Source of the DNA: Kordia sp.
Lineage (GTDB): Bacteria; Bacteroidota; Bacteroidia; Flavobacteriales; Flavobacteriaceae
DNA length: 64,000 nt
Assembly: GCF_022447245.1 (NCBI RefSeq)
Contig: NZ_JAKVBC010000011.1
Coordinates: 1-64,000, forward strand
Reading direction: 5' to 3'
The translations under genes and the position numbers were made by a program. Each line of letters opens with the position of its first letter. Position 1 is the stretch's first letter. A model generated the notes under the pieces. It had not been told where the DNA came from. It ran no database searches and saw nothing but the letters and a program-made list of their open reading frames with translations. Positions 1 through 64,000 of the stretch are shown in pieces.

Positions 1-2
1 AA

Positions 3-30
3 ATCAAATACCTGTTAACAGGTATTTGAT
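3..30. repeat. Perfect 28-bp palindrome
   Basis: Positions 3-30 read identically on both strands, centred on GTTAAC (14-19) with arms AAATACCT/AGGTATTT. It has no T-run on either side inside the window, so it may be a terminator stem for a gene to the left or a large operator. The perfect symmetry is seen directly; the role is unknown. Confidence 0.6.
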
Positions 31-583
31 GAAAAATAAACAAGTAGCTTGATATATGATTATTCACTTAACTTAGCATAAAACCTGTCCTCTGAATGGG
101 GGAATGATCAGATTGTCTTTATATTTCTAATTTCTACAAGAAATTATTCAACTTTATTTAGTTTAATTTCTTTTTACTTCTTTTTACCTTTGAAGGTTTC
201 TTGAGTTATTTCATAAAAGGTTTATTGTTTTTAGCATACCGTACCCAAGTTCACTATAATCGGTTCCTACCTGTATCTATATGTACTTTTGATCATTCCT
301 TCTTATTATTTTGTTTATTTCATATCATAACATAATTAACATGATTTTAAACAAGAAAAAAACCTTATTTATTGGAAGTTTCTTTTCAAAAAATTGGTTT
401 TGATTGTTAGAAGAGATAAAGATCACTAAGGTTTTACCGTATTTTAAACACTTTTAATTCACTAACTTTATACATATTATCTTATTTTTTTGAACTCATA
501 AAAAAAGAGAATACACAAATTAGAATTGCACAAAAATTCAATATCCAAATTATAATCACAGCAAATAAAAGGTAGATTGAACA
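31..583. other. Gene-poor AT-rich stretch
   Basis: I see no credible coding region, tRNA or strong hairpin here. A 10-bp inverted pair (GGAATGATCA near 110, TGATCATTCC near 290) is present but could be chance. Confidence 0.5.
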
Positions 584-703
584 ATGAAGAAGAAAATGAT
601 AGATTTTAATCTTGGGGTTGATGCTTCAATTTTGTATGTTGATCTATTATATGTCCTACAGATTCATGTAGAGCTAACTGTTAATAATTATAGCCTACAC
701 TAA
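584..703 (+). CDS. Possible 39-residue peptide with RiPP-like leader
   Basis: This short ATG-started frame begins MKKKMIDFNLGVDASIL, which resembles the N-terminus of the GG-leader peptide at 19745-19981 (MKKKKFSNLGLNKNIV). It has no GG cleavage motif and no Cys-rich core. A UUCG-loop hairpin followed by seven T residues starts 12 bases after the stop, so a short transcript ending here is plausible. It could be a decayed precursor gene or a chance frame. I do not recognise a family. Confidence 0.3.
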   Translation: MKKKMIDFNLGVDASILYVDLLYVLQIHVELTVNNYSLH

Positions 704-712
704 GTATAAAAG

Positions 713-734
713 AATCTTCTTCGGAAGTTTTTTT
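713..734 (+). terminator. Intrinsic terminator with UUCG loop
   Basis: CTTC (716-719), loop TTCG, GAAG (724-727), then a run of T to 734. It sits just after the small frame 584-703. Confidence 0.55.
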
Positions 735-1199
735 AATACAATATGATTACTACGGATTCACCGTAAATATTTGGTGATTGGAATATTTACCTTTACAGCA
801 TTATTAATATCAATACACTAGGTCCGCACTAATTTTATATAGTAAATTAAAGAGCACCAAGAGTTTGATTTTGCTGACATTTTTAAAAAGCATTAATTTT
901 TTGACAAAAAAATATACGGTTTTACCTTACAAAAGTTATAAGTTTTTAAATCTATTTAAGCAAAAACTAAAGTACTTTTACAGTTATATAATTAGTTTAT
1001 TTAAATTTTAATCGGGCTTAAAATTTGAATGTTAGTGCATAAAAAATATAAGGAGAGAAATTGTCAAGGATTTGTATCATTTTTTCATATGTGAATTATT
1101 AAGTTAATACTAAGTTTTCTTCAAATTTAATCGAGACGTTTCTCTTCTTTTTTATGCGAATAAAATCTTTTCTTATATTTTCAATGTTGTAGATTTATA
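735..1199. other. Non-coding AT-rich gap
   Basis: Downstream of the small terminator and up to the 3' end of the RNase P RNA gene I see no coding frame, repeat or structured element that I can support. Confidence 0.5.
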
Positions 1200-1200
1200 A

Positions 1201-1495
1201 AAAAGCAGGCTGTAAGCCGAATCCTGTCAAGCCTTATCATTTATCTAAAATCATTGTTACCAATAACTTTTATCTGCCTACCCTTGAACATCGAACGTGC
1301 CGTTCTCAAACATTCATATACATGGCATTGCACCTCGTAGAGTTTACCTGATTTCACTACAGCATTACCTGTACATACTTTCTGCTGCACTTGTCCTCGC
1401 CTCACGACGGACGGATGTTATCCGCTACAATTGCACTATGGTGTTCGGACTTTCCTCTCCTTCCTAAGAAGCAGCGATAAGGTAGCCTGCTTTCC
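1201..1495 (-). ncRNA. rnpB: RNase P RNA (bacterial type A)
   Basis: This is the catalytic RNA of ribonuclease P, which cuts the 5' leader from pre-tRNAs. On the minus strand the 5' end reads GCAGGCTACC and is followed by the near-universal GAGGAAAGTCCG (1446-1457) and later GGCGAGGACAAG. The 3' end carries ATTCGGCTTACAGCCTGC, whose GCCTGC (complement of 1205-1210) pairs with the 5' GCAGGC (complement of 1485-1490) to close helix P1. The length of about 295 nt is on the short side for type A. A perfect -7 box lies immediately upstream and a T-run follows the 3' end. Ends are set from helix P1 and may be off by a few bases. Confidence 0.95.
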
Positions 1496-1496
1496 G

Positions 1497-1504
1497 CAAA
1501 AGTA
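1497..1504 (-). promoter_or_regulatory. -7 box of rnpB promoter
   Basis: The minus strand reads TACTTTTG, an exact match to the Bacteroidetes -7 consensus TAnnTTTG, directly before the RNase P RNA 5' end. No clear -33 TTTG is seen. Confidence 0.65.
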
Positions 1505-1571
1505 CACAATTGCTTTGTATGATAAAAACAATTAGATGCTACTCTTTTTTAAAATTTAACAAATACAACAA

Positions 1572-1862
1572 CTACGGATGAATACAATACTTGTACACGT
1601 TTTTTTGCAATTCGTTGAGTATTTTATTAGTTATAATTCTTGAAGGTCTTATATAAGCAGCCAATTCATCTTGACTTACAGGTATTTCGTTAGGAATAGC
1701 CTCCATATTCAAAGAAAATATTTATAGATTCTTATCAAAATCGGATAGTGTTTTACAAAGGCGCTTTTTTATAAATCGATTTTGTAATTTTATGATTCTT
1801 CTATCCAACGATCCGTATTCCATAGCTGCATTATAAAATAATTCGCTGTTAAAACTATACAT
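1572..1862 (-). pseudogene. Crp/Fnr-family regulator remnant
   Basis: Two short minus-strand frames look like broken pieces of a Crp/Fnr-type transcription factor. 1722-1862 encodes YNAAMEYGSLDRRIIKLQNR..KKRL, matching the dimer-helix region. 1572-1706 encodes VSQDELAAYIRPSRIITNKIL, matching the helix-turn-helix, where functional proteins have TSRxTVSR. The two frames are separated by a stop, the cNMP-binding barrel is missing upstream, and the recognition helix is degraded. The gene is therefore dead and only its C-terminal third is recognisable. Assignment rests on motif memory, not on a search. Confidence 0.6.
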
Positions 1863-2000
1863 GATTCCTTTAATAAATTTTCCAAAAATTAACTGTTAAT
1901 TTAAATAGCATCAGGTATAAATAATGAAAATAGATAAAGGCTAGGAATCTTGTTTGAATCTTTTTGAATTCTACTACGATAAGATGCAAATCCTTTGTTA

Positions 2001-2141
2001 ATGTATCAATGGTTTGGTGCTTCTGTAAAGCTCAAATTTGACAAAAATATTATTTTCAGAATCTCTGCAGGTTCCACATTAAATACGGATGTTGGTACTT
2101 CCGACGAATTTTACAAAGTATCTGCATTTATTCCTTTGTAA
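2001..2141 (+). pseudogene. Remnant of an outer-membrane beta-barrel gene 3' end
   Basis: A 46-codon frame ends with alternating strands (LKFDKNIIFRIS..EFYKVSAFIPL) typical of the last hairpin of a beta-barrel protein. There is no signal peptide or upstream body. A strong terminator follows 40 bases later, which fits the surviving 3' end of a lost gene. It could also be a short chance frame. Confidence 0.35.
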
Positions 2142-2179
2142 AAAACAAGTTCTATTCTATTTTTTTAATACAAAAATGA

Positions 2180-2208
2180 ACCAAGCACTTCGGTGTTTGG
2201 TTTTTCTT
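2180..2208 (+). terminator. Intrinsic terminator, TTCG loop
   Basis: The hairpin ACCAAGCAC-TTCG-GTGTTTGGT (2180-2201) is followed by a T-rich tract. It lies downstream of the 2001-2141 remnant and upstream of dnaX. Confidence 0.75.
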
Positions 2209-2307
2209 TTTTTACATGAGTCAAGAATCGAACTTACTTAACAAAATCTGTTAATAAAAAAGCAGAACTATCTGCATATTTACTGTGCTCGATTAGATAT
2301 GTATTGT

Positions 2308-2315
2308 TATATTTG
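2308..2315 (+). promoter_or_regulatory. -7 box of dnaX promoter
   Basis: TATATTTG matches TAnnTTTG exactly, 25 bases before the dnaX start. No matching -33 TTTG is visible at the usual spacing. Confidence 0.5.
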
Positions 2316-2340
2316 TCCCTGTTAAGATTCCTCGAATTCT

Positions 2341-4104
2341 ATGGAACATTTCATTGTATCAGCGCGTAAATATAGACCGCAAACATTCAAAGATGTTGTT
2401 GGTCAACAAGCGATTACAAATACTTTAGAAAATGCTATTAGAAGTAATCATTTAGCACAAGCTTTATTGTTTTGCGGGCCACGTGGCGTAGGAAAAACAA
2501 CCTGTGCTCGTATTTTGGCCAAGAAGATCAATCAAGATGGTACAGAAAATCCTGATGAAGATTTTGCATTCAACATTTTTGAATTAGATGCTGCTTCAAA
2601 TAACTCTGTAGATGATATCAGAAGCTTAATTGAGCAAGTGCGTATTCCTCCACAAGTCGGAAAATATAAAGTATATATTATTGACGAGGTACACATGTTA
2701 TCTCAAGCAGCTTTTAATGCGTTTTTAAAGACCTTAGAAGAACCGCCAAAACATGCTATTTTTATTCTGGCTACAACCGAGAAACATAAAATTATTCCAA
2801 CAATTTTATCGCGATGTCAAATTTTCGATTTTAAACGAATTGGCGTTAAAGATGCTAAGGAATATTTAAAGTATATCGCAGAAAATCAAGGTATAGAAGC
2901 TGACGATGACGCTTTACACATTATTGCACAAAAAGCCGATGGTGCCATGCGTGATGCTTTGTCTATTTTTGACAGAGTAGTTAGTTTTTCTGGAAAACAA
3001 TTGACACGACAAGCCGTAACCGAAAACTTGAATGTGCTCGATTATGAAACCTATTTTACTGCAACTGATTTAATGTTAGCCAATGATATTCCGCAATTAT
3101 TAGTTGACTTTAACACAACATTATCTAAAGGTTTTGACGGACATCATTTTATAGCGGGAATTGCATCGCATTTTAGAGATTTATTAGTCTGTAAAAATCA
3201 AGCTACGATTGCTCTCTTAGAAGTCGGCGATCAAACCAAACAAAAATATTTAGAGCAATCACAAAAAACGTCACAACAATTTTTAATGAAAGGAATTGAA
3301 CTGGCAAATGATTGTGATTTAAAATATAAAACGAGTCGAAACCAGCGTCTTCTAGTCGAATTATGCTTAATGCAATTGGCCTCTATCACTTATGATAGAG
3401 AAAAAAAAAATAGCAATCGGTTCATAATTCCTGCTACGTTTTTTATTGCTCACGGTAAACAAATTGATCCAATTGCTAAAGTTACCTTAGCAAATACATC
3501 AGTTTCTACTCAGCAGCAGCAACCACAACTCAATACTACAACTTCGCATCAAGTAGCTGAACCAACACCAGTAAAAGCTGCACCTCCGAAAGTAGAAACG
3601 CCACCACCAGCAAAACCGAAGATCGATATTTCGATGATGCGAAATAAGGTTTCTGGTTTGTCACTCTCAAGTATCAAAGCAAAGCAAGAACATTTAAAAA
3701 AGCAACAGAGTAAAATTGTACAGCATAAGGTATTGCCAAAAGATCCTTTTACGGAAGAAAAGATGATTGAAGTGTGGAATGCATATGTGGAAAAGATTGA
3801 TAAGAAAGGTGAAAAAATTATGGCATCTTTGTTGGCTACCGATGTTCCAAAATTGAAGAATGATACAACCATTTCTATCGAATTGCCAAATGCAACCATG
3901 AAGATTGAAATTGAACGTGCGCAATATCCTTTATTAGAATTTGTGCGTTCTGAATTGAATAATTACGATGTTTCGTTAGAAATTGAGGTTAACGAATTGA
4001 CTGCAAAGAAATATGCGTTTACAACTCGTGATAAATACGAAAAACTAAAAGAAATTAATCCACTAGTTGAAAGACTACGTAGAGATTTTGATTTAGAAAT
4101 ATAA
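2341..4104 (+). CDS. dnaX: DNA polymerase III subunit gamma/tau
   Basis: This is the clamp-loader ATPase of the replicase, which loads the beta clamp onto primed DNA. The AAA+ domain covers about residues 1-230, with Walker A GPRGVGKT at 46-53, Walker B IIDEVH at 113-118 and the SRC arginine-finger motif near 157-159. The four zinc-binding cysteines that usually follow Walker A are absent; in their place is an acidic segment (NPDEDFAFNIFELDAASNNS), as in other Bacteroidetes DnaX proteins. A Pro-rich linker covers about 395-430 and a tau-like tail follows. No slippery A-run for gamma production stands out. miaE begins 11 bases downstream, probably in the same transcript. Confidence 0.96.
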   Translation: MEHFIVSARKYRPQTFKDVVGQQAITNTLENAIRSNHLAQALLFCGPRGVGKTTCARILAKKINQDGTENPDEDFAFNIFELDAASNNSVDDIRSLIEQVRIPPQVGKYKVYIIDEVHMLSQAAFNAFLKTLEEPPKHAIFILATTEKHKIIPTILSRCQIFDFKRIGVKDAKEYLKYIAENQGIEADDDALHIIAQKADGAMRDALSIFDRVVSFSGKQLTRQAVTENLNVLDYETYFTATDLMLANDIPQLLVDFNTTLSKGFDGHHFIAGIASHFRDLLVCKNQATIALLEVGDQTKQKYLEQSQKTSQQFLMKGIELANDCDLKYKTSRNQRLLVELCLMQLASITYDREKKNSNRFIIPATFFIAHGKQIDPIAKVTLANTSVSTQQQQPQLNTTTSHQVAEPTPVKAAPPKVETPPPAKPKIDISMMRNKVSGLSLSSIKAKQEHLKKQQSKIVQHKVLPKDPFTEEKMIEVWNAYVEKIDKKGEKIMASLLATDVPKLKNDTTISIELPNATMKIEIERAQYPLLEFVRSELNNYDVSLEIEVNELTAKKYAFTTRDKYEKLKEINPLVERLRRDFDLEI

Positions 4105-4115
4105 AAGTTATACGA

Positions 4116-4697
4116 ATGTTAGGATTAAAATTGCCAACCGATCCGCGTTGGGTAAATATTGCAGAAAAGAACATTGAAGAAATTTTAACCGATCATGCTT
4201 TTTGTGAACAGAAAGCAGCGAGTACTGCAATTTCCCTTATCGTAAGTTTCCCTGAATATTCTGAATTGGTCGAAGACATGATTGCTTTGGTCAAAGAAGA
4301 AATCAGTCATTTTAAAATGGTTCATGATAAAATTCTTGCCAGAGGTTCGAAGTTAGGTCGCGATCGAAAAGATGAATATGTTTCTAAATTATTACAATTC
4401 TTCCCAAAAGGTGGAAGCAGAACTACTCAATTGGTTCACAGACTGTTATATGCAGCTTTGATTGAAGCTAGGAGTTGCGAGCGGTTTAAATTACTATCAG
4501 AACATATTAGTGATCAAGAATTGGCTACTTTTTATAAAAATCTAATGGTTAGTGAGGCCAATCACTATACTATGTTTCTAACGTATGCTAGAAAGTACGG
4601 AAATCGTGAAGAAGTAGATCAAAAATGGCAAGCTTTGCTAGATTTTGAAGCAGAAATCATGAAAGGTTTGGGGAATAAAGAAACTATACACGGGTAA
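4116..4697 (+). CDS. miaE: tRNA-(ms2io6A)-hydroxylase
   Basis: This diiron, ferritin-like monooxygenase hydroxylates the isopentenyl group of ms2i6A37 in tRNAs that read UNN codons. The 193-residue length fits the family. The two iron-ligand pairs are visible as EEISHF (about residues 69-74) and SEANHY near 149-154, each giving an ExxH-type ligand set. It follows dnaX by 11 bases on the same strand, so it is probably co-transcribed. No signal peptide; cytoplasmic. Confidence 0.92.
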   Translation: MLGLKLPTDPRWVNIAEKNIEEILTDHAFCEQKAASTAISLIVSFPEYSELVEDMIALVKEEISHFKMVHDKILARGSKLGRDRKDEYVSKLLQFFPKGGSRTTQLVHRLLYAALIEARSCERFKLLSEHISDQELATFYKNLMVSEANHYTMFLTYARKYGNREEVDQKWQALLDFEAEIMKGLGNKETIHG

Positions 4698-4860
4698 TTT
4701 AGACACACCTGGCTTTTAGACTTGCTGCGCTGTTAGATTGTTAGAATTATTTACCTCTGGAGGATTTTGTTTGCTGTAAATATAAACATTTTATGAAAAA
4801 CACTCGTTATTTATAAATTGTGCGATATACTTGACTGATAATCATCAAATCTCCTTTTTT

Positions 4861-4886
4861 AACAGCAAAAGCTGTTGTATTTTTAT
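4861..4886 (+). terminator. Probable terminator after dnaX-miaE
   Basis: AACAGC-AAAA-GCTGTT followed by GTATTTTTATAG. It is 163 bases after miaE and 35 before the next start, so it could end the upstream transcript. Confidence 0.45.
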
Positions 4887-4910
4887 AGTGATTAATATTA
4901 TACAGTTACT

Positions 4911-5660
4911 ATGAAAAAACTTTACATTTTTATTTTATTAGTTTGCACTAGCCATAATATCAAAGCTCAAGACGATCCCGATTTATTAGGTACTTGGTAC
5001 TTGCATTATATTGAGTCCAACGGAAATATTGTATATGTTCCAAGTAATGGGAATTCATCTATAGTACAGCCTTCCATTATTTTTTCTAATTTAGTTACAG
5101 ATCCACTAGAGCATAATATAGAGGGAGATGGTATGTGTAATAATTTCTTTGCGCATTATGAACTTCCAGGTAATGATACTGTCACAATACCTATTTGGAG
5201 TACAACATTAATATTTTGCGATGAAGCAAATTCGGGTGATTCATCCCTTGAGCAAATTGAGCAATATGAATTATTGTATTTTGGCATTTTATTCGATACT
5301 TCAACTACGACTACTTTTAACTATACAATTGACACTACGAATAACATTTTAATGATGGTTGATTCACAGGGAGAAAAACTCGTGTACGGAAAACAGATTC
5401 TGTCAACCAAAGATAATGAAGTGTTTTCAAAGAATATACAACTCTACCCTAACCCTGCACAGAAAGAGTTATTTATAACGGGAATCTCTATCAATACAAA
5501 AACGAGTTATTCTATTTATAATCTTATCGGAAATACTATTATTTCTAACAAGCAATTAATAGAAAAGCGCATCGATGTACATTCTTTGAAAGCAGGAACC
5601 TACTTTTTAAAAGTATCACAGAATGGAAACACTAGTGTGAAAAAATTTATCAAACAATAA
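4911..5660 (+). CDS. Secreted lipocalin-like protein with T9SS sorting domain
   Basis: The protein has a signal peptide (about residues 1-19, ending before QDDPD). Its body starts LLGTWYLHYIESNG, the usual opening of lipocalin-like beta-barrels. The last 75 residues (LYPNPAQKELFITG to VKKFIKQ) form a type A T9SS C-terminal sorting domain. It is therefore expected to cross the outer membrane through the T9SS and be released or anchored. Ligand and function are unknown. It converges with the GH5 gene on the other strand, overlapping it by 11 bases. Confidence 0.75.
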   Translation: MKKLYIFILLVCTSHNIKAQDDPDLLGTWYLHYIESNGNIVYVPSNGNSSIVQPSIIFSNLVTDPLEHNIEGDGMCNNFFAHYELPGNDTVTIPIWSTTLIFCDEANSGDSSLEQIEQYELLYFGILFDTSTTTTFNYTIDTTNNILMMVDSQGEKLVYGKQILSTKDNEVFSKNIQLYPNPAQKELFITGISINTKTSYSIYNLIGNTIISNKQLIEKRIDVHSLKAGTYFLKVSQNGNTSVKKFIKQ

Positions 5661-7590
5661 CTTTTTTGACATGTTTATTTCCGTTTACGGTTCTGATTAC
5701 TAATATATACATTCCTTTGGAATAACTGGAAGCATCTATTTTTTCTGTTTTGAAGAATGTTTCCAAAAGATTGCCAGTATAACTGTACAGTTGTATTTCT
5801 TCAATCTGATGATTACTGCGAATTTGTATGTGTTTAGTATCTTCATTTAGATATACAAACATGCCATTTACCATTTGTGACTCTCTTGTCGATAAGATAC
5901 TTGAATCTTCTACCAAATAATCAAAATCATCAAAAAAATACGTTCCTGTATCTTGTCCCCACATTACTTGAACTTCAATGCTACTTGTGTTTTCCATGAC
6001 TGTATACACATATTCATAAAGCTCATATACAGTTGTTAAATTATAGGTTGACGATGGAACAAATCTATTGCTTCCATTTTCAACCGCTTTTATCCTAAAT
6101 TTAAATCGTTGATTGCTATTAGTTGCTTTTGCATAACAGGAAATCGATATTTTTTTACCTGTTAGATCTTGTGTATATGCGTTATTTTTTAATAGCACTT
6201 TATTATAGCCAGCTGCTGTTGTCACTTCTATTTCTGCCGCAACAGCTCCACTTCTAGCATTTGTTGTAGCATCTGAGAATGTTGCATTGGCTGTTTCTAA
6301 TGATGAAAAAATCCAATCTACATTATAACCACATTCAAAATTGGGGTTTACTATAATAGTATCTATAGAATTATCACATACAGGTTCAGCTCCAGCCGAT
6401 AACAATGCATCTTTTACATCTTCTACCCAAATCGAGGTATCTACAGAAGCATCTGAATAATAATTAATGGTATTAGGATTGTCTCTTCGTTTGTGAATCG
6501 TTTTATTTGATTTATTTCCTGCACACCAAGCTGAGAAAGAAAAACCTCTACTGATTGCTGCTTCTGCTATAAAAGCATGATAGGCTACTCTCGCTTCACT
6601 CACAGGACCTCCATACATTCCATAGGCTCCCGTATTATACAAAAATCCGTTTTCATTATCTGCTCCAAATTCTCCTACATATACAGGTATATTATTCGCA
6701 TTTGACCATAATAACACCTCATCAAATTGTGTACTTATACTTGCTTTTTCCGCTTCTGTTCCCCAATTAAAAACATTATACTGCTGCTTAGAAGAGCTCG
6801 TAAAATTAAATGGCTGATAGTAATGAAATGTTGCTATCAAATAATTATCGCTTGTCACAACAGCATTACTTATTTGAAGCGGAGCCATGTATGAATTGGC
6901 TCCACCACCTGTAATTATAATATTTCTTGTTGTATAGAACCCGCCTGTGGCACGTATACTATTGATAATTGTCATATTTAATGCATCAACTTCCGTTGCG
7001 CTCATATGAAAATATGGTTCGTTGATTATTTCAAATAGTAAGTTTTCTGAATGATTTTTAAATCGATTCGCTATAGCAATCCATATCGCTTTAAATTTCT
7101 CGGTATCTGCCAATCGTTTCGCAGAAGTTGGCGCTGTATATTCAGCTCTGTTGGAATCAAATGTATAAATAAACTCTGTTTTTAAGGTAGCTCCATGAAA
7201 ATCCAAGCTTACTATTAACCCAGCATTTAACGCCCAATTTACAACTTCTTCTACTCTATCTAAATATACTGCATCTATTACATAATCCGTAGACGATCCT
7301 GAATAATTATCTGATGTGCCAGAGTTACTTGCATAAATTGATGTATCACCTGAGGTTCTAGTTCCAAAGAAATCAGTAGGAATTCTAACATTCGTAAAAC
7401 CTTCGTTAGCTACATCCACAAAGAATTGTTCATATACGGCTGGCGCCCAATTTCCTTCCAAAGGAGCACTTAAAACATTTCCTAAATTTATTCCTCTTCC
7501 CATCTGTGCAACCATTTCTTCTGGTCCTGTCTGAGAATAACTAACTATTGAAATACTTAAGAATATTGCAAAAACTATTATTTTTCTCAT
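5650..7590 (-). CDS. Secreted GH5 family glycanase (endoglucanase-like), T9SS
   Basis: This is a predicted secreted endo-beta-glycanase. A signal peptide (1-20) is followed by a GH5-type TIM barrel (about 25-395). The acid/base glutamate is E191 in FEIINEP and the nucleophile is E307 in VYVGEFGA; the HYYQP segment (256-260) matches the conserved histidine/tyrosine strand. A beta-rich carbohydrate-binding-like module (about 410-560) follows, then a T9SS sorting domain (about 572-646). The GRGINLGNVL opening is typical of cellulase subfamilies, but the substrate cannot be fixed from sequence. There is no SusC/SusD pair nearby, so it is not in a classic polysaccharide-utilisation locus. It ends 2 bases before the neighbouring fibre-like gene and is probably co-transcribed with it. 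Confidence 0.88.
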   Translation of the reverse strand: MRKIIVFAIFLSISIVSYSQTGPEEMVAQMGRGINLGNVLSAPLEGNWAPAVYEQFFVDVANEGFTNVRIPTDFFGTRTSGDTSIYASNSGTSDNYSGSSTDYVIDAVYLDRVEEVVNWALNAGLIVSLDFHGATLKTEFIYTFDSNRAEYTAPTSAKRLADTEKFKAIWIAIANRFKNHSENLLFEIINEPYFHMSATEVDALNMTIINSIRATGGFYTTRNIIITGGGANSYMAPLQISNAVVTSDNYLIATFHYYQPFNFTSSSKQQYNVFNWGTEAEKASISTQFDEVLLWSNANNIPVYVGEFGADNENGFLYNTGAYGMYGGPVSEARVAYHAFIAEAAISRGFSFSAWCAGNKSNKTIHKRRDNPNTINYYSDASVDTSIWVEDVKDALLSAGAEPVCDNSIDTIIVNPNFECGYNVDWIFSSLETANATFSDATTNARSGAVAAEIEVTTAAGYNKVLLKNNAYTQDLTGKKISISCYAKATNSNQRFKFRIKAVENGSNRFVPSSTYNLTTVYELYEYVYTVMENTSSIEVQVMWGQDTGTYFFDDFDYLVEDSSILSTRESQMVNGMFVYLNEDTKHIQIRSNHQIEEIQLYSYTGNLLETFFKTEKIDASSYSKGMYILVIRTVNGNKHVKKVIV

Positions 7591-7592
7591 TA

Positions 7593-9026
7593 TTAATTCC
7601 TTTGGGAAGTTCTTTGCTTTCTTTTAAATATCTCTTTTGATTTTCCCTGGTTGTATAAATCAGGCATTAAGTATTTCCCTCTATTTTCACCTTTATCTGC
7701 CTCTACGATTCTTTCTTTTGGATTTTGCTTTAGATAAGGATCATTACGTTCAGCTGTTAATTGCCAAGAAACTTTTTTTCCTGAAATTCCACCACCAATT
7801 ACAAAGCTTCCGCCAGTCAATTCTCTTTCTATAAAAAGTCCTGACATGGAAGCTCCTATTGGCGTTAGTTGATAACTTGGATTTTTATTAATTGCTTCAT
7901 AGTATTCGGGCATTGTTATTATAGCCTTTCCATTAGCATCAAAAGTAGCAATACCTCGATATACATTTAGGATTTCATTAGATTCAATTGAAAAGTGTTT
8001 TAAGTATCTATTTTCTGGATCAAGAGGATGGTCTATTTTAAATGTTTTTGTACCTGAGGCTGATAAGTTTCCATTGGCATGAATGGCGTTGTTAGAAACT
8101 CCTGTGTTTTCCCCAACAACTCCATAACTTCCTGTATGACTTGTTAACCCATAGATACCGCTTCCACTACCTGTATTTTCTCCATGTATTCCATATCCTG
8201 AACTCTGGCTTAATCCATAAACTCCTGTTCCCCCTGCGGTATCTGTTTGTCCATAAACACCACTTCCTGTTCCTCCAAAGTTAAATCCGTAGACTCCATT
8301 TCCTGTTCCTGTATTTCTTCCAAAAACACCAGAAGCACTGTTTGTACTTGAGCCGTATATAGCACGTTGCGCAGCTCCCGTGCCATTTGTATGCACTGAT
8401 AATTGACTTGTGGTTTCTCCATCAGTATTGATAAAAACTCTGCCTGTAGAAACTATTTTCATTCGGAGTTCTCCATTAGTGGCAAAACCTAATTGATTTA
8501 TTCCAGCTTTATACATTCCTATTCCAGAATCTGTTTGCCAAGAATACGCAGGTGATGTTGCTGATCCACTTATGTATGCATGCATTCGTCCAGGAGTAGA
8601 TCCTGCTGTGATTTCAAATCGATCCAAATCATTCGTTTTAATTCGCAAACCGCTATTATCGGTTGTTCCCAAAAAATTATTTGTAGTGGTTGTTCCTGAG
8701 TTTCCAGTAGTTTTCCAAAAAAAAGGATTGCCAACTGGTGTCCATGCTGAGTTATTCCAATAATAAAATCCAACTCCAGTGGTCGCATTCGTATTATACA
8801 CTAATAGACTTTCTGTACTTCCTCCTGTAATAGGATCTATTGTACTTAGTTCAGAAATATCAACTCTCGGAACCAACATCCCTTTTTCTGTACTGGTGAC
8901 ATCGAGCATACTTCCATCACCTGGAGTAGTTGTATTGATTCCGACTTGTGCATTTGTAATTGACGTAAGGGAAAAATAAAGCAATAGAATGCCAGACACC
9001 CTGATAAGTAGTGTTTTTGTGTTCAT
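7593..9026 (-). CDS. Secreted fibre-like protein with Gly-rich YG repeats
   Basis: The signal peptide (about 1-26, ending TNAQ) is followed by VGINTTTPGDGSMLDVTST, a hallmark opening of Flavobacteriaceae surface proteins that resemble phage tail-fibre heads. Around residues 225-315 there is a run of imperfect GVYG/GIYG/GIHGENTG repeats, likely a beta-solenoid or collagen-like stalk. The C-terminal domain (about 325-475, starting KTFKIDHPLDPENRYLKH) recurs in similar proteins of this family. It has no T9SS tail. The gene lies 2 bases upstream of the GH5 gene, so a shared transcript is likely. Function unknown; adhesion is a guess. Confidence 0.7.
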   Translation of the reverse strand: MNTKTLLIRVSGILLLYFSLTSITNAQVGINTTTPGDGSMLDVTSTEKGMLVPRVDISELSTIDPITGGSTESLLVYNTNATTGVGFYYWNNSAWTPVGNPFFWKTTGNSGTTTTNNFLGTTDNSGLRIKTNDLDRFEITAGSTPGRMHAYISGSATSPAYSWQTDSGIGMYKAGINQLGFATNGELRMKIVSTGRVFINTDGETTSQLSVHTNGTGAAQRAIYGSSTNSASGVFGRNTGTGNGVYGFNFGGTGSGVYGQTDTAGGTGVYGLSQSSGYGIHGENTGSGSGIYGLTSHTGSYGVVGENTGVSNNAIHANGNLSASGTKTFKIDHPLDPENRYLKHFSIESNEILNVYRGIATFDANGKAIITMPEYYEAINKNPSYQLTPIGASMSGLFIERELTGGSFVIGGGISGKKVSWQLTAERNDPYLKQNPKERIVEADKGENRGKYLMPDLYNQGKSKEIFKRKQRTSQRN

Positions 9027-9243
9027 GGTAGGTTAATTTTAAAAATGACTTCTTCCTAAGATAAGAATTAACCCTCACATAAACTACTGAATAACAAGTA
9101 TAAAGGGCACTTTTATTGTTTTAACATACTGAGTTTACGTTCTTATAATACATTTTGGGTCTCTCAAAATAATAACGGCTAAACCTTACTTTTGACAAGA
9201 TTTGTTTTACTATTTTAATAAACAACAATTAACCTACCATATC

Positions 9244-11006
9244 ATGAAATACAAGTTATTTCCCATTTTTCTTGTGTCATATACTATATGTATGGCGCAA
9301 CTTACCGTAAAAAACTCAAACTATATATTTGCTGATGGAGTCCCCATATATGTAGAAGGAGAAGTTAATTTAAGTGAAGCTAATAGTCAGTTTTATTTAC
9401 GAAATGATTCTCAACTACTTCAAGGAATAACTTCAACTGGAAACTCAGGTATTGGACAAATGAGCGTTCAACAGGATGGAACTGTTAGCCAATACGCTTA
9501 TAATTACTGGTGCTCTCCCATAGGCAATGTTGATAGTAATACAAGTGTCAATAATTCATTTAGAGTAAATTTACTTGATGACAGTACTGGTTTGATTACT
9601 AGTACAGATGCTTTATTCACAGCGGCTCATGATGGAATTTCTTCTCCGCTTACAATTTCAAATACGTGGTTGTATACATTTACCACAAGTACCGATTATA
9701 ATGAATGGACTCATGTAGGAGCTACTGGAGCTATTGCACCAGGCTTAGGCTTTACGATGAAAGGAACTAACGGAAGTAGTAATAATCAAAATTATGAATT
9801 TAAAGGGAAGCCAAATAATGGAACTATGACTAACAATGTATCTATTGGCGAATGGACACTTGTCGGAAATCCATATCCAAGCGCCATAGACGCTTTAGCT
9901 TTTATTCACGATCCTCAAAATATTCTTCAATTACTGGTGATTTGCATTTATGGGAACAAGACCCTACTGTAGATTCTCATTATATTGAAGATTATGTTGG
10001 AGGTTATGCTACATATACTATTTCTTCGGGAGGTGTTGGTTCCTTTACACCTGCTACTTTTACTACATATTCAGGCACTGGAGTTCCAACAAATATTCCA
10101 TCAGGAGCACGAAAAAAGACATTAAAAAGATATCTCCCAATAGGACAAGGATTTATGGTAGAAGGAATTGCCAATGGTAACGTATTTATGAAAAATTCAC
10201 ATAGGATCTATTACCCAGAAGCACAAACGGAAAGCTATTTTTTTAGACCTAATGCTCAAACAACTTTATTACAAAGTGAAAATTCTGACGATTTAGACAC
10301 CTATGGCTTAAATACAGTTCCTGATGATTTTATGCGTTTTAGGATTAATGTAGATTTTAATAATACGTATACCAGACAGCTTTTGATGAATTTTCATGTA
10401 ACAGCTACAGATGGCTTTGATTATGGGTTAGAGGGAAAAAGCCCGGAAGATACTGCTTCTGATGCGTATTGGGTTTTAGATGAAGTTCCGTATGTTATAC
10501 AAGCATATCCATACGAAGATGCTCTTGAAATTCCGTTAGCTTTAAAATTGAATACTGATCAGACTCTGCGTTTTCGCATATTCGATGTTCAAAATTTTGA
10601 CGATGCTCAAGCCATCTATTTACATGATATGATAACAGATACATACACAAATCTTAGATTACAAGACGTTGAAATTAATTTGACATCAGGAATACTTACT
10701 GATCGGTTTGAAATTGTTTTTAATAAAAAAGTATTATCAACTCCTACCGTAAATCCAGACATGTTTAGTGTGACTCAAAATAATGAATTGAATACTTTAG
10801 TTATTCATAATCCTAATGCAATTGAGATTAGTGAAATTAATATGTATGATACTACAGGAAAGCATATTTTTCAAATCAACCCAAAACTTCCTAAAATTCA
10901 ATACTCCATGAGTACTGCAGATTTGAGTGGTGGAATGTATATTATAAAATTAAAAGCAAATGCTCCAAATACTAATATTGTTAAAAAAGTTATTGTACAT
11001 AACTAA
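9244..11006 (+). pseudogene. T9SS protein gene broken by a frameshift near 9920
   Basis: Two overlapping frames form one protein. The first (signal peptide MKYKLFPIFLVSYTICMAQ, start 9244) runs through YNYWCSPIGN and LVGNPYPSAIDALAFIHDPQNI and then goes off-frame to a stop at 9972. The second frame resumes with SITGDLHLWEQDP, then YLPIGQGFMVEG, and ends with a T9SS sorting domain (about 10740-11006). The paralogous 1637-residue protein at 41716-46629 has the same blocks in one frame (YNYWCSPVG, IGNPYPSALDANLF, ALYFWEH, YIPVGQGFFVQG), which fixes the break at roughly 9915-9935. The shift is that of a single missing base. I see no slippery heptamer. It could be a real inactivation or a sequencing error. 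The alternative earlier start at 9202 is less likely because the signal peptide begins at 9244. Confidence 0.8.
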
Positions 11007-11062
11007 TTATAAAGATAACGTTTTGCATTTTCAACTATCGTAATATTAATATGCCCTTAGAC

Positions 11063-11102
11063 AAAAAACATCAAACTAAAATTTTCGGTTTGATGTTTTT
11101 TA
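11063..11102. terminator. Bidirectional terminator
   Basis: CATCAAAC (69-76) pairs with GTTTGATG (11088-11095), flanked by an A-run on the left and a T-run on the right, so it can serve both the plus-strand gene ending at 11006 and the minus-strand gene ending at 11125. Confidence 0.8.
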
Positions 11103-11124
11103 TTGAGTTAATTTATCTTAAAAA

Positions 11125-11724
11125 TTAAAGTCTGTATGTGAGACCAATTTGAATAACTGCATTTTTACCTTCAAAATTTGGCACTCTGTCTTCGTCAAAC
11201 ATTTCAGCCAATCCAAGGTTGTAACGTGCTTCAATAGCTACATTTTCTAGGATTGTTAGTCCAATCCCTCCATTTACACCAAAGTCAAAGTTTTTAAAAT
11301 TGTCTTCAAATTCGTGAATTTTCACACCTATTTGTGGTCCTAATTGAATGTTTAAGAAATCTGTTAGTTCATACTTTAACATTAGTGGTACTTGCAAATA
11401 ATCTGCGCGTAAGTTCTTTTCTTTTGCACCTTGAGCTGAATATAAAAATTCTGGTTGAAAGCGTATTCTTTCAGTCAAACTCATGTTTATAAAAAATCCT
11501 GCTACAAAACCAATTCTCGAATCATTAAAACCATCTTGAATGTCATTTAAGTTGGTTCCGCTATAGTTTGAAATATTGAGTCCAATTTTGAATCCGTAAC
11601 GTGTTTCTGTATCTGCACTTACGTAATCGTCAACATCAATAGAATCATCTGTTTCTTTAATTTTTTCTTGAGAAAAGGCGATACATGAGCATAGTAAAAA
11701 CGAGAGAAGTATCAGTTTTTTCAT
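11125..11724 (-). CDS. Outer-membrane beta-barrel protein, porin-like family
   Basis: A signal peptide (about 1-18, ending FSQ) precedes an acidic linker and an eight-stranded-type barrel of about 160 residues (RYGFKIGLNISNYSG to VIQIGLTYRL). The pattern, including FIAGFF-type strands, GGIGLTI and a final aromatic/basic strand, matches the common Bacteroidetes outer-membrane barrel domain (PorT/OmpW-like). The exact role is unknown. It lies alone, 92 bases from ppx, on the same strand. Confidence 0.8.
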   Translation of the reverse strand: MKKLILLSFLLCSCIAFSQEKIKETDDSIDVDDYVSADTETRYGFKIGLNISNYSGTNLNDIQDGFNDSRIGFVAGFFINMSLTERIRFQPEFLYSAQGAKEKNLRADYLQVPLMLKYELTDFLNIQLGPQIGVKIHEFEDNFKNFDFGVNGGIGLTILENVAIEARYNLGLAEMFDEDRVPNFEGKNAVIQIGLTYRL

Positions 11725-11816
11725 CTGTAAGATTTTATTTTAGGTTGTTTAGATTCTTTAATATTCGAGTATGAATCTATCGCTATTAGTTATTTTTAAA
11801 AATACTTATCCCTTAC

Positions 11817-12740
11817 TCAAAAACTTAAAATATTAGTCCCTAATTTCGTTTTTTTCGATGTTTCGAAGAATAATGTCTTTATAATGCCATCTGAAAGTCC
11901 AATTTTAGGCACATATATCTTACGGGCACCACTCCATTTGCACGCAGAAAGGTAAATTTTGGTTGCTGGAATGATTACATCTGCTCTATCTGGATTCAAT
12001 CCTAATTCTGAAATACGTTCCTCATAGCTAAGACTTTGCAAAAATTGATACTGTGCATTTAAGTAGATATACGATAACGGTTCACCTATTGGCGTTCCTG
12101 ACATTTTGTATAGTTTGTTAATATTTCCGCCTGAACCAATGAGTGATAAACGTTTCAAGTCTTTGGTATTTTTCTTGATCCATTTTTCAATATCGTCCCA
12201 AAAAGTATCGGTAATCATTCCGTTTAATAAACGAACTGTTCCAATTTTGAAAGAGCGTGACGTTTTTATTTTTCCATTAGAGAAGATCGTAAACTCAGTA
12301 CTTCCACCACCGACATCTACATAAAGATAGTCTTTCTCTTTAGCGATGACACTATGAAGATCAGTAGAAGCAATAATTTCTGCTTCGCGTTTTCCATCAA
12401 TGATATCAATTTTAATATCTGCCTTCTTCTTGATTCTTTCAACAATAGCAGCACCGTTTTTTGCATCGCGCATTGCTGAAGTCGCGCATGCCATATAACT
12501 TTCCACTCCATGAACATCCATTAACAAACGATAGGATTTCATTGCGTTGGTCATACGATCTATATTCTTTTTAGAAATTTCTCCATTCGTAAATACATCC
12601 TGTCCCAAACGAATTGGCACACGAACCAACGAGCTTTTTTTGAATTTTGGGCGTTTGTTTTCCTCTTCAATCACATTTGCAACTAACAATCGTATAGCAT
12701 TCGATCCAATATCAATGGCAGCAAATTTTCTAATTCTCAA
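11817..12740 (-). CDS. ppx: Ppx/GppA family exopolyphosphatase
   Basis: A predicted cytoplasmic phosphatase that hydrolyses polyphosphate from its ends (or pppGpp). The ASKHA-fold phosphate-binding loops are visible: AAIDIGSNAIRLLV (about 7-20) and YVDVGGGSTEF (about 139-149). At 307 residues it is the short form common in Bacteroidetes, lacking the C-terminal HD domain of E. coli Ppx. The start appears to be TTG at 12740, because an in-frame stop lies 15 bases upstream and no ATG is available. It follows ppk1 by 19 bases, forming a synthesis/degradation pair in one operon. Confidence 0.88.
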   Translation of the reverse strand: MRIRKFAAIDIGSNAIRLLVANVIEEENKRPKFKKSSLVRVPIRLGQDVFTNGEISKKNIDRMTNAMKSYRLLMDVHGVESYMACATSAMRDAKNGAAIVERIKKKADIKIDIIDGKREAEIIASTDLHSVIAKEKDYLYVDVGGGSTEFTIFSNGKIKTSRSFKIGTVRLLNGMITDTFWDDIEKWIKKNTKDLKRLSLIGSGGNINKLYKMSGTPIGEPLSYIYLNAQYQFLQSLSYEERISELGLNPDRADVIIPATKIYLSACKWSGARKIYVPKIGLSDGIIKTLFFETSKKTKLGTNILSF

Positions 12741-12759
12741 AATGGATTTCTTTTATGTG

Positions 12760-14862
12760 TTAATTTGACATTTTTTCTAAATAGTAATCATACGTAGCAA
12801 ATTGTGAACGTACTTTTATCAACTGGTTTTTGCGATATGCATTGTCCTGTTTTTCCGAGAATACGCGTGCTTTTACGTTATCGCTCCAACCAATATTGAA
12901 TGTATCTAGCAATTCTTTTTTGATATCTTCATCGTATATCGGACAGGTAACTTCTACCCTTTTGTCTATATTTCGCGTCATCCAATCAGCAGAGGAAATA
13001 TAGATTTTTGAATCACCATTGTTGCCAAAGATAAACATTCTTGGGTGTTCTAAAAACTTGTCAACGATACTTATTGCCTCAATGTTTTCGCTCATTTCAG
13101 GAATGCCTGGAATTAAACAACAAATTCCACGTACAATCAGCTGAATTTTTACTCCAGCTCTGCTTGCATCATACAATTTGTCAATAATTTTATAATCTGA
13201 TAAACTGTTGACTTTTATTTTGATATAGGCTTCTTTGCCTTCTCTCGCATTTTTTATTTCTGTATTAACCAGTTTGATTAATGCGTTTCGTGTATAGTGC
13301 GGTGATACAATTAAGTGCTTGTATTTTGCTACTTTGTAATTTGTTTCAAAAAAGTCAAATACTTTTGAAACTTCTTTTAGTATGTTTTGATCTGCCGTAA
13401 AAAGCGTATAATCCGTATAAATTTTTGCTGTAGATTCGTTTACATTTCCTGTACTTACAAAACCATAACGAACCAATTTCCCCTGTTCTCTACGTTCTAT
13501 CACACAGGTTTTACTATGCACTTTTAAGCCTTGCACACCAAAGATTAAGTTTACGCCTTCGCTCTGCATTTGTTCTGCATATTTGATGTTCGCAGCTTCA
13601 TCAAATCTTGCTTGTAATTCAATTTGGACTGTTACCTTTTTACCATTTTTCACTGCATTTACAAGAGAACTTGCTACATGTGAAATTTTTGCCAAACGAT
13701 ATACCGTAATTTTTATGTTTTCAACTTTCGGATCTAAAGCTGCTTCTCGCAAAAAGCGAACTACATAGGCAAATGTGTGATACGGTGCGTATTGTAGGTA
13801 ATCTTTTTGAGCAATTTTTTCAAACAAACTTCCTTCCATATTCAAGCCTTTTACTGGCAATGGCGGATATGATTTGTAGAGTAAGTCTTTACGCCCTAAA
13901 CTAGGAAAAGACATATAATCTTTACGGTTGTGGTAACGTCCACCAGGAATTAAGCTATCAATATCATCAATACCCATTTTTTCCAACAAGTATTCAAAGG
14001 TGTCTTTTTCAATGGTTTTATCGTATACAAAACGTACAGGTTCTCCACTTTTTCTACCTTTTACACTACTTGATATTTTTTGGATGAAACTTTTCGTTAA
14101 ATCGTTGTCAATATCCAATTCGGCATCACGCGTTATTTTAATCATGTGTGCCGATAAACTTTCGTATTCAAAAATGCTAAAGATATTTCCTAAAGAGTGA
14201 CGAATTAAATCATCTAACATGATGATAAAGTTCTTTTCGCCTTCTGTGGGTAATACAATAAAGCGATCGATTGTTTTAGGAATTTCAATCAGTGCATATT
14301 TGATCTTTTTTACTTTAGGTTTGAAAAAACGCGTTACTTTTTTCGTATTTCGGGTTTGTTCTTTCATCACCATACGAATTGCCAAATATGCAGCTTTATC
14401 TTTTAGACTCGGCATTTCGTCAATATCATCCAAAATGATGGTTACCAATGCAGGGCTTACTTTTTCAATAAAGTATTTTTCAATGTATGCGCTTTGACTT
14501 GGCGATACTTTTTGCTCATTGATTACAAATATATTTTCTCCTTCTAAAGCTTTTTGAACTTCATTCAGTATACGCAAGCTTTCTGCCTGCTGCTTGATTA
14601 CAATTTTGGTAATTTGCTCTAATAGATCTTTTGCTTTTGCGCCTCCTAATACACTTCTTCCTCCTTTCCCTGCTTGTGCAATACGTTTGACTGTGGCATA
14701 ACGTACTTTGAAAAATTCATCTAAGTTATTTGAAAATATTCCTATGAAACGTAAGCGTTCAATGAGTGGAACCGTTTTGTCAGCGGCTTCTTGCAATACA
14801 CGACCGTTGAATTGCAACCAACTTATTTCTCTATTAATGTATTTATTTTTAGTCTGCTGCAT
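12760..14862 (-). CDS. ppk1: Polyphosphate kinase 1
   Basis: Reversibly polymerises the gamma-phosphate of ATP into polyphosphate. The 700-residue protein has the family layout: N domain (about 1-105, beginning YINREISWLQFNGRVL), head domain, and two phospholipase-D-like catalytic domains. The autophosphorylated histidine is H449 in GLKVHSK, and the second conserved histidine is H606 in EHPRMFIFGN. FVSTGNVNESTAKIYTDY (about 468-485) is the conserved active-site stretch. The start codon directly abuts the sixA stop (14862/14863) and ppx follows after 19 bases, so all three are likely one transcript. Confidence 0.95.
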   Translation of the reverse strand: MQQTKNKYINREISWLQFNGRVLQEAADKTVPLIERLRFIGIFSNNLDEFFKVRYATVKRIAQAGKGGRSVLGGAKAKDLLEQITKIVIKQQAESLRILNEVQKALEGENIFVINEQKVSPSQSAYIEKYFIEKVSPALVTIILDDIDEMPSLKDKAAYLAIRMVMKEQTRNTKKVTRFFKPKVKKIKYALIEIPKTIDRFIVLPTEGEKNFIIMLDDLIRHSLGNIFSIFEYESLSAHMIKITRDAELDIDNDLTKSFIQKISSSVKGRKSGEPVRFVYDKTIEKDTFEYLLEKMGIDDIDSLIPGGRYHNRKDYMSFPSLGRKDLLYKSYPPLPVKGLNMEGSLFEKIAQKDYLQYAPYHTFAYVVRFLREAALDPKVENIKITVYRLAKISHVASSLVNAVKNGKKVTVQIELQARFDEAANIKYAEQMQSEGVNLIFGVQGLKVHSKTCVIERREQGKLVRYGFVSTGNVNESTAKIYTDYTLFTADQNILKEVSKVFDFFETNYKVAKYKHLIVSPHYTRNALIKLVNTEIKNAREGKEAYIKIKVNSLSDYKIIDKLYDASRAGVKIQLIVRGICCLIPGIPEMSENIEAISIVDKFLEHPRMFIFGNNGDSKIYISSADWMTRNIDKRVEVTCPIYDEDIKKELLDTFNIGWSDNVKARVFSEKQDNAYRKNQLIKVRSQFATYDYYLEKMSN

Positions 14863-15348
14863 TTATTTTAAGTCTTTTGGGAATACTTTTAAGATTGTTT
14901 TGCCTTCGCTGATCGTTTCCCATGAATTTGTATCAAATTGGATTACTACGACACCACTAGTTGGCACATTGTCAAAAAACTGACTTCCGTAGGTATTTGC
15001 TACTGCGGTAATGGCATGATTGTGACCGAAAACCATTAAAGTATCTACCTCATCATCACATGATTTTACCGTTGCTACCAATCCTGATCCGCCAAAATCA
15101 TACATACTTTCTTTAATAATTACTTTTTCAAACGGGTAGTCCAAACAACGCGTAAATATGGCACATGTATGCAAAGCTCTGTTTGCTATACTTGAAAAAA
15201 TGACTCCTGGTGTTTCAATTTTAGCTGCAATGTGTTTTGCTACCAAATGTGCATCAGTAATTCCGCGTAATTTGAGTGTACGATCTTTATCATCTACAGG
15301 ATATTCCCATGATGATTTTGCATGTCGCACGATGATTAGGGTTTTCAC
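14863..15348 (-). CDS. sixA: SixA-like histidine phosphatase
   Basis: A small histidine-phosphatase-superfamily enzyme (161 residues). The catalytic RHA motif is at R8-H9 (LIIVRHAKSSW), the second arginine lies in the NRALHT segment near residue 60, and the second histidine is in FGHNHAI near 116-121. SixA proteins remove phosphate from phosphohistidine in relay proteins. Its position directly before ppk1 suggests a link to polyphosphate metabolism, which is inference. The likely start is GTG at 15348; no in-frame ATG precedes the RHA motif. Confidence 0.85.
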   Translation of the reverse strand: MKTLIIVRHAKSSWEYPVDDKDRTLKLRGITDAHLVAKHIAAKIETPGVIFSSIANRALHTCAIFTRCLDYPFEKVIIKESMYDFGGSGLVATVKSCDDEVDTLMVFGHNHAITAVANTYGSQFFDNVPTSGVVVIQFDTNSWETISEGKTILKVFPKDLK

Positions 15349-15365
15349 AATTTCTCAGTTTTTAA

Positions 15366-16013
15366 TTAAGGTGCTAAACGTTCAATGTTCCATGAATAGT
15401 CAGCTTGTAATTGGTAACGAATTCTATCATGCAATCTATTAGCTCGTCCTTGCCAGAATTCAATTTCTTTGGGTTTTACGATATATCCGCCCCAATGTGA
15501 TGGGCGTTCTATTTCTTTACCCTCGTAGACTTTTTCTAAATCTTTTAATTTTTGTTCTATATACGCTCTCGATGGAATTACAGAACTTTGATCAGATACC
15601 AAAGCTCCAAGTCTGCTTCCACGTGGGCGTGATTCAAAATATCCATCAGATAGATTTTCTGCTATTTTTTCTACTTTTCCTTTGATGATAATTTGTCGTT
15701 CCATTGCTGGCCAGAAAAACGAAAGACAGACATTTGGGTTGTTTGTCATTGCTAGTCCTTTTTCACTTTCGTAATTTGTGTAAAAGATAAATCCTTCAAA
15801 AGTGTACTTTTTGAGCAAAACAACTCTGCCTTTAGGAAAACCATCCAAACCAATTGTACTCAATGTCATCGCATTGACTTCTGCAACCGTTTCTGACTTT
15901 TCAACTTCTAGAAACCAATTGCGAAACATTTCAATAGGATTTTCGACGCAATTTTCTTCTAACAGTTCGCTTTTTTCGTAGGATTTTCTGTAATCACTTA
16001 AATCTTGTTTCAT
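15366..16013 (-). CDS. pdxH: Pyridoxamine 5'-phosphate oxidase
   Basis: FMN-dependent oxidase that makes pyridoxal 5'-phosphate from the pyridoxamine or pyridoxine phosphate. Length (215) is standard. Family motifs are present: RVVLLKKYTFEGFIFYTNYESEKG (about residues 59-82), the FFWPAMERQIIIKGKVEK strand for FMN binding, PRGSRLGALVSDQSS (about 133-147) and the C-terminal EFWQGRANRLHDRIRY with the PLP-binding RLHDR. It sits 17 bases upstream of sixA and may be the first gene of the sixA-ppk1-ppx transcript. Confidence 0.94.
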   Translation of the reverse strand: MKQDLSDYRKSYEKSELLEENCVENPIEMFRNWFLEVEKSETVAEVNAMTLSTIGLDGFPKGRVVLLKKYTFEGFIFYTNYESEKGLAMTNNPNVCLSFFWPAMERQIIIKGKVEKIAENLSDGYFESRPRGSRLGALVSDQSSVIPSRAYIEQKLKDLEKVYEGKEIERPSHWGGYIVKPKEIEFWQGRANRLHDRIRYQLQADYSWNIERLAP

Positions 16014-16425
16014 TCGTTTTATTTAACGTATATATCTATAAAATTATAGGTATTGCAATTTACAGCTTTTCGTTTGTTTAGCGAAGTAAAAATAGTCGCA
16101 TTTTACTGAATATTTTTCTAAATCCAATTATGCATTAATAAATCTACTAACGCTCTTAATTACTACAAATACTAAAGTTTTGCTCTATTTTTTAAGAACT
16201 CTCAAACTAAATTTATGATAGACCTCACAATGCCGCGTTGAGATTAATAAGATCCTGTTATTTTTTGTGTTTCAGAACTTTATTATGAATAGTTTAATCA
16301 ATTTTTCATATCATGAAGGGCTACATCAATAACTAATTTATAGTCAATAACCTTTTATATGAGAAAAGTATAATTCAATTTTATATTGTAAGTTTGAAAA
16401 AAACTTTTAATTTAAGTAAAACGCT
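16014..16425. other. Divergent intergenic region
   Basis: This gap separates pdxH (minus) from the large T9SS gene (plus). It contains one copy of a short repeat (16069-16095) and, at 16389-16396, TAAGTTTG, a good -7 box for the downstream gene, without an obvious -33 TTTG. Nothing else is recognised. Confidence 0.5.
16069..16095. repeat. Short interspersed repeat, copy 1
   Basis: Contains GTTTAGCGAAGTAAAAA, shared with 19619-19645. TTCG and CGAA at its left side can form a small stem. Confidence 0.5.
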
Positions 16426-19380
16426 ATGAAATTTAAAATTACACTTATCCTATTACTAGGTGTTTTGACGCTATCGTTTGCTCAAGATAGAGAAAAAGCT
16501 AGTTATATAGGAACTGCTGACACGCACACCTATGTTCCTTCAATTGCCTCTAGATTGAATGAAATTACACCATCAACAATAAAACCTCCAAGTGAAGTAA
16601 AAGATGGAAGATATTTTAAAAATCGTATTCCTATCATTCCTGGCAAAGGAAAACAACAGGATATCTTATCCAAAAATCCGCATCCATTGAGTCAAAAAAT
16701 TTCAGGAAGAACTCCAGATATAACTTGGGTAGGTGCAGTCTCAAATTCTCAACCTACAGATCCTGCGCTTGCAGTTGGGCCTAATCATGTTTTTGTGGTA
16801 TTTAATACAGGCTTTGCGATTTATGATAAAGACGGTAATGAATTGGTTGGGCAAACAAATCCAAATCCTGCTATATTTCCTAGTTCTGGTTGTTGCGATT
16901 TAACAGTATCGTATGATCCTGTAGCAACTTCTGTTGGAAATTCGAATCCAGGTAGATGGGTACTTTCTTTTCTTGGATCAGGTGCTCAAATAGCTGTTTC
17001 TGATGGACCCGATCCTGTGAATGATGGTTGGAATGTTTATACCATTAATACTGTAAATGATTATAATAAGCTTTCTGTATGGAGTGACGGATATTACCTT
17101 ACGGATGTAACTGGTTCTGGAGATAGAGTTTATGCTATGGACCGTCAAGCAATGCTCGATGGAGAACCTGCAGCTAACGTATCTATACAAGGTTTTGGCC
17201 TTCCTAACTTAAATGTTAGTGGTTTTGCTAGTGTACAGGTATTAAACATTTCTGATAGTGTATACCCAAATCCTGGAAATGCAACAGTCGTATTTTTTCA
17301 AGATGATGCTTACCCTAATCAAGATGATGACAGTGTAAAATTTTGGGATATAGATGTAGATTTTGACAATCCATTAAATTCAACAGTCTCTAATCCTCAA
17401 GAAATCATTGTAACACCATTTACATCTGTATTTGATGGTGGTTCCTTTTCTAACTTAAGACAACCAGGAGGACAAGATATTGATGCTTTACAAGGTATTG
17501 TGATGAATCAGGCTCAATACAAGAAATTCCCTAGTTATGAAAGCGCAATATTTAACTTTGTTATTGATGTAGGTACTGGAGGTAATGAGCAAGCAGCCAT
17601 TCGCTGGTATGAGTTTAGAAGAAATAGTCCTTCAGATCCGTGGATGATGGCACAAGAAGGAACTTTTTCTGACCCTGATGGACGCCATTTTTGGCATGCC
17701 AGTATGATCATGGACATTCAAGGAAATATAGGAATGGGCTTCAGTGCCATGGGAAATGCGACTACAGGCAATGGTAGTAATGAATTTGTTTCTAGCTATT
17801 ACACAGGTCGATTTGCAAATGACCCTGGTGGCACAATGACTATTGCACCTCAACTTATTGCTGCCGGAAATGGCAATATTCCGGGTTCTGAACGCTATGG
17901 AGATTATGGTAAGATAGACCTTGATCCTTCTAACTTTAAGAGAATGTATTTTATTAATGAGCTTATGTTTCCTAACCGAGCAAATGTAGTCGGTCGTTTT
18001 CAAATAGCTCCTGATTTGGATACAGATATAGGCGTCGTAAATATCGATGCTCCTGTAGACGGAACGTTAACTAATAGCGAACAAATAACAGTAAGTATTT
18101 TTAATTACGGTAACAATCCAGTCTCTGGCTTTGATGTGACTTATCAAATTGATGGTGGCACAATAATTACAGAAACTTATACTGGCACTATTAACTCTAC
18201 AGAAACAGTATCATTTACTTTTACAACTCCTGCAGATTTAAGTGTTGAAGGACAAACATATACCCTTGTAGCTTCCACTGTTTTAAGTGCGGATGAAGAG
18301 AATTTAAACGATACTTTTACGAAAAATGTAACCCATTTATTTGCGGAAGATGTAGGTGTAACTGCTCTTGTTACTCCTTCTACAGGAAGTTTATCTGATA
18401 CCGAAATTGTTACTGTAGAGATTACTAATTTTGGAACTTCTACACAGACTTCTATTCCTGTATTTTACATGGTTGATGGAGTTACTGAGAATGAAACTTA
18501 TACTGGATCCATAGCTCCTGGAGCTACTGACAGCTATGCTTTTACTGCTACTGCTGACCTTTCTACTCTAGGAGATTACACTTTTGAAATTGGGACAGCT
18601 TTAGGGTCAGATTCCGATACCAGTAATGATGCAATCACAACAATCATTACTAATATTATCTGTATGCCTGATAGTGATTGCGCAGGATTTGGTGATGGCG
18701 TAACGCAATTGCAACTTGCAGATCAAGATATTGCCACAAACTGTGGTCCTGATGGATATTCTGATGATACATCTACAATCTTTAACTTTAATTTAGATGA
18801 CGATAATCCTTTTAATGGTGTTTTACAACTAGGATATGTGAACTCTAATTACACAATATGGATTGATTTTAATGATAATAATGAATTTGAAACAGATGAA
18901 ATTATTTCTAGTGGTCTTGTTGCAGCTGCTGATACCGATTTTAATTTTACTGTGGACTTTGATATAATACCTAATGTGTTACCTGGTTTGCACAGAATGC
19001 GTGTTAGAGGTGGAGATGAAAATTCTGGTGGAACAGTTAGCGACCCTTGTGGTGATTTACAATACGGTAGAACTAATGATTATACAGCAAATGTAATTCA
19101 AACCCTTAGTGTGGAAGATAACGTATTAAATGCTTCTAACTTTACCATTTTAGACAAAGGAAATAACATTTTTGATATTTCATTAAGCAACACGAATATA
19201 GATAGAATGATACTATCTGTTTTTGATATTTCTGGAAAACAAATATTTAGTCACGGACTTGTTAACGAAGATAAAGAAATCCGTTACAATCTAAATATGT
19301 CTTATGTAGCATCTGGAGTATATCTTGTTCGCCTAAGAAAAGGAAATACAGAATTGGTCAAAAAGCTAGTTGTGAAATAA
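16426..19380 (+). CDS. Large secreted T9SS protein with CARDB-like and GEVED domains
   Basis: A 984-residue exported protein. After the signal peptide (about 1-19, ending SFAQ) and a propeptide-like stretch, residues about 100-525 form a beta-rich domain with DPALAVGPNHVFVVFNTGFAIYD, seen in surface proteins of marine bacteria. Two CARDB-like Ig-type domains follow (about 535-635 and 640-735: DTDIGVVNIDAPVDG, EDVGVTALVTPSTG), then a GEVED-type domain (about 755-885: YTIWIDFNDNNEFETDEIISSG, RMRVRGGDENSGGT). The last 75 residues are a T9SS sorting domain ending KKLVVK. A cell-surface or released adhesin-type role is likely; no catalytic domain is recognised. It stands alone between two terminators. 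Confidence 0.75.
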   Translation: MKFKITLILLLGVLTLSFAQDREKASYIGTADTHTYVPSIASRLNEITPSTIKPPSEVKDGRYFKNRIPIIPGKGKQQDILSKNPHPLSQKISGRTPDITWVGAVSNSQPTDPALAVGPNHVFVVFNTGFAIYDKDGNELVGQTNPNPAIFPSSGCCDLTVSYDPVATSVGNSNPGRWVLSFLGSGAQIAVSDGPDPVNDGWNVYTINTVNDYNKLSVWSDGYYLTDVTGSGDRVYAMDRQAMLDGEPAANVSIQGFGLPNLNVSGFASVQVLNISDSVYPNPGNATVVFFQDDAYPNQDDDSVKFWDIDVDFDNPLNSTVSNPQEIIVTPFTSVFDGGSFSNLRQPGGQDIDALQGIVMNQAQYKKFPSYESAIFNFVIDVGTGGNEQAAIRWYEFRRNSPSDPWMMAQEGTFSDPDGRHFWHASMIMDIQGNIGMGFSAMGNATTGNGSNEFVSSYYTGRFANDPGGTMTIAPQLIAAGNGNIPGSERYGDYGKIDLDPSNFKRMYFINELMFPNRANVVGRFQIAPDLDTDIGVVNIDAPVDGTLTNSEQITVSIFNYGNNPVSGFDVTYQIDGGTIITETYTGTINSTETVSFTFTTPADLSVEGQTYTLVASTVLSADEENLNDTFTKNVTHLFAEDVGVTALVTPSTGSLSDTEIVTVEITNFGTSTQTSIPVFYMVDGVTENETYTGSIAPGATDSYAFTATADLSTLGDYTFEIGTALGSDSDTSNDAITTIITNIICMPDSDCAGFGDGVTQLQLADQDIATNCGPDGYSDDTSTIFNFNLDDDNPFNGVLQLGYVNSNYTIWIDFNDNNEFETDEIISSGLVAAADTDFNFTVDFDIIPNVLPGLHRMRVRGGDENSGGTVSDPCGDLQYGRTNDYTANVIQTLSVEDNVLNASNFTILDKGNNIFDISLSNTNIDRMILSVFDISGKQIFSHGLVNEDKEIRYNLNMSYVASGVYLVRLRKGNTELVKKLVVK

Positions 19381-19408
19381 ATTTTCTGCCAGATACCAAA
19401 ACATTTAG

Positions 19409-19445
19409 AAGAGACTACTTATTTTTTAGGTAGTCTCTTTTTTTG
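19409..19445 (+). terminator. Terminator of the large T9SS gene
   Basis: AAGAGACTAC(T)T pairs with A(G)GTAGTCTCTT, followed by a T-run, 29 bases after the stop codon. Confidence 0.85.
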
Positions 19446-19692
19446 AGGAATTTACTTGAAAGTCTTATGACAAAAACGATATGTCTTAAAGAATCATGAT
19501 ATCCTTACAAGTCTGCAATTTATTTTAATTGTAAGATTTCAGACTATTTTTTTATCGATAATTTGATTAAAAACATGTATTGCTTTCCATTTAGTAATTC
19601 CACGAATACTATTCTGTTTTTCGTCCGTTTAGCGAAGTAAAAACGAGTCCTTTTATATTAAGTTTTCATCAAGTTAATTTATATATTTTACT
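19446..19692. other. Intergenic gap between terminators
   Basis: Between the terminators of the T9SS gene and the first peptide gene I see only the second copy of the short GTTTAGCGAAGTAAAAA repeat (19619-19645) and no coding frame. Confidence 0.5.
19619..19645. repeat. Short interspersed repeat, copy 2
   Basis: Same orientation as 16069-16095; the shared core GTTTAGCGAAGTAAAAA is identical and flanking bases differ by transitions. Confidence 0.5.
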
Positions 19693-19722
19693 AAAAAAAA
19701 GGGACAACCTAGGTTGCCCCTT
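19693..19722 (-). terminator. Terminator of peptide gene 1
   Basis: On the minus strand GGGGCAACCT-AGGTTGTCCC is a near-perfect stem followed by eight T residues, 23 bases after the stop at 19745. Confidence 0.85.
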
Positions 19723-19744
19723 GAAGCTTTATTGTAAGCCTATC

Positions 19745-19981
19745 TTAATTTTCTTGTTGATGTGTACATCCACCTGCTCCAAATTCGCTTGGTCCATCAT
19801 TACATAATATAGATTGAGCTGTACAACCATTCAGTGATTGACAACCTCCTACACTACAAAAACCTGTACATCCTAATGTATTTGCTGGTATTGAACCATT
19901 TCCTCCTAATAGCATGTTTTTGTTTAAAGATGAAACAATGTTTTTGTTTAATCCTAAGTTACTAAACTTCTTTTTTTTCAT
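19745..19981 (-). CDS. GG-leader, Cys-rich ribosomal peptide precursor 1
   Basis: A 78-residue protein starting MKKKKFSNLGLNKNIVSSL, with a leader ending in LLGG (about residue 26) and a 52-residue core rich in Cys (6), Ser, Thr, Gly and Asn (for example CTGFCSVGGCQ). This is the layout of bacteriocin-type or class I lanthipeptide-like precursors of Bacteroidetes, cleaved after GG. No maturase or transporter gene is in the window. A longer reading from 20029 is possible, but its extra 16 residues overlap the conserved 5' leader and are unlikely to be translated. The 20-bp palindrome at 20095-20114 lies upstream and a terminator follows, so it is a single-gene unit. The final chemistry is unknown. 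Confidence 0.75.
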   Translation of the reverse strand: MKKKKFSNLGLNKNIVSSLNKNMLLGGNGSIPANTLGCTGFCSVGGCQSLNGCTAQSILCNDGPSEFGAGGCTHQQEN

Positions 19982-19984
19982 GAT

Positions 19985-20046
19985 TTTAAATTTTCTGTTG
20001 CGCCTACTTTTTCTATAGGTTTTCGGCAATACCTTTTCAATCGATT
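19985..20046 (-). promoter_or_regulatory. Conserved 5' leader element (copy in gene 1)
   Basis: Transcribed from the minus strand: GATTGA, nine bases, GCCGAAAACCTATAG, then GTAGGC, ending a few bases before the start codon. The same arrangement precedes gene 3 (20653-20709). The CCTA/TAGG and GCC/GGC pairs could form a small hairpin. Its role is unknown. Confidence 0.45.
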
Positions 20047-20094
20047 GTTACTGCCAAATTAGAAAGGAATGTGCACGAAAAAAAGAGTCATAAA

Positions 20095-20114
20095 CGTAAA
20101 TTGGATGATTTAAG
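20095..20114. promoter_or_regulatory. Shared 20-bp palindromic operator, copy A
   Basis: CGTAAATTGGATGATTTAAG, imperfect palindrome of the form CTTRAATYA..TRATTYAAG, 113 bases upstream of peptide gene 1. Confidence 0.75.
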
Positions 20115-20125
20115 TTATTAAGTAG

Positions 20126-20284
20126 TTACTTGATTGCATAACAAACTTTTTCTTCATCTGGAGCTTGAGACATTGGTGGTGATACAGGCTCAGACCCTCC
20201 TTTTACTGCTTTAGTTTGTAATTTTTGAATTACTGCTACTGAAATTTTTGCTATTTGTAAATTACGTGTTGACTTTTTCTTCAT
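20126..20284 (-). CDS. GG-leader peptide precursor 2
   Basis: A 52-residue peptide, too short for usual gene calling. The leader MKKKSTRNLQIAKISVAVIQ continues to KAVKGG (GG at 29-30). The 22-residue core (SEPVSPPMSQAPDEEKVCYAIK) is Pro/Ser/acidic with one Cys, unlike cores 1, 3 and 4, so it may be a different product type or a diverged member. The start is ATG at 20284, with A/T-rich sequence before it. The palindrome copy B lies 71 bases upstream. No terminator of its own is evident; its transcript may run into gene 1. Confidence 0.7.
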   Translation of the reverse strand: MKKKSTRNLQIAKISVAVIQKLQTKAVKGGSEPVSPPMSQAPDEEKVCYAIK

Positions 20285-20319
20285 AATTGAAAATTTTAAA
20301 TTATTAATTCTTTTTAAAT

Positions 20320-20325
20320 CTATTG
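20320..20325 (-). promoter_or_regulatory. CAATAG start-region box of peptide gene 2
   Basis: CAATAG on the minus strand begins exactly 50 bases from the outer end of palindrome copy B, the same spacing as for genes 3 and 4; probably in the -7/start region. Confidence 0.5.
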
Positions 20326-20355
20326 ATTATCAATTTATGTTTTGAAAATTCTAAA

Positions 20356-20375
20356 CTTAAATCATCTAATTCAAG
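20356..20375. promoter_or_regulatory. Shared 20-bp palindromic operator, copy B
   Basis: CTTAAATCATCTAATTCAAG, 71 bases upstream of peptide gene 2. It reads in the opposite orientation to copies A and C, as expected of a near-symmetric site. Confidence 0.75.
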
Positions 20376-20446
20376 GAAGAAACTTCACTTCTTAAATACA
20401 AATAATCAACATGTTAACAACGTTTTCAATATTCGTTTTACCGCAT

Positions 20447-20470
20447 AAAAAAAGGAACAATAATTGCTCC
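20447..20470 (-). terminator. Terminator of peptide gene 3
   Basis: On the minus strand GGAGCAAT pairs with ATTGTTCC and is followed by seven T residues, 25 bases after the stop at 20496. Confidence 0.8.
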
Positions 20471-20495
20471 TCTTTTCTTAAAAATTAGTTTTATT

Positions 20496-20648
20496 CTAGT
20501 GACATTGCATATTTCCGCAACGTGAATATAATGCTGTTTGCGTACATGTAGGTGTACAAGAATAGTGTCCACCTTTTACTTCGTTTGTATCTAATATTGA
20601 TACTTTCTTTTTGTTCAATCCTAATTTTAAAGTTCTTGATTTTTTCAT
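20496..20648 (-). CDS. GG-leader, Cys-rich ribosomal peptide precursor 3
   Basis: A 50-residue peptide. The leader MKKSRTLKLGLNKKKVSIL shares LGLNKK.VS with gene 1 and ends EVKGG (26-27). The 23-residue core HYSCTPTCTQTALYSRCGN.. has four Cys and seven Ser/Thr and ends CGNMQCH. Gene 4 ends CGNEMCH, so the two cores share a C-terminal CGN-(x)-MxCH-like tail. The start is ATG at 20648. It has its own palindrome (copy C), conserved leader element and terminator, so it is a stand-alone unit. It fits class I lanthipeptide-like or other Cys-modified precursors; chemistry not determined. Confidence 0.78.
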   Translation of the reverse strand: MKKSRTLKLGLNKKKVSILDTNEVKGGHYSCTPTCTQTALYSRCGNMQCH

Positions 20649-20652
20649 GGTT

Positions 20653-20709
20653 ATAATTTTAACGTGCCTACAATTTATAAAGGCTTTGGCTTTTCCCTAT
20701 CAATCTTTA
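20653..20709 (-). promoter_or_regulatory. Conserved 5' leader element (copy in gene 3)
   Basis: Minus strand: GATTGA, nine bases, GCCAAAGCCTTTATAAA, then GTAGGC, close to the start of peptide gene 3. It matches the leader of gene 1 in order and spacing. Confidence 0.45.
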
Positions 20710-20734
20710 GTAGGTAAAAATTGATAGTTGTAAT

Positions 20735-20740
20735 CTATTG
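20735..20740 (-). promoter_or_regulatory. CAATAG start-region box of peptide gene 3
   Basis: CAATAG begins 50 bases from the outer end of palindrome copy C. Confidence 0.5.
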
Positions 20741-20770
20741 AAGAAATTAAAATTAAAAAAAGTAAACTTC

Positions 20771-20790
20771 CGTAAATTAGATGATTTAAG
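20771..20790. promoter_or_regulatory. Shared 20-bp palindromic operator, copy C
   Basis: CGTAAATTAGATGATTTAAG, one base different from copy A, 122 bases upstream of peptide gene 3 and 6 bases after the stop of gene 4. Confidence 0.78.
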
Positions 20791-20796
20791 GTTGCA

Positions 20797-20958
20797 TTAG
20801 TGACACATTTCATTTCCACATTCAGATCCAAGAGCTGTTGGAATTCCCGGAATAGAAACGGTATCTGTTCCCCCTTTAAGCTTTGTAGAAAGCGATGTAT
20901 TTATTTTGGAGATTAGTTTTTTTGAAAATCGTAGCTTTTTTGGTTGTTGTTTTTTCAT
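20797..20958 (-). CDS. GG-leader, Cys-containing ribosomal peptide precursor 4
   Basis: A 53-residue peptide. The leader MKKQQPKKLRFSKKLISKIN ends KLKGG (29-30). The 23-residue core TDTVSIPGIPTALGSE.. ends CGNEMCH, close to the end of gene 3 (CGNMQCH), and has two Cys and several Ser/Thr. The start is ATG at 20958, with palindrome copy D 84 bases upstream. It is the precursor gene nearest to the TPR/AraC regulator. No obvious terminator precedes copy C. Family membership is inferred from leader, GG and core composition. Confidence 0.77.
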   Translation of the reverse strand: MKKQQPKKLRFSKKLISKINTSLSTKLKGGTDTVSIPGIPTALGSECGNEMCH

Positions 20959-21006
20959 TATTCAAGTATTTAAAAAATTGCGGTTAGTTTATTTAAGCTC
21001 TTAAAA

Positions 21007-21012
21007 CTATTG
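21007..21012 (-). promoter_or_regulatory. CAATAG start-region box of peptide gene 4
   Basis: CAATAG, preceded by TATATT, begins 50 bases from the outer end of palindrome copy D. Confidence 0.5.
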
Positions 21013-21042
21013 AATATAATTAATTTAGAAATTTTTGTAAAC

Positions 21043-21062
21043 CTTAAATTAGACAATTTAAG
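21043..21062. promoter_or_regulatory. Shared 20-bp palindromic operator, copy D
   Basis: CTTAAATTAGACAATTTAAG; with the flanking C and G the arms CCTTAAATT/AATTTAAGG are a perfect 9-bp inverted repeat around AGAC. This is the most symmetric of the four copies. It lies 84 bases upstream of peptide gene 4 and 34 bases after the regulator stop. Confidence 0.8.
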
Positions 21063-21096
21063 GCAGTTTAAATGTACTCACAGCATATTGCTAATA

Positions 21097-22752
21097 CTAA
21101 GTCTCAAGACGTTTTTCTAATTCTTTGATGTAGTATGAAGGATTTATTCCTGTTGCCTTCTTGAAGTGTTTTGTAAAGGATTCTGGGCTTTTGTATCCAA
21201 CCTCTAATGCAATATGTTTGATTGCATATTTACGAAATTGATGATCTGTATTCAATCGGTTTATGGTATAGTTGATACGCAACTCATTTAAGTATTGATA
21301 GAATGTTTTTTCTTTGTACTGTTTAATGATTTGCGTAAGATAGGTAGTATTCGTTTTTGCCTTTTTCGCCATATTTGCCAACGAACATGAAGATTCTAAG
21401 AAATAGTGTTGTTCTTCTAACTTTTCGAGGCGTTTTAAAACAGCTTCTACTTTTGTGTCTGTTATAACAATTTCTTTAGATTTTTGTTGTGCTTCAACAG
21501 TTTTCTTTTCTTGCGCTTGTACTAATTTTTCAAAATGTAATTTGTTCTTCTTAGCTTTTTGCCTGTAGTACAACAATAATAAAAGTACAATACATAATAG
21601 TATTATTATGATTGCTAACCATTTATAAAGGTTTTTTTCAGATTTTTCTACCTTGTCTATTTTCTTTTGTTTTATATTGATAAGGCGTTCATATAAAACT
21701 TCATTTACGATGGCTATTTTAGATTCAGATATTTCTTTCAAATCCTCTGCTAAAGATTTGTATATTGACGCATTTTCATGTTGCGCATCTCGTTCATAGC
21801 AACTAGCTAACAATTCATAATTTTCAACTAATTCAAGTGGTCGAAATTGTGTTTTCAAAAGATTTCCAGAAGCTTCAATAATACTGGAAACTTTTTCAAA
21901 ATTAACTAATGCTTTTTGAAAGTTTTCAAGTGCAAAATGACTTTTACCTACATAGAAAGTAGTTTCTGCCATCCGTTCTTTATTTCCAATTGATTCTCTG
22001 AATTGTATTGACTTATCTAAATATTGTATTGCTTTTGAGTATTCTTCTTTGAGAATATATGCCATGCCCTTATCATGATAAAAAAAACTTTCAGCAATTT
22101 TATCATTATCATCCATCATTTTTAATCCTTTATCAATATATACTAACGCTGAGTCTGGTTGATGCATCACTAAAAAAGTGCCGCCAATTCCCATAATAAT
22201 TCGGGATAGATTTTTCTTATGAAAGTTGAGTTCTAATGCACGTTTATATCCGACCTTATACATTTGTAAAGCTTTTTGATACTTTCCTAAATTTCTAGTG
22301 ATTTTTGCTATATTTATTTGTGCGATTTCAATTTCTTCTTGCTGATTGTTTAAAAATGCATTTTCGTAAGCTTCTGTATAGCACTTTAAAGCTTCCTTAT
22401 CTTCATACCAATGCGAATATACATTTCCTAAACGCAGCAAATATCTATTTCGAAGCGTGTTTTTCCCTGAGATATCAATGAGTTTCAATCCAAGTTTTAG
22501 AGAATCAACAGCCTGTTGACTTTCTCCTATATTTGTATATAAAATTCCAATATCTAAATACGTTTCTATTAATAAAGTAGTATCCTTTTTAGCATATCCT
22601 ATTTTTAATAATTCTCCTAATTTTTCTAAGGCAAGTGTTCCTTCATTGAAAAGATTCTTTTTTACAGATTGCTTTAGTGCTATTACATCTCGCCTTTCAT
22701 GTTTACAAGCATATACTGAAATAAGCAATATAATTAGAAAAATTTTCCTCAT
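21097..22752 (-). CDS. Membrane-bound TPR/AraC-type transcriptional regulator
   Basis: A 551-residue one-component regulator. The N-terminus (MRKIFLIILLISVYAC) looks like a lipoprotein or signal sequence with Cys16. About residues 30-340 are tetratricopeptide repeats (ALKCYTEAYENA, KALQMYKVGYKRAL, KAIQYLDKSIQFRES). A single transmembrane helix lies at about 374-394 (LAIIIILLCIVLLLLLYY), followed by a basic coiled-coil and a C-terminal AraC-type double helix-turn-helix (about 450-551: SLANMAKKAKTNTTYLTQIIK, IALEVGYKSPESFTKHFKKATG). The TPR part is therefore probably periplasmic and the DNA-binding part cytoplasmic. It ends next to palindrome copy D and is the obvious candidate to control the four peptide genes, which is inference. 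Confidence 0.85.
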   Translation of the reverse strand: MRKIFLIILLISVYACKHERRDVIALKQSVKKNLFNEGTLALEKLGELLKIGYAKKDTTLLIETYLDIGILYTNIGESQQAVDSLKLGLKLIDISGKNTLRNRYLLRLGNVYSHWYEDKEALKCYTEAYENAFLNNQQEEIEIAQINIAKITRNLGKYQKALQMYKVGYKRALELNFHKKNLSRIIMGIGGTFLVMHQPDSALVYIDKGLKMMDDNDKIAESFFYHDKGMAYILKEEYSKAIQYLDKSIQFRESIGNKERMAETTFYVGKSHFALENFQKALVNFEKVSSIIEASGNLLKTQFRPLELVENYELLASCYERDAQHENASIYKSLAEDLKEISESKIAIVNEVLYERLINIKQKKIDKVEKSEKNLYKWLAIIIILLCIVLLLLLYYRQKAKKNKLHFEKLVQAQEKKTVEAQQKSKEIVITDTKVEAVLKRLEKLEEQHYFLESSCSLANMAKKAKTNTTYLTQIIKQYKEKTFYQYLNELRINYTINRLNTDHQFRKYAIKHIALEVGYKSPESFTKHFKKATGINPSYYIKELEKRLET

Positions 22753-22919
22753 AAGCGACTCTATTTTTTTGATGATCTCTATTTCTTCTTAAAAATCTAA
22801 TAGTTCAGCGTCAAATTAACTATGATTCTTCTGAACTGTTTAAATCTTTTATATAATAGGAAGGATATAAATCTGTTATCTTTTTAAAATCTTAACTTTT
22901 ATCATTTTATTTTAACTAA

Positions 22920-23828
22920 TTAATTAAATTCAAAAACTTTTCCGTCATCAGCTAATACTACATTTTCAAAAACAGTTTTGGCTTCTTCTTTGAATTCATC
23001 AAAACCATCATAACGTGTTGAAAAATGTCCCAGTATTAACTGACCAACATTGGCTTCTTTGGCAATCATAGCTGCTTGTTTTGCCGTTGTGTGCTTTGTT
23101 TTAGAGGCTAATTGATCGTGCTTGTTTAAAAAAGTAGCTTCGTGATATAAAACATCTACTTCTTTGATTTGATCAACTATTTTAGGGAAATATTCGGTAT
23201 CACTGCAAAAAGCGTACCCTTTGGATTTAGGAGGATCGAAGGTTAATTTTTCATTAGGAATGACTTCACCAGAATCTAATGTGATGTCTCTTCCCTTTTT
23301 TATGTTTTGATAGTAACATTTTTCTATTTCATAGTTCAATACAGCATTGATATTTAGTTTACGTTCTTTTTCTTTTTCCTGAAATAAAAAACCATTTGTG
23401 TATACACGATGCTGCAATGGAATGGTAGTCACCTTAACTTTTTCATCTTCAAACAAAACTTCAGGTGCATCACTTTCCAATTCGTGAAAACAGAGTTTAT
23501 AATTTGTCCAAGATTTAGACAGTTTTAATTGTAAAAGCGTAAGTTCTTTTAATCCTTTTGGTCCATAAATATGCAAGTCAGTATTTCTACCTAACAACAT
23601 AAATGTAGAAATTAGTCCAATTAAACCATAAAAATGATCTCCGTGTAAATGTGAGATAAAAACATGTTTAATTCGTGCAAATTTCACCTTACTTCTGCGC
23701 AGTTGCACTTGTGTTCCTTCTCCACAATCTATGAGGAAAATATGATTTCTAATTTCCAGTACTTGCGCTGTTGGATTTGTATGTTTTGTTGGTGTTGCTG
23801 CATAACAGCCCAATATTGTTAGCTTCAT
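22920..23828 (-). CDS. rnz: Ribonuclease Z
   Basis: Metallo-beta-lactamase-fold endonuclease that trims tRNA 3' trailers. The zinc motif HLHGDH is at H60-H65, with an upstream FLIDCGEGTQVQLRR (31-45) typical of RNase Z. Further ligands lie in SDTEYFP (Asp near 210) and GHFSTRY (His near 268). Length (302) fits the family. The gene follows the small 110-residue gene by 23 bases and is probably co-transcribed with it. Confidence 0.94.
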   Translation of the reverse strand: MKLTILGCYAATPTKHTNPTAQVLEIRNHIFLIDCGEGTQVQLRRSKVKFARIKHVFISHLHGDHFYGLIGLISTFMLLGRNTDLHIYGPKGLKELTLLQLKLSKSWTNYKLCFHELESDAPEVLFEDEKVKVTTIPLQHRVYTNGFLFQEKEKERKLNINAVLNYEIEKCYYQNIKKGRDITLDSGEVIPNEKLTFDPPKSKGYAFCSDTEYFPKIVDQIKEVDVLYHEATFLNKHDQLASKTKHTTAKQAAMIAKEANVGQLILGHFSTRYDGFDEFKEEAKTVFENVVLADDGKVFEFN

Positions 23829-23851
23829 TTAATATAATATTGACAAGATCG

Positions 23852-24184
23852 CTAGAAGCCTAAATCGCGTTCTATTTCTTCCATTTCAATAATGTCAAAA
23901 GCTTCCTGTAATGTTGGTACTGTCATGATGGCTTCTGGTAAATCGTCTGTACTTATTTTATTCGTAACTATGACAAAGGAATGTTTGGCGGCACGATGTT
24001 TTTTTGAGAGTTGTAAAAACTCAACTAAATCACTTTTAATTAGGTTCCCAAAAGAAAACAAGTTCACAATGATGTTATCATTTTTAACTTCGTCGTAACG
24101 TGTTTCTATTTTTTGTACAAGTGCTACAGTATCTGTAGATTCTTGTGTAATGATGAGAATATTCTCTTGTTTATCTAAAATCAT
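23852..24184 (-). CDS. Small conserved protein upstream of rnz, STAS-like fold suspected
   Basis: A 110-residue cytoplasmic protein with no signal peptide. The alternation of strands and helices (ILIITQE, NIIVNLFSF, LVEFLQLSKKHRAAKHSFVIVTN, then an acidic C-terminal helix DIIEMEEIERDLG) resembles STAS/anti-anti-sigma-type domains. I cannot see the conserved phosphoserine motif with confidence. It sits 23 bases before rnz and 135 bases after pyrB, on the same strand. A link to rnz is suggested only by position. Confidence 0.6.
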   Translation of the reverse strand: MILDKQENILIITQESTDTVALVQKIETRYDEVKNDNIIVNLFSFGNLIKSDLVEFLQLSKKHRAAKHSFVIVTNKISTDDLPEAIMTVPTLQEAFDIIEMEEIERDLGF

Positions 24185-24319
24185 AAGTTCAAAATTTAGA
24201 GGGTTTTGGTTGTTTTATGATGTGCATTATAACAATTTACAAAATTTACCTCATAAATATATATTCACAATACGTTTAACCCTATTTTAATATAAATACC
24301 AAGAAAACCAAAAATTATG

Positions 24320-25249
24320 TTATTTCTTTATTTTGGAAGCCAATAAGTAAATTACAGCCATTCGCACTGCCACTCCATTTTCTACCTGATTCAGAATGAT
24401 AGATTGCTTGGAATCTGCCACATCACTGGTAATTTCCACTCCACGATTGATGGGTCCTGGATGCATGATGACAATTTCTTTATCCAATGAATCTAATAGT
24501 GTTTTGGTAACTCCATATTGTTGTGCATATTCACGTGTTGAAGGAAAGTAACTAATATCCATACGTTCATTTTGCACACGTAACATGTTTGCCACATCGC
24601 ACCATTCTAATGCTTTTCGCAGATTGGTTTCTACACCAACACCTAAACTTTCAATGTATGTTGGTAGCAATGTTTTAGGTCCGCACACTTTTACATTGGC
24701 TCCTTGAAGTTTGAGTGCAAAAATGTTTGATAAGGCAACTCTACTATGTAAAATATCACCGACAATAACTATATTTTTCCCGGCTACATCACCTAATTTT
24801 TCACGGATAGAATAAGAATCTAACAATGCCTGCGTTGGATGTTCATGAGCACCATCACCAGCATTGACTATACTTGCACTCACATTTTTTGAAAGAAAAA
24901 CTCCAGCTCCTGGATTTGGATGTCGCATGACTACCATATCCACTTTCATGGATAAGATGTTGTTTACAGTATCAATTAATGTTTCTCCTTTTTTCACAGA
25001 AGACTGCGAAGCTGAAAAATTGATAACATCTGCTGACAAACGTTTTTCGGCTAATTCAAACGAAAGCTTCGTACGTGTACTATTTTCAAAAAATAAATTT
25101 GCAATGGTAATGTCTCGTAAAGAAGGTACTTTTTTTATAGGACGGTTGATCACTTCTTTAAATTGATCTGCCGTTTCAAAAATGAGTTGTATATCTTCTT
25201 CTTTAAGATATTTAATTCCTAGCAAGTGGTTTACACTTAATTCACTCAT
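24320..25249 (-). CDS. pyrB: Aspartate carbamoyltransferase catalytic subunit
   Basis: Catalyses the committed step of pyrimidine synthesis: carbamoyl phosphate plus aspartate to carbamoyl aspartate. The carbamoyl-phosphate motif FENSTRTK is at about 54-61 (S57, T58, R59, T60). HPTQALLDSYSI (about 140-151) and the C-terminal MHPGPINRGVEI (about 263-274) are diagnostic. No pyrI regulatory-chain gene is nearby, and the 309-residue length fits the unregulated or PyrR-controlled type. It follows pyrR by two bases, an evident operon. Confidence 0.96.
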   Translation of the reverse strand: MSELSVNHLLGIKYLKEEDIQLIFETADQFKEVINRPIKKVPSLRDITIANLFFENSTRTKLSFELAEKRLSADVINFSASQSSVKKGETLIDTVNNILSMKVDMVVMRHPNPGAGVFLSKNVSASIVNAGDGAHEHPTQALLDSYSIREKLGDVAGKNIVIVGDILHSRVALSNIFALKLQGANVKVCGPKTLLPTYIESLGVGVETNLRKALEWCDVANMLRVQNERMDISYFPSTREYAQQYGVTKTLLDSLDKEIVIMHPGPINRGVEITSDVADSKQSIILNQVENGVAVRMAVIYLLASKIKK

Positions 25250-25251
25250 TT

Positions 25252-25803
25252 CTAATTGTCTTTTTCTTGATTAATAAGATATACCATGTCCTCTCCATCA
25301 TTCTCTTTCCAATTTACTTTTACTTTTTCTTCATTGATGGCATCTACTTGTCTTCCTCGGTAATTTGGTTGAATAGGCAAATGTCTGCTAAAACGCCTAT
25401 CTATTAACACAAGTAACTCAATTTCTTCAGGTCTTCCAAACGATTGAATAGCTGTCAATGCTGCACGAATACTTCTTCCTGTGTACAGTACATCGTCAAT
25501 AAAAACAACTTTTTTATTTTCAACGACAAAGTTGATATTGGTTTTATTAGCTTCTAAAATTTTTTCACTGCGACGGAAATCATCTCGAAAAAAAGTAATG
25601 TCTAGATATCCAAGTTGAATGTCTTTTACCTCATATTCATCACGTAAAATGCTTGTCAACCGCTCAGCAAGATAAATTCCTCTGGGTTGCATTCCAACAA
25701 GTACAGTATTTGAAAAATCGAGATGATTTTCGATAAGCTGACATGCTAATCGATGCAGGATAATTCCGATCTCTTTTGAGTTCAATAAGGTTTTTTGACT
25801 CAT
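25252..25803 (-). CDS. pyrR: Bifunctional pyr-operon regulator / uracil phosphoribosyltransferase
   Basis: PRPP-binding type I phosphoribosyltransferase that in many bacteria also binds pyr mRNA to attenuate transcription. The PRPP loop VVFIDDVLYTGRSIRAAL is at about 98-115. The protein is 183 residues, as usual. It is immediately upstream of pyrB, the classic arrangement. The 5' leader has a 17-bp inverted repeat (25812-25828) next to the start codon that may be its regulatory target; no Bacillus-type attenuator is visible. Confidence 0.92.
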   Translation of the reverse strand: MSQKTLLNSKEIGIILHRLACQLIENHLDFSNTVLVGMQPRGIYLAERLTSILRDEYEVKDIQLGYLDITFFRDDFRRSEKILEANKTNINFVVENKKVVFIDDVLYTGRSIRAALTAIQSFGRPEEIELLVLIDRRFSRHLPIQPNYRGRQVDAINEEKVKVNWKENDGEDMVYLINQEKDN

Positions 25804-25811
25804 AGTGTTTG

Positions 25812-25828
25812 TCCAAATGGTATTTGGA
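25812..25828 (-). promoter_or_regulatory. Inverted repeat in the pyrR 5' leader
   Basis: TCCAAAT (25812-25818) and ATTTGGA (25822-25828) are perfect arms around three bases, between the -7 box (25832-25839) and the pyrR start at 25803. As RNA the hairpin would end 8 bases before the start codon. Confidence 0.55.
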
Positions 25829-25831
25829 ATA

Positions 25832-25839
25832 CAAAAGTA
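25832..25839 (-). promoter_or_regulatory. -7 box of the pyrR-pyrB promoter
   Basis: The minus strand reads TACTTTTG, a perfect -7 match, 29 bases before the start codon. No -33 TTTG at the normal spacing. Confidence 0.55.
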
Positions 25840-25944
25840 CAGTTTTTTTTGGTTTTATACGTTTTATTCTAAAAACTCATCCCAATTTTACTGCAACTAC
25901 ACAAAATATTACTCCTTTTGTGGGAAACCGTAAGATCAAGTCCA

Positions 25945-25974
25945 AAAAAAGCCGTTTCAAATTGAAACGGCTTC
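25945..25974 (-). terminator. Terminator of rpsA
   Basis: On the minus strand AGCCGTTTCAAT-TTGAAACGGCT is a strong stem followed by seven T residues, 26 bases after the rpsA stop. Confidence 0.9.
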
Positions 25975-25999
25975 TTATAATATGATAAAATGTTCAGAA

Positions 26000-27775
26000 T
26001 TATTTTCCTTCCATTTTGTCTTTTAACTGTTGTAAAGCGTTTAAGTCTCCAAGTGTAGTTTTCTCAGAAGCTTGTTGCTTTTTAGCAGCAGCTTGAACAT
26101 TACGTTGCTCTTCTTCTCTAAAGATTGCAGTGTGAGAAGCTACTACTCTCTTGAATTCTTTGTTGAACTCAATTACTCTGAACTCAGCAGTATCACCTTT
26201 CTTCAATTTCTTACCGTCTTCTTTTTCTAAGTGACGAGAAGGAATAAATGCTACTACATCATCATTTAATGCTACAGTTGCTCCTTTATCATTTGTATCA
26301 GAAATCTCAGCAGTATGTGTAGTTCCTACACCAAACTCAGCTTCGTACTTATCCCAAGGATTTTCAGTAGTTTGTTTGTGACCTAAACTTAATTTACGCC
26401 CTTCTACGTCTAATTCTAATACAAGTACTTCTAATTTGTCACCAACAGTAACAAACTCAGATGGATGCTTCACTTTCTTAGTCCAAGATAAGTCAGAAAT
26501 ATAAATTAATCCGTCAATACCTTCTTCTAATTCTACGAATACACCAAAGTTAGTGAAGTTACGTACAGTTCCTGTGTGTTTAGAACCTACAGGGTATTTA
26601 GTAGTAATATCAGTCCATGGATCTGGAGTCATTTGCTTGATACCAAGAGACATCTTACGATCTTCTCTATCTAATGTTAAGATTACCGCTTCTACTTCAT
26701 CTCCAACTTTTACGAAATCTTGAGCTGAACGTAAGTGAGTAGACCAAGACATTTCAGATACGTGAATTAATCCTTCAACACCTTCTGCTACTTCGATAAA
26801 TGCACCGTAATCAGCAATAACAACAACTTTTCCTTTTACTTTATCTCCGATTTTTAATTCAGAATCTAAAGCTTCCCATGGATGCGCGCTTAATTGCTTT
26901 AATCCTAATTGGATTCTTGACTTGTTATCATCAAAGTCAAGGATTACAACATTTAATTTCTGGTCTAATTCAACAACCTCATTTGGATGGTTGATACGAG
27001 ACCAAGAAAGATCTGTAATGTGGATCAATCCGTCAACTCCACCAAGATCAATAAATACACCGTAGGAAGTGATGTTTTTCACAACTCCTTCTAGTACTTG
27101 ACCTTTTTCTAATTGACTGATAATTTCTTTCTTCTGCTCTTCGATATCTGCTTCGATAAGCGCTTTGTGAGAAACAACCACGTTCTTGAATTCATGGTTA
27201 ATTTTAACCACTTTGAATTCCATTGTTTTATTTACGTACTGATCGTAATCTCTGATTGGCTTCACGTCAATTTGAGATCCTGGTAAGAACGCTTCAATTC
27301 CGAATACGTCTACAATCATACCACCTTTAGTTCTGCACTTAACAAAACCATTAACGATTTCACCTTTATCATGAGCAGCGTTTACACGATCCCATGCTTT
27401 GATTGTTCTCGCTTTTCTGTGAGATAATACTAACTGTCCAGTTCTGTCTTCACGAACGTCAATTAATACTTCTACTTTGTCTCCAACTTTTAAATCTGGA
27501 TTGTAACGAAATTCGTTTAAAGAAATTACACCTTCAGATTTAGCATTAATATCAATGATTGCTTCTCTGTCAGTCATTCTTACTACAGTTCCATCTACTA
27601 CAGCATCATCATCTGTATCAACGAAATTTTCTGCTACTAATTTTTCGAATTCTTCTAACTTTTCGTCTTCTACTTGGTCAATCCCTTCTTCGTAATTGTG
27701 CCAGTTAAAGTTTGCTAAGAACTCTTCAGGGTTTTTAACGTCCTGAACGTTTGTGTTTGTGTTATCTTCAGCCAT
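26000..27775 (-). CDS. rpsA: 30S ribosomal protein S1
   Basis: Binds mRNA and brings it to the 30S subunit. The 591-residue protein has six S1 repeats (OB folds), beginning at about residues 55, 137, 225, 308, 393 and 480; the middle ones carry the typical GVFIDLGGVDGLIHITDLSW and GAFIEVAEGVEGLIHVSEMSW. The acidic N-terminus (about 1-50) and the charged tail (EEEQRNVQAAAKKQQ..) are common in Bacteroidetes S1. It is a monocistronic unit with a textbook promoter at 27898-27928 and its own terminator. Confidence 0.96.
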   Translation of the reverse strand: MAEDNTNTNVQDVKNPEEFLANFNWHNYEEGIDQVEDEKLEEFEKLVAENFVDTDDDAVVDGTVVRMTDREAIIDINAKSEGVISLNEFRYNPDLKVGDKVEVLIDVREDRTGQLVLSHRKARTIKAWDRVNAAHDKGEIVNGFVKCRTKGGMIVDVFGIEAFLPGSQIDVKPIRDYDQYVNKTMEFKVVKINHEFKNVVVSHKALIEADIEEQKKEIISQLEKGQVLEGVVKNITSYGVFIDLGGVDGLIHITDLSWSRINHPNEVVELDQKLNVVILDFDDNKSRIQLGLKQLSAHPWEALDSELKIGDKVKGKVVVIADYGAFIEVAEGVEGLIHVSEMSWSTHLRSAQDFVKVGDEVEAVILTLDREDRKMSLGIKQMTPDPWTDITTKYPVGSKHTGTVRNFTNFGVFVELEEGIDGLIYISDLSWTKKVKHPSEFVTVGDKLEVLVLELDVEGRKLSLGHKQTTENPWDKYEAEFGVGTTHTAEISDTNDKGATVALNDDVVAFIPSRHLEKEDGKKLKKGDTAEFRVIEFNKEFKRVVASHTAIFREEEQRNVQAAAKKQQASEKTTLGDLNALQQLKDKMEGK

Positions 27776-27897
27776 TGCTGATTAAAATTTGTATACTACT
27801 CATTTAGAGAACCTTTGCATGTAAAAGCAGTAGATTGTTATGTTTCTATAAATTTTCTTGTCCCTTTTCCGTTTCTCCATCATGCTAAAAAGGAGTG

Positions 27898-27928
27898 CAA
27901 AAGTATGATTATTATTTTGATTTACAAA
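27898..27928 (-). promoter_or_regulatory. rpsA promoter, complete Bacteroidetes consensus
   Basis: Minus strand: TTTG (27925-27928), 19 bases, TACTTTTG (27898-27905). Both elements match the sigma-ABfr consensus exactly. The predicted leader is about 115 bases. Confidence 0.8.
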
Positions 27929-28073
27929 CTAATAGTCCTTCAATCCACATGTTTTATACAATTTAGCTATGAAATATGATTTTCATCGAAAAAAAAGATT
28001 GTAACACTGTCATAACACAAATTTTATTTTTTTACTTTATCTTTATGATACTAATAATTAAAATAACAAAAGA

Positions 28074-28457
28074 ATGAGTGTAAAAGCGAAATATCAAGGA
28101 GTTTTAGATCTTGGACAAGAATTAAATATTCAAAATGGAAATGTAGAAGAGGTAGATGGAATATTAAAAGTAAGCGGAACTGCAGGAACGCAGTATGAAA
28201 AAAACTTGATGTGGGACAAAATTAAAGAAGTAGGTGGTGAATTGCCACAAGATATTGAAGCAGATATTAAAGTTGCTGACGAAACTGTTTTTCACCGTCA
28301 TATGGTAGCAAGTGGAGATACTTTAGGTAAAATTGCTAAGAAATATTACGGAAAGGCTGGTGAGTACCATGCAATTTTTAAAGCAAATGGAGATATTCTT
28401 GACAATCCAGATGTAATTCATCCAGGACAAGAATTAGTAATTCCTCATTTATCATAA
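28074..28457 (+). CDS. LysM-domain protein, Kbp/YgaU-like
   Basis: A 127-residue cytoplasmic-looking protein without a signal peptide. The N-terminal half (about 20-75: LNIQNGNVEEVDGILKVSGTAGT.. ) resembles a shortened BON domain. The C-terminal half (about 76-126: HMVASGDTLGKIAKKYYGKAGEYHAIFKAN) is a LysM motif. This order matches E. coli Kbp (YgaU), a potassium-binding protein, but ligand residues cannot be judged here. It stands alone and ends at a strong bidirectional terminator. Confidence 0.85.
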   Translation: MSVKAKYQGVLDLGQELNIQNGNVEEVDGILKVSGTAGTQYEKNLMWDKIKEVGGELPQDIEADIKVADETVFHRHMVASGDTLGKIAKKYYGKAGEYHAIFKANGDILDNPDVIHPGQELVIPHLS

Positions 28458-28486
28458 GTAAGTAATATATAATATATACATAATAT

Positions 28487-28525
28487 AAAACCGCCTCATT
28501 AAGAAAAATGAGGCGGTTTTTTTAT
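28487..28525. terminator. Bidirectional terminator
   Basis: AAAACCGCCTCATT pairs with AATGAGGCGGTTTT around a short A-rich loop, with an A-run left and T-run right. It serves the LysM gene (plus) and the BACON lipoprotein (minus). Confidence 0.9.
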
Positions 28526-29743
28526 TTATCTAATTTTATCAAAAGTAACTCTTGTTTCAAAATTCCATTCTTCCCCTATATCTAAATCTACATTTTGAAT
28601 ATATCTATAATACTTGCTATAAAATTCAGTATCCCATATATATTGCTTTGAAGAATTGTTATTGATACTAAAAATACTTTCTATTTTTGTAAAAAGCTGA
28701 AGGGCTTCACTCCATAAAAAAATTCTATTGTTAACTTCTTCCATCTTTCTATTGCCATTTTGATTGAATGTGACAGATTCACTGATGTTGTCCGTATAGC
28801 CTTTTTCTCCAATGTCAATACTTGCAGATACTAAAGAACCATAACAAATATTCATAGAAATAGCCTCTCTTCCAATCAAAGTATTTCTGGTAAAATACCC
28901 GCCTTCTTTAAATGTAGTATGCTTTATATGTTCGGCTTCTTCTCCATGAGATATATCGTCTTTATGCATGATACTTTTTTGCAAATATGAAAATTCTTCA
29001 CAAGGTCTCATTGTAAATGCTGTTGTATGATTTTTCAGTATATCATTATCTATAAAAAAATCTATTTCTTCTAACGTTTCTTTTCCATGAAAACCGCCTG
29101 TAAAGTACGTAACACCATTTTTTTTGTGTGCAAATTCAGATTCACCAAAATGTAATATCGTGGTTTCTGTTGGTTTCATTTCTTCTCCATCATAAATAAA
29201 CTCCTCACAGTATGTAATTCTAAATTGATCCGTATATACAGCGTCTGACAAATTTTGTTCGTGTCTTATCGTAAAACCCCAATAATATTCAGGTTTTGAT
29301 TCACTCTGCGTAAATACAGTAAAAACAGCATTCCCTTGATAGCCTACAGGATCATAATTCACATAACATTTACGGAAATCTTCATAAAAAGTTCCTTGAT
29401 TAATTTCAATTTTAAAAGTAGCACCAACGGTTTTAACTTCAACCGTTCCTGCTCTTGAAGAATACGTTTCATTTTCAAAAACGGTAATGTGTAATTTATT
29501 AATGCTAAAATTGATTTCCGAAGTTACTTCAATCCAGCTAGGGGTTGATACAATTTTCCAATCAATATTGGTAGAAATATCAATTTCATATTCAGTTTCT
29601 TCTGGTGGCGCGAATAATTGAGTTTCAGCAATTTCAAAATAGGACTCTACTTCAAATTCAGTTTCATCTTTGGAACATGAAGATATAAAGAGTAAAATAA
29701 AGGCAGTGATAGATATTAAAAATATCTGTTTAGCAATTTTCAT
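28526..29743 (-). CDS. BACON-domain lipoprotein
   Basis: Starting at ATG 29743 gives MKIAKQIFLISITAFILLFISSC, a lipoprotein signal with its lipobox Cys. A longer reading to 29776 would begin with TTG and is not needed. A BACON-type Ig-like domain follows (about residues 30-120: TNIDWKIVSTPSWIEVTSEINF, SRAGTVEVKTVG), then a beta-rich region of about 280 residues that I do not recognise. BACON domains are common in surface proteins of Bacteroidetes and are thought to bind carbohydrate or protein. No neighbour suggests a specific role. Confidence 0.7.
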   Translation of the reverse strand: MKIAKQIFLISITAFILLFISSCSKDETEFEVESYFEIAETQLFAPPEETEYEIDISTNIDWKIVSTPSWIEVTSEINFSINKLHITVFENETYSSRAGTVEVKTVGATFKIEINQGTFYEDFRKCYVNYDPVGYQGNAVFTVFTQSESKPEYYWGFTIRHEQNLSDAVYTDQFRITYCEEFIYDGEEMKPTETTILHFGESEFAHKKNGVTYFTGGFHGKETLEEIDFFIDNDILKNHTTAFTMRPCEEFSYLQKSIMHKDDISHGEEAEHIKHTTFKEGGYFTRNTLIGREAISMNICYGSLVSASIDIGEKGYTDNISESVTFNQNGNRKMEEVNNRIFLWSEALQLFTKIESIFSINNNSSKQYIWDTEFYSKYYRYIQNVDLDIGEEWNFETRVTFDKIR

Positions 29744-29852
29744 ACAGTTTAGGTAACTTAATCGATTTTTTTTCAATCTGAATATAGGATATTCATCCTA
29801 GTTATCCTAAAATACTCTATATGAGCAACCTTTTATAGGGTAAAAACACTTT

Positions 29853-30542
29853 TTAAGCGTTTATGGTACGATTTACCAAATTGAGAATACGTTCAAATTG
29901 TTCTTTGAGTCCCATATCACTGTTATCAATAGCAATGGCTTCTTCAGCTTGTCGTAAAGGAGAATCTTCTCTATGCGAATCTATATAATCTCTGTTTTGC
30001 ACATTGCGTAATACATCTTCGTATTTAACGTCCTCTCCTTTATCTATAAGTTCTTTATAACGACGCATGGCTCTTTTTTCAGGAGAAGCAGTCATAAACA
30101 GTTTTAATTCTGCGTTCGGAAAAACGACTGTTCCTATATCTCTTCCATCCATGACAATTCCTTTGTTTTCGCCCATTTTCTGTTGTTGTTTTACCAACTG
30201 ATAACGAACTTCGGGAACTGCAGCCACTTTGCTTACAAAGTCAGATACTTTTAAGGTTCTAATTTCTTGTTCTACATTTTCACCATTCAAGTACATTTCT
30301 GCAAAGCCTTGTGCTTCATTAAATATAAAGTTGAGCTGTATATTGTCTAAGTTTTCCACCAAATCATTTACCGAAAAATCTTCTGCATTGATATATTCTT
30401 TTCGAAGCGCATATAAGGTTACAGCACGATACATTGCTCCTGTATCTACATATATATATTCTAATGTTGCGGCAAGTTGTTTGGCAATAGTACTTTTTCC
30501 TGTAGATGAGAAGCCATCAATGGCAATGATAATTTTTTTCAT
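29853..30542 (-). CDS. cmk: Cytidylate kinase
   Basis: Phosphorylates CMP and dCMP. The P-loop GFSSTGKST is at residues 10-18, and the family signature VMDGRDIGTVVFP is at about 135-147. Length (229) is normal. In Flavobacteriaceae cmk commonly lies next to porQ; here porQ ends 32 bases upstream of it on the same strand, so they are probably one transcript. Cytoplasmic. Confidence 0.95.
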   Translation of the reverse strand: MKKIIIAIDGFSSTGKSTIAKQLAATLEYIYVDTGAMYRAVTLYALRKEYINAEDFSVNDLVENLDNIQLNFIFNEAQGFAEMYLNGENVEQEIRTLKVSDFVSKVAAVPEVRYQLVKQQQKMGENKGIVMDGRDIGTVVFPNAELKLFMTASPEKRAMRRYKELIDKGEDVKYEDVLRNVQNRDYIDSHREDSPLRQAEEAIAIDNSDMGLKEQFERILNLVNRTINA

Positions 30543-30574
30543 GATTGCATTCGTTTTGGCAGTAAAACGTCGTC

Positions 30575-31594
30575 TTATTGTAAATTGATTGTAACACCAA
30601 ACATGCTAGTATTTGCTGCAATAGCATAACGAGCATAGGTATAATCAAATTTTAGTTTATTGATTCGAAGTCCAAATCCAGCTGTAATTCCTGAGAAATT
30701 ACGTTGGTCCACAATTTTAAGTTCTTCTCCTCTACGGAAGTTATATCCTAAACGAATATTAAATCCTTTGTCAGGAAACAATTCCATTCCTACAATCGTT
30801 CTGCGAATGAGGTTTTTAAAGAAAGTAACTTTTTCTTCGGTAACGCCGCCTTCTATAGATTGTTCTGCTCTATTTGGATTTGCAAACGCTATATTCCATT
30901 CTTGTAAGTTTTCAAAAGTAACATGCCAACGAATAGGAACATGTTCTAATTTTTGTGATAATCCTAAAATTAATTCAAAAGGTAACTTTTCTTGTATACC
31001 AGCATAGGTTGTAAATTGAACTCCTAAGTTTCTAGCTACTAAAGCCACATTGAACTCCAACTTTTCATTGATATACATAATTCCTAAATCAACCGCGCCA
31101 CCAAAAGAATTATATTGTTCTAGTTTTGAGTTAATGAATTTTGCATTGGCTCCAATGTGAATATCTGTCCAAGGAATATTATATGCATATCCCATTGATA
31201 AAGCAATTTCATTTCCTGTAAAGGTCCCTGTAGAGTTTCCTTCTTCATCATAACCATCAAACTGTCCGTAGGCTACATATGTAACTCCAGCATGAAAAGT
31301 TTGTACTCTTCTATCCCATGTATAAGCATAAGCAGCAGAACCGTAATTTACATCTCCCAAATAATTCACATAGTTTACAGACAATTGATTGTCCATTGTG
31401 TAATTAATACTCGCAGGGTTAAATAATGCCTGATTTACATCTTTATCATAATTCGTAATTACTTTACCTCCAAGAGCTGCTTGTCTTGGTGAAGAAATTA
31501 AGTTTAAAAACTGGTACGTATATCTACCTCCGATTTGTGCGGAGGCCAGCGTAGTTATAAACAAAAAAAAGGAATAGAGGATCTTTTTCTGCAT
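30575..31594 (-). CDS. porQ: Type IX secretion system protein PorQ
   Basis: Outer-membrane beta-barrel component of the T9SS attachment complex, which sorts and anchors proteins with C-terminal T9SS domains. The best start is ATG 31594 (MQKKILYSFFLFITTLASAQ, a clear signal peptide); an upstream TTG reading from 31624 adds ten unlikely residues. The body begins GGRYTYQFLNLISSPRQAALGG, typical of PorQ, and is built from amphipathic strands to the end at about 339 residues. The lon / porQ / cmk order matches other flavobacteria. It explains the many T9SS clients in this window. Confidence 0.92.
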   Translation of the reverse strand: MQKKILYSFFLFITTLASAQIGGRYTYQFLNLISSPRQAALGGKVITNYDKDVNQALFNPASINYTMDNQLSVNYVNYLGDVNYGSAAYAYTWDRRVQTFHAGVTYVAYGQFDGYDEEGNSTGTFTGNEIALSMGYAYNIPWTDIHIGANAKFINSKLEQYNSFGGAVDLGIMYINEKLEFNVALVARNLGVQFTTYAGIQEKLPFELILGLSQKLEHVPIRWHVTFENLQEWNIAFANPNRAEQSIEGGVTEEKVTFFKNLIRRTIVGMELFPDKGFNIRLGYNFRRGEELKIVDQRNFSGITAGFGLRINKLKFDYTYARYAIAANTSMFGVTINLQ

Positions 31595-32163
31595 GTGTAC
31601 AAAGTAACTAAAATCTTTATTCAAAACGTTTAGATATTGTAAATATTTTATGCGTTTTTTAAAAAATTCTAGATATTTCTATGAATTGATTTTTTTCTGC
31701 GGCAAAACTACACGTTTTATTGGCAATCCTTTACAAATATGGCTCTCATAGCATTTTATTTTTAATGATATTTTATAAAACCGCACATGATGTCTTTGTT
31801 TTTCCGCACAAAACCATCGTAAATTAAGAGCATGTTTAGTAGTCAGTAAAAGAATTCAAAAGCCATTTTTAATCATCAAAAAACAAACAAAACCATCCTA
31901 TGTACATAAAAGAAGTTTTCCGGAAAACTATCATTACTTTTTTAGAGAGGCTAATTATAAAATTCTAATATCTTGTTTAGAGAAAACACGTATTCAGAAA
32001 TGATTAATTATGTAACAGTTACTCAATAACCATAACATTTTTTTTGTTTAGTTTAACACTATTGGGTAGCTGTTCGCCTTTTTGATGTTTTTAGAGTATC
32101 TCGTAAATTTTTCTCTTTCTGAATACGTGTAATATTGCAGGTCTTCCATGTTAGGTACAAAAA
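31595..32163. other. lon-porQ intergenic region
   Basis: Between porQ and the lon terminator the only clear structure is the long inverted repeat at 31986-32130. No coding frame or promoter consensus stands out. Confidence 0.5.
31986..32130. repeat. 145-bp two-step inverted repeat (possible structured RNA or MITE)
   Basis: The outer arms are 15-bp perfect inverted repeats: ACACGTATTCAGAAA (31986-32000) and its complement at 32116-32130. An inner pair (32015-32028 with 32060-32073, ACAGTTACTCAATA) pairs fully as RNA with two G-U wobbles, and extends by one base. The apical loop is 31 bases. No coding frame is inside. It may be a structured RNA, an mRNA stability element or a degenerate miniature inverted-repeat element. 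Confidence 0.65.
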
Positions 32164-32211
32164 AAGACTTAGAATTTTATTACTATAAAACTCTAAGTCT
32201 TGTTTTTAAGT
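32164..32211 (-). terminator. Terminator of lon
   Basis: AAGACTTAGA..TTTTA pairs with TAAAA..TCTAAGTCTT; on the minus strand a T-run follows. It lies 47 bases after the lon stop. Confidence 0.85.
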
Positions 32212-32257
32212 ATGTTTTATGAAATTAAAATTGAGTTTAAATTCAATTTTAACTTTA

Positions 32258-34720
32258 TCATTCTGCTGATAATGTTTTTGCGTTTTTCACAGGTTCATCA
32301 GTAATTGCATGTTTGATAACTTCGCTCATTTCAGTAACATAGTGAAATGTCAATCCTTTTAAGTAGGCTTCTTTAATTTCTAAAATATCGCGTTTGTTTT
32401 GCGCACACAAAATAATTTCTTTGATTCCTGCGCGTTTTGCTGCTAATATTTTTTCTTTAATTCCGCCAACAGGCAATACTTTTCCTCGTAAGGTAATTTC
32501 TCCTGTCATGGCAATATCCTTTTTCACTTTTTTCTGTGTGAATAAAGAAACCAACGATGTCAACATGGTAACTCCGGCACTTGGTCCATCTTTTGGAGTT
32601 GCACCTTCTGGAACGTGAATGTGTACATTGTATTTTGAGAATATTTCAGGTTTTATTCCTAACAAGTCTGCATTAGATTTCATATACTCCATAGCAATCG
32701 TTGCAGATTCTTTCATCACTTTTCCTAAATTTCCTGTGATTGAAAGCGTTCCTTTTCCTTTTGATAAGGTAGATTCTATAAATAAAATATCTCCACCAAC
32801 ACTTGTCCAAGCTAAACCAGTAACGACTCCTGCCACATCATTATTTTCGTATTTACTACGCTCCATTCTTGCAGGACCTAATACTTCTTCTATAATGCTA
32901 TTGGCAACTTTTTTCTCGTATTTATCTTCCATTGCAATGGATTTAGCTGCATAACGCACCATTTTTGCGATTTGCTTTTCCAATCCACGCACACCACTTT
33001 CACGTGTATAACCTTCAACAATTTTTTCAAGCTGCTTCTTCCCTATTTTTAAATCCTTTTCAGAAAGTCCATGCTCTTTTAATTGTTTTCCTAACAAATG
33101 CTTTCCTGCTATTTCTATCTTTTCTTCTGTCGTATATCCAGTTACATTGATAATTTCCATACGATCGCGCAAAGCTGGTTGAATGGTACTTAAACTGTTT
33201 GCCGTAGCAATGAACATTACTTTTGACAAATCGTACCCCATTTCTAAGAAGTTATCATAAAACTCTGTATTCTGTTCTGGATCTAATACTTCTAGCATCG
33301 CCGATGACGGATCGCCATTGTGACTACTAGAAAGCTTATCAATTTCATCCAATACAAATACAGGATTTGAGGTTCCTGCCTTTTTTAAGCTTTGAATAAT
33401 TCGTCCTGGCATTGCACCGATATACGTTTTACGATGTCCACGGATTTCAGCTTCATCGCGCAATCCACCTAATGAAATACGCACATATTCTCTTCCTAAC
33501 GCTTCAGCAATTGATTTTCCTAAAGAGGTTTTTCCAACTCCTGGAGGACCGTATAAACATAAAATTGGTGATTTCATGTCGTTACGTAATTTTAAGACTG
33601 CTAAGTACTCTATGATACGTTTTTTTACATCTTCTAAACCAGAGTGATCACGATCTAAAATGGTTTGTGCTTTTTTCAAGTTGAATTTGTCCTTACTGAA
33701 TTCATTCCAAGGTAAATCTAAAAACAGTTCAAGATAATTACGTTGAATTGAATATTCAGCAACTTGTGGATTCATACGTTGCATTTTCGACAATTCTTTA
33801 TCAAAATGCTTCTTCACTTTTTCGTCCCACTTTTTCTTTTTGGCACGTGCGCGCATATCTTCTACTTCTTGCTCATACGAAACGCCACCGCCCAATTCTT
33901 CTTGAATGGTTTTCATTTGCTGGTGCAAGAAATATTCACGCTGTTGCTGATCTAAATCGTGACGTACTTTTGATTGAATGTCATTCTTTAATTCTAGCTT
34001 TTGCATTTCCAAATTCATGCTCTTCAATGTTGCCAATGCACGTTGCTTTAAGTCAGTTACGGCTAACAACTCTTGCTTTTCTTTTACTGTCAAATTCATA
34101 TTTGACGATATGAAATTGATTAAGAAAGAAGAACTTTCAATATTTTTTATTGCAAAAGATGCTTCTGAAGGAATATTTGGACTTTCCTTTATAATTTGCA
34201 GCGCTAGTTCTTTGATAGAATCTAAAATTGCGCTAAACTCTTCATCATCTCTTTCTGGACGTGTTTCTGGTACTTCTTTCACCGTTGCTTCCATGTACGG
34301 AGTATCGCGCAATAGCGTATCTAGTTGAAAACGTTTTTTTCCTTGAATGATGATTGTTGTATTTCCATCAGGCATTTGCAATACACGTAAAATTCGTGCT
34401 ACTGTTCCTAAAGTATTGATGTCTTCCAATGCTGGATTTTCAACAGATTCATCTTTTTGAGAAACAACTCCAATTACTTTTCCTCCATTATTGGCATCTT
34501 TGATCAATTGAATTGATTTATCGCGTCCAGCTGTAATAGGAATTACAACTCCTGGAAATAATACCGTATTTCGTAATGGTAAAATAGGTAACGTTGGCGG
34601 CAATTGTTCTCTATTGATTTCTTCTTCATCTTCGGGCGTCATCAACGGAATCAATTCCGCATCTTCATCAATAGATTGAAATGACAAACTGTCCATATTT
34701 AAAAACTTTGTTTCGCTCAT
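32258..34720 (-). CDS. lon: ATP-dependent protease La (Lon)
   Basis: Cytoplasmic AAA+ serine protease that degrades misfolded and regulatory proteins. At 820 residues it is the standard LonA type: N-terminal substrate domain (about 43-240), coiled-coil, AAA+ module with Walker A GPPGVGKT at 391-398 and VFVLDEIDK Walker B, and the protease domain with the catalytic dyad Ser714 (KDGPSAGVT) and Lys757 (IKEKIL). An acidic N-terminal extension ([17 protein letters not shown]) is usual in Bacteroidetes. An inverted repeat lies 17 bases upstream of the start. It has its own terminator. Confidence 0.97.
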
Positions 34721-34737
34721 ATATATTGTACTAGGTC

Positions 34738-34758
34738 ATTCTGTCATATAAACAGAAT
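34738..34758. promoter_or_regulatory. Inverted repeat upstream of lon
   Basis: ATTCTGT and ACAGAAT are perfect 7-bp arms around seven bases, 18-38 bases before the lon start. Possible operator or 5'-leader hairpin; it does not match the CIRCE heat-shock element. Confidence 0.4.
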
Positions 34759-34968
34759 TAAATCGATCTTTAATTTTTTTCTTTTCTAGCTTAACCACTT
34801 ATAAATCAACCGTAGTAGTTGATTTTACTGGTCACTACGACTACTTAAAGACAATTGTTATGCCAAGTTTACTTCAAAAAGCAGATAAAAATCAAGAAAT
34901 ATTAAATAATTTTAGATAAAACTGTAACAAACTCATTTTTCAGTAATCTTTACAATAAACTAAACTTT

Positions 34969-35523
34969 TTGAGCCACCAAAAGTTACATACTGAACAACT
35001 CATTACGTTGTGCAAAGAAGGAAATCAATCTGCGCAAATGGAGATTTACAATCGCTATTATAAAGCGATGTACAATACTGCATTTCGAATTTTAAAAAAC
35101 AGCGCAGAAGCAGAAGACGCCATGCAAGAAGCATTTTTGAATGCTTTTATGAAATTGGACACTTTTAGCGAACAAGTTTCTTTTGGCGCATGGTTAAAAA
35201 AAATAGTAGTGAATAAAAGTATTTATCTGTACAAAAAGCAACAACAAAAAGAAGAAGTTCCTATCGATACATTGTTACATAAGGTCGAAGATAATGATGG
35301 AGTTGCTTCGGATGAAGAGTTTACAAGCTTACAGGCTCAAAAAGTATTGCAAACTTTAAAAACACTGAAGGACAATTACAGAATTTCTTTGACCTTACAT
35401 TTAATTGAAGGGTACGATTATGAAGAAATTTCCTCGATTCTAAATATCAGCTATGCAAATTGCAGAACTACGATTTCGCGTGCAAAGGAAAGTCTAAGAC
35501 GAAAATTGGAAGTATACGTATGA
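34969..35523 (+). CDS. ECF-type RNA polymerase sigma factor
   Basis: A 184-residue extracytoplasmic-function sigma factor. Region 2 (about 20-90: EIYNRYYKAMYNTAFRILKNSAEAEDAMQEAFLNAF) and region 4 (about 125-180: SLTLHLIEGYDYEEISSILNISYANCRTTISRAKESLRRKL) are clear. The start is probably TTG at 34969 (LSHQKLHTEQLITLC..), since homologues begin just before the QKLH segment and no ATG is available. It opens a four-gene operon with a membrane protein and two auto-adhesin-like proteins, so it probably drives its own operon in response to an envelope cue. Confidence 0.9.
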   Translation: MSHQKLHTEQLITLCKEGNQSAQMEIYNRYYKAMYNTAFRILKNSAEAEDAMQEAFLNAFMKLDTFSEQVSFGAWLKKIVVNKSIYLYKKQQQKEEVPIDTLLHKVEDNDGVASDEEFTSLQAQKVLQTLKTLKDNYRISLTLHLIEGYDYEEISSILNISYANCRTTISRAKESLRRKLEVYV

Positions 35524-35569
35524 AACGAGCATTAATAAATTATTATCTCATAATAAAAAATTTAAACGT

Positions 35570-36139
35570 GTGAAAGATAACGACAACATTACAAACCTGT
35601 TTGACCGATTGAAGGATGATTTCGATATCGAAACACCTGAATTGGGACACGAACATCGTTTTTTGAGAAAGCTACAACAGCAGCAGCAAAATCAAGAAAC
35701 AGCAGACACCAGTAAACCAAAAACATTGTTTACTTGGTGGAAGCAAATTGCAGCAGCCTGTGTAATTTTATTGAGCTTGGGAATTTTTATCGGTTCTAAT
35801 TTTAGAACTGGTGAAATAGATACTCCAGAAGTTACATTTTCACCAGAAATTGAAAAATCTCAACTGTATTTTGCTTCTATTATTGAGAAAGAAGTTGAAA
35901 AATTGAAAGCTGCTGAAGATGAAGACACCAAGCAAATCATCCAAAATACGATGAAGCAATTGGAACGACTTGAAAAAGATTATGAAAGCCTAAAAAAACA
36001 ACTCATTGAGCGTGGAGACGACAAACGTATATTACATGCAATGGTCACAAACTTTCAACTTCGTATAGAATTATTAGAAAGTGTTTTGATACAAATCGAT
36101 GAAATAAAATTATTCAAAAATGAACAAACTATCATATAA
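35570..36139 (+). CDS. Small membrane protein, possible anti-sigma factor
   Basis: A 189-residue protein starting with GTG. A cytoplasmic N-terminal part (1-52) is followed by one transmembrane helix (about 53-74, WWKQIAAACVILLSLGIFIG) and a periplasmic coiled-coil (about 105-185, rich in E, K, L). Position directly after the sigma factor and topology suit an anti-sigma regulator, but I do not see the zinc HxxxCxxC motif of classical ones. It overlaps the next gene by 20 bases, implying translational coupling. Confidence 0.7.
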   Translation: MKDNDNITNLFDRLKDDFDIETPELGHEHRFLRKLQQQQQNQETADTSKPKTLFTWWKQIAAACVILLSLGIFIGSNFRTGEIDTPEVTFSPEIEKSQLYFASIIEKEVEKLKAAEDEDTKQIIQNTMKQLERLEKDYESLKKQLIERGDDKRILHAMVTNFQLRIELLESVLIQIDEIKLFKNEQTII

Positions 36140-37211
36140 ATTAACCTTTCTCGCCCTTGTTTTGCCTGTTCTCGTATTTGCGAATAATGGATTTGGGAAA
36201 CACCTTGGAAAGCATACTAAAGAGAAAACAATTACTAAGGAGTTTTCAGTGAATTCAGATGCTGTGTTAAAAATTACCAATAGTTATGGAGCTGTATACA
36301 TGACTGCTTGGGACAAAAATACGGTTGCTATTGAAGTTGTCATTAAGACGAATGGAAATTCTGAAAAGAAAGTAGCAGAACGTTTAAGTCAAATTGACGT
36401 TGATTTTACAAACACAAGCAATATGGTAAATGCCAAAACGAAATTTAATAATGGTTCAAAGGCTTGGTGGAAATGGAATAAACGCAACAGTGTAAATGTT
36501 ACAGTAAATTATACGATTAAGTTTCCAAAAGGAAATGTGTTAGATATTTCAAATGATTATGGTAAGATCTTTATTGATAAAGCTGAAAATAGAACTTCTT
36601 TAAACTCAGATTATGGCGGAATGGAAATTGGAGAACTGTTATCAGAAGATAATTCACTAAATTTCGATTATTCAAATAATGTCAGTATTGCTTATATGAA
36701 AGGTGGACGAATTAATGCTGATTATTCTTCATTTAATGTAAATAAAGCAGTAAATATTACGTTGAACGCCGATAATACTAGATCACTTTTTGGTACTGTA
36801 AACAATATTGAATACAACTGTGAGCATAGAACACTTCAAATAGAACAAGCAAACAACGTACGAGGAACTGGAGATTATTTGTCATTGCGTTTGGGAACAA
36901 TTTCTGGAAATATAGACTTAGAAGCAGATTACGGTTCTATCAAAATTTCAGAAATGACTGATAAAGCTGGTGATATTAATATTGAATCTGAATTTGCTGG
37001 CATCAAAATAGGATACGATCCTAACTATTATTTCAACTTTGAGTTTGACCTAGAAAATGCAAGCTTTAAAGGGGAGAATAGTCTCGTATTAAACAAAAAA
37101 ATCATTGAATCGGGTGAAAGCTATTACGAAGGCTATCACGGAAATGGTTCAAGCGACAACAGTATTATCATTAATTCTGAATACGGAAGTATTCGATTTA
37201 TAAAACAATAA
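36120..37211 (+). CDS. Secreted DUF4097-like putative adhesin
   Basis: A signal peptide (about 1-22, LALVLPVLVFA) precedes a right-handed beta-helix-like body of 340 residues. The pattern VLKITNSYGAVYMTAWDKNTVAIEVVIKTNG and the recurring short motifs DYG, DYS, EYGSI (about 8 times) resemble DUF4097/auto-adhesin-type solenoids. The start overlaps the end of the previous gene by 20 bases. It is expected to act in the envelope under control of the upstream sigma factor. Exact role unknown. Confidence 0.7.
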   Translation: MNKLSYKLTFLALVLPVLVFANNGFGKHLGKHTKEKTITKEFSVNSDAVLKITNSYGAVYMTAWDKNTVAIEVVIKTNGNSEKKVAERLSQIDVDFTNTSNMVNAKTKFNNGSKAWWKWNKRNSVNVTVNYTIKFPKGNVLDISNDYGKIFIDKAENRTSLNSDYGGMEIGELLSEDNSLNFDYSNNVSIAYMKGGRINADYSSFNVNKAVNITLNADNTRSLFGTVNNIEYNCEHRTLQIEQANNVRGTGDYLSLRLGTISGNIDLEADYGSIKISEMTDKAGDINIESEFAGIKIGYDPNYYFNFEFDLENASFKGENSLVLNKKIIESGESYYEGYHGNGSSDNSIIINSEYGSIRFIKQ

Positions 37212-37256
37212 TTCATCAAATCATAAAACAAACATTAATTTAAAAAATCAATCATC

Positions 37257-37985
37257 ATGAAAAAAGCGACAGTATTCATCATTACATTATTACTAGCTAC
37301 AACAGTTTCACACGCACAGTGGGGAAAAAAGAAAATTAAAGGAAATGGTAATGTGACCACCATTACTAGAACTACATCAGACTACGATGCCGTAAGCGTA
37401 GCAGGTTTCTTTGATGTAGAATTGGTAGCTGGAACTGAAGGAACTATTACTTTAAAAGGAGAATCTAATTTATTGGAATATATTGAAACAGAAGTAAAAG
37501 GAGATGTGTTAAAAATTAAAGCCAAAAAAGGAGCTAATTTACGCGTAAGTAGAGGAAAGCAATTAATTATTACAGTTCCTTTTAGAGATATTAGTGGAGT
37601 TTCATTATCTGGCTCAGGAGATGTATATACAAAAGATACGATCAAAGCAGATACTTTTAAAATGGCATTGTCTGGTTCTGGAGATGTTATCGTTGATGTA
37701 AACACAGGAAAGCTAAAAATGGCGGTTTCTGGTTCTGGAGACATGACAGCAAGAGGAACTGCTGATAATGCAGAAATGGCATTGTCTGGTTCTGGAGACA
37801 TTCACGCATCTAAATTACAAGCTAAGAGTGCTAAAGTTAGCTTGGCAGGTTCTGGAGATATCCGATTACACGCTACCGATTATTTAAAAGCTCGTGTAGC
37901 TGGTTCTGGAGATATCACATGTAAAGGAAAACCAGTAAAACAAGATACTAAAGTAGCAGGTTCAGGAAGTATTTCTATGAACTAG
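37257..37985 (+). CDS. Head GIN-domain (DUF2807) auto-adhesin-like protein
   Basis: A 242-residue exported protein with signal peptide (1-20, ending SHAQ). After a short basic linker, a GIN/DUF2807 beta-solenoid starts at DYDAVSVAGFFDVELVAG. Six or more copies of a GSGD tetrapeptide (SGSGDVYT, SGSGDVIV, SGSGDMTA, SGSGDIHA, AGSGDIRL, AGSGDIT) mark successive coils about 20 residues apart. It is the last gene of the sigma-factor operon (45 bases after the previous gene). Similar proteins are thought to be surface or periplasmic scaffolds; no enzyme activity is evident. Confidence 0.85.
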   Translation: MKKATVFIITLLLATTVSHAQWGKKKIKGNGNVTTITRTTSDYDAVSVAGFFDVELVAGTEGTITLKGESNLLEYIETEVKGDVLKIKAKKGANLRVSRGKQLIITVPFRDISGVSLSGSGDVYTKDTIKADTFKMALSGSGDVIVDVNTGKLKMAVSGSGDMTARGTADNAEMALSGSGDIHASKLQAKSAKVSLAGSGDIRLHATDYLKARVAGSGDITCKGKPVKQDTKVAGSGSISMN

Positions 37986-38013
37986 AAGATTCAACAATCA
38001 AAATTTGGACATT

Positions 38014-38046
38014 AAAAAATCCACTCATTACTGAGTGGATTTTTGC
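38014..38046. terminator. Bidirectional terminator
   Basis: AATCCACTCA-TTAC-TGAGTGGATT with A-run left and T-run right, between convergent genes ending at 37985 and 38070. Confidence 0.9.
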
Positions 38047-38069
38047 TTTATGAGTATTTTGTATATGCT

Positions 38070-38669
38070 TTATTCTCTGGAAAAAACTGAAACAGAGGAA
38101 ACGTCAACTGAATATTCAATTCCATCTTGTGTTTGTATTTCTTGTTGATCTTGCACAAAGGTAAGCGTTTGTCCATCTGCGCTCAACTGATACGTTAATT
38201 GCTGTGGCTCACCTGTTATTGCACTTGTATCTACACCAGGAGTTGTAATCGTAAAGAAAGGATCGTTTGTAACAATTGTATTATTTCCGACATCCTCATA
38301 ATTTCCTGAATTTGTTTGGTCAGTAAGCGATTGTGTTGTTGTCGTTGGTGCTTCACCAGCAATGCTAAAAGAACTTTCAATGCTGTAATCACCAGTTGCT
38401 ACATAGGTATTTTCAGTAAACGTAACAGTATAATCTAAATCAACACCCGTAATAGTTCCTGTGGTAGATATAGGAATTCCCAAAATAGTAGTCGTGGTTT
38501 GTATGTCTGCTTCTAAAGATACGGCTCTCCATGTTCCTAAAAGGGTTCCTGGATTGTTTGTATTGTTTGTATTTGCAGTTTCTTCTACTCCATCATCTAA
38601 AGCTTCATTTTCACAGGTAAATGCAGTTAGGGAAATAAAAATTAACAGTAAAAGGGATGTTTTTTTCAT
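38070..38669 (-). CDS. Lipocalin-like lipoprotein
   Basis: The signal peptide MKKTSLLLLIFISLTAFTC ends in a lipobox (Cys19). A Thr/Asn-rich linker leads to LLGTWRAVSLEADIQTT, a lipocalin-type opening, and a beta-rich body of about 150 residues with YTVTFTENTYVATGDYSIES. It is likely anchored to the outer membrane. No T9SS tail. It shares the LLGTW opening with the secreted protein at 4911-5660 but little else visible. Ligand unknown. Confidence 0.75.
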   Translation of the reverse strand: MKKTSLLLLIFISLTAFTCENEALDDGVEETANTNNTNNPGTLLGTWRAVSLEADIQTTTTILGIPISTTGTITGVDLDYTVTFTENTYVATGDYSIESSFSIAGEAPTTTTQSLTDQTNSGNYEDVGNNTIVTNDPFFTITTPGVDTSAITGEPQQLTYQLSADGQTLTFVQDQQEIQTQDGIEYSVDVSSVSVFSRE

Positions 38670-38748
38670 TTGATAACGGTTTTAATTTGTGCCAAATTTA
38701 ATAAAATTTATATCGTAAGCAACTACTAATCTTTTGATTGCATATGAA

Positions 38749-39459
38749 TCATTTATAATATTCGTAACTTCGGATGATTATTTTATGTGGTGTCTTACTG
38801 TCTTCATCTTCATAATAAAGTCTTTTGGTCCAATTATTTTGATCATCAAATTCTGTATACTCAAATTTTTCAATTTCATCATCTCCCACAGGAAAGCTCT
38901 TCTTTATCCCAACGAGAAATCCATTTTCGTCATATAAAAATTTCTTTTGAACTTCATAATTTACTTCCCCATTATACAGCGTTTTAAGATCACTACCTAC
39001 AGGTTTACCATCTTTTAGATAAGCCGTCCCTTTAGATACTTCTATTAATTCGCCCTCATAAGGTTCATAAGAGGTAAACTCAATTTTTGTATCTGAAGTA
39101 TGGGTGTATTTATTAATTCCTTGAAATTTTCCTTCTGCATCATACCTTGACTCTTCTACCATTTTTCCATTTTCTATTTTGGAAATTAAATAATAGCGTA
39201 TCTTATTGTTCTCATCAAAAAAATTTGTTCGTTCATGATCACCTTTCTCTGAAAAAATGAGACTGTAATTTCCAAATCGTGTGGGTGCTCCTTGTTGCCA
39301 TTTACCAGATTTTTCAACTGGCTCATATTGATTCTCAACAAGCGTTTTTACTTTTCCGTTCAATCCGTATTTAGTCCACTCTGTTTGCTCCACACAGGAA
39401 TTCAACATAGTAAGAACAATACTTATTATTGGAAATAGTATATACTTTTTATTTTTCAT
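38749..39459 (-). CDS. Lipoprotein of a tandem paralogous pair (intact copy)
   Basis: A 236-residue lipoprotein (MKNKKYILFPIISIVLTMLNSC, lipobox Cys22). The mature part has repeated short strand-turn units with YD.EG / DENG / DGK motifs (LNGKVKTLVE, YDAEGKFQGINKY, YLKDGKPVG, YDENGFLVGI), resembling MORN- or YD-type beta-hairpin repeats. It ends FDDQNNWTKRLYYEDE..YEYYK. The start overlaps the 3' end of the paralogue at 39449-40161 by 11 bases, so the pair is translationally coupled. Function unknown. Confidence 0.7.
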   Translation of the reverse strand: MKNKKYILFPIISIVLTMLNSCVEQTEWTKYGLNGKVKTLVENQYEPVEKSGKWQQGAPTRFGNYSLIFSEKGDHERTNFFDENNKIRYYLISKIENGKMVEESRYDAEGKFQGINKYTHTSDTKIEFTSYEPYEGELIEVSKGTAYLKDGKPVGSDLKTLYNGEVNYEVQKKFLYDENGFLVGIKKSFPVGDDEIEKFEYTEFDDQNNWTKRLYYEDEDSKTPHKIIIRSYEYYK

Positions 39460-40161
39460 AATAGGTATATGTTCTTGTGACTAATTTTTGTGGTGTCTCA
39501 CTGATATCATCAACATAATCTAATCTTTTTATCCAATTATTTTGATCATCAAATTCAAGATATTTGTAAGTATATTTTTTAACTTCACCATCTTCATTTG
39601 TCTCTTGAATAGTATGTACTTGTCCATTTTCATCGTATTGAAATTTTACTCTAAACTCATACGTTACTTTTCCATTGGTAAATGTTTTGTGATCTCTTCT
39701 TACTAACTTACCGTTTTTCAAAAATGTTTTCCCCGCTCCAACTTCTTCTCCTTTGGGATTATAAGTAGTAAATTCAACTTTAGTCACAGAGAGGTGTTTG
39801 AAATTTGTAATTCTTTCTAATTTCCCTTTTGATCATAAGAGGATATTTCTTTTATTTCTCCATACTCTTTTTTGGGGATTGAACGTTCTTTCATTTTTCC
39901 ATTTTTCCCAATAAAATCTTCTACTTCAAAATTTCCATCAGCATCAAAAGCAACACTGTAATTTCCAAATTCTATTGGTTCTCCTTTGTTCCATTCTCCA
40001 AATTTTGTTTCGGGTTCGTAATGCATTTCTACAAACTTTTTTACTTTTCCGTTAACATCGTATAAATTCCAGTCCGTTTTCTTTCCACAGGAACTTAGCA
40101 TTGCAAAAACAATAATGAGTATGAGAATTGAAATATGTTTTTTAGTTTTCATAACATTCAT
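39449..40161 (-). pseudogene. Frameshifted paralogue of the 38749-39459 lipoprotein
   Basis: Two frames form one gene. The first (from ATG 40161 or, better, 40152: MKTKKHISILILIIVFAMLSSC) runs to SSYDQKGN and a stop at 39817. Reading one base over from the AAAA run near 39829 restores YDQKGKLERITNFKHLSVTKVEF, which aligns with YDAEGKFQGINKYTHTSDTKIEF of the neighbour, and continues to FDDQNNWIKRLDYVDD..YTYYEK. A single missing A in a homopolymer explains the break. This may be a sequencing error or a real, recent inactivation. The apparent start at 39787 is GTG and is not a true start. Confidence 0.85.
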
Positions 40162-40188
40162 AGGTTTACTAAAGTTATGCAGATATGT

Positions 40189-41520
40189 TTATTGTACATA
40201 TTTCGTTTTCTTCACAAAACTCAATACGATAAAAGAAATCAGGAAAAATATAGCCAAGAACATTACGGACCATTGCATAGATCCTGTAATCGATTTTAAA
40301 GCTCCAAAAACAACCATTCCCAATACAATCGCTACTTTTTCCGTAACATCAAAAAAGCTAAAATACGTTGCGGTATCTTCTGTTTCTGGCAATAGTTTGG
40401 AATAGGTTGAACGCGATAAGGATTGAATGGCACCAAGCACTAAACCTATTAATCCGCCTAATATATAAAAGTATAATTGAATTTTTTCTTGATCTTTATC
40501 TAACATAAATGCAACAAAACAAACGGCTCCCCAAATGACGATTGTGCTTTTTAATGCAGTTAAGTTTCCGTATTTTTTGGATATGTTTGAAAAGATATAT
40601 GCGCCAAAAATGGCAACAACTTGCACCAATAATATAGCACCTATTAAGTTGGTTGTTGGCAATCCTAATTCAGTACTTCCAAAGATTCCCGCCATGTAAA
40701 TAATGGTTTGTACACCTACGCTATAAAAGAAGAAAGAAATTAAATAGGTACGTAATTGTGGATAATCCGTTAACTCCTTCCAAACTTTTCCTAATTCTTT
40801 GAAACCACTTGTTAAATAACCTTTTTGAGGTTTTCTTTCATGCACATTTTCAGGCAATCTTCTATAAGTGATTTGAGCGAAACCTAACCACCAAACTCCG
40901 ACTGCAATAAAAGATATTTGCGTAGGTAATGTACCTTCTTTCAAACCAAACAAATCAGGTTTCATGATCAGTACTAAACATAAAACCAGCAATAAAATAG
41001 AGCCAATATAACCGTAAATAAAACCTTTAGCACTTGCTGCATCTTGCTGTTCTGGATGCGCAACTTCAGGTAAATAGGCATTGTAAAAGACAATACTTCC
41101 CCAAAAACCGATTCCAGAAGTAATGGTTAATAAAATCCCTATCCAAAGCGAAGACTCATCCTTAAAGAAAAATAATCCCATAATGGATAAAGAACCTAAA
41201 AGACAGAAGAATTTTAAAAATTTAAGTTTACTTCCTGTGTAATCTGCAATTCCAGAAAGTATTGGTGATGTAATGGCTACTATTGCCATAAAAAATGCAA
41301 TTGTATAATCGTATAAGGTTGTAGGATCCCATTGCGTTCCTAAAAAAATAATTTTTTTATTAATAGCATATTGAGCAAATTGTCCTGTTACCGTTGCATA
41401 ATATATTGGAAACACTGCTGTGCTTATTACGAGTGAATATACTGAGTTTGCCCAATCGTAAAATGCCCAAGCATTAATTAGTCTTTTGTCTCCTTTTTGT
41501 AGTTGGTTAGTTTTTTTCAT
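40189..41520 (-). CDS. MFS permease, UMF1/Atg22-like
   Basis: A 443-residue inner-membrane protein with about 12 hydrophobic helices. The ATG at 41520 is preferred (MKKTNQLQKGDKRLINAWAFYDWANS); the longer frame to 41562 would start with TTG. The motif AFYDWANSVYSLVISTAVFPIYY is the signature of the UMF1 family related to Atg22 vacuolar exporters, and FWGSIVFYNAYLPEVAHPE supports it. Substrate unknown; amino acids are the usual guess. It lies 28 bases from the lipoprotein pair on the same strand, possibly by chance. Confidence 0.88.
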   Translation of the reverse strand: MKKTNQLQKGDKRLINAWAFYDWANSVYSLVISTAVFPIYYATVTGQFAQYAINKKIIFLGTQWDPTTLYDYTIAFFMAIVAITSPILSGIADYTGSKLKFLKFFCLLGSLSIMGLFFFKDESSLWIGILLTITSGIGFWGSIVFYNAYLPEVAHPEQQDAASAKGFIYGYIGSILLLVLCLVLIMKPDLFGLKEGTLPTQISFIAVGVWWLGFAQITYRRLPENVHERKPQKGYLTSGFKELGKVWKELTDYPQLRTYLISFFFYSVGVQTIIYMAGIFGSTELGLPTTNLIGAILLVQVVAIFGAYIFSNISKKYGNLTALKSTIVIWGAVCFVAFMLDKDQEKIQLYFYILGGLIGLVLGAIQSLSRSTYSKLLPETEDTATYFSFFDVTEKVAIVLGMVVFGALKSITGSMQWSVMFLAIFFLISFIVLSFVKKTKYVQ

Positions 41521-41715
41521 TTCGCTAATATCATAAAAAAGTTGTTCAATTTTGGACGACAACTAAAATACAGATTTATTTTTAATGCATTCACAGGATC
41601 TTTTCTTGTAAGCCTGAAGTTACATTAACGAAATGTTTTCAATTATTTAGGTAAAGGTGTTAGAGGTTTCAATCATATTAAAAAAGATAAAATTATAAAG
41701 TCACATCCTTTAACA

Positions 41716-44700
41716 TTAGTGAATTTTAATTTTTTTAGTGATTTTATGCGTTTTATCTAATGTAAATTTCACGAAATAATATCCTTCGTTTGCTGTAAAT
41801 GGAAGTTCAATACGGTAATCAGAATAGTATGATTTTTGGTCTTGCCAAATTTGTTGTCCGATGGTATTATAAACTTTGATATCTTCTATAGAAAACAAAG
41901 TCATATTTTGAAAAACCAAGGAATTAATTTTGGAATTATAAAATGTCGTCAAGCTATTTACTTCAACCTCTATCGAGGGAATATCTAAGGTTGAATTTTC
42001 TTGGAAAACAAGATAAAATCTATGTTCGTAAGTTCCCGCTGGCAATGTCAAAATTGCTATTGAATTTTGATCCAATAAATTGTAAGTATTGGTTTGGCTG
42101 TCATAAAAGAACACCTGTAAGTTTGAAGGTAAACCTGAAAGATCTTCGGCACTGAATACCATCTCTCCAGTGGCACCCACTTTAATTTTTAAGGGTAACA
42201 TTTGGTTGGAATCAATTTGACCTATACCTTGAATCACCATTGGAACTCCCAATATATCAAAGGCACAATCAGTAAAATTCCACTGAAATATGGGAGCATC
42301 GTAACCGTAATTGATCCCATCTTCCAATCCAGGTTTCACTCCCAACAATAACTGTCTCTCTGCTCCCTCAGGTGTTTTAAATTTAAAATACATTCGTGAA
42401 ATATTATCATTTTCATTTTCTACATTTTCAGTGGTTAACGATTTAAATACCGACTCCCCATCTGATTCTCTCTGAAAAGCGCGCTGTGTATTAGAAAACT
42501 CAATAAAACCTCCATCGCTATCACCTTGCACAAAAAATCCTTGTCCGACAGGTATGTAGCGTTTTGGGAGTATGGTTCCATTACCTATACCAGACACATT
42601 AGGAGGAGAAATAGCTATGGTTGCTCCTGTCAAATTATATGTTGAATACCCACCTTGGTATTGATCTAATGTGTGACTTTCACCTCCCCAATGTTCCCAA
42701 AAATATAAAGCACCTGTTATGGCTCCGGGAGTAATAACATTGCCAGAAGTATCTAAGGTCTCTAAATTATCTTGAATAAATAGATTTGCATCTAATGCAC
42801 TAGGATAAGGATTTCCTATCAAATAAATGTTAGAGGAATTTATACTATGAGTAATGGTCCCGTTATTAGGCTTACCAACAAATGTATAGTTTTGATTGTT
42901 GGCTGAACTACCTGACCCTTTTTGGGTATAGCCCTCTCCAACCTCAAGAATTCCAGTAGAGCCTAGATGTTCCCAGTTTTGATAAGCACTCGTCTGATCT
43001 CTAAAAGCAAATAACCAGTAATTGGAGAGTGTAATCGGAGAACTTGGAGCTCCATCATATCCATCGGTAAAATTAATATCTAATATATTAGAAGGGTTTG
43101 TACCATCATGCAATACCTCAGCAATTGAGTATGATTTATTATTTGTATGAGTATTAATACTTCCTACTGGAGAGCACCAATAATTGTAATAATAAATATT
43201 AGTATGCCCTTGTTGATCTCTTTCAATATATCCAGCACTACTAACATCTAAAACAGAGTTTTCTTCTTGTAAAAGTTGAGATTCTCCTTGTAAATCAATT
43301 TTTCCATCTAATTTCAAATACAAAGAATTTTGTATCATCTGATCACTTTTTACAACTAAACTTGTTCCTGCATCTAATAGTAATCCCAAGTGAGAATGAC
43401 TTGCTACCGTTGATACGGTTGCATAATTTGTCAATGACACAATTGCCCAATCTTTGTGAGGTAGATTGGTAATATCCCATACATCTCCGTATTTCCATGT
43501 ACTGAGGTCAGTCCATTCGCCAGAATTTTCAGCAATGTAAGGTATAGGAGCAGTAGTTTCCTGTACTGTGGTCATATTAAATAAAAAACCATTATTAGAA
43601 TGTTGTGAAGTATCATTTGTAGTTCCATTGGCAGCAGATGTTAGTTTTAGATATAACTTCAAATCATCAGGAGACAATCCATCAATTTCTGTATTGGTAA
43701 TAGCTCCGTATACTTTTCCTCCATTAAGATATATAGCTTGATAAACTTGCTCTTTAATCTGTGTATCGGAGAGAGGTTTCGCATACACTCTAACCTCTTG
43801 AATATCTGCTTTAATAAAATCTGAATTAGCTATTGGACTCTTTCCGATAATGAAATCAGAGGTACTCGAAAGTAGGGAGCTTCCAATAGTTTCCACACTA
43901 CCGGCTGCCTCTCCGTTAATAAAAACTTTTAAATGGTTTTGATCGTACACAGAAGTCAAATGCACCCAAGTATTAGTTGGTATCGCTTCACTAGTTGTAG
44001 CGGAAATAGAACCATTATTAGTTGAAATTACCGAGGTTATTGTTTTATCAGGATTTACATACAAAAAATGATTAGACTCTCCCATAATTACATTAAGACC
44101 AGCAGTATTAGGGTCTAATTTCACCCAAGCCATATAGGTAAAACCATCAGAAGAACTTCCCAAAGAATTTACTTGTACATGATCATCTACTCCATCAAAA
44201 TCAATGCTAACAGATCTACTCAAGGGCACAATAGTATCATCGTCTGGTTCTCCATCACCATTATCATCTACATTGGTGAAATCGTTTGGATCATCAGAAT
44301 CATCTACTTGGTTAAATCCATTGGATTGCACCCCAGTTACTGTTGCAGCAGTATGGGTTTCTCCTTGAATTAGATCACTGTTCGTAATGGGATATTGCAA
44401 AACAAGCACCCAAGTTTCTGAGACTTCTAAAATACCATTATTGTTTGTATCTCCAGTGTAAGTTCCAGAAATGACACCTCCAAAAAATGGATCAGATATA
44501 GAAATATTGGACAAAGGGATTTCCCCATTGTTATAAAGAGTGTATGCAAAGGTAATCTCTTCTCCTGTTTCTGCAATACCATCCCCATCATCGGTAAATA
44601 CTCCTGTATGCTCAATTCCTATTTCGCCATCATATACACGTGTATCTTCGCTTAGTTTGTCTAATACTAAATTAGCGTCTATTTGATCTTGTGTATTAAA

Positions 44701-46629
44701 CACTGTACTAGTAAAAGTTCCGCCTTCTATTCCCACAATACTGTTAGTTGACAAGGTTAAAGTTTGTGTTTCTCCAGAGGTTAAAGACCCCACTACCCAA
44801 TTCGGTGCTGTCCATGAACCTGCAGTATGTGAAACTCCAATCACTTCAAATGTTGAAGATATATTAGTCGCTATGGTCAAGTTTGTTATTGTATGAATAC
44901 CCAAATTTGTTACTTGAATTGAAAAAATTTCTGAGTCGCCCTCAATGATAGGATCTACGGCATCAACAATTTCCACAAAAACCTCATCAACACAGAAAAA
45001 TAAACTTATGGTATTAGATGAATAAGTACAAGTCCCTTTGGTAACATCAACATAATAATCGCCTATAGTCGTTGGAATGATGGTATTTGAGTTTGCGCCT
45101 GGGATAGCTACTCCATCATGGTACCATTGATACGCATCAAAAGTACCAGTTGATTCAGCAATAGTTGCGTTAGGAAAACAGCCTGCTCCTCCGATCGTTA
45201 CATCAACTACTGGAGCTGTATCAAATCCTGAGAAATACCCAGCCAATCCTGCATGACTACCATAGCGCATAAAAGTCCCGACAGCAATGGGTCCTGTTGA
45301 GTTCACTTCTACTTCACCTGTTAAGTTAGTAACATAAAATGTTTTCCAATCTGAAGTTCCAGAAACAGGGCTCGCTACTGGTAAACTTACCGTACCCGAT
45401 CCATCAGTCAATGATATATTTGCATCAGGAGTTGAAGTAGATGCAATAATCGTAATAGCTGATTCTCCACTAAAAGCGCCTGCGATTTCATTTATTTTTG
45501 GAATTTCATCCAAGCTACTTGGCAATAAACAATTGAGAGGAGCTATAAAGTTCATCCCAACTGTTTTGGTTGCTGATTGTCCAGCTAAACATTGATATGC
45601 ATAAACTTCTTTAGAAGTGGACACAAACATATTTGCTCCGGGATTGGAAGATGAATAATTACTTCCTGGAATTTCTATATATTCGCCATTATTGATTGTT
45701 GTAAAGTAGTTTCCTCCTACATATACTTCAGTGTTATTTTGATAAGCGACAATTACAGGAAATTCACTTTCATTTCCTCCTCTCCCTCGGATAAAAACAT
45801 ATTCTTTACCCAATAAATTTGTAGGAACAGGCTGATCAATTCCTGTATCTCTTGAAGCTCCCGAGGTAATTCCAAAATTTAAACCTCCTGAACTAATAGC
45901 AATTGGCTTATCTGAACTTACTGTGGCGCCTAACCAACCATCATCATTAGAAGCACTTTCAGATGGTATTGCTTCCAATACATAACTTTGTCCTGCATGG
46001 AGAGTAATAGAAATAACATCACTTGTTATTCCATCGGGATCTCCTGCCAAACGAAATTCACAATTCGGATTATATCCCGAGATAGTAACTTGTGTATTAT
46101 CCTCTGTAGCCATGATACCTAAGACTGAATTTAAACGTCCACTTATCGTAGCTTTATTTGGAATACCTCCCCAGCGAAAATCAGTTCCCAGTGCAGCCTG
46201 ACCTTTACAAGTTAAAGATCCTGCTTGAGCGGAAGAACGTCCTCTAAAATTAACATAAAATTTTTCGCCACCAGATGATTCAAAACGCAATCCACTATTA
46301 GACAAAACTACTCCTGTATTACTATTTGACACTAACGTAATATTGTTATCACCATCGCCAGGGTCATAGGTTTTAGAGGAATTATTAGCTAAACCTGTAA
46401 TCGTTGTAATTGGCGCTGTATTGTTCCCTCTGTATACAAGTATACTGAATGGTGTATTTTCAGGTGTTGAAAAATAAAATTCTTGCTGCTGTAAAGCACT
46501 ATTGCTGGAAGATTGTTTTAACGGAGGGAAGTAATGAATGGAATCTAACTGAGCGAATATTACAGAAATGTTCATAAAAGAAAAAAGAATAAGTAACTTT
46601 TTTATCAAACGTAGATTGCGATTTTTCAT
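41716..46629 (-). CDS. Giant T9SS protein with IgGFc-binding-like, DUF11-like and LamG domains
   Basis: A 1637-residue exported protein. Signal peptide about 1-26. An IgGFc-binding-type N-terminal domain (about 85-475; GIMATEDNTQVTISGYNP, GGNYFTTINNGEYIEI), an Ig-like segment (about 485-540, AYQWYHDGVAIPG), a DUF11-like domain (about 545-655), a second Ig-like repeat with Ca-type DGDGIAETGEEI and DNNGDGEPDDD acidic loops (about 665-795), a LamG domain (about 800-970, VSIDFDGVDDHVQVNS), then a module (about 1080-1420: YNYWCSPVG, IGNPYPSALD, RYIPVGQGFFVQG) shared with the frameshifted gene at 9244-11006, and a T9SS sorting domain at the C-terminus. Probably a surface adhesin; the ligand is unknown. 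Confidence 0.8.
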   Translation of the reverse strand: MKNRNLRLIKKLLILFSFMNISVIFAQLDSIHYFPPLKQSSSNSALQQQEFYFSTPENTPFSILVYRGNNTAPITTITGLANNSSKTYDPGDGDNNITLVSNSNTGVVLSNSGLRFESSGGEKFYVNFRGRSSAQAGSLTCKGQAALGTDFRWGGIPNKATISGRLNSVLGIMATEDNTQVTISGYNPNCEFRLAGDPDGITSDVISITLHAGQSYVLEAIPSESASNDDGWLGATVSSDKPIAISSGGLNFGITSGASRDTGIDQPVPTNLLGKEYVFIRGRGGNESEFPVIVAYQNNTEVYVGGNYFTTINNGEYIEIPGSNYSSSNPGANMFVSTSKEVYAYQCLAGQSATKTVGMNFIAPLNCLLPSSLDEIPKINEIAGAFSGESAITIIASTSTPDANISLTDGSGTVSLPVASPVSGTSDWKTFYVTNLTGEVEVNSTGPIAVGTFMRYGSHAGLAGYFSGFDTAPVVDVTIGGAGCFPNATIAESTGTFDAYQWYHDGVAIPGANSNTIIPTTIGDYYVDVTKGTCTYSSNTISLFFCVDEVFVEIVDAVDPIIEGDSEIFSIQVTNLGIHTITNLTIATNISSTFEVIGVSHTAGSWTAPNWVVGSLTSGETQTLTLSTNSIVGIEGGTFTSTVFNTQDQIDANLVLDKLSEDTRVYDGEIGIEHTGVFTDDGDGIAETGEEITFAYTLYNNGEIPLSNISISDPFFGGVISGTYTGDTNNNGILEVSETWVLVLQYPITNSDLIQGETHTAATVTGVQSNGFNQVDDSDDPNDFTNVDDNGDGEPDDDTIVPLSRSVSIDFDGVDDHVQVNSLGSSSDGFTYMAWVKLDPNTAGLNVIMGESNHFLYVNPDKTITSVISTNNGSISATTSEAIPTNTWVHLTSVYDQNHLKVFINGEAAGSVETIGSSLLSSTSDFIIGKSPIANSDFIKADIQEVRVYAKPLSDTQIKEQVYQAIYLNGGKVYGAITNTEIDGLSPDDLKLYLKLTSAANGTTNDTSQHSNNGFLFNMTTVQETTAPIPYIAENSGEWTDLSTWKYGDVWDITNLPHKDWAIVSLTNYATVSTVASHSHLGLLLDAGTSLVVKSDQMIQNSLYLKLDGKIDLQGESQLLQEENSVLDVSSAGYIERDQQGHTNIYYYNYWCSPVGSINTHTNNKSYSIAEVLHDGTNPSNILDINFTDGYDGAPSSPITLSNYWLFAFRDQTSAYQNWEHLGSTGILEVGEGYTQKGSGSSANNQNYTFVGKPNNGTITHSINSSNIYLIGNPYPSALDANLFIQDNLETLDTSGNVITPGAITGALYFWEHWGGESHTLDQYQGGYSTYNLTGATIAISPPNVSGIGNGTILPKRYIPVGQGFFVQGDSDGGFIEFSNTQRAFQRESDGESVFKSLTTENVENENDNISRMYFKFKTPEGAERQLLLGVKPGLEDGINYGYDAPIFQWNFTDCAFDILGVPMVIQGIGQIDSNQMLPLKIKVGATGEMVFSAEDLSGLPSNLQVFFYDSQTNTYNLLDQNSIAILTLPAGTYEHRFYLVFQENSTLDIPSIEVEVNSLTTFYNSKINSLVFQNMTLFSIEDIKVYNTIGQQIWQDQKSYYSDYRIELPFTANEGYYFVKFTLDKTHKITKKIKIH

Positions 46630-47496
46630 ATTGATTTTTTTTTTGCGCTTGATATTTTCCTGAACTTAACAGTAATTCCTGTAGTGTGTGTAATTTAGAC
46701 TAGAAAGAAAATAATATTTTTCGATTTACAACAACTACACGTTTATTGAAAATTCAACCAATTTGTTAAAGAGTATCAAAGCACGGTTTACAAAATTGAC
46801 CACCCTAGTATTTTAGATGAATCTAAATTATTAATTGGATAAAAAACAAACCCCTCAAGTCTTTGAAAATAGAGAAACTTGAGATGAGTAAACCATTGCT
46901 TTCGATTAACTTAGTATTTTGAATCCTAATAAAAAACAATTCATCAAAGCACGAGACTACATTGGCATTATGAAAGAATACAAATTTAATGGATCATTCA
47001 AATCTCTTTTTAACAGCTATGTATTCATTCTAAAAAATATCAACTACTAGTCAATTAACATGAAGTAAATTTGTTCCTATTCAATAATAAATTTTTAAGA
47101 TAATCAACCAAGAAACTATCAAGTTTTTGCGAATACTTTTTAATTTAGAGCTAACTTTTTTGTGTTACAGGTTGATGACCTTTTATCACGCAAACTGTTT
47201 GAAGAACTGATTTTAAAAAAATTAATGAAGTATTTGTCTAATTTCTCATTAACACAATAAACCCTAAACAGCTCTAAATTTGCATATTACCCTCTTATTG
47301 ACAAGAACATCAAATATTGCTTTTTTATTTTGAAATGAATCAAAATAAATCATTTCATAACATAAAATTTATGAGTATCATGGTAAAACATATTTTACCA
47401 AAATGTGTTTTTATAGATAGATCCTAGTTAATTTTGACAATATTAACCGTTGAGAAAGAATTTAAAATTAAATTGATATTTTAGATTGAAATCAAT
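46630..47496. other. 867-bp intergenic region
   Basis: I find no gene, tRNA or known RNA in this gap. The only clear structure is a hairpin at 47381-47400. The right half is very AT-rich. Confidence 0.5.
47381..47400. promoter_or_regulatory. Small inverted repeat
   Basis: TGGTAAAA-CATA-TTTTACCA, perfect 8-bp arms. It could be an operator for the peptidase gene (its start is 900 bases away, so unlikely) or a hairpin of an unseen transcript. Confidence 0.35.
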
Positions 47497-48318
47497 TTAA
47501 AATTCCCCTAAGGGACGGTATTGACTAACCCCAAATTTTCGAGCCTCTGCTTTAGCTAGAGATGCTTCTACTTGTAAGTTTTTGATTCGTGTTTCGTGTG
47601 ATGGGTGGGTACTTAAAAACTCTGATGGTGCTTGTCCGCCACTTTTAGCGCCCATACGTTTCCATAGTTCTGCCGCTTCATCTGGATTGTATCCTGCAAT
47701 TGCCATTAAATAAATTCCAATTTTATCAGCTTCGTTTTCGTGTTTTCTACTAAATGGTAACATAAACGCAACGTTAGATCCAACGCCATAATATTGATTA
47801 AACGCTTGACGCGATTTGTCATCTTCAATAGCAATATTTCCAGCAACTGCCAATCCTTGTTGTAAATATGCAGCACTCATACGTTGTTGTCCATGATTTG
47901 CCAATGCATGCGCTACCTCATGTCCCATAATGGCTGCAATCGCTGTTTCATTTTCTGCTACTGGTAAAATTCCTGTATAGAATACAATTTTTCCACCAGG
48001 CATACACCATGCGTTAACAGCTGAATCGTCTACCAAATTATATTCCCACTGATAATCTTTTAAATATCCTTGATTTCCGTTAGCATCTAACCACCGTTCT
48101 GCTGCTACAGCAATTCGCTCTCCTACTCGCTTAATCATTGCTGATTGAGAAGTTCCATTAACAACTTTGTTTTCGTTTAAGAATTGATCATACTGTGCAA
48201 ATGCTGTTGAAAATAATTGTGTATTTGAAACCAACGCCATGGTTTTTTTTCCTGTGAATGGATTTGTCGCACAGGATAGTATGAATATGAAAACTGATAA
48301 TGCGATTATTTTCTTCAT
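47497..48318 (-). CDS. M48-family metallopeptidase lipoprotein
   Basis: Periplasmic, lipid-anchored zinc peptidase of the LoiP/YcaL/BepA type, usually part of envelope quality control. The lipobox Cys is C16 (IFILSC). The zinc motif HEVAH is H133-H137 (GHEVAHALANHG), and the third ligand lies in NEADKIG near residue 196. The length of 273 residues fits the short members without TPRs. It is divergent from the alpha/beta hydrolase gene, 158 bases apart. Confidence 0.9.
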   Translation of the reverse strand: MKKIIALSVFIFILSCATNPFTGKKTMALVSNTQLFSTAFAQYDQFLNENKVVNGTSQSAMIKRVGERIAVAAERWLDANGNQGYLKDYQWEYNLVDDSAVNAWCMPGGKIVFYTGILPVAENETAIAAIMGHEVAHALANHGQQRMSAAYLQQGLAVAGNIAIEDDKSRQAFNQYYGVGSNVAFMLPFSRKHENEADKIGIYLMAIAGYNPDEAAELWKRMGAKSGGQAPSEFLSTHPSHETRIKNLQVEASLAKAEARKFGVSQYRPLGEF

Positions 48319-48476
48319 GTTTTACTATTTTTGAGTCTTTATTGAAGTGTTTTAACTCTATAAGACTTCATACAAAATTAGCGATTATTAAATTATTAAC
48401 ACAAAATTATAGATTGTATTTCCGAAGCTCGATAATTTACCCCAATTTTGAAGAATCTTAGATAGATTACCAAAAA

Positions 48477-49349
48477 ATGAGTCAAACTGCATCCAATTTT
48501 AACCCAGAACCTCCTGTTCAGATTCCAAAACCTATTTTATATACAGGTTGTTTTTTACAATTTATTTCTACAACACTTGCCGCAAAATATGCCAAACGCT
48601 TATTTGTTACGCCTGTAAAGTATAAAATGCCAAAGCGTGAATTTCATATGGATAAGGAATCTACACAAACGATGATACCAGTTCCTGAAATTAATAAAGA
48701 AGTGTTAGTGTATTCGTACGGAAAAAGTGACAAAAAGATTTTATTGGCGCATGGTTGGAGTGGTCGCGGTACACAACTGGTAAAAATTGCAGATCATTTT
48801 GTAAAACTAGGGTATCAAACCATTAGTTTTGATGCTCCTTCTCATGGAAAACTCAAAGGAAATCAATCTTCTTTGTTGGAGTTTATCGCTACAATTCAAG
48901 AACTTGACAAACAATATGGTCCGTTTGAGTTTGCTATTGGACATAGTTTGGGCGGCATGTCTTTATTGAATGCTATTAGAGATGGAATGTGCGTAAAAAA
49001 GCTCGTAACCATTGGTGCAGCTGATATTATTTCTGACATTATTGCCAATTTTATCAAAGCATTGACACTCAAACCGATTGTTGCTACCAAAATGAAAGCC
49101 ATTTTAGACGGTTTGTTTGGGACTGATATTAATGAAATTTCCGCGAGTTATTCTGCAAAAAAAGTGACTGTACCTACCTTAATTGTACATGATGAGAACG
49201 ATGCAGATGTACATGTAAGTTGTGCGCATTCTATACATAAAGCGCTTCCTGATGGCAAGATTCACATAACAAAAGGCTTAGGACATCGTAGAATTCTTGG
49301 AAATCAGGAAGTAATTAAAAAGATTGAAGCGTTTTTGTTGGAAGATTGA
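48477..49349 (+). CDS. Alpha/beta hydrolase
   Basis: A 290-residue cytoplasmic hydrolase. The oxyanion motif HGWSGRG is at 92-98, the nucleophile Ser157 sits in GHSLGG (155-160), the acid is likely in VHDENDADVH (about 238-247) and the catalytic His in KGLGHRRIL near 271. Lid region small. Esterase or thioesterase activity is plausible; the substrate is unknown. It stands alone after the divergent peptidase gene. Confidence 0.85.
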   Translation: MSQTASNFNPEPPVQIPKPILYTGCFLQFISTTLAAKYAKRLFVTPVKYKMPKREFHMDKESTQTMIPVPEINKEVLVYSYGKSDKKILLAHGWSGRGTQLVKIADHFVKLGYQTISFDAPSHGKLKGNQSSLLEFIATIQELDKQYGPFEFAIGHSLGGMSLLNAIRDGMCVKKLVTIGAADIISDIIANFIKALTLKPIVATKMKAILDGLFGTDINEISASYSAKKVTVPTLIVHDENDADVHVSCAHSIHKALPDGKIHITKGLGHRRILGNQEVIKKIEAFLLED

Positions 49350-49800
49350 TTAGATTTTATACACGCTATCGCTTTAGTATCACTAATGTTCTTAGATAGT
49401 TAATATAGGCTTCGCCTCTTGATATGTTAGACTTGCTTTACGCTTAGATTTATGGATTCGCTTTTGCCATTAGATTTTTATTGGTTTTCAATAGTGTATA
49501 TTTAATTTGAGGGATTTCGCATCGAGTACTGAATGACAGTTAAATGCTTTCCAAGTATCAGTTTGAGTGACGAATCTCAGATTCGTTATATCGAGAACAA
49601 CTTTGATTTTCATGTTACCTCTCGATATAATTTTCTTCTTTTCATTTGAAAATTACTTGAAATAGCGGTTTGAGTTTGAAAGGTTCTTGCGAGGAAGCAT
49701 GACGAAGTAATCTGTTCGTATCAAATAAAACTGTATTTGAAACCACAGATTGCCACAAATTTTTACAAAATTGTCGCAATGACTTCTTCTAATACAAAAA
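49350..49800. repeat. Intergenic repeat cluster
   Basis: This gap is made largely of degenerate short repeats. One (49433-49462, TTAGACTTGCTTTACGCTTAGA) resembles 4713-4745. Another (49686-49717, GCGAGGAAGCATGACGAAGT and onward to TCTGTT) recurs inverted at 52662-52697. Such sequences are common scattered intergenic repeats in Flavobacteriaceae. No gene is seen; the 71-codon minus-strand frame at 49653-49868 runs through the repeats. Confidence 0.5.
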
Positions 49801-49830
49801 AGAGCCAATACTATACACATATTGACTCTC
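49795..49830 (-). terminator. Terminator of the GH31 gene
   Basis: On the minus strand AGAGTCAATA..TATTGGCTCT followed by a T-run, 31 bases after the GH31 stop. Confidence 0.85.
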
Positions 49831-49860
49831 AATTTCAATTCAACAATTACTATTTTTATA

Positions 49861-52263
49861 TTATCCAATGATATGAATCTCAGAGAAATTCTTGTCTACA
49901 ATCATAGCTCCTCCACTGTCTTTTTTGACCTCTGATAGTGAAACCGTTTCATTGTCTATTTGTATTTCTTTAACTTCAAACGGCAATCCGTGAATGTTCA
50001 TTTTGAAGTTTTCATACTCTGTAATGTACTTTCCCTGTTTGTGCTGTTGCAGAATGAGTTCTTTTGGCTTTCCTGTCAACTTGAAGGTTCTTAGACTGTA
50101 ACGTCCTTTTGTGTAATCGTAACCATCATGCGCATCATCAAAGAGTTGCGAACGCTCTTTTCCCTCGGTATAGTATATATCTAAGGTAACTTCTGAGATT
50201 TCTTTCTCGCCAACATATTGTTGTACAGGATATTTAGGAATAACGGCTCCTGCTTTTACAAAAATTGGCATGCTATCAATTTCGGCATCTACCCATTTTT
50301 CTTTTCCTCCTTCTACCAATTCGTCTGTCCAGAAATTATACCATTGTCCACGTGGAATATACATTCTACGACCTTTGCTGTTTGGTTCTTGAATTGGGCA
50401 GACTAATATTTTATCTCCAAAAACAAATTCATCTGTTCGGTAATGCGTTTGATGATCTTCTTGATCAAACATGACAAGCGATTTTAATAATGGCGTTCCG
50501 TGATCTACCAAATTCCAAAATGCTGTGTACAAATAAGGTAATAATTGATAACGTAGTTCCACAAACTTACGTACAACATCGGTTACATCTTCATCAAATG
50601 CCCATGGTTCTTGATCGCCATGATCTCCAGAAGAATGCACTCTACAAAACGGATGAAAGATTCCAAGTTGAATCCAACGCGTAAATAATTCTCCTTGTGG
50701 TTGTTCTGCAAATCCACCAATATCACTTCCTACAAAAGAAAAACCAGACATTGCCATTCGTTGTGCTTGTACATTAGCAATCCATAAGTGTTCCCAAGTT
50801 GCCACATTGTCACCTGTCCAAGTTGAGGTATAACGTTGCGTTCCAGAGTACGCTGCTCGTGTTATAACAAATGGACGTTTTGGATAGTTAAATTTCTTTA
50901 AACCTTGATAGGTTGCACGCGCCATTTGCATTCCGTATACATTGTGTGCTTTTCGGTGACTGCATGGATTCCCATCATAATCATGTCTTACATCATCTGG
51001 GAATGTTTTGTTTGGAACTTCCATCACCGCAGGTTCATTCATATCGTTCCAAACACCTTTGATTCCTACTTCTTCAATCAGTTCTTTAAACAATCCTGAC
51101 CACCAATCGCGCACTTCTGCACGTGTAAAATCTGGGAAGTAACATTCGCCTGGCCACACTTTACCTTTCATATAAGGACCATCGGCACGTTTACAGAAAT
51201 AATCTTTTTCTAATGCTTCTTTAAAAACATTGTATTCTTTGTCAATTTTGATTCCCGGATCGATAATAGCAACAGTTTTAAAACCGTCATCTGCCAATTC
51301 TTTCACCATTCGTTTCGGATCTGGAAAGTGGTTTTTGTTCCAAGTAAAACAACGGAAACCATCCATATAATCAATATCTAAATAAATGGCATCACATGGA
51401 ATTTTTAAGTCTCTAAATTTCTGTGTGATTTCTTTGACTTCACTTTCTGGATAGTAACTCCATTTACATTGATGATAGCCTAATGCCCATAATGGTGGTA
51501 ATTGATGTGGTTTTCCAGTTAAATCCGTATAGCTTTCAACGACATCTTGCATTTTTGGACCATAAAAGAAGTAATAATTCATTTCACCTCCTTGTGCCCA
51601 AAAGCTTGTTACATTTCTACGCTCATGCGCAAAGTCAAAATAACTTCTAAAGGTATTGTCAAAAAAGATTCCGTAGGCTTTGTTATGATGTAATCCTGTG
51701 TAAAAAGGAATTGCTTTGTATATTGGATCGGTGTGTTTTCCGTATGCGTATGAATCGGTTACCCAATTTTGGAAACGTTTTCCTTTGAGATTTAAATGAT
51801 CTGGCTTGTCACCTAATCCAAAATAACTTTCGCGTTCGTTGACTGTCTTGCTCATTTTTACAATGTTTCCCCCGTACTCATAACTTTCTTCCCAATGGAA
51901 ACCAAGTTCGTCTTCATTAATTAGAACATTGTCTTTTACATCATACAATCGCACACGCATGTTTGCTTTTGCAATATGACAAATTAGTTTGGATGTCGTG
52001 ATACTATATTTTTCTTGGTCTTCTTCTATTTCTAAATGATTGTAACCTGTACTTGCATATTTTGTAATGGCATAGGAAAAATCATTTTCAAATGTTCCTG
52101 TAGTTGTATATCGAAAACGCAATACACTATCGCGTACAATTCGCAATTGCAATACCACATCATTTTCTGCCTTAAAATACAAGGTATCGACGTCTTTGCT
52201 AAAGTCTATTATTTTGGATGGAAATAAATTCCCTTTGTGTTCTAATTCTGTGTTTACAATCAT
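49861..52263 (-). CDS. GH31 alpha-glucosidase
   Basis: An 800-residue exo-acting alpha-glycosidase. The N-terminal beta-sandwich (about 1-250) precedes the TIM barrel (about 255-590). The nucleophile Asp lies in GVWNDMNEPAV (about 403-413) and the acid/base Asp in WTGDNVATWEHL (about 480-491); SFVGSDIGGFAEQP follows. C-terminal beta domains complete the fold. No signal peptide, so it is probably cytoplasmic. It would release glucose from malto-oligosaccharides, next to the GlgE-pathway genes. Its upstream LacI-type operator suggests separate, sugar-responsive control. Confidence 0.93.
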   Translation of the reverse strand: MIVNTELEHKGNLFPSKIIDFSKDVDTLYFKAENDVVLQLRIVRDSVLRFRYTTTGTFENDFSYAITKYASTGYNHLEIEEDQEKYSITTSKLICHIAKANMRVRLYDVKDNVLINEDELGFHWEESYEYGGNIVKMSKTVNERESYFGLGDKPDHLNLKGKRFQNWVTDSYAYGKHTDPIYKAIPFYTGLHHNKAYGIFFDNTFRSYFDFAHERRNVTSFWAQGGEMNYYFFYGPKMQDVVESYTDLTGKPHQLPPLWALGYHQCKWSYYPESEVKEITQKFRDLKIPCDAIYLDIDYMDGFRCFTWNKNHFPDPKRMVKELADDGFKTVAIIDPGIKIDKEYNVFKEALEKDYFCKRADGPYMKGKVWPGECYFPDFTRAEVRDWWSGLFKELIEEVGIKGVWNDMNEPAVMEVPNKTFPDDVRHDYDGNPCSHRKAHNVYGMQMARATYQGLKKFNYPKRPFVITRAAYSGTQRYTSTWTGDNVATWEHLWIANVQAQRMAMSGFSFVGSDIGGFAEQPQGELFTRWIQLGIFHPFCRVHSSGDHGDQEPWAFDEDVTDVVRKFVELRYQLLPYLYTAFWNLVDHGTPLLKSLVMFDQEDHQTHYRTDEFVFGDKILVCPIQEPNSKGRRMYIPRGQWYNFWTDELVEGGKEKWVDAEIDSMPIFVKAGAVIPKYPVQQYVGEKEISEVTLDIYYTEGKERSQLFDDAHDGYDYTKGRYSLRTFKLTGKPKELILQQHKQGKYITEYENFKMNIHGLPFEVKEIQIDNETVSLSEVKKDSGGAMIVDKNFSEIHIIG

Positions 52264-52339
52264 CTTGCAATTTTTAAGATATTATGTAAAAAAACACAAA
52301 AGTTTAGACAATTAAAAGCTTTGAATCAGCTACTTATTA

Positions 52340-52355
52340 ACGATAACGTTATCGT
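52340..52355. promoter_or_regulatory. LacI-family-type operator
   Basis: ACGATAACGTTATCGT is a perfect 16-bp palindrome with the central CG typical of LacI/GalR operators, 77-92 bases upstream of the GH31 start. It is probably bound by a maltose- or glucose-type regulator encoded elsewhere. Confidence 0.7.
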
Positions 52356-52661
52356 AATGTATTATTTTTTTATTTCGACTCCGCTCCAAATAAAAACCTG
52401 ATAGATGAGTGGGTTTTTGAATACGTTTTTTTGTTGAATTATGATTTTTAGACCACAAATTTTGTCGTTTTCGCAATTCTTTGTTTTTAGGTTTTTTTTG
52501 ATGGAATGACTGAAAGATTTTACGATTTAATAATCACGTTAACTATCATTTATTTTTTTGGTACTAATTCAAAAGAATATACGGCACGGCAATCTGTTTA
52601 GCATACAGTAAATTTGTAATTTGAAGGTATAGATTGCTTCATTACGTTCTTTAACTAAATA

Positions 52662-52697
52662 AACAGATTACTACGTCACTATGCTTCTCTCAAAGAC
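52662..52697 (-). repeat. Intergenic repeat, inverted copy
   Basis: Read on the minus strand it gives GAGAAGCATAGTGACGTAGT followed by AATCTGTT, matching GCGAGGAAGCATGACGAAGT followed by AATCTGTT at 49686-49717. The two copies flank the GH31 gene in opposite orientation. Confidence 0.5.
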
Positions 52698-52718
52698 GTA
52701 TCTAACATGTTTAAAAAC

Positions 52719-54626
52719 CTAAACATACTTCAAAATAACCATTCCTAATGGTGGAATTTTGATTTCTGTAGAGTGATTTCTGAATTGCCAATCGAGTTGA
52801 TCAGAAGTAACTTTTGTATTGACAAAATCATTAGTTCCTGCATATTGCTGTAGATCACTGTTGAAGATTTCTTGTAAAATTCCTTTTCTTGGCAATCCGA
52901 TACGATAGTTTTCTCGTGGAATTGGCGTCATATTACACGCAATGATCAAATCATTTTCTGGTTTTTTGCCTTTGCGCATGTAGATCAATACGGAGTTTTC
53001 GGTATCGTTGTAATCAATCCACTCAAAACCATCTGCAGTAAACTGTTTTTCGTGTAATGCTGGTTCTACTTTGTAGAGAGCATTCAAGTCTTTGATTAAG
53101 GTTTGAACTCCTTTGTGTACATCATATTCTAATATATGCCAATCGAGACTTTGTTGAAAGTTCCATTCTTCACTCTGTCCAAATTCTGCTCCTTGAAATA
53201 GTAAGTTTGTTCCTGGATGCGTAAACATATAACTGTACAATAAACGTAAGTTTGCGAAGCGTTGCCATTCATCGCCTGGCATTCTTCCCAAAATAGATTT
53301 CTTTCCATATACAACTTCATCATGCGACAAGGGTAACATAAAGTTTTCCGTAAACGCATAGGTCATACTAAAGGTTAAATCGTTTTGATGATGTCTACGG
53401 TAAATAGGTTCTTTAGCAAAGTATTGCAAGGTGTCATGCATCCAACCCATCATCCATTTCATTCCAAAACCAAGTCCGCCAATAGATGCTGGACGCGATA
53501 CCATTGGAAACGAAGTTGATTCTTCGGCAATGGTTTGCACATCGGGAAACATTTGGTAAATGGCTTCATTCATTTCACGCATAAATGCTATGGCTTCTAG
53601 ATTTTCACGTCCGCCAAATTGATTTGGTTCCCATTCACCTTCGTTTCTAGAGTAATCTAAAAATAACATGGAAGCTACTGCATCTACTCGTAAACCATCG
53701 GCATGATATTGTTCAAGCCAAAAAATAGCATTACTAATTAGGAACGATTTGACTTCATTTCGACCATAATTAAATATCAAACTTTTCCAATCAGGATGAT
53801 AGCCTTTTCGCTTATCTGGATGCTCATATAAGTTTGTACCATCAAAGAAACCAAGTCCATGTGCATCTTCTGGAAAGTGCGATGGAACCCAATCCAAAAT
53901 AATTCCGATGTCGTTTTGATGTAATTTATCCACCAATAACTTAAATTCTTCTGGATAGCCAAATCGTGACGTTGGAGCAAAATAGCCTACCAATTGATAA
54001 CCCCAACTTGGATCGTACGGATATTCCATTACGGGCATCAATTCGACGTGTGTAAAATTCATTTCTTTTACATACGCCACCAATTCATCTGACAATTCTG
54101 TATAGGTTAAGAATTTATTTTCTTCTAGCTTTCGTTTCCACGACCCCAAATGTACTTCGTATACAGAAAATGGTGCATCCAACGCATTGTGCTTTTTACG
54201 TTTTGCCATCCAATCTTCATCTTTCCAATCATGACCTGCATCCCAAACAATTGAAGCGGTTTTTGGCGGATGTTCACAGCGACGTGCATACGGATCTGCT
54301 TTTTCCGTTTTGATATCGTTGTGATGACTTTGTATTTTGTACTTGTACGTGCTTCCTTTTCCAACATTCGGAATGAACCCTTCCCAAACTCCACTTGAAT
54401 CCCAACGCACGTTGAGTTGATGCTCACCTTCTATCCAAAAGTTAAAATCACCAATCACAGACACCGTTTTTGCACTTGGCGCCCAAACTGCAAAATAGGT
54501 TCCTTCCACACCATCAACGGTTAGGATATGTGAACCAAATTTTTCATATAATTTGTAATGTTTTCCTGCTTTGAATAAATTGATATCAAAGTCCGAGAAT
54601 AAACTATGTGGAACTACTTTTTCCAT
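52719..54626 (-). CDS. glgB: 1,4-alpha-glucan branching enzyme
   Basis: GH13 enzyme that introduces alpha-1,6 branches into alpha-glucan. CBM48-type N-terminal domain (about 12-110, YFAVWAPSAKTVSVIGDFNFW), catalytic barrel (about 150-540) with the nucleophile Asp in HADGLRVDAVASM (about 311-323) and the acid/base Glu in QTIAEESTSFP (about 364-374), then a C-terminal beta domain. At 635 residues it is the short form. It is three bases downstream of the maltokinase gene and last in the glgE operon. Confidence 0.96.
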   Translation of the reverse strand: MEKVVPHSLFSDFDINLFKAGKHYKLYEKFGSHILTVDGVEGTYFAVWAPSAKTVSVIGDFNFWIEGEHQLNVRWDSSGVWEGFIPNVGKGSTYKYKIQSHHNDIKTEKADPYARRCEHPPKTASIVWDAGHDWKDEDWMAKRKKHNALDAPFSVYEVHLGSWKRKLEENKFLTYTELSDELVAYVKEMNFTHVELMPVMEYPYDPSWGYQLVGYFAPTSRFGYPEEFKLLVDKLHQNDIGIILDWVPSHFPEDAHGLGFFDGTNLYEHPDKRKGYHPDWKSLIFNYGRNEVKSFLISNAIFWLEQYHADGLRVDAVASMLFLDYSRNEGEWEPNQFGGRENLEAIAFMREMNEAIYQMFPDVQTIAEESTSFPMVSRPASIGGLGFGMKWMMGWMHDTLQYFAKEPIYRRHHQNDLTFSMTYAFTENFMLPLSHDEVVYGKKSILGRMPGDEWQRFANLRLLYSYMFTHPGTNLLFQGAEFGQSEEWNFQQSLDWHILEYDVHKGVQTLIKDLNALYKVEPALHEKQFTADGFEWIDYNDTENSVLIYMRKGKKPENDLIIACNMTPIPRENYRIGLPRKGILQEIFNSDLQQYAGTNDFVNTKVTSDQLDWQFRNHSTEIKIPPLGMVILKYV

Positions 54627-54629
54627 AAA

Positions 54630-56249
54630 TTAGTGATTGATAATGTTTGTGATTCCTTTTAGCGGAATGACTGCCCAAAGTGGTCGAGAATTGAGTTCGT
54701 ATCCAAGTTCATATATCGCTTTTTCGAGCAATGAATATTTTAGTAAAAAGATGCGTTCTTGACTGTAACCAATGTTCAAATTGGCAGCTTGAATTTTTGT
54801 GATGTATGTTTTTAAGAATACGCCTATGAAGTATGTATATAGAATTTCTCCTGCTTCAAACAATTCTTCTTGATTGTGTTTGTATTCTTCTTTATGATTA
54901 AAAATTGTAGCATAAATTGCATAGTGGAAACTTCGGAACAATCCTGCCACGTCTTTTAAAGGCGGTTGTTTGACTTTACGATCACGAATGGTACTTTCTG
55001 GTTCTCCTTCAAAATCGAGAATGTAGAAATCGTCGTCTTTCACCAAAATTTGTCCTAAATGATAATCGCCATGAACTCGGATGCGTTCACCTTTTAACTT
55101 TGTCCAGTCAAAATTGACCAAACGTTTACGAATGCTATTTTTATTATCTAAAAACTCATTTGCTAATTCTAATGACAAACCTTCTAGTTTGTGGAGATTG
55201 TTTTCCACAGTATTCAGACGATTTTGGAATTGATACAACAATCTGTTTTTCAACCAAACTGTGTAGTCTCCATTAAAATGTGTTGGTGTAAAGGCTGTTT
55301 CTTCAAATTCGCTTCCCAAAGCAATGTGCATTTCAGCGGTGCGTTCTGCCAGTTTTTGAACCTTTAAAAATAGATTCAATCCCACCCAATCAATAATTCT
55401 CGGAGATACATCGCGAATGCTTAAACGTTCAAACAATTCCGTTTCGGGTAGTTGTGGAATGTTTATATTTTTTGCTTCTAGATTTAGAAATACTTTGTGT
55501 AGTTCTTTCAACATATAATCCCAAGCATCGCCTTGATTAGGAACCATTTCTTGCATGAGTCCGATCGTAATATTTTCCTTGTCAAAATCTACAATACTCA
55601 AACTTCCTAAATATGCTGGTGTATTTTTGTATTGTTTCTTTTCAGATAAAAACCGACTCATTTCATAGTCAGGATTTTTATTCGCATAGATTCTTCGGAA
55701 GAATTTTAACACATAACGTTCATTATATACAATGGAAGTGTTGCTTTGTTCTAAGCCCATAAAACTTGACGATTGGTACTCGTCATTGAATTGCAAGCTT
55801 TTATGATATTGCACACGTGTTTGATCGTTTGGAACTGCCGTATGAATGCGCTCAAAAACCAATTTCCGAAAGGCTTCTAAGTTGATGGCATCAATGATAA
55901 AACCTTCTTGGTTTTTGATACTGATTGGCAAAATTCGATCTTCTTTGGCAAAACTTTCATCCGATACAAAGGCAATCGGTAAAAAGTAATGCTGATAGAA
56001 CGCTTCTACAAAATTGACTTCTAATATTAGACCATAATACACTTCTCCATGCTGTTGAATTCTAAAGTATTCAGAGAGTTCTATATATTTTAGTTTGCTT
56101 GCTTTTCCTCCATACCAACGCTTTTTAATAATATAATCTTCCAATACATCTGAAAGAAATGCTTTGACAAAGTTTTTGTTTTCTAACAAGTCTTCCCAAG
56201 CATCGTTAAAATTATATTGCGTTTTGTTTTTGGTGGTCTTTTTAGTCAT
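54630..56249 (-). CDS. Maltokinase-like protein
   Basis: Phosphorylates maltose to maltose-1-phosphate, the substrate of GlgE. The N-cap (about 37-100, YIIKKRWYGGKASKLKYIELSEYF) and the kinase-fold catalytic loop RIRVHGDYHLGQILV (about 389-402) with the metal-binding Asp in YILDFEGEPE (about 408-417) match the Mak/Pep2 family. At 539 residues it is a stand-alone kinase; in many bacteria it is fused to trehalose synthase, which is absent here. It lies 17 bases after glgE and 3 before glgB in one operon. Confidence 0.9.
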   Translation of the reverse strand: MTKKTTKNKTQYNFNDAWEDLLENKNFVKAFLSDVLEDYIIKKRWYGGKASKLKYIELSEYFRIQQHGEVYYGLILEVNFVEAFYQHYFLPIAFVSDESFAKEDRILPISIKNQEGFIIDAINLEAFRKLVFERIHTAVPNDQTRVQYHKSLQFNDEYQSSSFMGLEQSNTSIVYNERYVLKFFRRIYANKNPDYEMSRFLSEKKQYKNTPAYLGSLSIVDFDKENITIGLMQEMVPNQGDAWDYMLKELHKVFLNLEAKNINIPQLPETELFERLSIRDVSPRIIDWVGLNLFLKVQKLAERTAEMHIALGSEFEETAFTPTHFNGDYTVWLKNRLLYQFQNRLNTVENNLHKLEGLSLELANEFLDNKNSIRKRLVNFDWTKLKGERIRVHGDYHLGQILVKDDDFYILDFEGEPESTIRDRKVKQPPLKDVAGLFRSFHYAIYATIFNHKEEYKHNQEELFEAGEILYTYFIGVFLKTYITKIQAANLNIGYSQERIFLLKYSLLEKAIYELGYELNSRPLWAVIPLKGITNIINH

Positions 56250-56266
56250 GGTAGCAAGTTTTATAA

Positions 56267-58204
56267 CTATTTTCTTATCTCAAAAATGTGGAATGGCAAT
56301 GTTGGATGCAATTCTACATAGTTCCATTCATCATACCAGTTGTAACTGTTTCCTGTCACCAAATCGTGCACTTCTACTTTGTGTCCGTGTTGAATTCCTA
56401 AATCCTGTAAGGGCAATTGTAATGTTCCTTGCTGCATATAGTATTGATCTAGACTAATCACAACTAAGATTTCGCTAGAACGATCTTGATTCCATTTGTA
56501 AAACCCAATGAGGTTGTCATTTTCTATGTGACAGAATTTGATATTGTTGGTTTGTTGCAACGCTTGATGTTCGTGACGAATTTGATTGATGCGAGAAATA
56601 AGTGTTGTTAATTTGTTTTCTTTGAACCAATCGTAATGACAAACTTGAAATTTCTCTGACATGTAGTATTCTTCCTTTCCAGGAATCGCATGATCGATCA
56701 TTTGCTCAAATACTGGCCCGTAAATTCCGATGTTTGAACTCAAAGTGGCGGCTAATGCGTAGCGCTGAATGTACTTTGATTCATTGGCACCTTGTAAGTG
56801 ATACGGATTAATGTCTGGAGTGTTTGGCCAAAAGTTTGGTCGCATGTATTCCTTTTGATCTGTCTGAGTCAATTCTGTTACATACTCAATCAGCTCATGC
56901 TTGTTATTTCTCCAGGTAAAGTAGGTGTATGATTGTGTATAGCCTTGTTTTGCCAATTGCTGCATTACTTTTGGCTTGGTAAATGCTTCTGCGAGAAAGA
57001 TGACGTCTGGAAACTTCTTTTTTACTTCCGCAATAATCCAATTCCAAAAGTAATATGGTTTTGTGTGTGGATTGTCTACACGAAATACGCGCACACCACA
57101 ATCAATCCAAACCATGAGAATATCTAAACACTCATTCCATAGATTTTTATAGTCTTCACTTTCCCAATAGATTGGGAGAATATCTTGGTATTTTTTCGGT
57201 GGATTTTCGGCATATTGTACCGTTCCATCTGGACGCCATTTGAACCAATCGCGATGCGATGTTACCCAAGGATGATCGGGCGCTGCTTGTAAGGCATAAT
57301 CCATTGCGATTTCAATTCCGTGTTCTTTCGCTTTGGCAACTAAAGTTTTAAAATCGTCCATCGTTCCCAACTCTGGATGTACATCTTTGTGTCCACCATA
57401 CTGAGATCCAATTCCCCACGCAGAACCTACATCGCCTTTTTTGGCTTCTGTGGTATTGTTTTTCCCTTTGCGGTTGACTTCTCCAATTGGGTGAATTGGA
57501 GGAAAATATAAAGTATCAAATCCCATGTTTGCAATACGTGGCAATAAACGTTCGCAATCTTTGAACGTTCCGTGTTTTCCTTCCGTTTCTGAGCTAGAAC
57601 GTGGAAAGAACTCATACCAAGTACTGAATGTGGCTTTTTTACGATCTACATATACTTTTAAATCATGTGAAGTATTGACTAAATGCTTTTCAGGATATCT
57701 TAAGAAGATTTCGCACAAGCGTACACTTTTGGCTTCTACAATCGCTTTTTCATATTGTGATGCATCTTGAAATGCTTCTATACATTCACTTAAATACTCT
57801 TTTTCCGTTTTGGTTACTTTTTTAAGTAATGGTTTTAATAAATCGGCTCCTTCTAACAATTCTGAACTAATATACTGATTGTCATCAATTTTTCGTTCTG
57901 CACCATGTTGCCAATTCAATGCATCATCAACCCAACCTTGAACTTTATAGGTATAGAAACCTTGCTTTTCTACAACAAAAGAAGCTTTCCACTCGTCATT
58001 TCCTGTATCTTCCATGCGTACCTCCTTCCAAGTACGTTCCTTTTCATGTTTGTAAACTACAGAAGCCGCAATCACATCATGTCCATCTACTAAGACATGC
58101 GCATTGACAGTTACGATTTCGTTTACGATTCGTTTTATAAAAAATTCACCGCCATTTAGTTGTGGAGAAATATGATCAATAACGACACGTTTTTGGTTTT
58201 GCAT
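56267..58204 (-). CDS. glgE: Alpha-1,4-glucan:maltose-1-phosphate maltosyltransferase
   Basis: GH13 subfamily 3 enzyme that extends alpha-glucan with maltosyl units from maltose-1-phosphate. The N-terminal beta domain (about 1-105), a helical region (about 115-200) and the barrel are visible. The nucleophile Asp is in FRVDNPHTKPYYFW (about 375-388) and the acid/base Glu in VIFLAEAFTKPK (about 401-412). PPIHPIGEVNRKGKNN is typical of GlgE. At 645 residues it is standard length. It is first in the glgE / maltokinase / glgB operon. Confidence 0.96.
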   Translation of the reverse strand: MQNQKRVVIDHISPQLNGGEFFIKRIVNEIVTVNAHVLVDGHDVIAASVVYKHEKERTWKEVRMEDTGNDEWKASFVVEKQGFYTYKVQGWVDDALNWQHGAERKIDDNQYISSELLEGADLLKPLLKKVTKTEKEYLSECIEAFQDASQYEKAIVEAKSVRLCEIFLRYPEKHLVNTSHDLKVYVDRKKATFSTWYEFFPRSSSETEGKHGTFKDCERLLPRIANMGFDTLYFPPIHPIGEVNRKGKNNTTEAKKGDVGSAWGIGSQYGGHKDVHPELGTMDDFKTLVAKAKEHGIEIAMDYALQAAPDHPWVTSHRDWFKWRPDGTVQYAENPPKKYQDILPIYWESEDYKNLWNECLDILMVWIDCGVRVFRVDNPHTKPYYFWNWIIAEVKKKFPDVIFLAEAFTKPKVMQQLAKQGYTQSYTYFTWRNNKHELIEYVTELTQTDQKEYMRPNFWPNTPDINPYHLQGANESKYIQRYALAATLSSNIGIYGPVFEQMIDHAIPGKEEYYMSEKFQVCHYDWFKENKLTTLISRINQIRHEHQALQQTNNIKFCHIENDNLIGFYKWNQDRSSEILVVISLDQYYMQQGTLQLPLQDLGIQHGHKVEVHDLVTGNSYNWYDEWNYVELHPTLPFHIFEIRK

Positions 58205-58507
58205 TTTTCGAAATAATTAGCGTTTTAGATTTCGAAATTAGTAAATTTAAAAGCAATTTCCCTACTTCAAAAGCGATTATCTTACTGATTATTAAACTAC
58301 AACGATTGCGTAACAATTAATAAATGAAACAATAACATTAATTTGGCTTTTTTTGATAGAAATCACCGTTTTCATCAACTTTACTTTAAGTTTCTTTTTA
58401 GGCTAAATTGATAATAAATAATCTGCTTTTATCGCTAATAATTTTAAAAAAAGTTTGTGCTGTAATTACTTTTCTATGCCTTAAAGTTCGTATACAAAAA
58501 CTGAATC
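58205..58507. other. Divergent intergenic region upstream of glgE
   Basis: This gap holds the promoters of glgE (minus) and the truncated gene (plus). I see no match to the GH31 operator; AACGATTGCGTAAC at 58301-58314 is only a loose half-site. No other feature is supported. Confidence 0.5.
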
Positions 58508-58924
58508 ATGAAACTTTCCAGAAAACAATTCCAAAAAGCCAGAGATTTTATATTGATGAATGCCCGAATGATTGAACGTCGCTTGTTTGATTTTTATTTT
58601 GGCAACGGAAATGCAGAAGGTGTATATCATGCTGTATATGCTTATAGAAATACAGATGGAGGATTTGGTCACGGAATGGAACCTGATACTGCTTCTCCTG
58701 AAAGTCAACCGTTGTTTAGTATTATGGCATTGGAAACTTTGGACGAAGTCGGTTATCTTACTCCTGAATTAATTCTAAACGACTTAATGCCATATTTTGA
58801 AAGTATTACTACGGACAATGGTGGTATTCCTTGGATGTTTCAACCTAAAGGTGATTATCCTTGTGAAGATCATTTTAAAACTGTAAAAGAATGGGCTGCT
58901 TTGAGTACTACAGCCCCTTTGTAA
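58508..58924 (+). pseudogene. Truncated prenyltransferase/squalene-cyclase-like protein gene
   Basis: The first 137 residues look like the start of an alpha/alpha-barrel protein of the terpene cyclase/prenyltransferase-like type: AVYAYRNTDGGFGHGMEPD and NGGIPWMFQP contain the QW-like GGFG/GGIP motifs. Whole proteins of this kind are about twice as long, but this one stops abruptly after WAALSTTAPL, followed by only 49 bases before the next gene ends. The 3' half has probably been deleted or replaced. It is either a pseudogene or a shortened protein. Confidence 0.55.
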
Positions 58925-58973
58925 TCTATTTTGTTTAATTTAGAACTGTCCGAAAAAGGGTAAGTCTTCTTAA

Positions 58974-61900
58974 TCAATTAATCAATAATTTAAATGTTTC
59001 TTGTTTATTTTTAGTTACTATTTTTATATAGTAAATTCCTTTTTTATAATCACTTAAACTTAACTCTATTGTGCTCACATTATAATAATTAGATGTAAAA
59101 ACTTGCTTTCCTAAAGCATCATACATGTACACTCCTACTTTTTCATGATTCTCAAAAAAATTGATATTTGTAAAAGTATTACTAGGATTTGGGAACAAAG
59201 TCAATTGATTAGACATTTCGGTATTTTCTACACTTAGTAAATTACACTCCATTTGATTATTTACATATGTAGCCGTTGCATCTTTGTCTGGCCAGTTAGC
59301 ATTGCTCCAATTGGCATCATCTACTAAAATACAGTTTGGATTCGAGTTGTTTAATACATTAAAAAATGTCATATTTGTATTGTTGCCATTTTGAATGTTA
59401 AGTTCACTCAAATTATTATTTGCTGCACTAAATTGAACTAAATTTTGATTGTTTGAAACATCTAGCGTTGCTATTTGATTGTCATGCACATCTAAAACCC
59501 ATAAGTTTGGCATATTTGCTGTGTTCAGGGTTGTAAGCATATTTTCTCCTAGATATAAGAAATTAAGTGCTGTAGCCGCATTTAAATCTATAGTAGTTAA
59601 GGAATTACTCGTTCCAATAAGTATACGTAAAGATGTTAAACCATTCAAGTTAATTGTATTTACCAAATTATTTCTAAAATCGACATGGAATATGTTAGAA
59701 TTTGCAAAAAAATCTATTTCTGTAATCAAATTATCTCTGCATTCAAAGTGATATAACAACACATTTTCTCCTAAATAAAAACTATTCAATTGGTTGTTGT
59801 TACAATAAAAATGTGTGAGCTGTAAGTTGTTATTTGTGTTTATATTGGTAAGTACATTGTTACTCACATCAAGCGTATTCAAAAATACCAATCCATCAAC
59901 ATCTAAAGTAGCGAGTTGATTGTTATTTGCATAGACCCTTTCTAACATGATATTATTATCTAAATTTACTGTAACAACACTATTATTGTGAAAGTCCAAA
60001 ATTTCAAGCATCCCAAAATCTTCTATTCCCGTAAGGTCTGTTATATTGTGACCTGAAACATCTAAATATATAAGAAATTCTATTGCTTCTTTGTATACAT
60101 AATCATCTAGAGGACCATAATCGTACCCTAAATTAATAAGTGCCTGCTCAAAATTATCATCTGGAGCATAAGTAAGTTCTGGAGTAGCACAACTAGTATT
60201 AAAATTAGAAGCAGGATCAATATTTGTCCAATTTGTATTACTCCAACTAGGATCATCTACTTGAATGCATGTTAGATTTGGATTAGAACCTGCAAAGAAA
60301 AACTGAAAATTTATATTATTTCCATTTTGCACATTGAGCCCTGCTAAATTGTTATTACTACAATATAATTGGTCGAGCAAGATATTATTACTTAAATCTA
60401 AGTATATTACATTGTTAGAATGTATAGACAACACTGTTAATTGTGTATTGTTTGATAGATTTAATCCTGCTAATGAATTACTTGGAACCGCGATTCGATA
60501 AAGCAAGGTATTTGAAGTAAAATCTAAGTTTGTTATTTGATTATAACCTGCTTCAAACCTTTCTAAAAGAATATTAGTGCTTGTATTTACGGTATTTAAT
60601 TGATTATAACTTGCATAGAATTCTTTTAGTAAAGTATTGTTTGAAATATCGATCGTTGTTAAAAGATTATCTCCAATTGATAAAATTTCTAAACCTGTAT
60701 TTGTACTTACGTCAATACTTGATAATTGATTTTCATACGTTACTAAAGTAGTAAGATTTGTAAGGTTACTTGTGTTTATACTAGAGATTTGATTGAACGC
60801 GCCTTGAAGTATTTGAAGTTGTGTATTAGCACTGACATCTAAACTTGTCAATTGGTTATAATTACAATATAATTCAGTCAAAAGTGTATTGGCACTCACA
60901 TCAAGTACTGTCAAATTATTTTCATCAATATCTAAGTAAGTTAGATTGGTATTAGCACTTAAATCCACAGTGTTTAATGAATTTTGCCAGAGGATTAAAG
61001 TTTCTAGCTGAGTATTCATACTTACATCTACCGTTGCAATTTGATTGTTTTGACAATTTAAACTTGTCAACATGGCAAAGTCTTCAATTCCTGTTATGTC
61101 TTCAATTCCTTTATTACTGATATCTAAGTTGGTAATTCCACTTATATTTGATGTCAGCACATAATCATCTAAAACTCCTGAATCGTAGCCTAAATCAATT
61201 AATGCTTGTTCAAAATTATTATCAGGTACATATGTGTATGGATAACTACAATCTGTGTTAAAACTTACAGTTGCATCTACTGCAGTCCAATTAGTTGTGC
61301 TATATGTTGCATCATCTACTTCAATACAACTAAGATTTGGAGTTCCAGTTACAAAAAATGTGGTAATGGCGTTATTGTTTCCATTTTTTAGATTCAAGGT
61401 TTTTAAATTTGTAACATTCTGGGCATATAACCTTTCTAAGAGTGTATTATTACTTAAATCTAAATGTTCTATTGTGGTAAGATTAGATACATTTAAATTT
61501 AGATATAATGTCTCTAACATTAGATTATTACTCAAGTCTAATCCTTCTATTGGATTTCCAATTACATTTAAAAAGAAAAGGGCAGAATTGTTACTTAAAT
61601 CAATTTCAGCAAGTTGATTTCCATTAATTTGTAATATTTGTAATGCCGTTGCAGTCGATACATCTAGTGTTGTTAAATTATTTCCAGAGCAAGCTAGCTC
61701 CAGTAATGCGTTATTATTTACATTAAGACTGGTAATATCATTTGAAAAACAATGTAATTTTGTGAGTGATGTATTTGTACTTACATCTAAACTCAACAAA
61801 TCATTAAACGTAAGATATACTTCTTCTAAATTTGTCAATCCTGTTATATCAACACTTTCCAAATCACAAAAATCAGCATACAAAAACAATAAATTACTAT

Positions 61901-62183
61901 TACTTGTAAAATCAACTGTTGTTATGGGGTTTCCTGAAATGGTTACAGTTTCTAGTGCTATAAAATCGGCAATACCTGTTAAGTCACTTATATTTTTATT
62001 ACTTACATCTAAATCAGTAATACCATTTATATTTACAGTGGGGACATTATTATCCAACGTTCCTGAATCATAGCCTAAATCAATTAGGGCTTGTTCAAAA
62101 TTATCATCAGGGACAAACGTATTTTGGGAAAAAAGTAGGGTTGGTAAAACTGTAATAGCTAAAAGTATTTTTTTTATCATCAT
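58974..62183 (-). CDS. Leucine-rich-repeat T9SS surface protein with three repeated modules
   Basis: A 1069-residue exported protein. The signal peptide (about 1-20) is followed by three large modules, each opening with (Y/F)VPD(D/N)NFEQALIDLGYD and IEDFTGIEDF-type text and filled with LRRs of the LDVSNNTLLTxLYCxxN type (about 21 residues each). The modules begin near residues 21, 318 and 671. Internal Cys pairs (LTCIQVDDPSWSNTNW) end each module. A T9SS sorting domain closes the protein (about 995-1069, TLFPNPSNTFTNINF to FKLLIN). The role is probably binding to other cells or polymers, like bacterial internalin-type LRR proteins; the ligand is unknown. Confidence 0.88.
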   Translation of the reverse strand: MMIKKILLAITVLPTLLFSQNTFVPDDNFEQALIDLGYDSGTLDNNVPTVNINGITDLDVSNKNISDLTGIADFIALETVTISGNPITTVDFTSNSNLLFLYADFCDLESVDITGLTNLEEVYLTFNDLLSLDVSTNTSLTKLHCFSNDITSLNVNNNALLELACSGNNLTTLDVSTATALQILQINGNQLAEIDLSNNSALFFLNVIGNPIEGLDLSNNLMLETLYLNLNVSNLTTIEHLDLSNNTLLERLYAQNVTNLKTLNLKNGNNNAITTFFVTGTPNLSCIEVDDATYSTTNWTAVDATVSFNTDCSYPYTYVPDNNFEQALIDLGYDSGVLDDYVLTSNISGITNLDISNKGIEDITGIEDFAMLTSLNCQNNQIATVDVSMNTQLETLILWQNSLNTVDLSANTNLTYLDIDENNLTVLDVSANTLLTELYCNYNQLTSLDVSANTQLQILQGAFNQISSINTSNLTNLTTLVTYENQLSSIDVSTNTGLEILSIGDNLLTTIDISNNTLLKEFYASYNQLNTVNTSTNILLERFEAGYNQITNLDFTSNTLLYRIAVPSNSLAGLNLSNNTQLTVLSIHSNNVIYLDLSNNILLDQLYCSNNNLAGLNVQNGNNINFQFFFAGSNPNLTCIQVDDPSWSNTNWTNIDPASNFNTSCATPELTYAPDDNFEQALINLGYDYGPLDDYVYKEAIEFLIYLDVSGHNITDLTGIEDFGMLEILDFHNNSVVTVNLDNNIMLERVYANNNQLATLDVDGLVFLNTLDVSNNVLTNINTNNNLQLTHFYCNNNQLNSFYLGENVLLYHFECRDNLITEIDFFANSNIFHVDFRNNLVNTINLNGLTSLRILIGTSNSLTTIDLNAATALNFLYLGENMLTTLNTANMPNLWVLDVHDNQIATLDVSNNQNLVQFSAANNNLSELNIQNGNNTNMTFFNVLNNSNPNCILVDDANWSNANWPDKDATATYVNNQMECNLLSVENTEMSNQLTLFPNPSNTFTNINFFENHEKVGVYMYDALGKQVFTSNYYNVSTIELSLSDYKKGIYYIKIVTKNKQETFKLLIN

Positions 62184-62291
62184 GCAAAGTTTAGTAAATT
62201 GTGATGCTCAAAAATATTCAGCAACAATGCAAAAACTCAGTTATTCATTGGGTTTGTGACAAAGGATATCAAAATAGTGACGAAAGGAAGT

Positions 62292-64000
62292 TTACAATTT
62301 TATGTTCTTAAGCTCTGCTAAGTACGTTTTTCCTACTCCAATATTTTCTTCATTGATTACTACCCAATTTCTTCCTTTTGCTGACACTTGATCTATTCTA
62401 ATAATATAAGATTTGTGAATTCTCAAATACTCTAACGGGTCAGGAGTTTTATTTACAAAATCACTTATCTTACAGCGTATAGTAAATGTTTGATCTTTTG
62501 TTACGATATCTAAATAATTACCTTGTGATTTTACATATAGTATTTTGTGGGTACCTATTTTAATATCCTGACCATTAGAGCGTACTAAGAGATTTTTTTC
62601 ATTGCGTTTTAGATATTTTATCATCAAACGAATTAGTTCTCTTGTAACATCTTTATTGTAGGTTAAAACTCTTATTTTAAAGAAAATATATACCAAACCA
62701 ATACACAACAAAACACAAATAAGATAAAACCAACTTGTTTGCCAAAATGGAGGAATAATGATAAATTCTTTTGTTATAACTTTATCATTACAATTATTAA
62801 ATAAACAAGCTTTAGCTTCAAAAGTGTATCGTCCTGGTTCTAAAGAAGGAAATGTAATGGTTCTATTTTTAGTTTCTTTCCAACTTTGATCAATCTCTTT
62901 CAATCGATATTTATACACTACATCTTCAGAATGTTTAAAGGATATAGCTTGCAAACGAAAGCTAATATCATTTTCCCCATAGGAAAGCCTTAATCGATTG
63001 TTGCTATCTTTTCGTTTTCCTTTCACGCTTAATGAGTTTAAACTTATATAGTCTACTCCCATTACTTCTTTTTGTTCAACTATTCTGCTTGGAAAAAAGC
63101 AGAGTCCTTTAGCTGTTCCTATCCAAATAGTATCGGACACTATTTCGACATCTTCTATTTCATTACTTACTAAACCATCATCCTTTGTAAGTGTTATAAT
63201 AGAGCTTGTAGCATCTTTATGAAATATTATTTTGTTTAATCCTGAATTGGTACAAGCCCAAACTACAGAATCATTTTCCACATATACTTCGTTAATTGAA
63301 TTCGATGTAAGTCCATTCTTTTTTGAAATATTAAAAATCGTATCGCTGTACACTATCACTCCTAAACCTTGTGAAGCTATATAGGCTGTGTTAGTTTTTT
63401 CATTAACAGCGATATTGTCTAATCGAACATTAAGCTTTTCTGATTCACTTTTAATTTTGAGTATTGAATCTTGTTTTTTTACAAATAAACCTTCAGAAGT
63501 GGCCAATAACATTTTATCTTTAAACCAGACTAAATCTTGAATAGAAGGAACAATATTTACTGGTATTTCAGTACTATCATGAATATTGAATATTACTGAT
63601 CGATTAAACGCAAATGCCCTTTTGTGTTTAGTAAAAGATAAATTATTAGCATATAATGCTACAAAAACCTCTTTTGTTAATACATCCATTATTTTATTAT
63701 CCGAGAGTCCATAAACTCTATCTGTATTCATATCATATTCTACCGCAGTAGATGGGAACTTTAATTTTGAGGTGTATAAGTTTTCAATTATATGATGTTT
63801 TTTTCTTGCGATATTTCCATTATAAAAACCAATAAATAAGTCGTTATCCTTATTCTTTGTCAATGAAGTTATTTTTGAAGTTGTATAATTTTTAATTCCA
63901 ATATTCTTAACATAAAATACCCCTGAATTGATCGTCGTAAACCAATAGCCACCTTCATGGTCTATTAAAAAATTTGAAACAGATTTATTGGGTAAGAACG
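62292..64000 (-). CDS. Membrane reg_prop/Y_Y_Y/LytTR hybrid regulator (5' end outside window)
   Basis: The frame is open to the right edge of the window, so this is the C-terminal 568 codons of a longer gene. A two-component-regulator propeller (LIDHEGGYWFTTINSGVFYVK just inside the edge; NSINEVYVENDSVVWACTNSGLNKI; DTIWIGTAKGLCFFP) is followed by a Y_Y_Y domain, one transmembrane helix (WFYLICVLLCIGLVYIFF) and a C-terminal LytTR DNA-binding domain (last 100 residues). It therefore links an external sensor directly to DNA binding without a kinase. It is 108 bases upstream of the LRR gene on the same strand and may control it. A TTG at 63863 is not a real start. Confidence 0.88.
   Translation of the reverse strand, partial: FLPNKSVSNFLIDHEGGYWFTTINSGVFYVKNIGIKNYTTSKITSLTKNKDNDLFIGFYNGNIARKKHHIIENLYTSKLKFPSTAVEYDMNTDRVYGLSDNKIMDVLTKEVFVALYANNLSFTKHKRAFAFNRSVIFNIHDSTEIPVNIVPSIQDLVWFKDKMLLATSEGLFVKKQDSILKIKSESEKLNVRLDNIAVNEKTNTAYIASQGLGVIVYSDTIFNISKKNGLTSNSINEVYVENDSVVWACTNSGLNKIIFHKDATSSIITLTKDDGLVSNEIEDVEIVSDTIWIGTAKGLCFFPSRIVEQKEVMGVDYISLNSLSVKGKRKDSNNRLRLSYGENDISFRLQAISFKHSEDVVYKYRLKEIDQSWKETKNRTITFPSLEPGRYTFEAKACLFNNCNDKVITKEFIIIPPFWQTSWFYLICVLLCIGLVYIFFKIRVLTYNKDVTRELIRLMIKYLKRNEKNLLVRSNGQDIKIGTHKILYVKSQGNYLDIVTKDQTFTIRCKISDFVNKTPDPLEYLRIHKSYIIRIDQVSAKGRNWVVINEENIGVGKTYLAELKNIKL

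Follow-up and report, generated by a model that had tools for sequence, protein, structure and literature searches.

Four small peptide genes that lie close together in a Kordia genome are each preceded by a similar 20-bp palindrome, which raises the question of whether these palindromes are a regulatory site and, if so, which protein binds them. The stretch of DNA analyzed here, referred to as the window, comprises 64,000 nucleotides, and the features given below with window coordinates for genes, palindromes and promoter elements all lie on its reverse strand. The genes (coordinates without the stop codon) encode predicted double-glycine peptide precursors: a cysteine-rich one of 78 aa (gene 1, 19748..19981), one of 52 aa (gene 2, 20129..20284), one of 50 aa with a near-identical core in several Kordia genomes (gene 3, 20499..20648) and one of 53 aa directly behind a regulator gene (gene 4, 20800..20958). 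An earlier note on this DNA had proposed one palindrome copy per gene, and a motif scan of the window recovered all of them, CTTAAATCATCCAATTTACG at 20095..20114, CTTGAATTAGATGATTTAAG at 20356..20375, CTTAAATCATCTAATTTACG at 20771..20790 and CTTAAATTGTCTAATTTAAG at 21043..21062 for genes 1 to 4, respectively, the start codon of each gene being located 71–122 nt after the palindrome end. The strict consensus given at that time (CTTRAATYA..TRATTYAAG) fits only one of the four copies exactly and is better replaced by CTTAAATYATCYAATTTAMG or its reverse; similarly, the perfect 9-bp arms attributed to the last copy exist if one base is added at each side (21042–21063), but not within 21043–21062 itself. 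At up to three mismatches, the window contains five strand-matches at four places, compared to 0.24 expected, and none of 100 shuffled versions of the window reached five. A chance origin of the four copies is excluded, and they very likely represent the conserved operator of a peptide regulon.

The palindrome had been suggested to sit where an activator would, at a fixed distance from a CAATAG box beginning 50 bases from its outer end. This distance is correct for genes 2, 3 and 4, and the fixed spacing as such held; the partner, however, is the canonical TAnnTTTG element and not CAATAG. For an ungapped alignment we used 47 sites (32 in clusters, 15 elsewhere), which were selected for a following peptide gene and not for spacing. 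Here, the palindrome occupies offsets 0–19, a T-rich patch offsets 30–33 and TAnnTTTG offsets 53–60; the spacer between palindrome and -7 element is mostly unconserved. TAnnTT is found at exactly offset 53 in 34 of the 47 sites and at 52–54 in 38, the mean for other offsets being 0.59 sites; outside the cluster it occurs at 52–54 in only 6/15 sites, the TT being kept in 12/15. CAATAG itself begins at offset 50 in only 8 of the 47 sites and was rejected as a separate box: it represents one of the sequence variants of the common Bacteroidota -7 element TAnnTTTG. Predicted -7 elements at offset 53 from the palindrome start are present in front of all four window genes, namely TAATTTGG for gene 1 (20054..20061), TAGATTTA for gene 2 (20315..20322), TAGATTAC for gene 3 (20730..20737) and TAGTTTTA for gene 4 (21002..21009), the latter three overlapping CAATAG. 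Thus, gene 1 indeed lacks CAATAG, as had been noted, but it is no exception with regard to the promoter, since the TA of TAATTTGG occupies the same place as in the other genes. In F. psychrophilum, mapped transcription starts place the TAnnTTTG box at -12 to -5 (PMC9723704); by this measure the palindrome would span about -65 to -46. The fixed distance to TAnnTTTG, with a predicted palindrome centre near -55, supports the activator-like position.

A second palindrome of 10 bp, CAATCGATTG, is located just after the predicted start of gene 1 (20038..20047), and CAATYRATTG (CAATCGATTG or close to it) occurs at offset 66–67 in 12 of the 47 regulon promoters, that of gene 1 included. Possibly, this element provides a second regulatory input. 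Separately, one paralogous module (L130) carries a longer repeat whose ends match CAATCGATTG.

Inverted repeats between genes may also terminate transcription of the upstream gene or form hairpins at the end of its RNA, and each window copy does follow a stop codon (of genes 2, 3 and 4 and of the regulator); in addition, the repeats often begin within 20 nt of the regulator stop. A terminator scan of 19600–21200, however, returned a single site, which is located behind gene 1, and listed none of the four palindromes. Their distance is fixed to the downstream -7 element, and sites recur at scattered places with other surroundings. A hairpin noticed by eye behind gene 3 does not appear in the scan and is disregarded here. 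Based on the scan and the fixed spacing, the terminator reading was rejected as hardly credible.

The extent of the putative regulon was determined by the genome-wide motif scan that the earlier note had proposed. At up to three mismatches, the genome contains 12 strand-matches at 10 places, compared to three for a mirror control. Beyond the window copies, the site at C3:89506 precedes a gene for a 61-aa GG peptide, and that at C27:50949 precedes one for a 28-aa GG peptide, a weaker second site at the latter locus being followed by a 79-aa one; the remaining four matches are taken as chance. The improved consensus yields matches in all 11 Kordia genomes, with 52 strand-matches (47 places) versus six for the mirror control at up to two mismatches. 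Within the clusters of these 11 genomes, a site (≤4 mismatches) precedes 31 of the 35 peptide genes that passed a filter. The other four begin no more than about 75 nt after a preceding gene. At least two genes escaped this filter: one that has a site (L093) and one that lacks it and is located 10 nt after the regulator (G009). Outside the cluster, 15 of 19 places pass a uniform filter for a peptide gene 40–150 nt away, compared to 2–8% of random positions (67/4000 in the window with the cluster left out, 253/3000 in the same loci). Reading by eye places a peptide gene at 17 of the 19, with L083 and L090 failing; the two additional places are L080, whose peptide contains fewer K/R/N than the filter requires, and the first of the L076 sites, which is followed by a 29-aa leader-like frame without GG. 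Short MLEK..GG peptides of 28–53 aa were observed behind the palindrome at L009 (1592–1678), L080, L082, L089 and L076, and a GCGARC..GYTCGC hairpin was seen by eye near the short peptides in L009, L076 and L089. Outside the genus, 10 of 297 other genomes of the family match at up to one mismatch versus eight mirror-control matches in that set; in a scan of the sequence collection, 8 of 15 matching stretches belong to Kordia, and the other seven are single matches outside it. We take the matches outside Kordia in both searches as chance. The palindrome thus appears to be nearly confined to Kordia.

The likeness of the sites might simply reflect recent duplication of peptide genes together with their upstream DNA, without selection on the palindrome as a site. 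The peptide genes are clearly duplicated in clusters, and some flanks are alike. Yet the 20-mer and the -7 element are constant, in contrast to the flanks and the greater part of the spacer. Sites are found in both orientations and precede dissimilar peptides, and even unlike palindromes, as described below, have a common geometry. We therefore regard duplication without selection as very unlikely, and the statistics across the genus favor an operator at fixed geometry to the promoter of a peptide regulon.

Each of the four window peptides has a lysine-rich leader and a GG motif; a GG or GA motif is the basis on which double-glycine cleavage and export are predicted. The leaders resemble those of class I lanthipeptides, mostly at scores below the cut-off of the corresponding model (NF038153, cut-off 22): genes 2, 1 and 4 reach 17.4, 13.9 and 13.3 bits, respectively, and gene 3 gave no match. 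Among eight other peptides of the modules or the regulon, five match and one lies above the cut-off (22.8 bits). A PHROGs search with the four window peptides returned no matches at E 0.1. The single match to a LanB N-terminal domain in the genome is located at C1:228978, on a different contig than the window genes (C3). At this locus, genes for LanC and the LanB C-terminal part directly precede a TPR-AraC module, two peptides, an HlyD protein and a C39 exporter. C39 peptidase domains gave six matches above cut-off in the genome, three of them with more than 100 bits in open frames of 742–748 aa. As the LanB/LanC/C39 locus is not adjacent to the window genes, the window peptides would be modified and exported in trans. 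A hub operator controlling the exporter was considered and dropped: L172 has no second copy at up to three mismatches besides itself. As further observations, a 984-aa secreted-type protein is encoded at 16426–19380 of the window and has a C-terminal tail that by eye is similar to a type IX sorting domain, and at L114, L115, L117 and L120 the sequence TTCTCAGATCGATC, often together with GGGAAAGCC, was seen by eye upstream of other peptide genes near CCCTA-type modules.

The obvious candidate for a binding protein is the adjacent 551-aa regulator (21097..22752), in which profile searches and a structural model indicate TPR repeats followed by an AraC-type HTH at residues 461–543. The HTH is assigned to the AraC/XylS domain by PF12833 (56.1 bits at a cut-off of 33.6), and the repeats are assigned by PF00515 (61.5 bits) and PF13424 (58.7 bits), a repeat domain that RRNPP receptors also have; the profile search identified no kinase or receiver domain. 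By eye, the N-terminus is lipoprotein-like, and a hydrophobic stretch between TPR and HTH, followed by positive residues, was recognized as a single membrane helix near residues 376–394, considering the regulators of group A only. The regulator is probably anchored in the membrane. An AlphaFold2 model built from six sequences (mean pLDDT 79.5, pTM 0.58) displays a helical repeat and a long helix leading to the HTH. A Foldseek search with this model mostly returned generic TPR proteins, NprR and Rap being among the first 50 matches, and Rap is also among the sequence matches. Autoregulation through the same palindrome was considered and not retained: in 6 of the 11 genomes, which were checked for this, the 400 nt upstream of the regulator contain no palindrome of the window type, the nearest sequence having at least six mismatches.

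The regulator is not unique within its genome. It gave 32 matches at E 1e-8, of which 30 loci were read, and 18 intact regulator-like proteins of 531–599 aa were obtained. All 18 have the AraC domain above cut-off and 17 have a TPR model; L139 gave none at E 1e-5, and the other 16 of the 17 paralogs are at or over the cut-off. Behind 17 of the 18, with the exception of L136, a peptide gene follows on the same strand 86–139 nt after the stop codon. As a control, the 36 window genes with a length of 150 aa or more were examined for a peptide gene within 160 nt, which is present solely behind the regulator itself; likewise, no such gene lies within 300 nt of five intact AraC genes whose match is restricted to the HTH part. 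A peptide is encoded next to 48 of 50 regulators in a filtered set drawn from Kordia and some additional loci. At the 19 best-matching loci outside Kordia (L022–L040), a long regulator is present in 10, and three of those 10 have an adjacent peptide. One locus from another genus (L022/L112, G036) has a TPR-AraC-type gene, a peptide at +101 and an CCCTAAATTTATAAATATGGGG repeat, and a second, partial copy of such a gene seems to be nearby as judged by eye. Broken copies with internal stops at C45:169335, C1:117331 and C45:66106 (L122, L138, L140), some of them still near peptide genes, suggest gain and loss of modules.

Most modules also have an inverted repeat in front of the peptide gene. Compared to shuffled sequences, 10 of the 17 repeats are significant at p <0.05, with a combined Fisher chi2 of 112 on 34 df; two further modules are at p about 0.075, including that of the window (0.076 taken alone), and five lack a significant repeat. 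The repeats mostly differ between modules, with two pairs alike, examples being CTCAAATTAAGTAATTTGAG, CCCTATTTTGATTGAAATAGGG, GTCGTTATTTATAAATTACGAC, TCGTATTTATGTAAATACGA and GTGATATTTATAAATATCAC. Nevertheless, their geometry is often the same: TAnnTT is located at offset 53 in 6 of the 11 modules with a clear repeat other than that of the window, and at 54 in one. In the closest paralogs (L101–L111), which share a CTCAAAT half-site, the best -7 element is at 63–64 in 11 of 13 cases and at 54 in two, positions about one helical turn apart; these are the best picks within a search range, some of them tied, and one member without a repeat was left out. The palindrome studied here thus seems to belong to a set of about a dozen, every one of which is located next to a separate regulator gene. 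The small dedicated regulon that had been postulated is dedicated indeed, but it is scattered over genome and genus and forms one of about 18 parallel regulator–peptide modules. Taken together, a real conserved operator of a peptide regulon, embedded in a multiplied regulator–operator–peptide system, is very likely on the sequence evidence.

Protein and operator distances were compared by Mantel tests over 16 modules (12 from the own genome and four picked by hand). The distance between HTH domains correlates with that between operators, both for their five outer bases (r 0.44, p 0.0002) and for all ten (r 0.30, p 0.001). The distance between TPR regions is weakly correlated with the operator (r 0.18, p 0.04), and HTH versus TPR gave r 0.18 (p 0.10). 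The tracking of the operator by the HTH is a statistical property of these sequences, and part of it may stem from shared descent of whole modules. Among six orthologs, mean identity is 82% in the HTH and 41% in the TPR part, with boundaries set by us, a pattern that a constant operator combined with a drifting sensor would produce. We consider it likely that the AraC protein is the binder of the neighbouring palindrome. Direct repeats are the usual target of AraC proteins, a single domain of this type spanning almost 20 bp; thus, a symmetric 20-bp site is unusual for the family. A site of this kind suits a simple HTH dimer, and the palindrome could instead be a true operator that is bound by another dimeric regulator of the TetR, MarR or Crp type encoded elsewhere, with the TPR-AraC protein acting in a different way; in favor of this, no gene long enough for such a regulator was seen around C3:89506 (L004, 3 kb). 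The modules mostly have different palindromes, several of them at the same spacing, and a single outside factor could hardly serve them all, the DNA-binding protein encoded beside each palindrome is TPR-AraC, and the operator sequence tracks the AraC HTH, which makes another regulator rather unlikely.

Our preferred explanation, to which we assign a probability of roughly three in four as a whole, is that the palindrome would serve as operator for a set of Kordia genes encoding secreted, lanthipeptide-like precursors of the double-glycine type. The adjacent TPR-AraC regulator (21097–22752) would bind it, probably while anchored in the membrane, and would activate a TAnnTTTG promoter of the ordinary type, acting at a constant distance upstream with its site centred near -55. 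The locus is one of about 18 paralogous modules, made up of a TPR-AraC gene and a peptide gene behind it, mostly with a palindrome of their own and often at the same geometry. The regulon, its fixed geometry, the multiplication of the modules and the tracking of the operator by the HTH follow from the sequence statistics. The predicted topology would place the TPR region outside the cytoplasm, where it might sense peptides. Tentatively, each TPR-AraC protein may act at the membrane as the receptor of an exported, modified peptide, most likely the product of the gene immediately behind it; we regard this step as possible but less likely than not. The correlation between TPR and adjacent peptide core is r 0.25 (p 0.06) in group A (n=11) and r 0.76 in group B (n=14), while in the latter TPR and HTH correlate at r 0.88. 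With such receptors, a Kordia cell would have at least a dozen parallel peptide-signalling channels separated by their own palindromic operators, and a one-protein peptide-sensing system would exist in which an RRNPP-like TPR region outside the membrane is coupled to AraC. The palindromes make this question directly testable. They also provide a DNA handle for finding peptide genes, including the easily missed ones of 28–34 residues, and tie each peptide set to one regulator, and the DNA-binding domains of the modules, which are related and whose half-sites are related yet not the same, form a natural series in which specificity can be studied.

Among the open-access matches listed on these peptides, regulators and operators, no paper on the regulator–operator system appeared in the portions available. 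The corresponding sections mention an abundance of RiPPs or gene clusters in Kordia (PMC11118758, PMC10734526), list a lanthipeptide cluster (PMC7477175), and note TPR genes in Bacteroidales RiPP clusters along with a mention of pheromone regulation (PMC10352776).

Compared to known systems, the promoter is the ordinary part: the -7 element of the Bacteroidota sigma-A promoter TAnnTTTG (PMC9723704) is present here without difference, at a fixed distance from the palindrome. The RRNPP receptors NprR, PlcR and Rap are similar in that a signalling protein with a TPR superhelix is encoded beside small, probably exported peptides. These receptors are cytoplasmic and have an Xre-type HTH or a Rap effector domain; in contrast, the Kordia regulator has an AraC-type HTH and, by eye, a hydrophobic helix between TPR and HTH, and its best TPR matches are generic eukaryotic and designed TPR proteins. 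Bacteroidota hybrid two-component systems likewise combine a sensor, a membrane helix and an AraC-type output, but the regulator described here has a TPR sensor instead of kinase and receiver, and its putative targets are peptide genes and not genes for sugar use. Autoinduced lanthipeptide clusters of the nisin NisRK type also have precursor genes under a dedicated promoter, and a TPR-AraC module is part of the one LanB/LanC/C39-exporter locus in the Kordia genome; here, however, the candidate is a one-component regulator rather than a kinase with a response regulator, and the window precursors are on another contig than the sole LanB match. Finally, the regulator shares with AraC/XylS activators the C-terminal HTH_18/AraC domain above the Pfam cut-off and a site just upstream of the promoter. 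Unlike these activators, it has a TPR sensor, a probable membrane anchor and a putative symmetric operator of 20–22 bp, and it belongs to a set of 18 paralogs, most of them with an operator and a peptide gene of their own.
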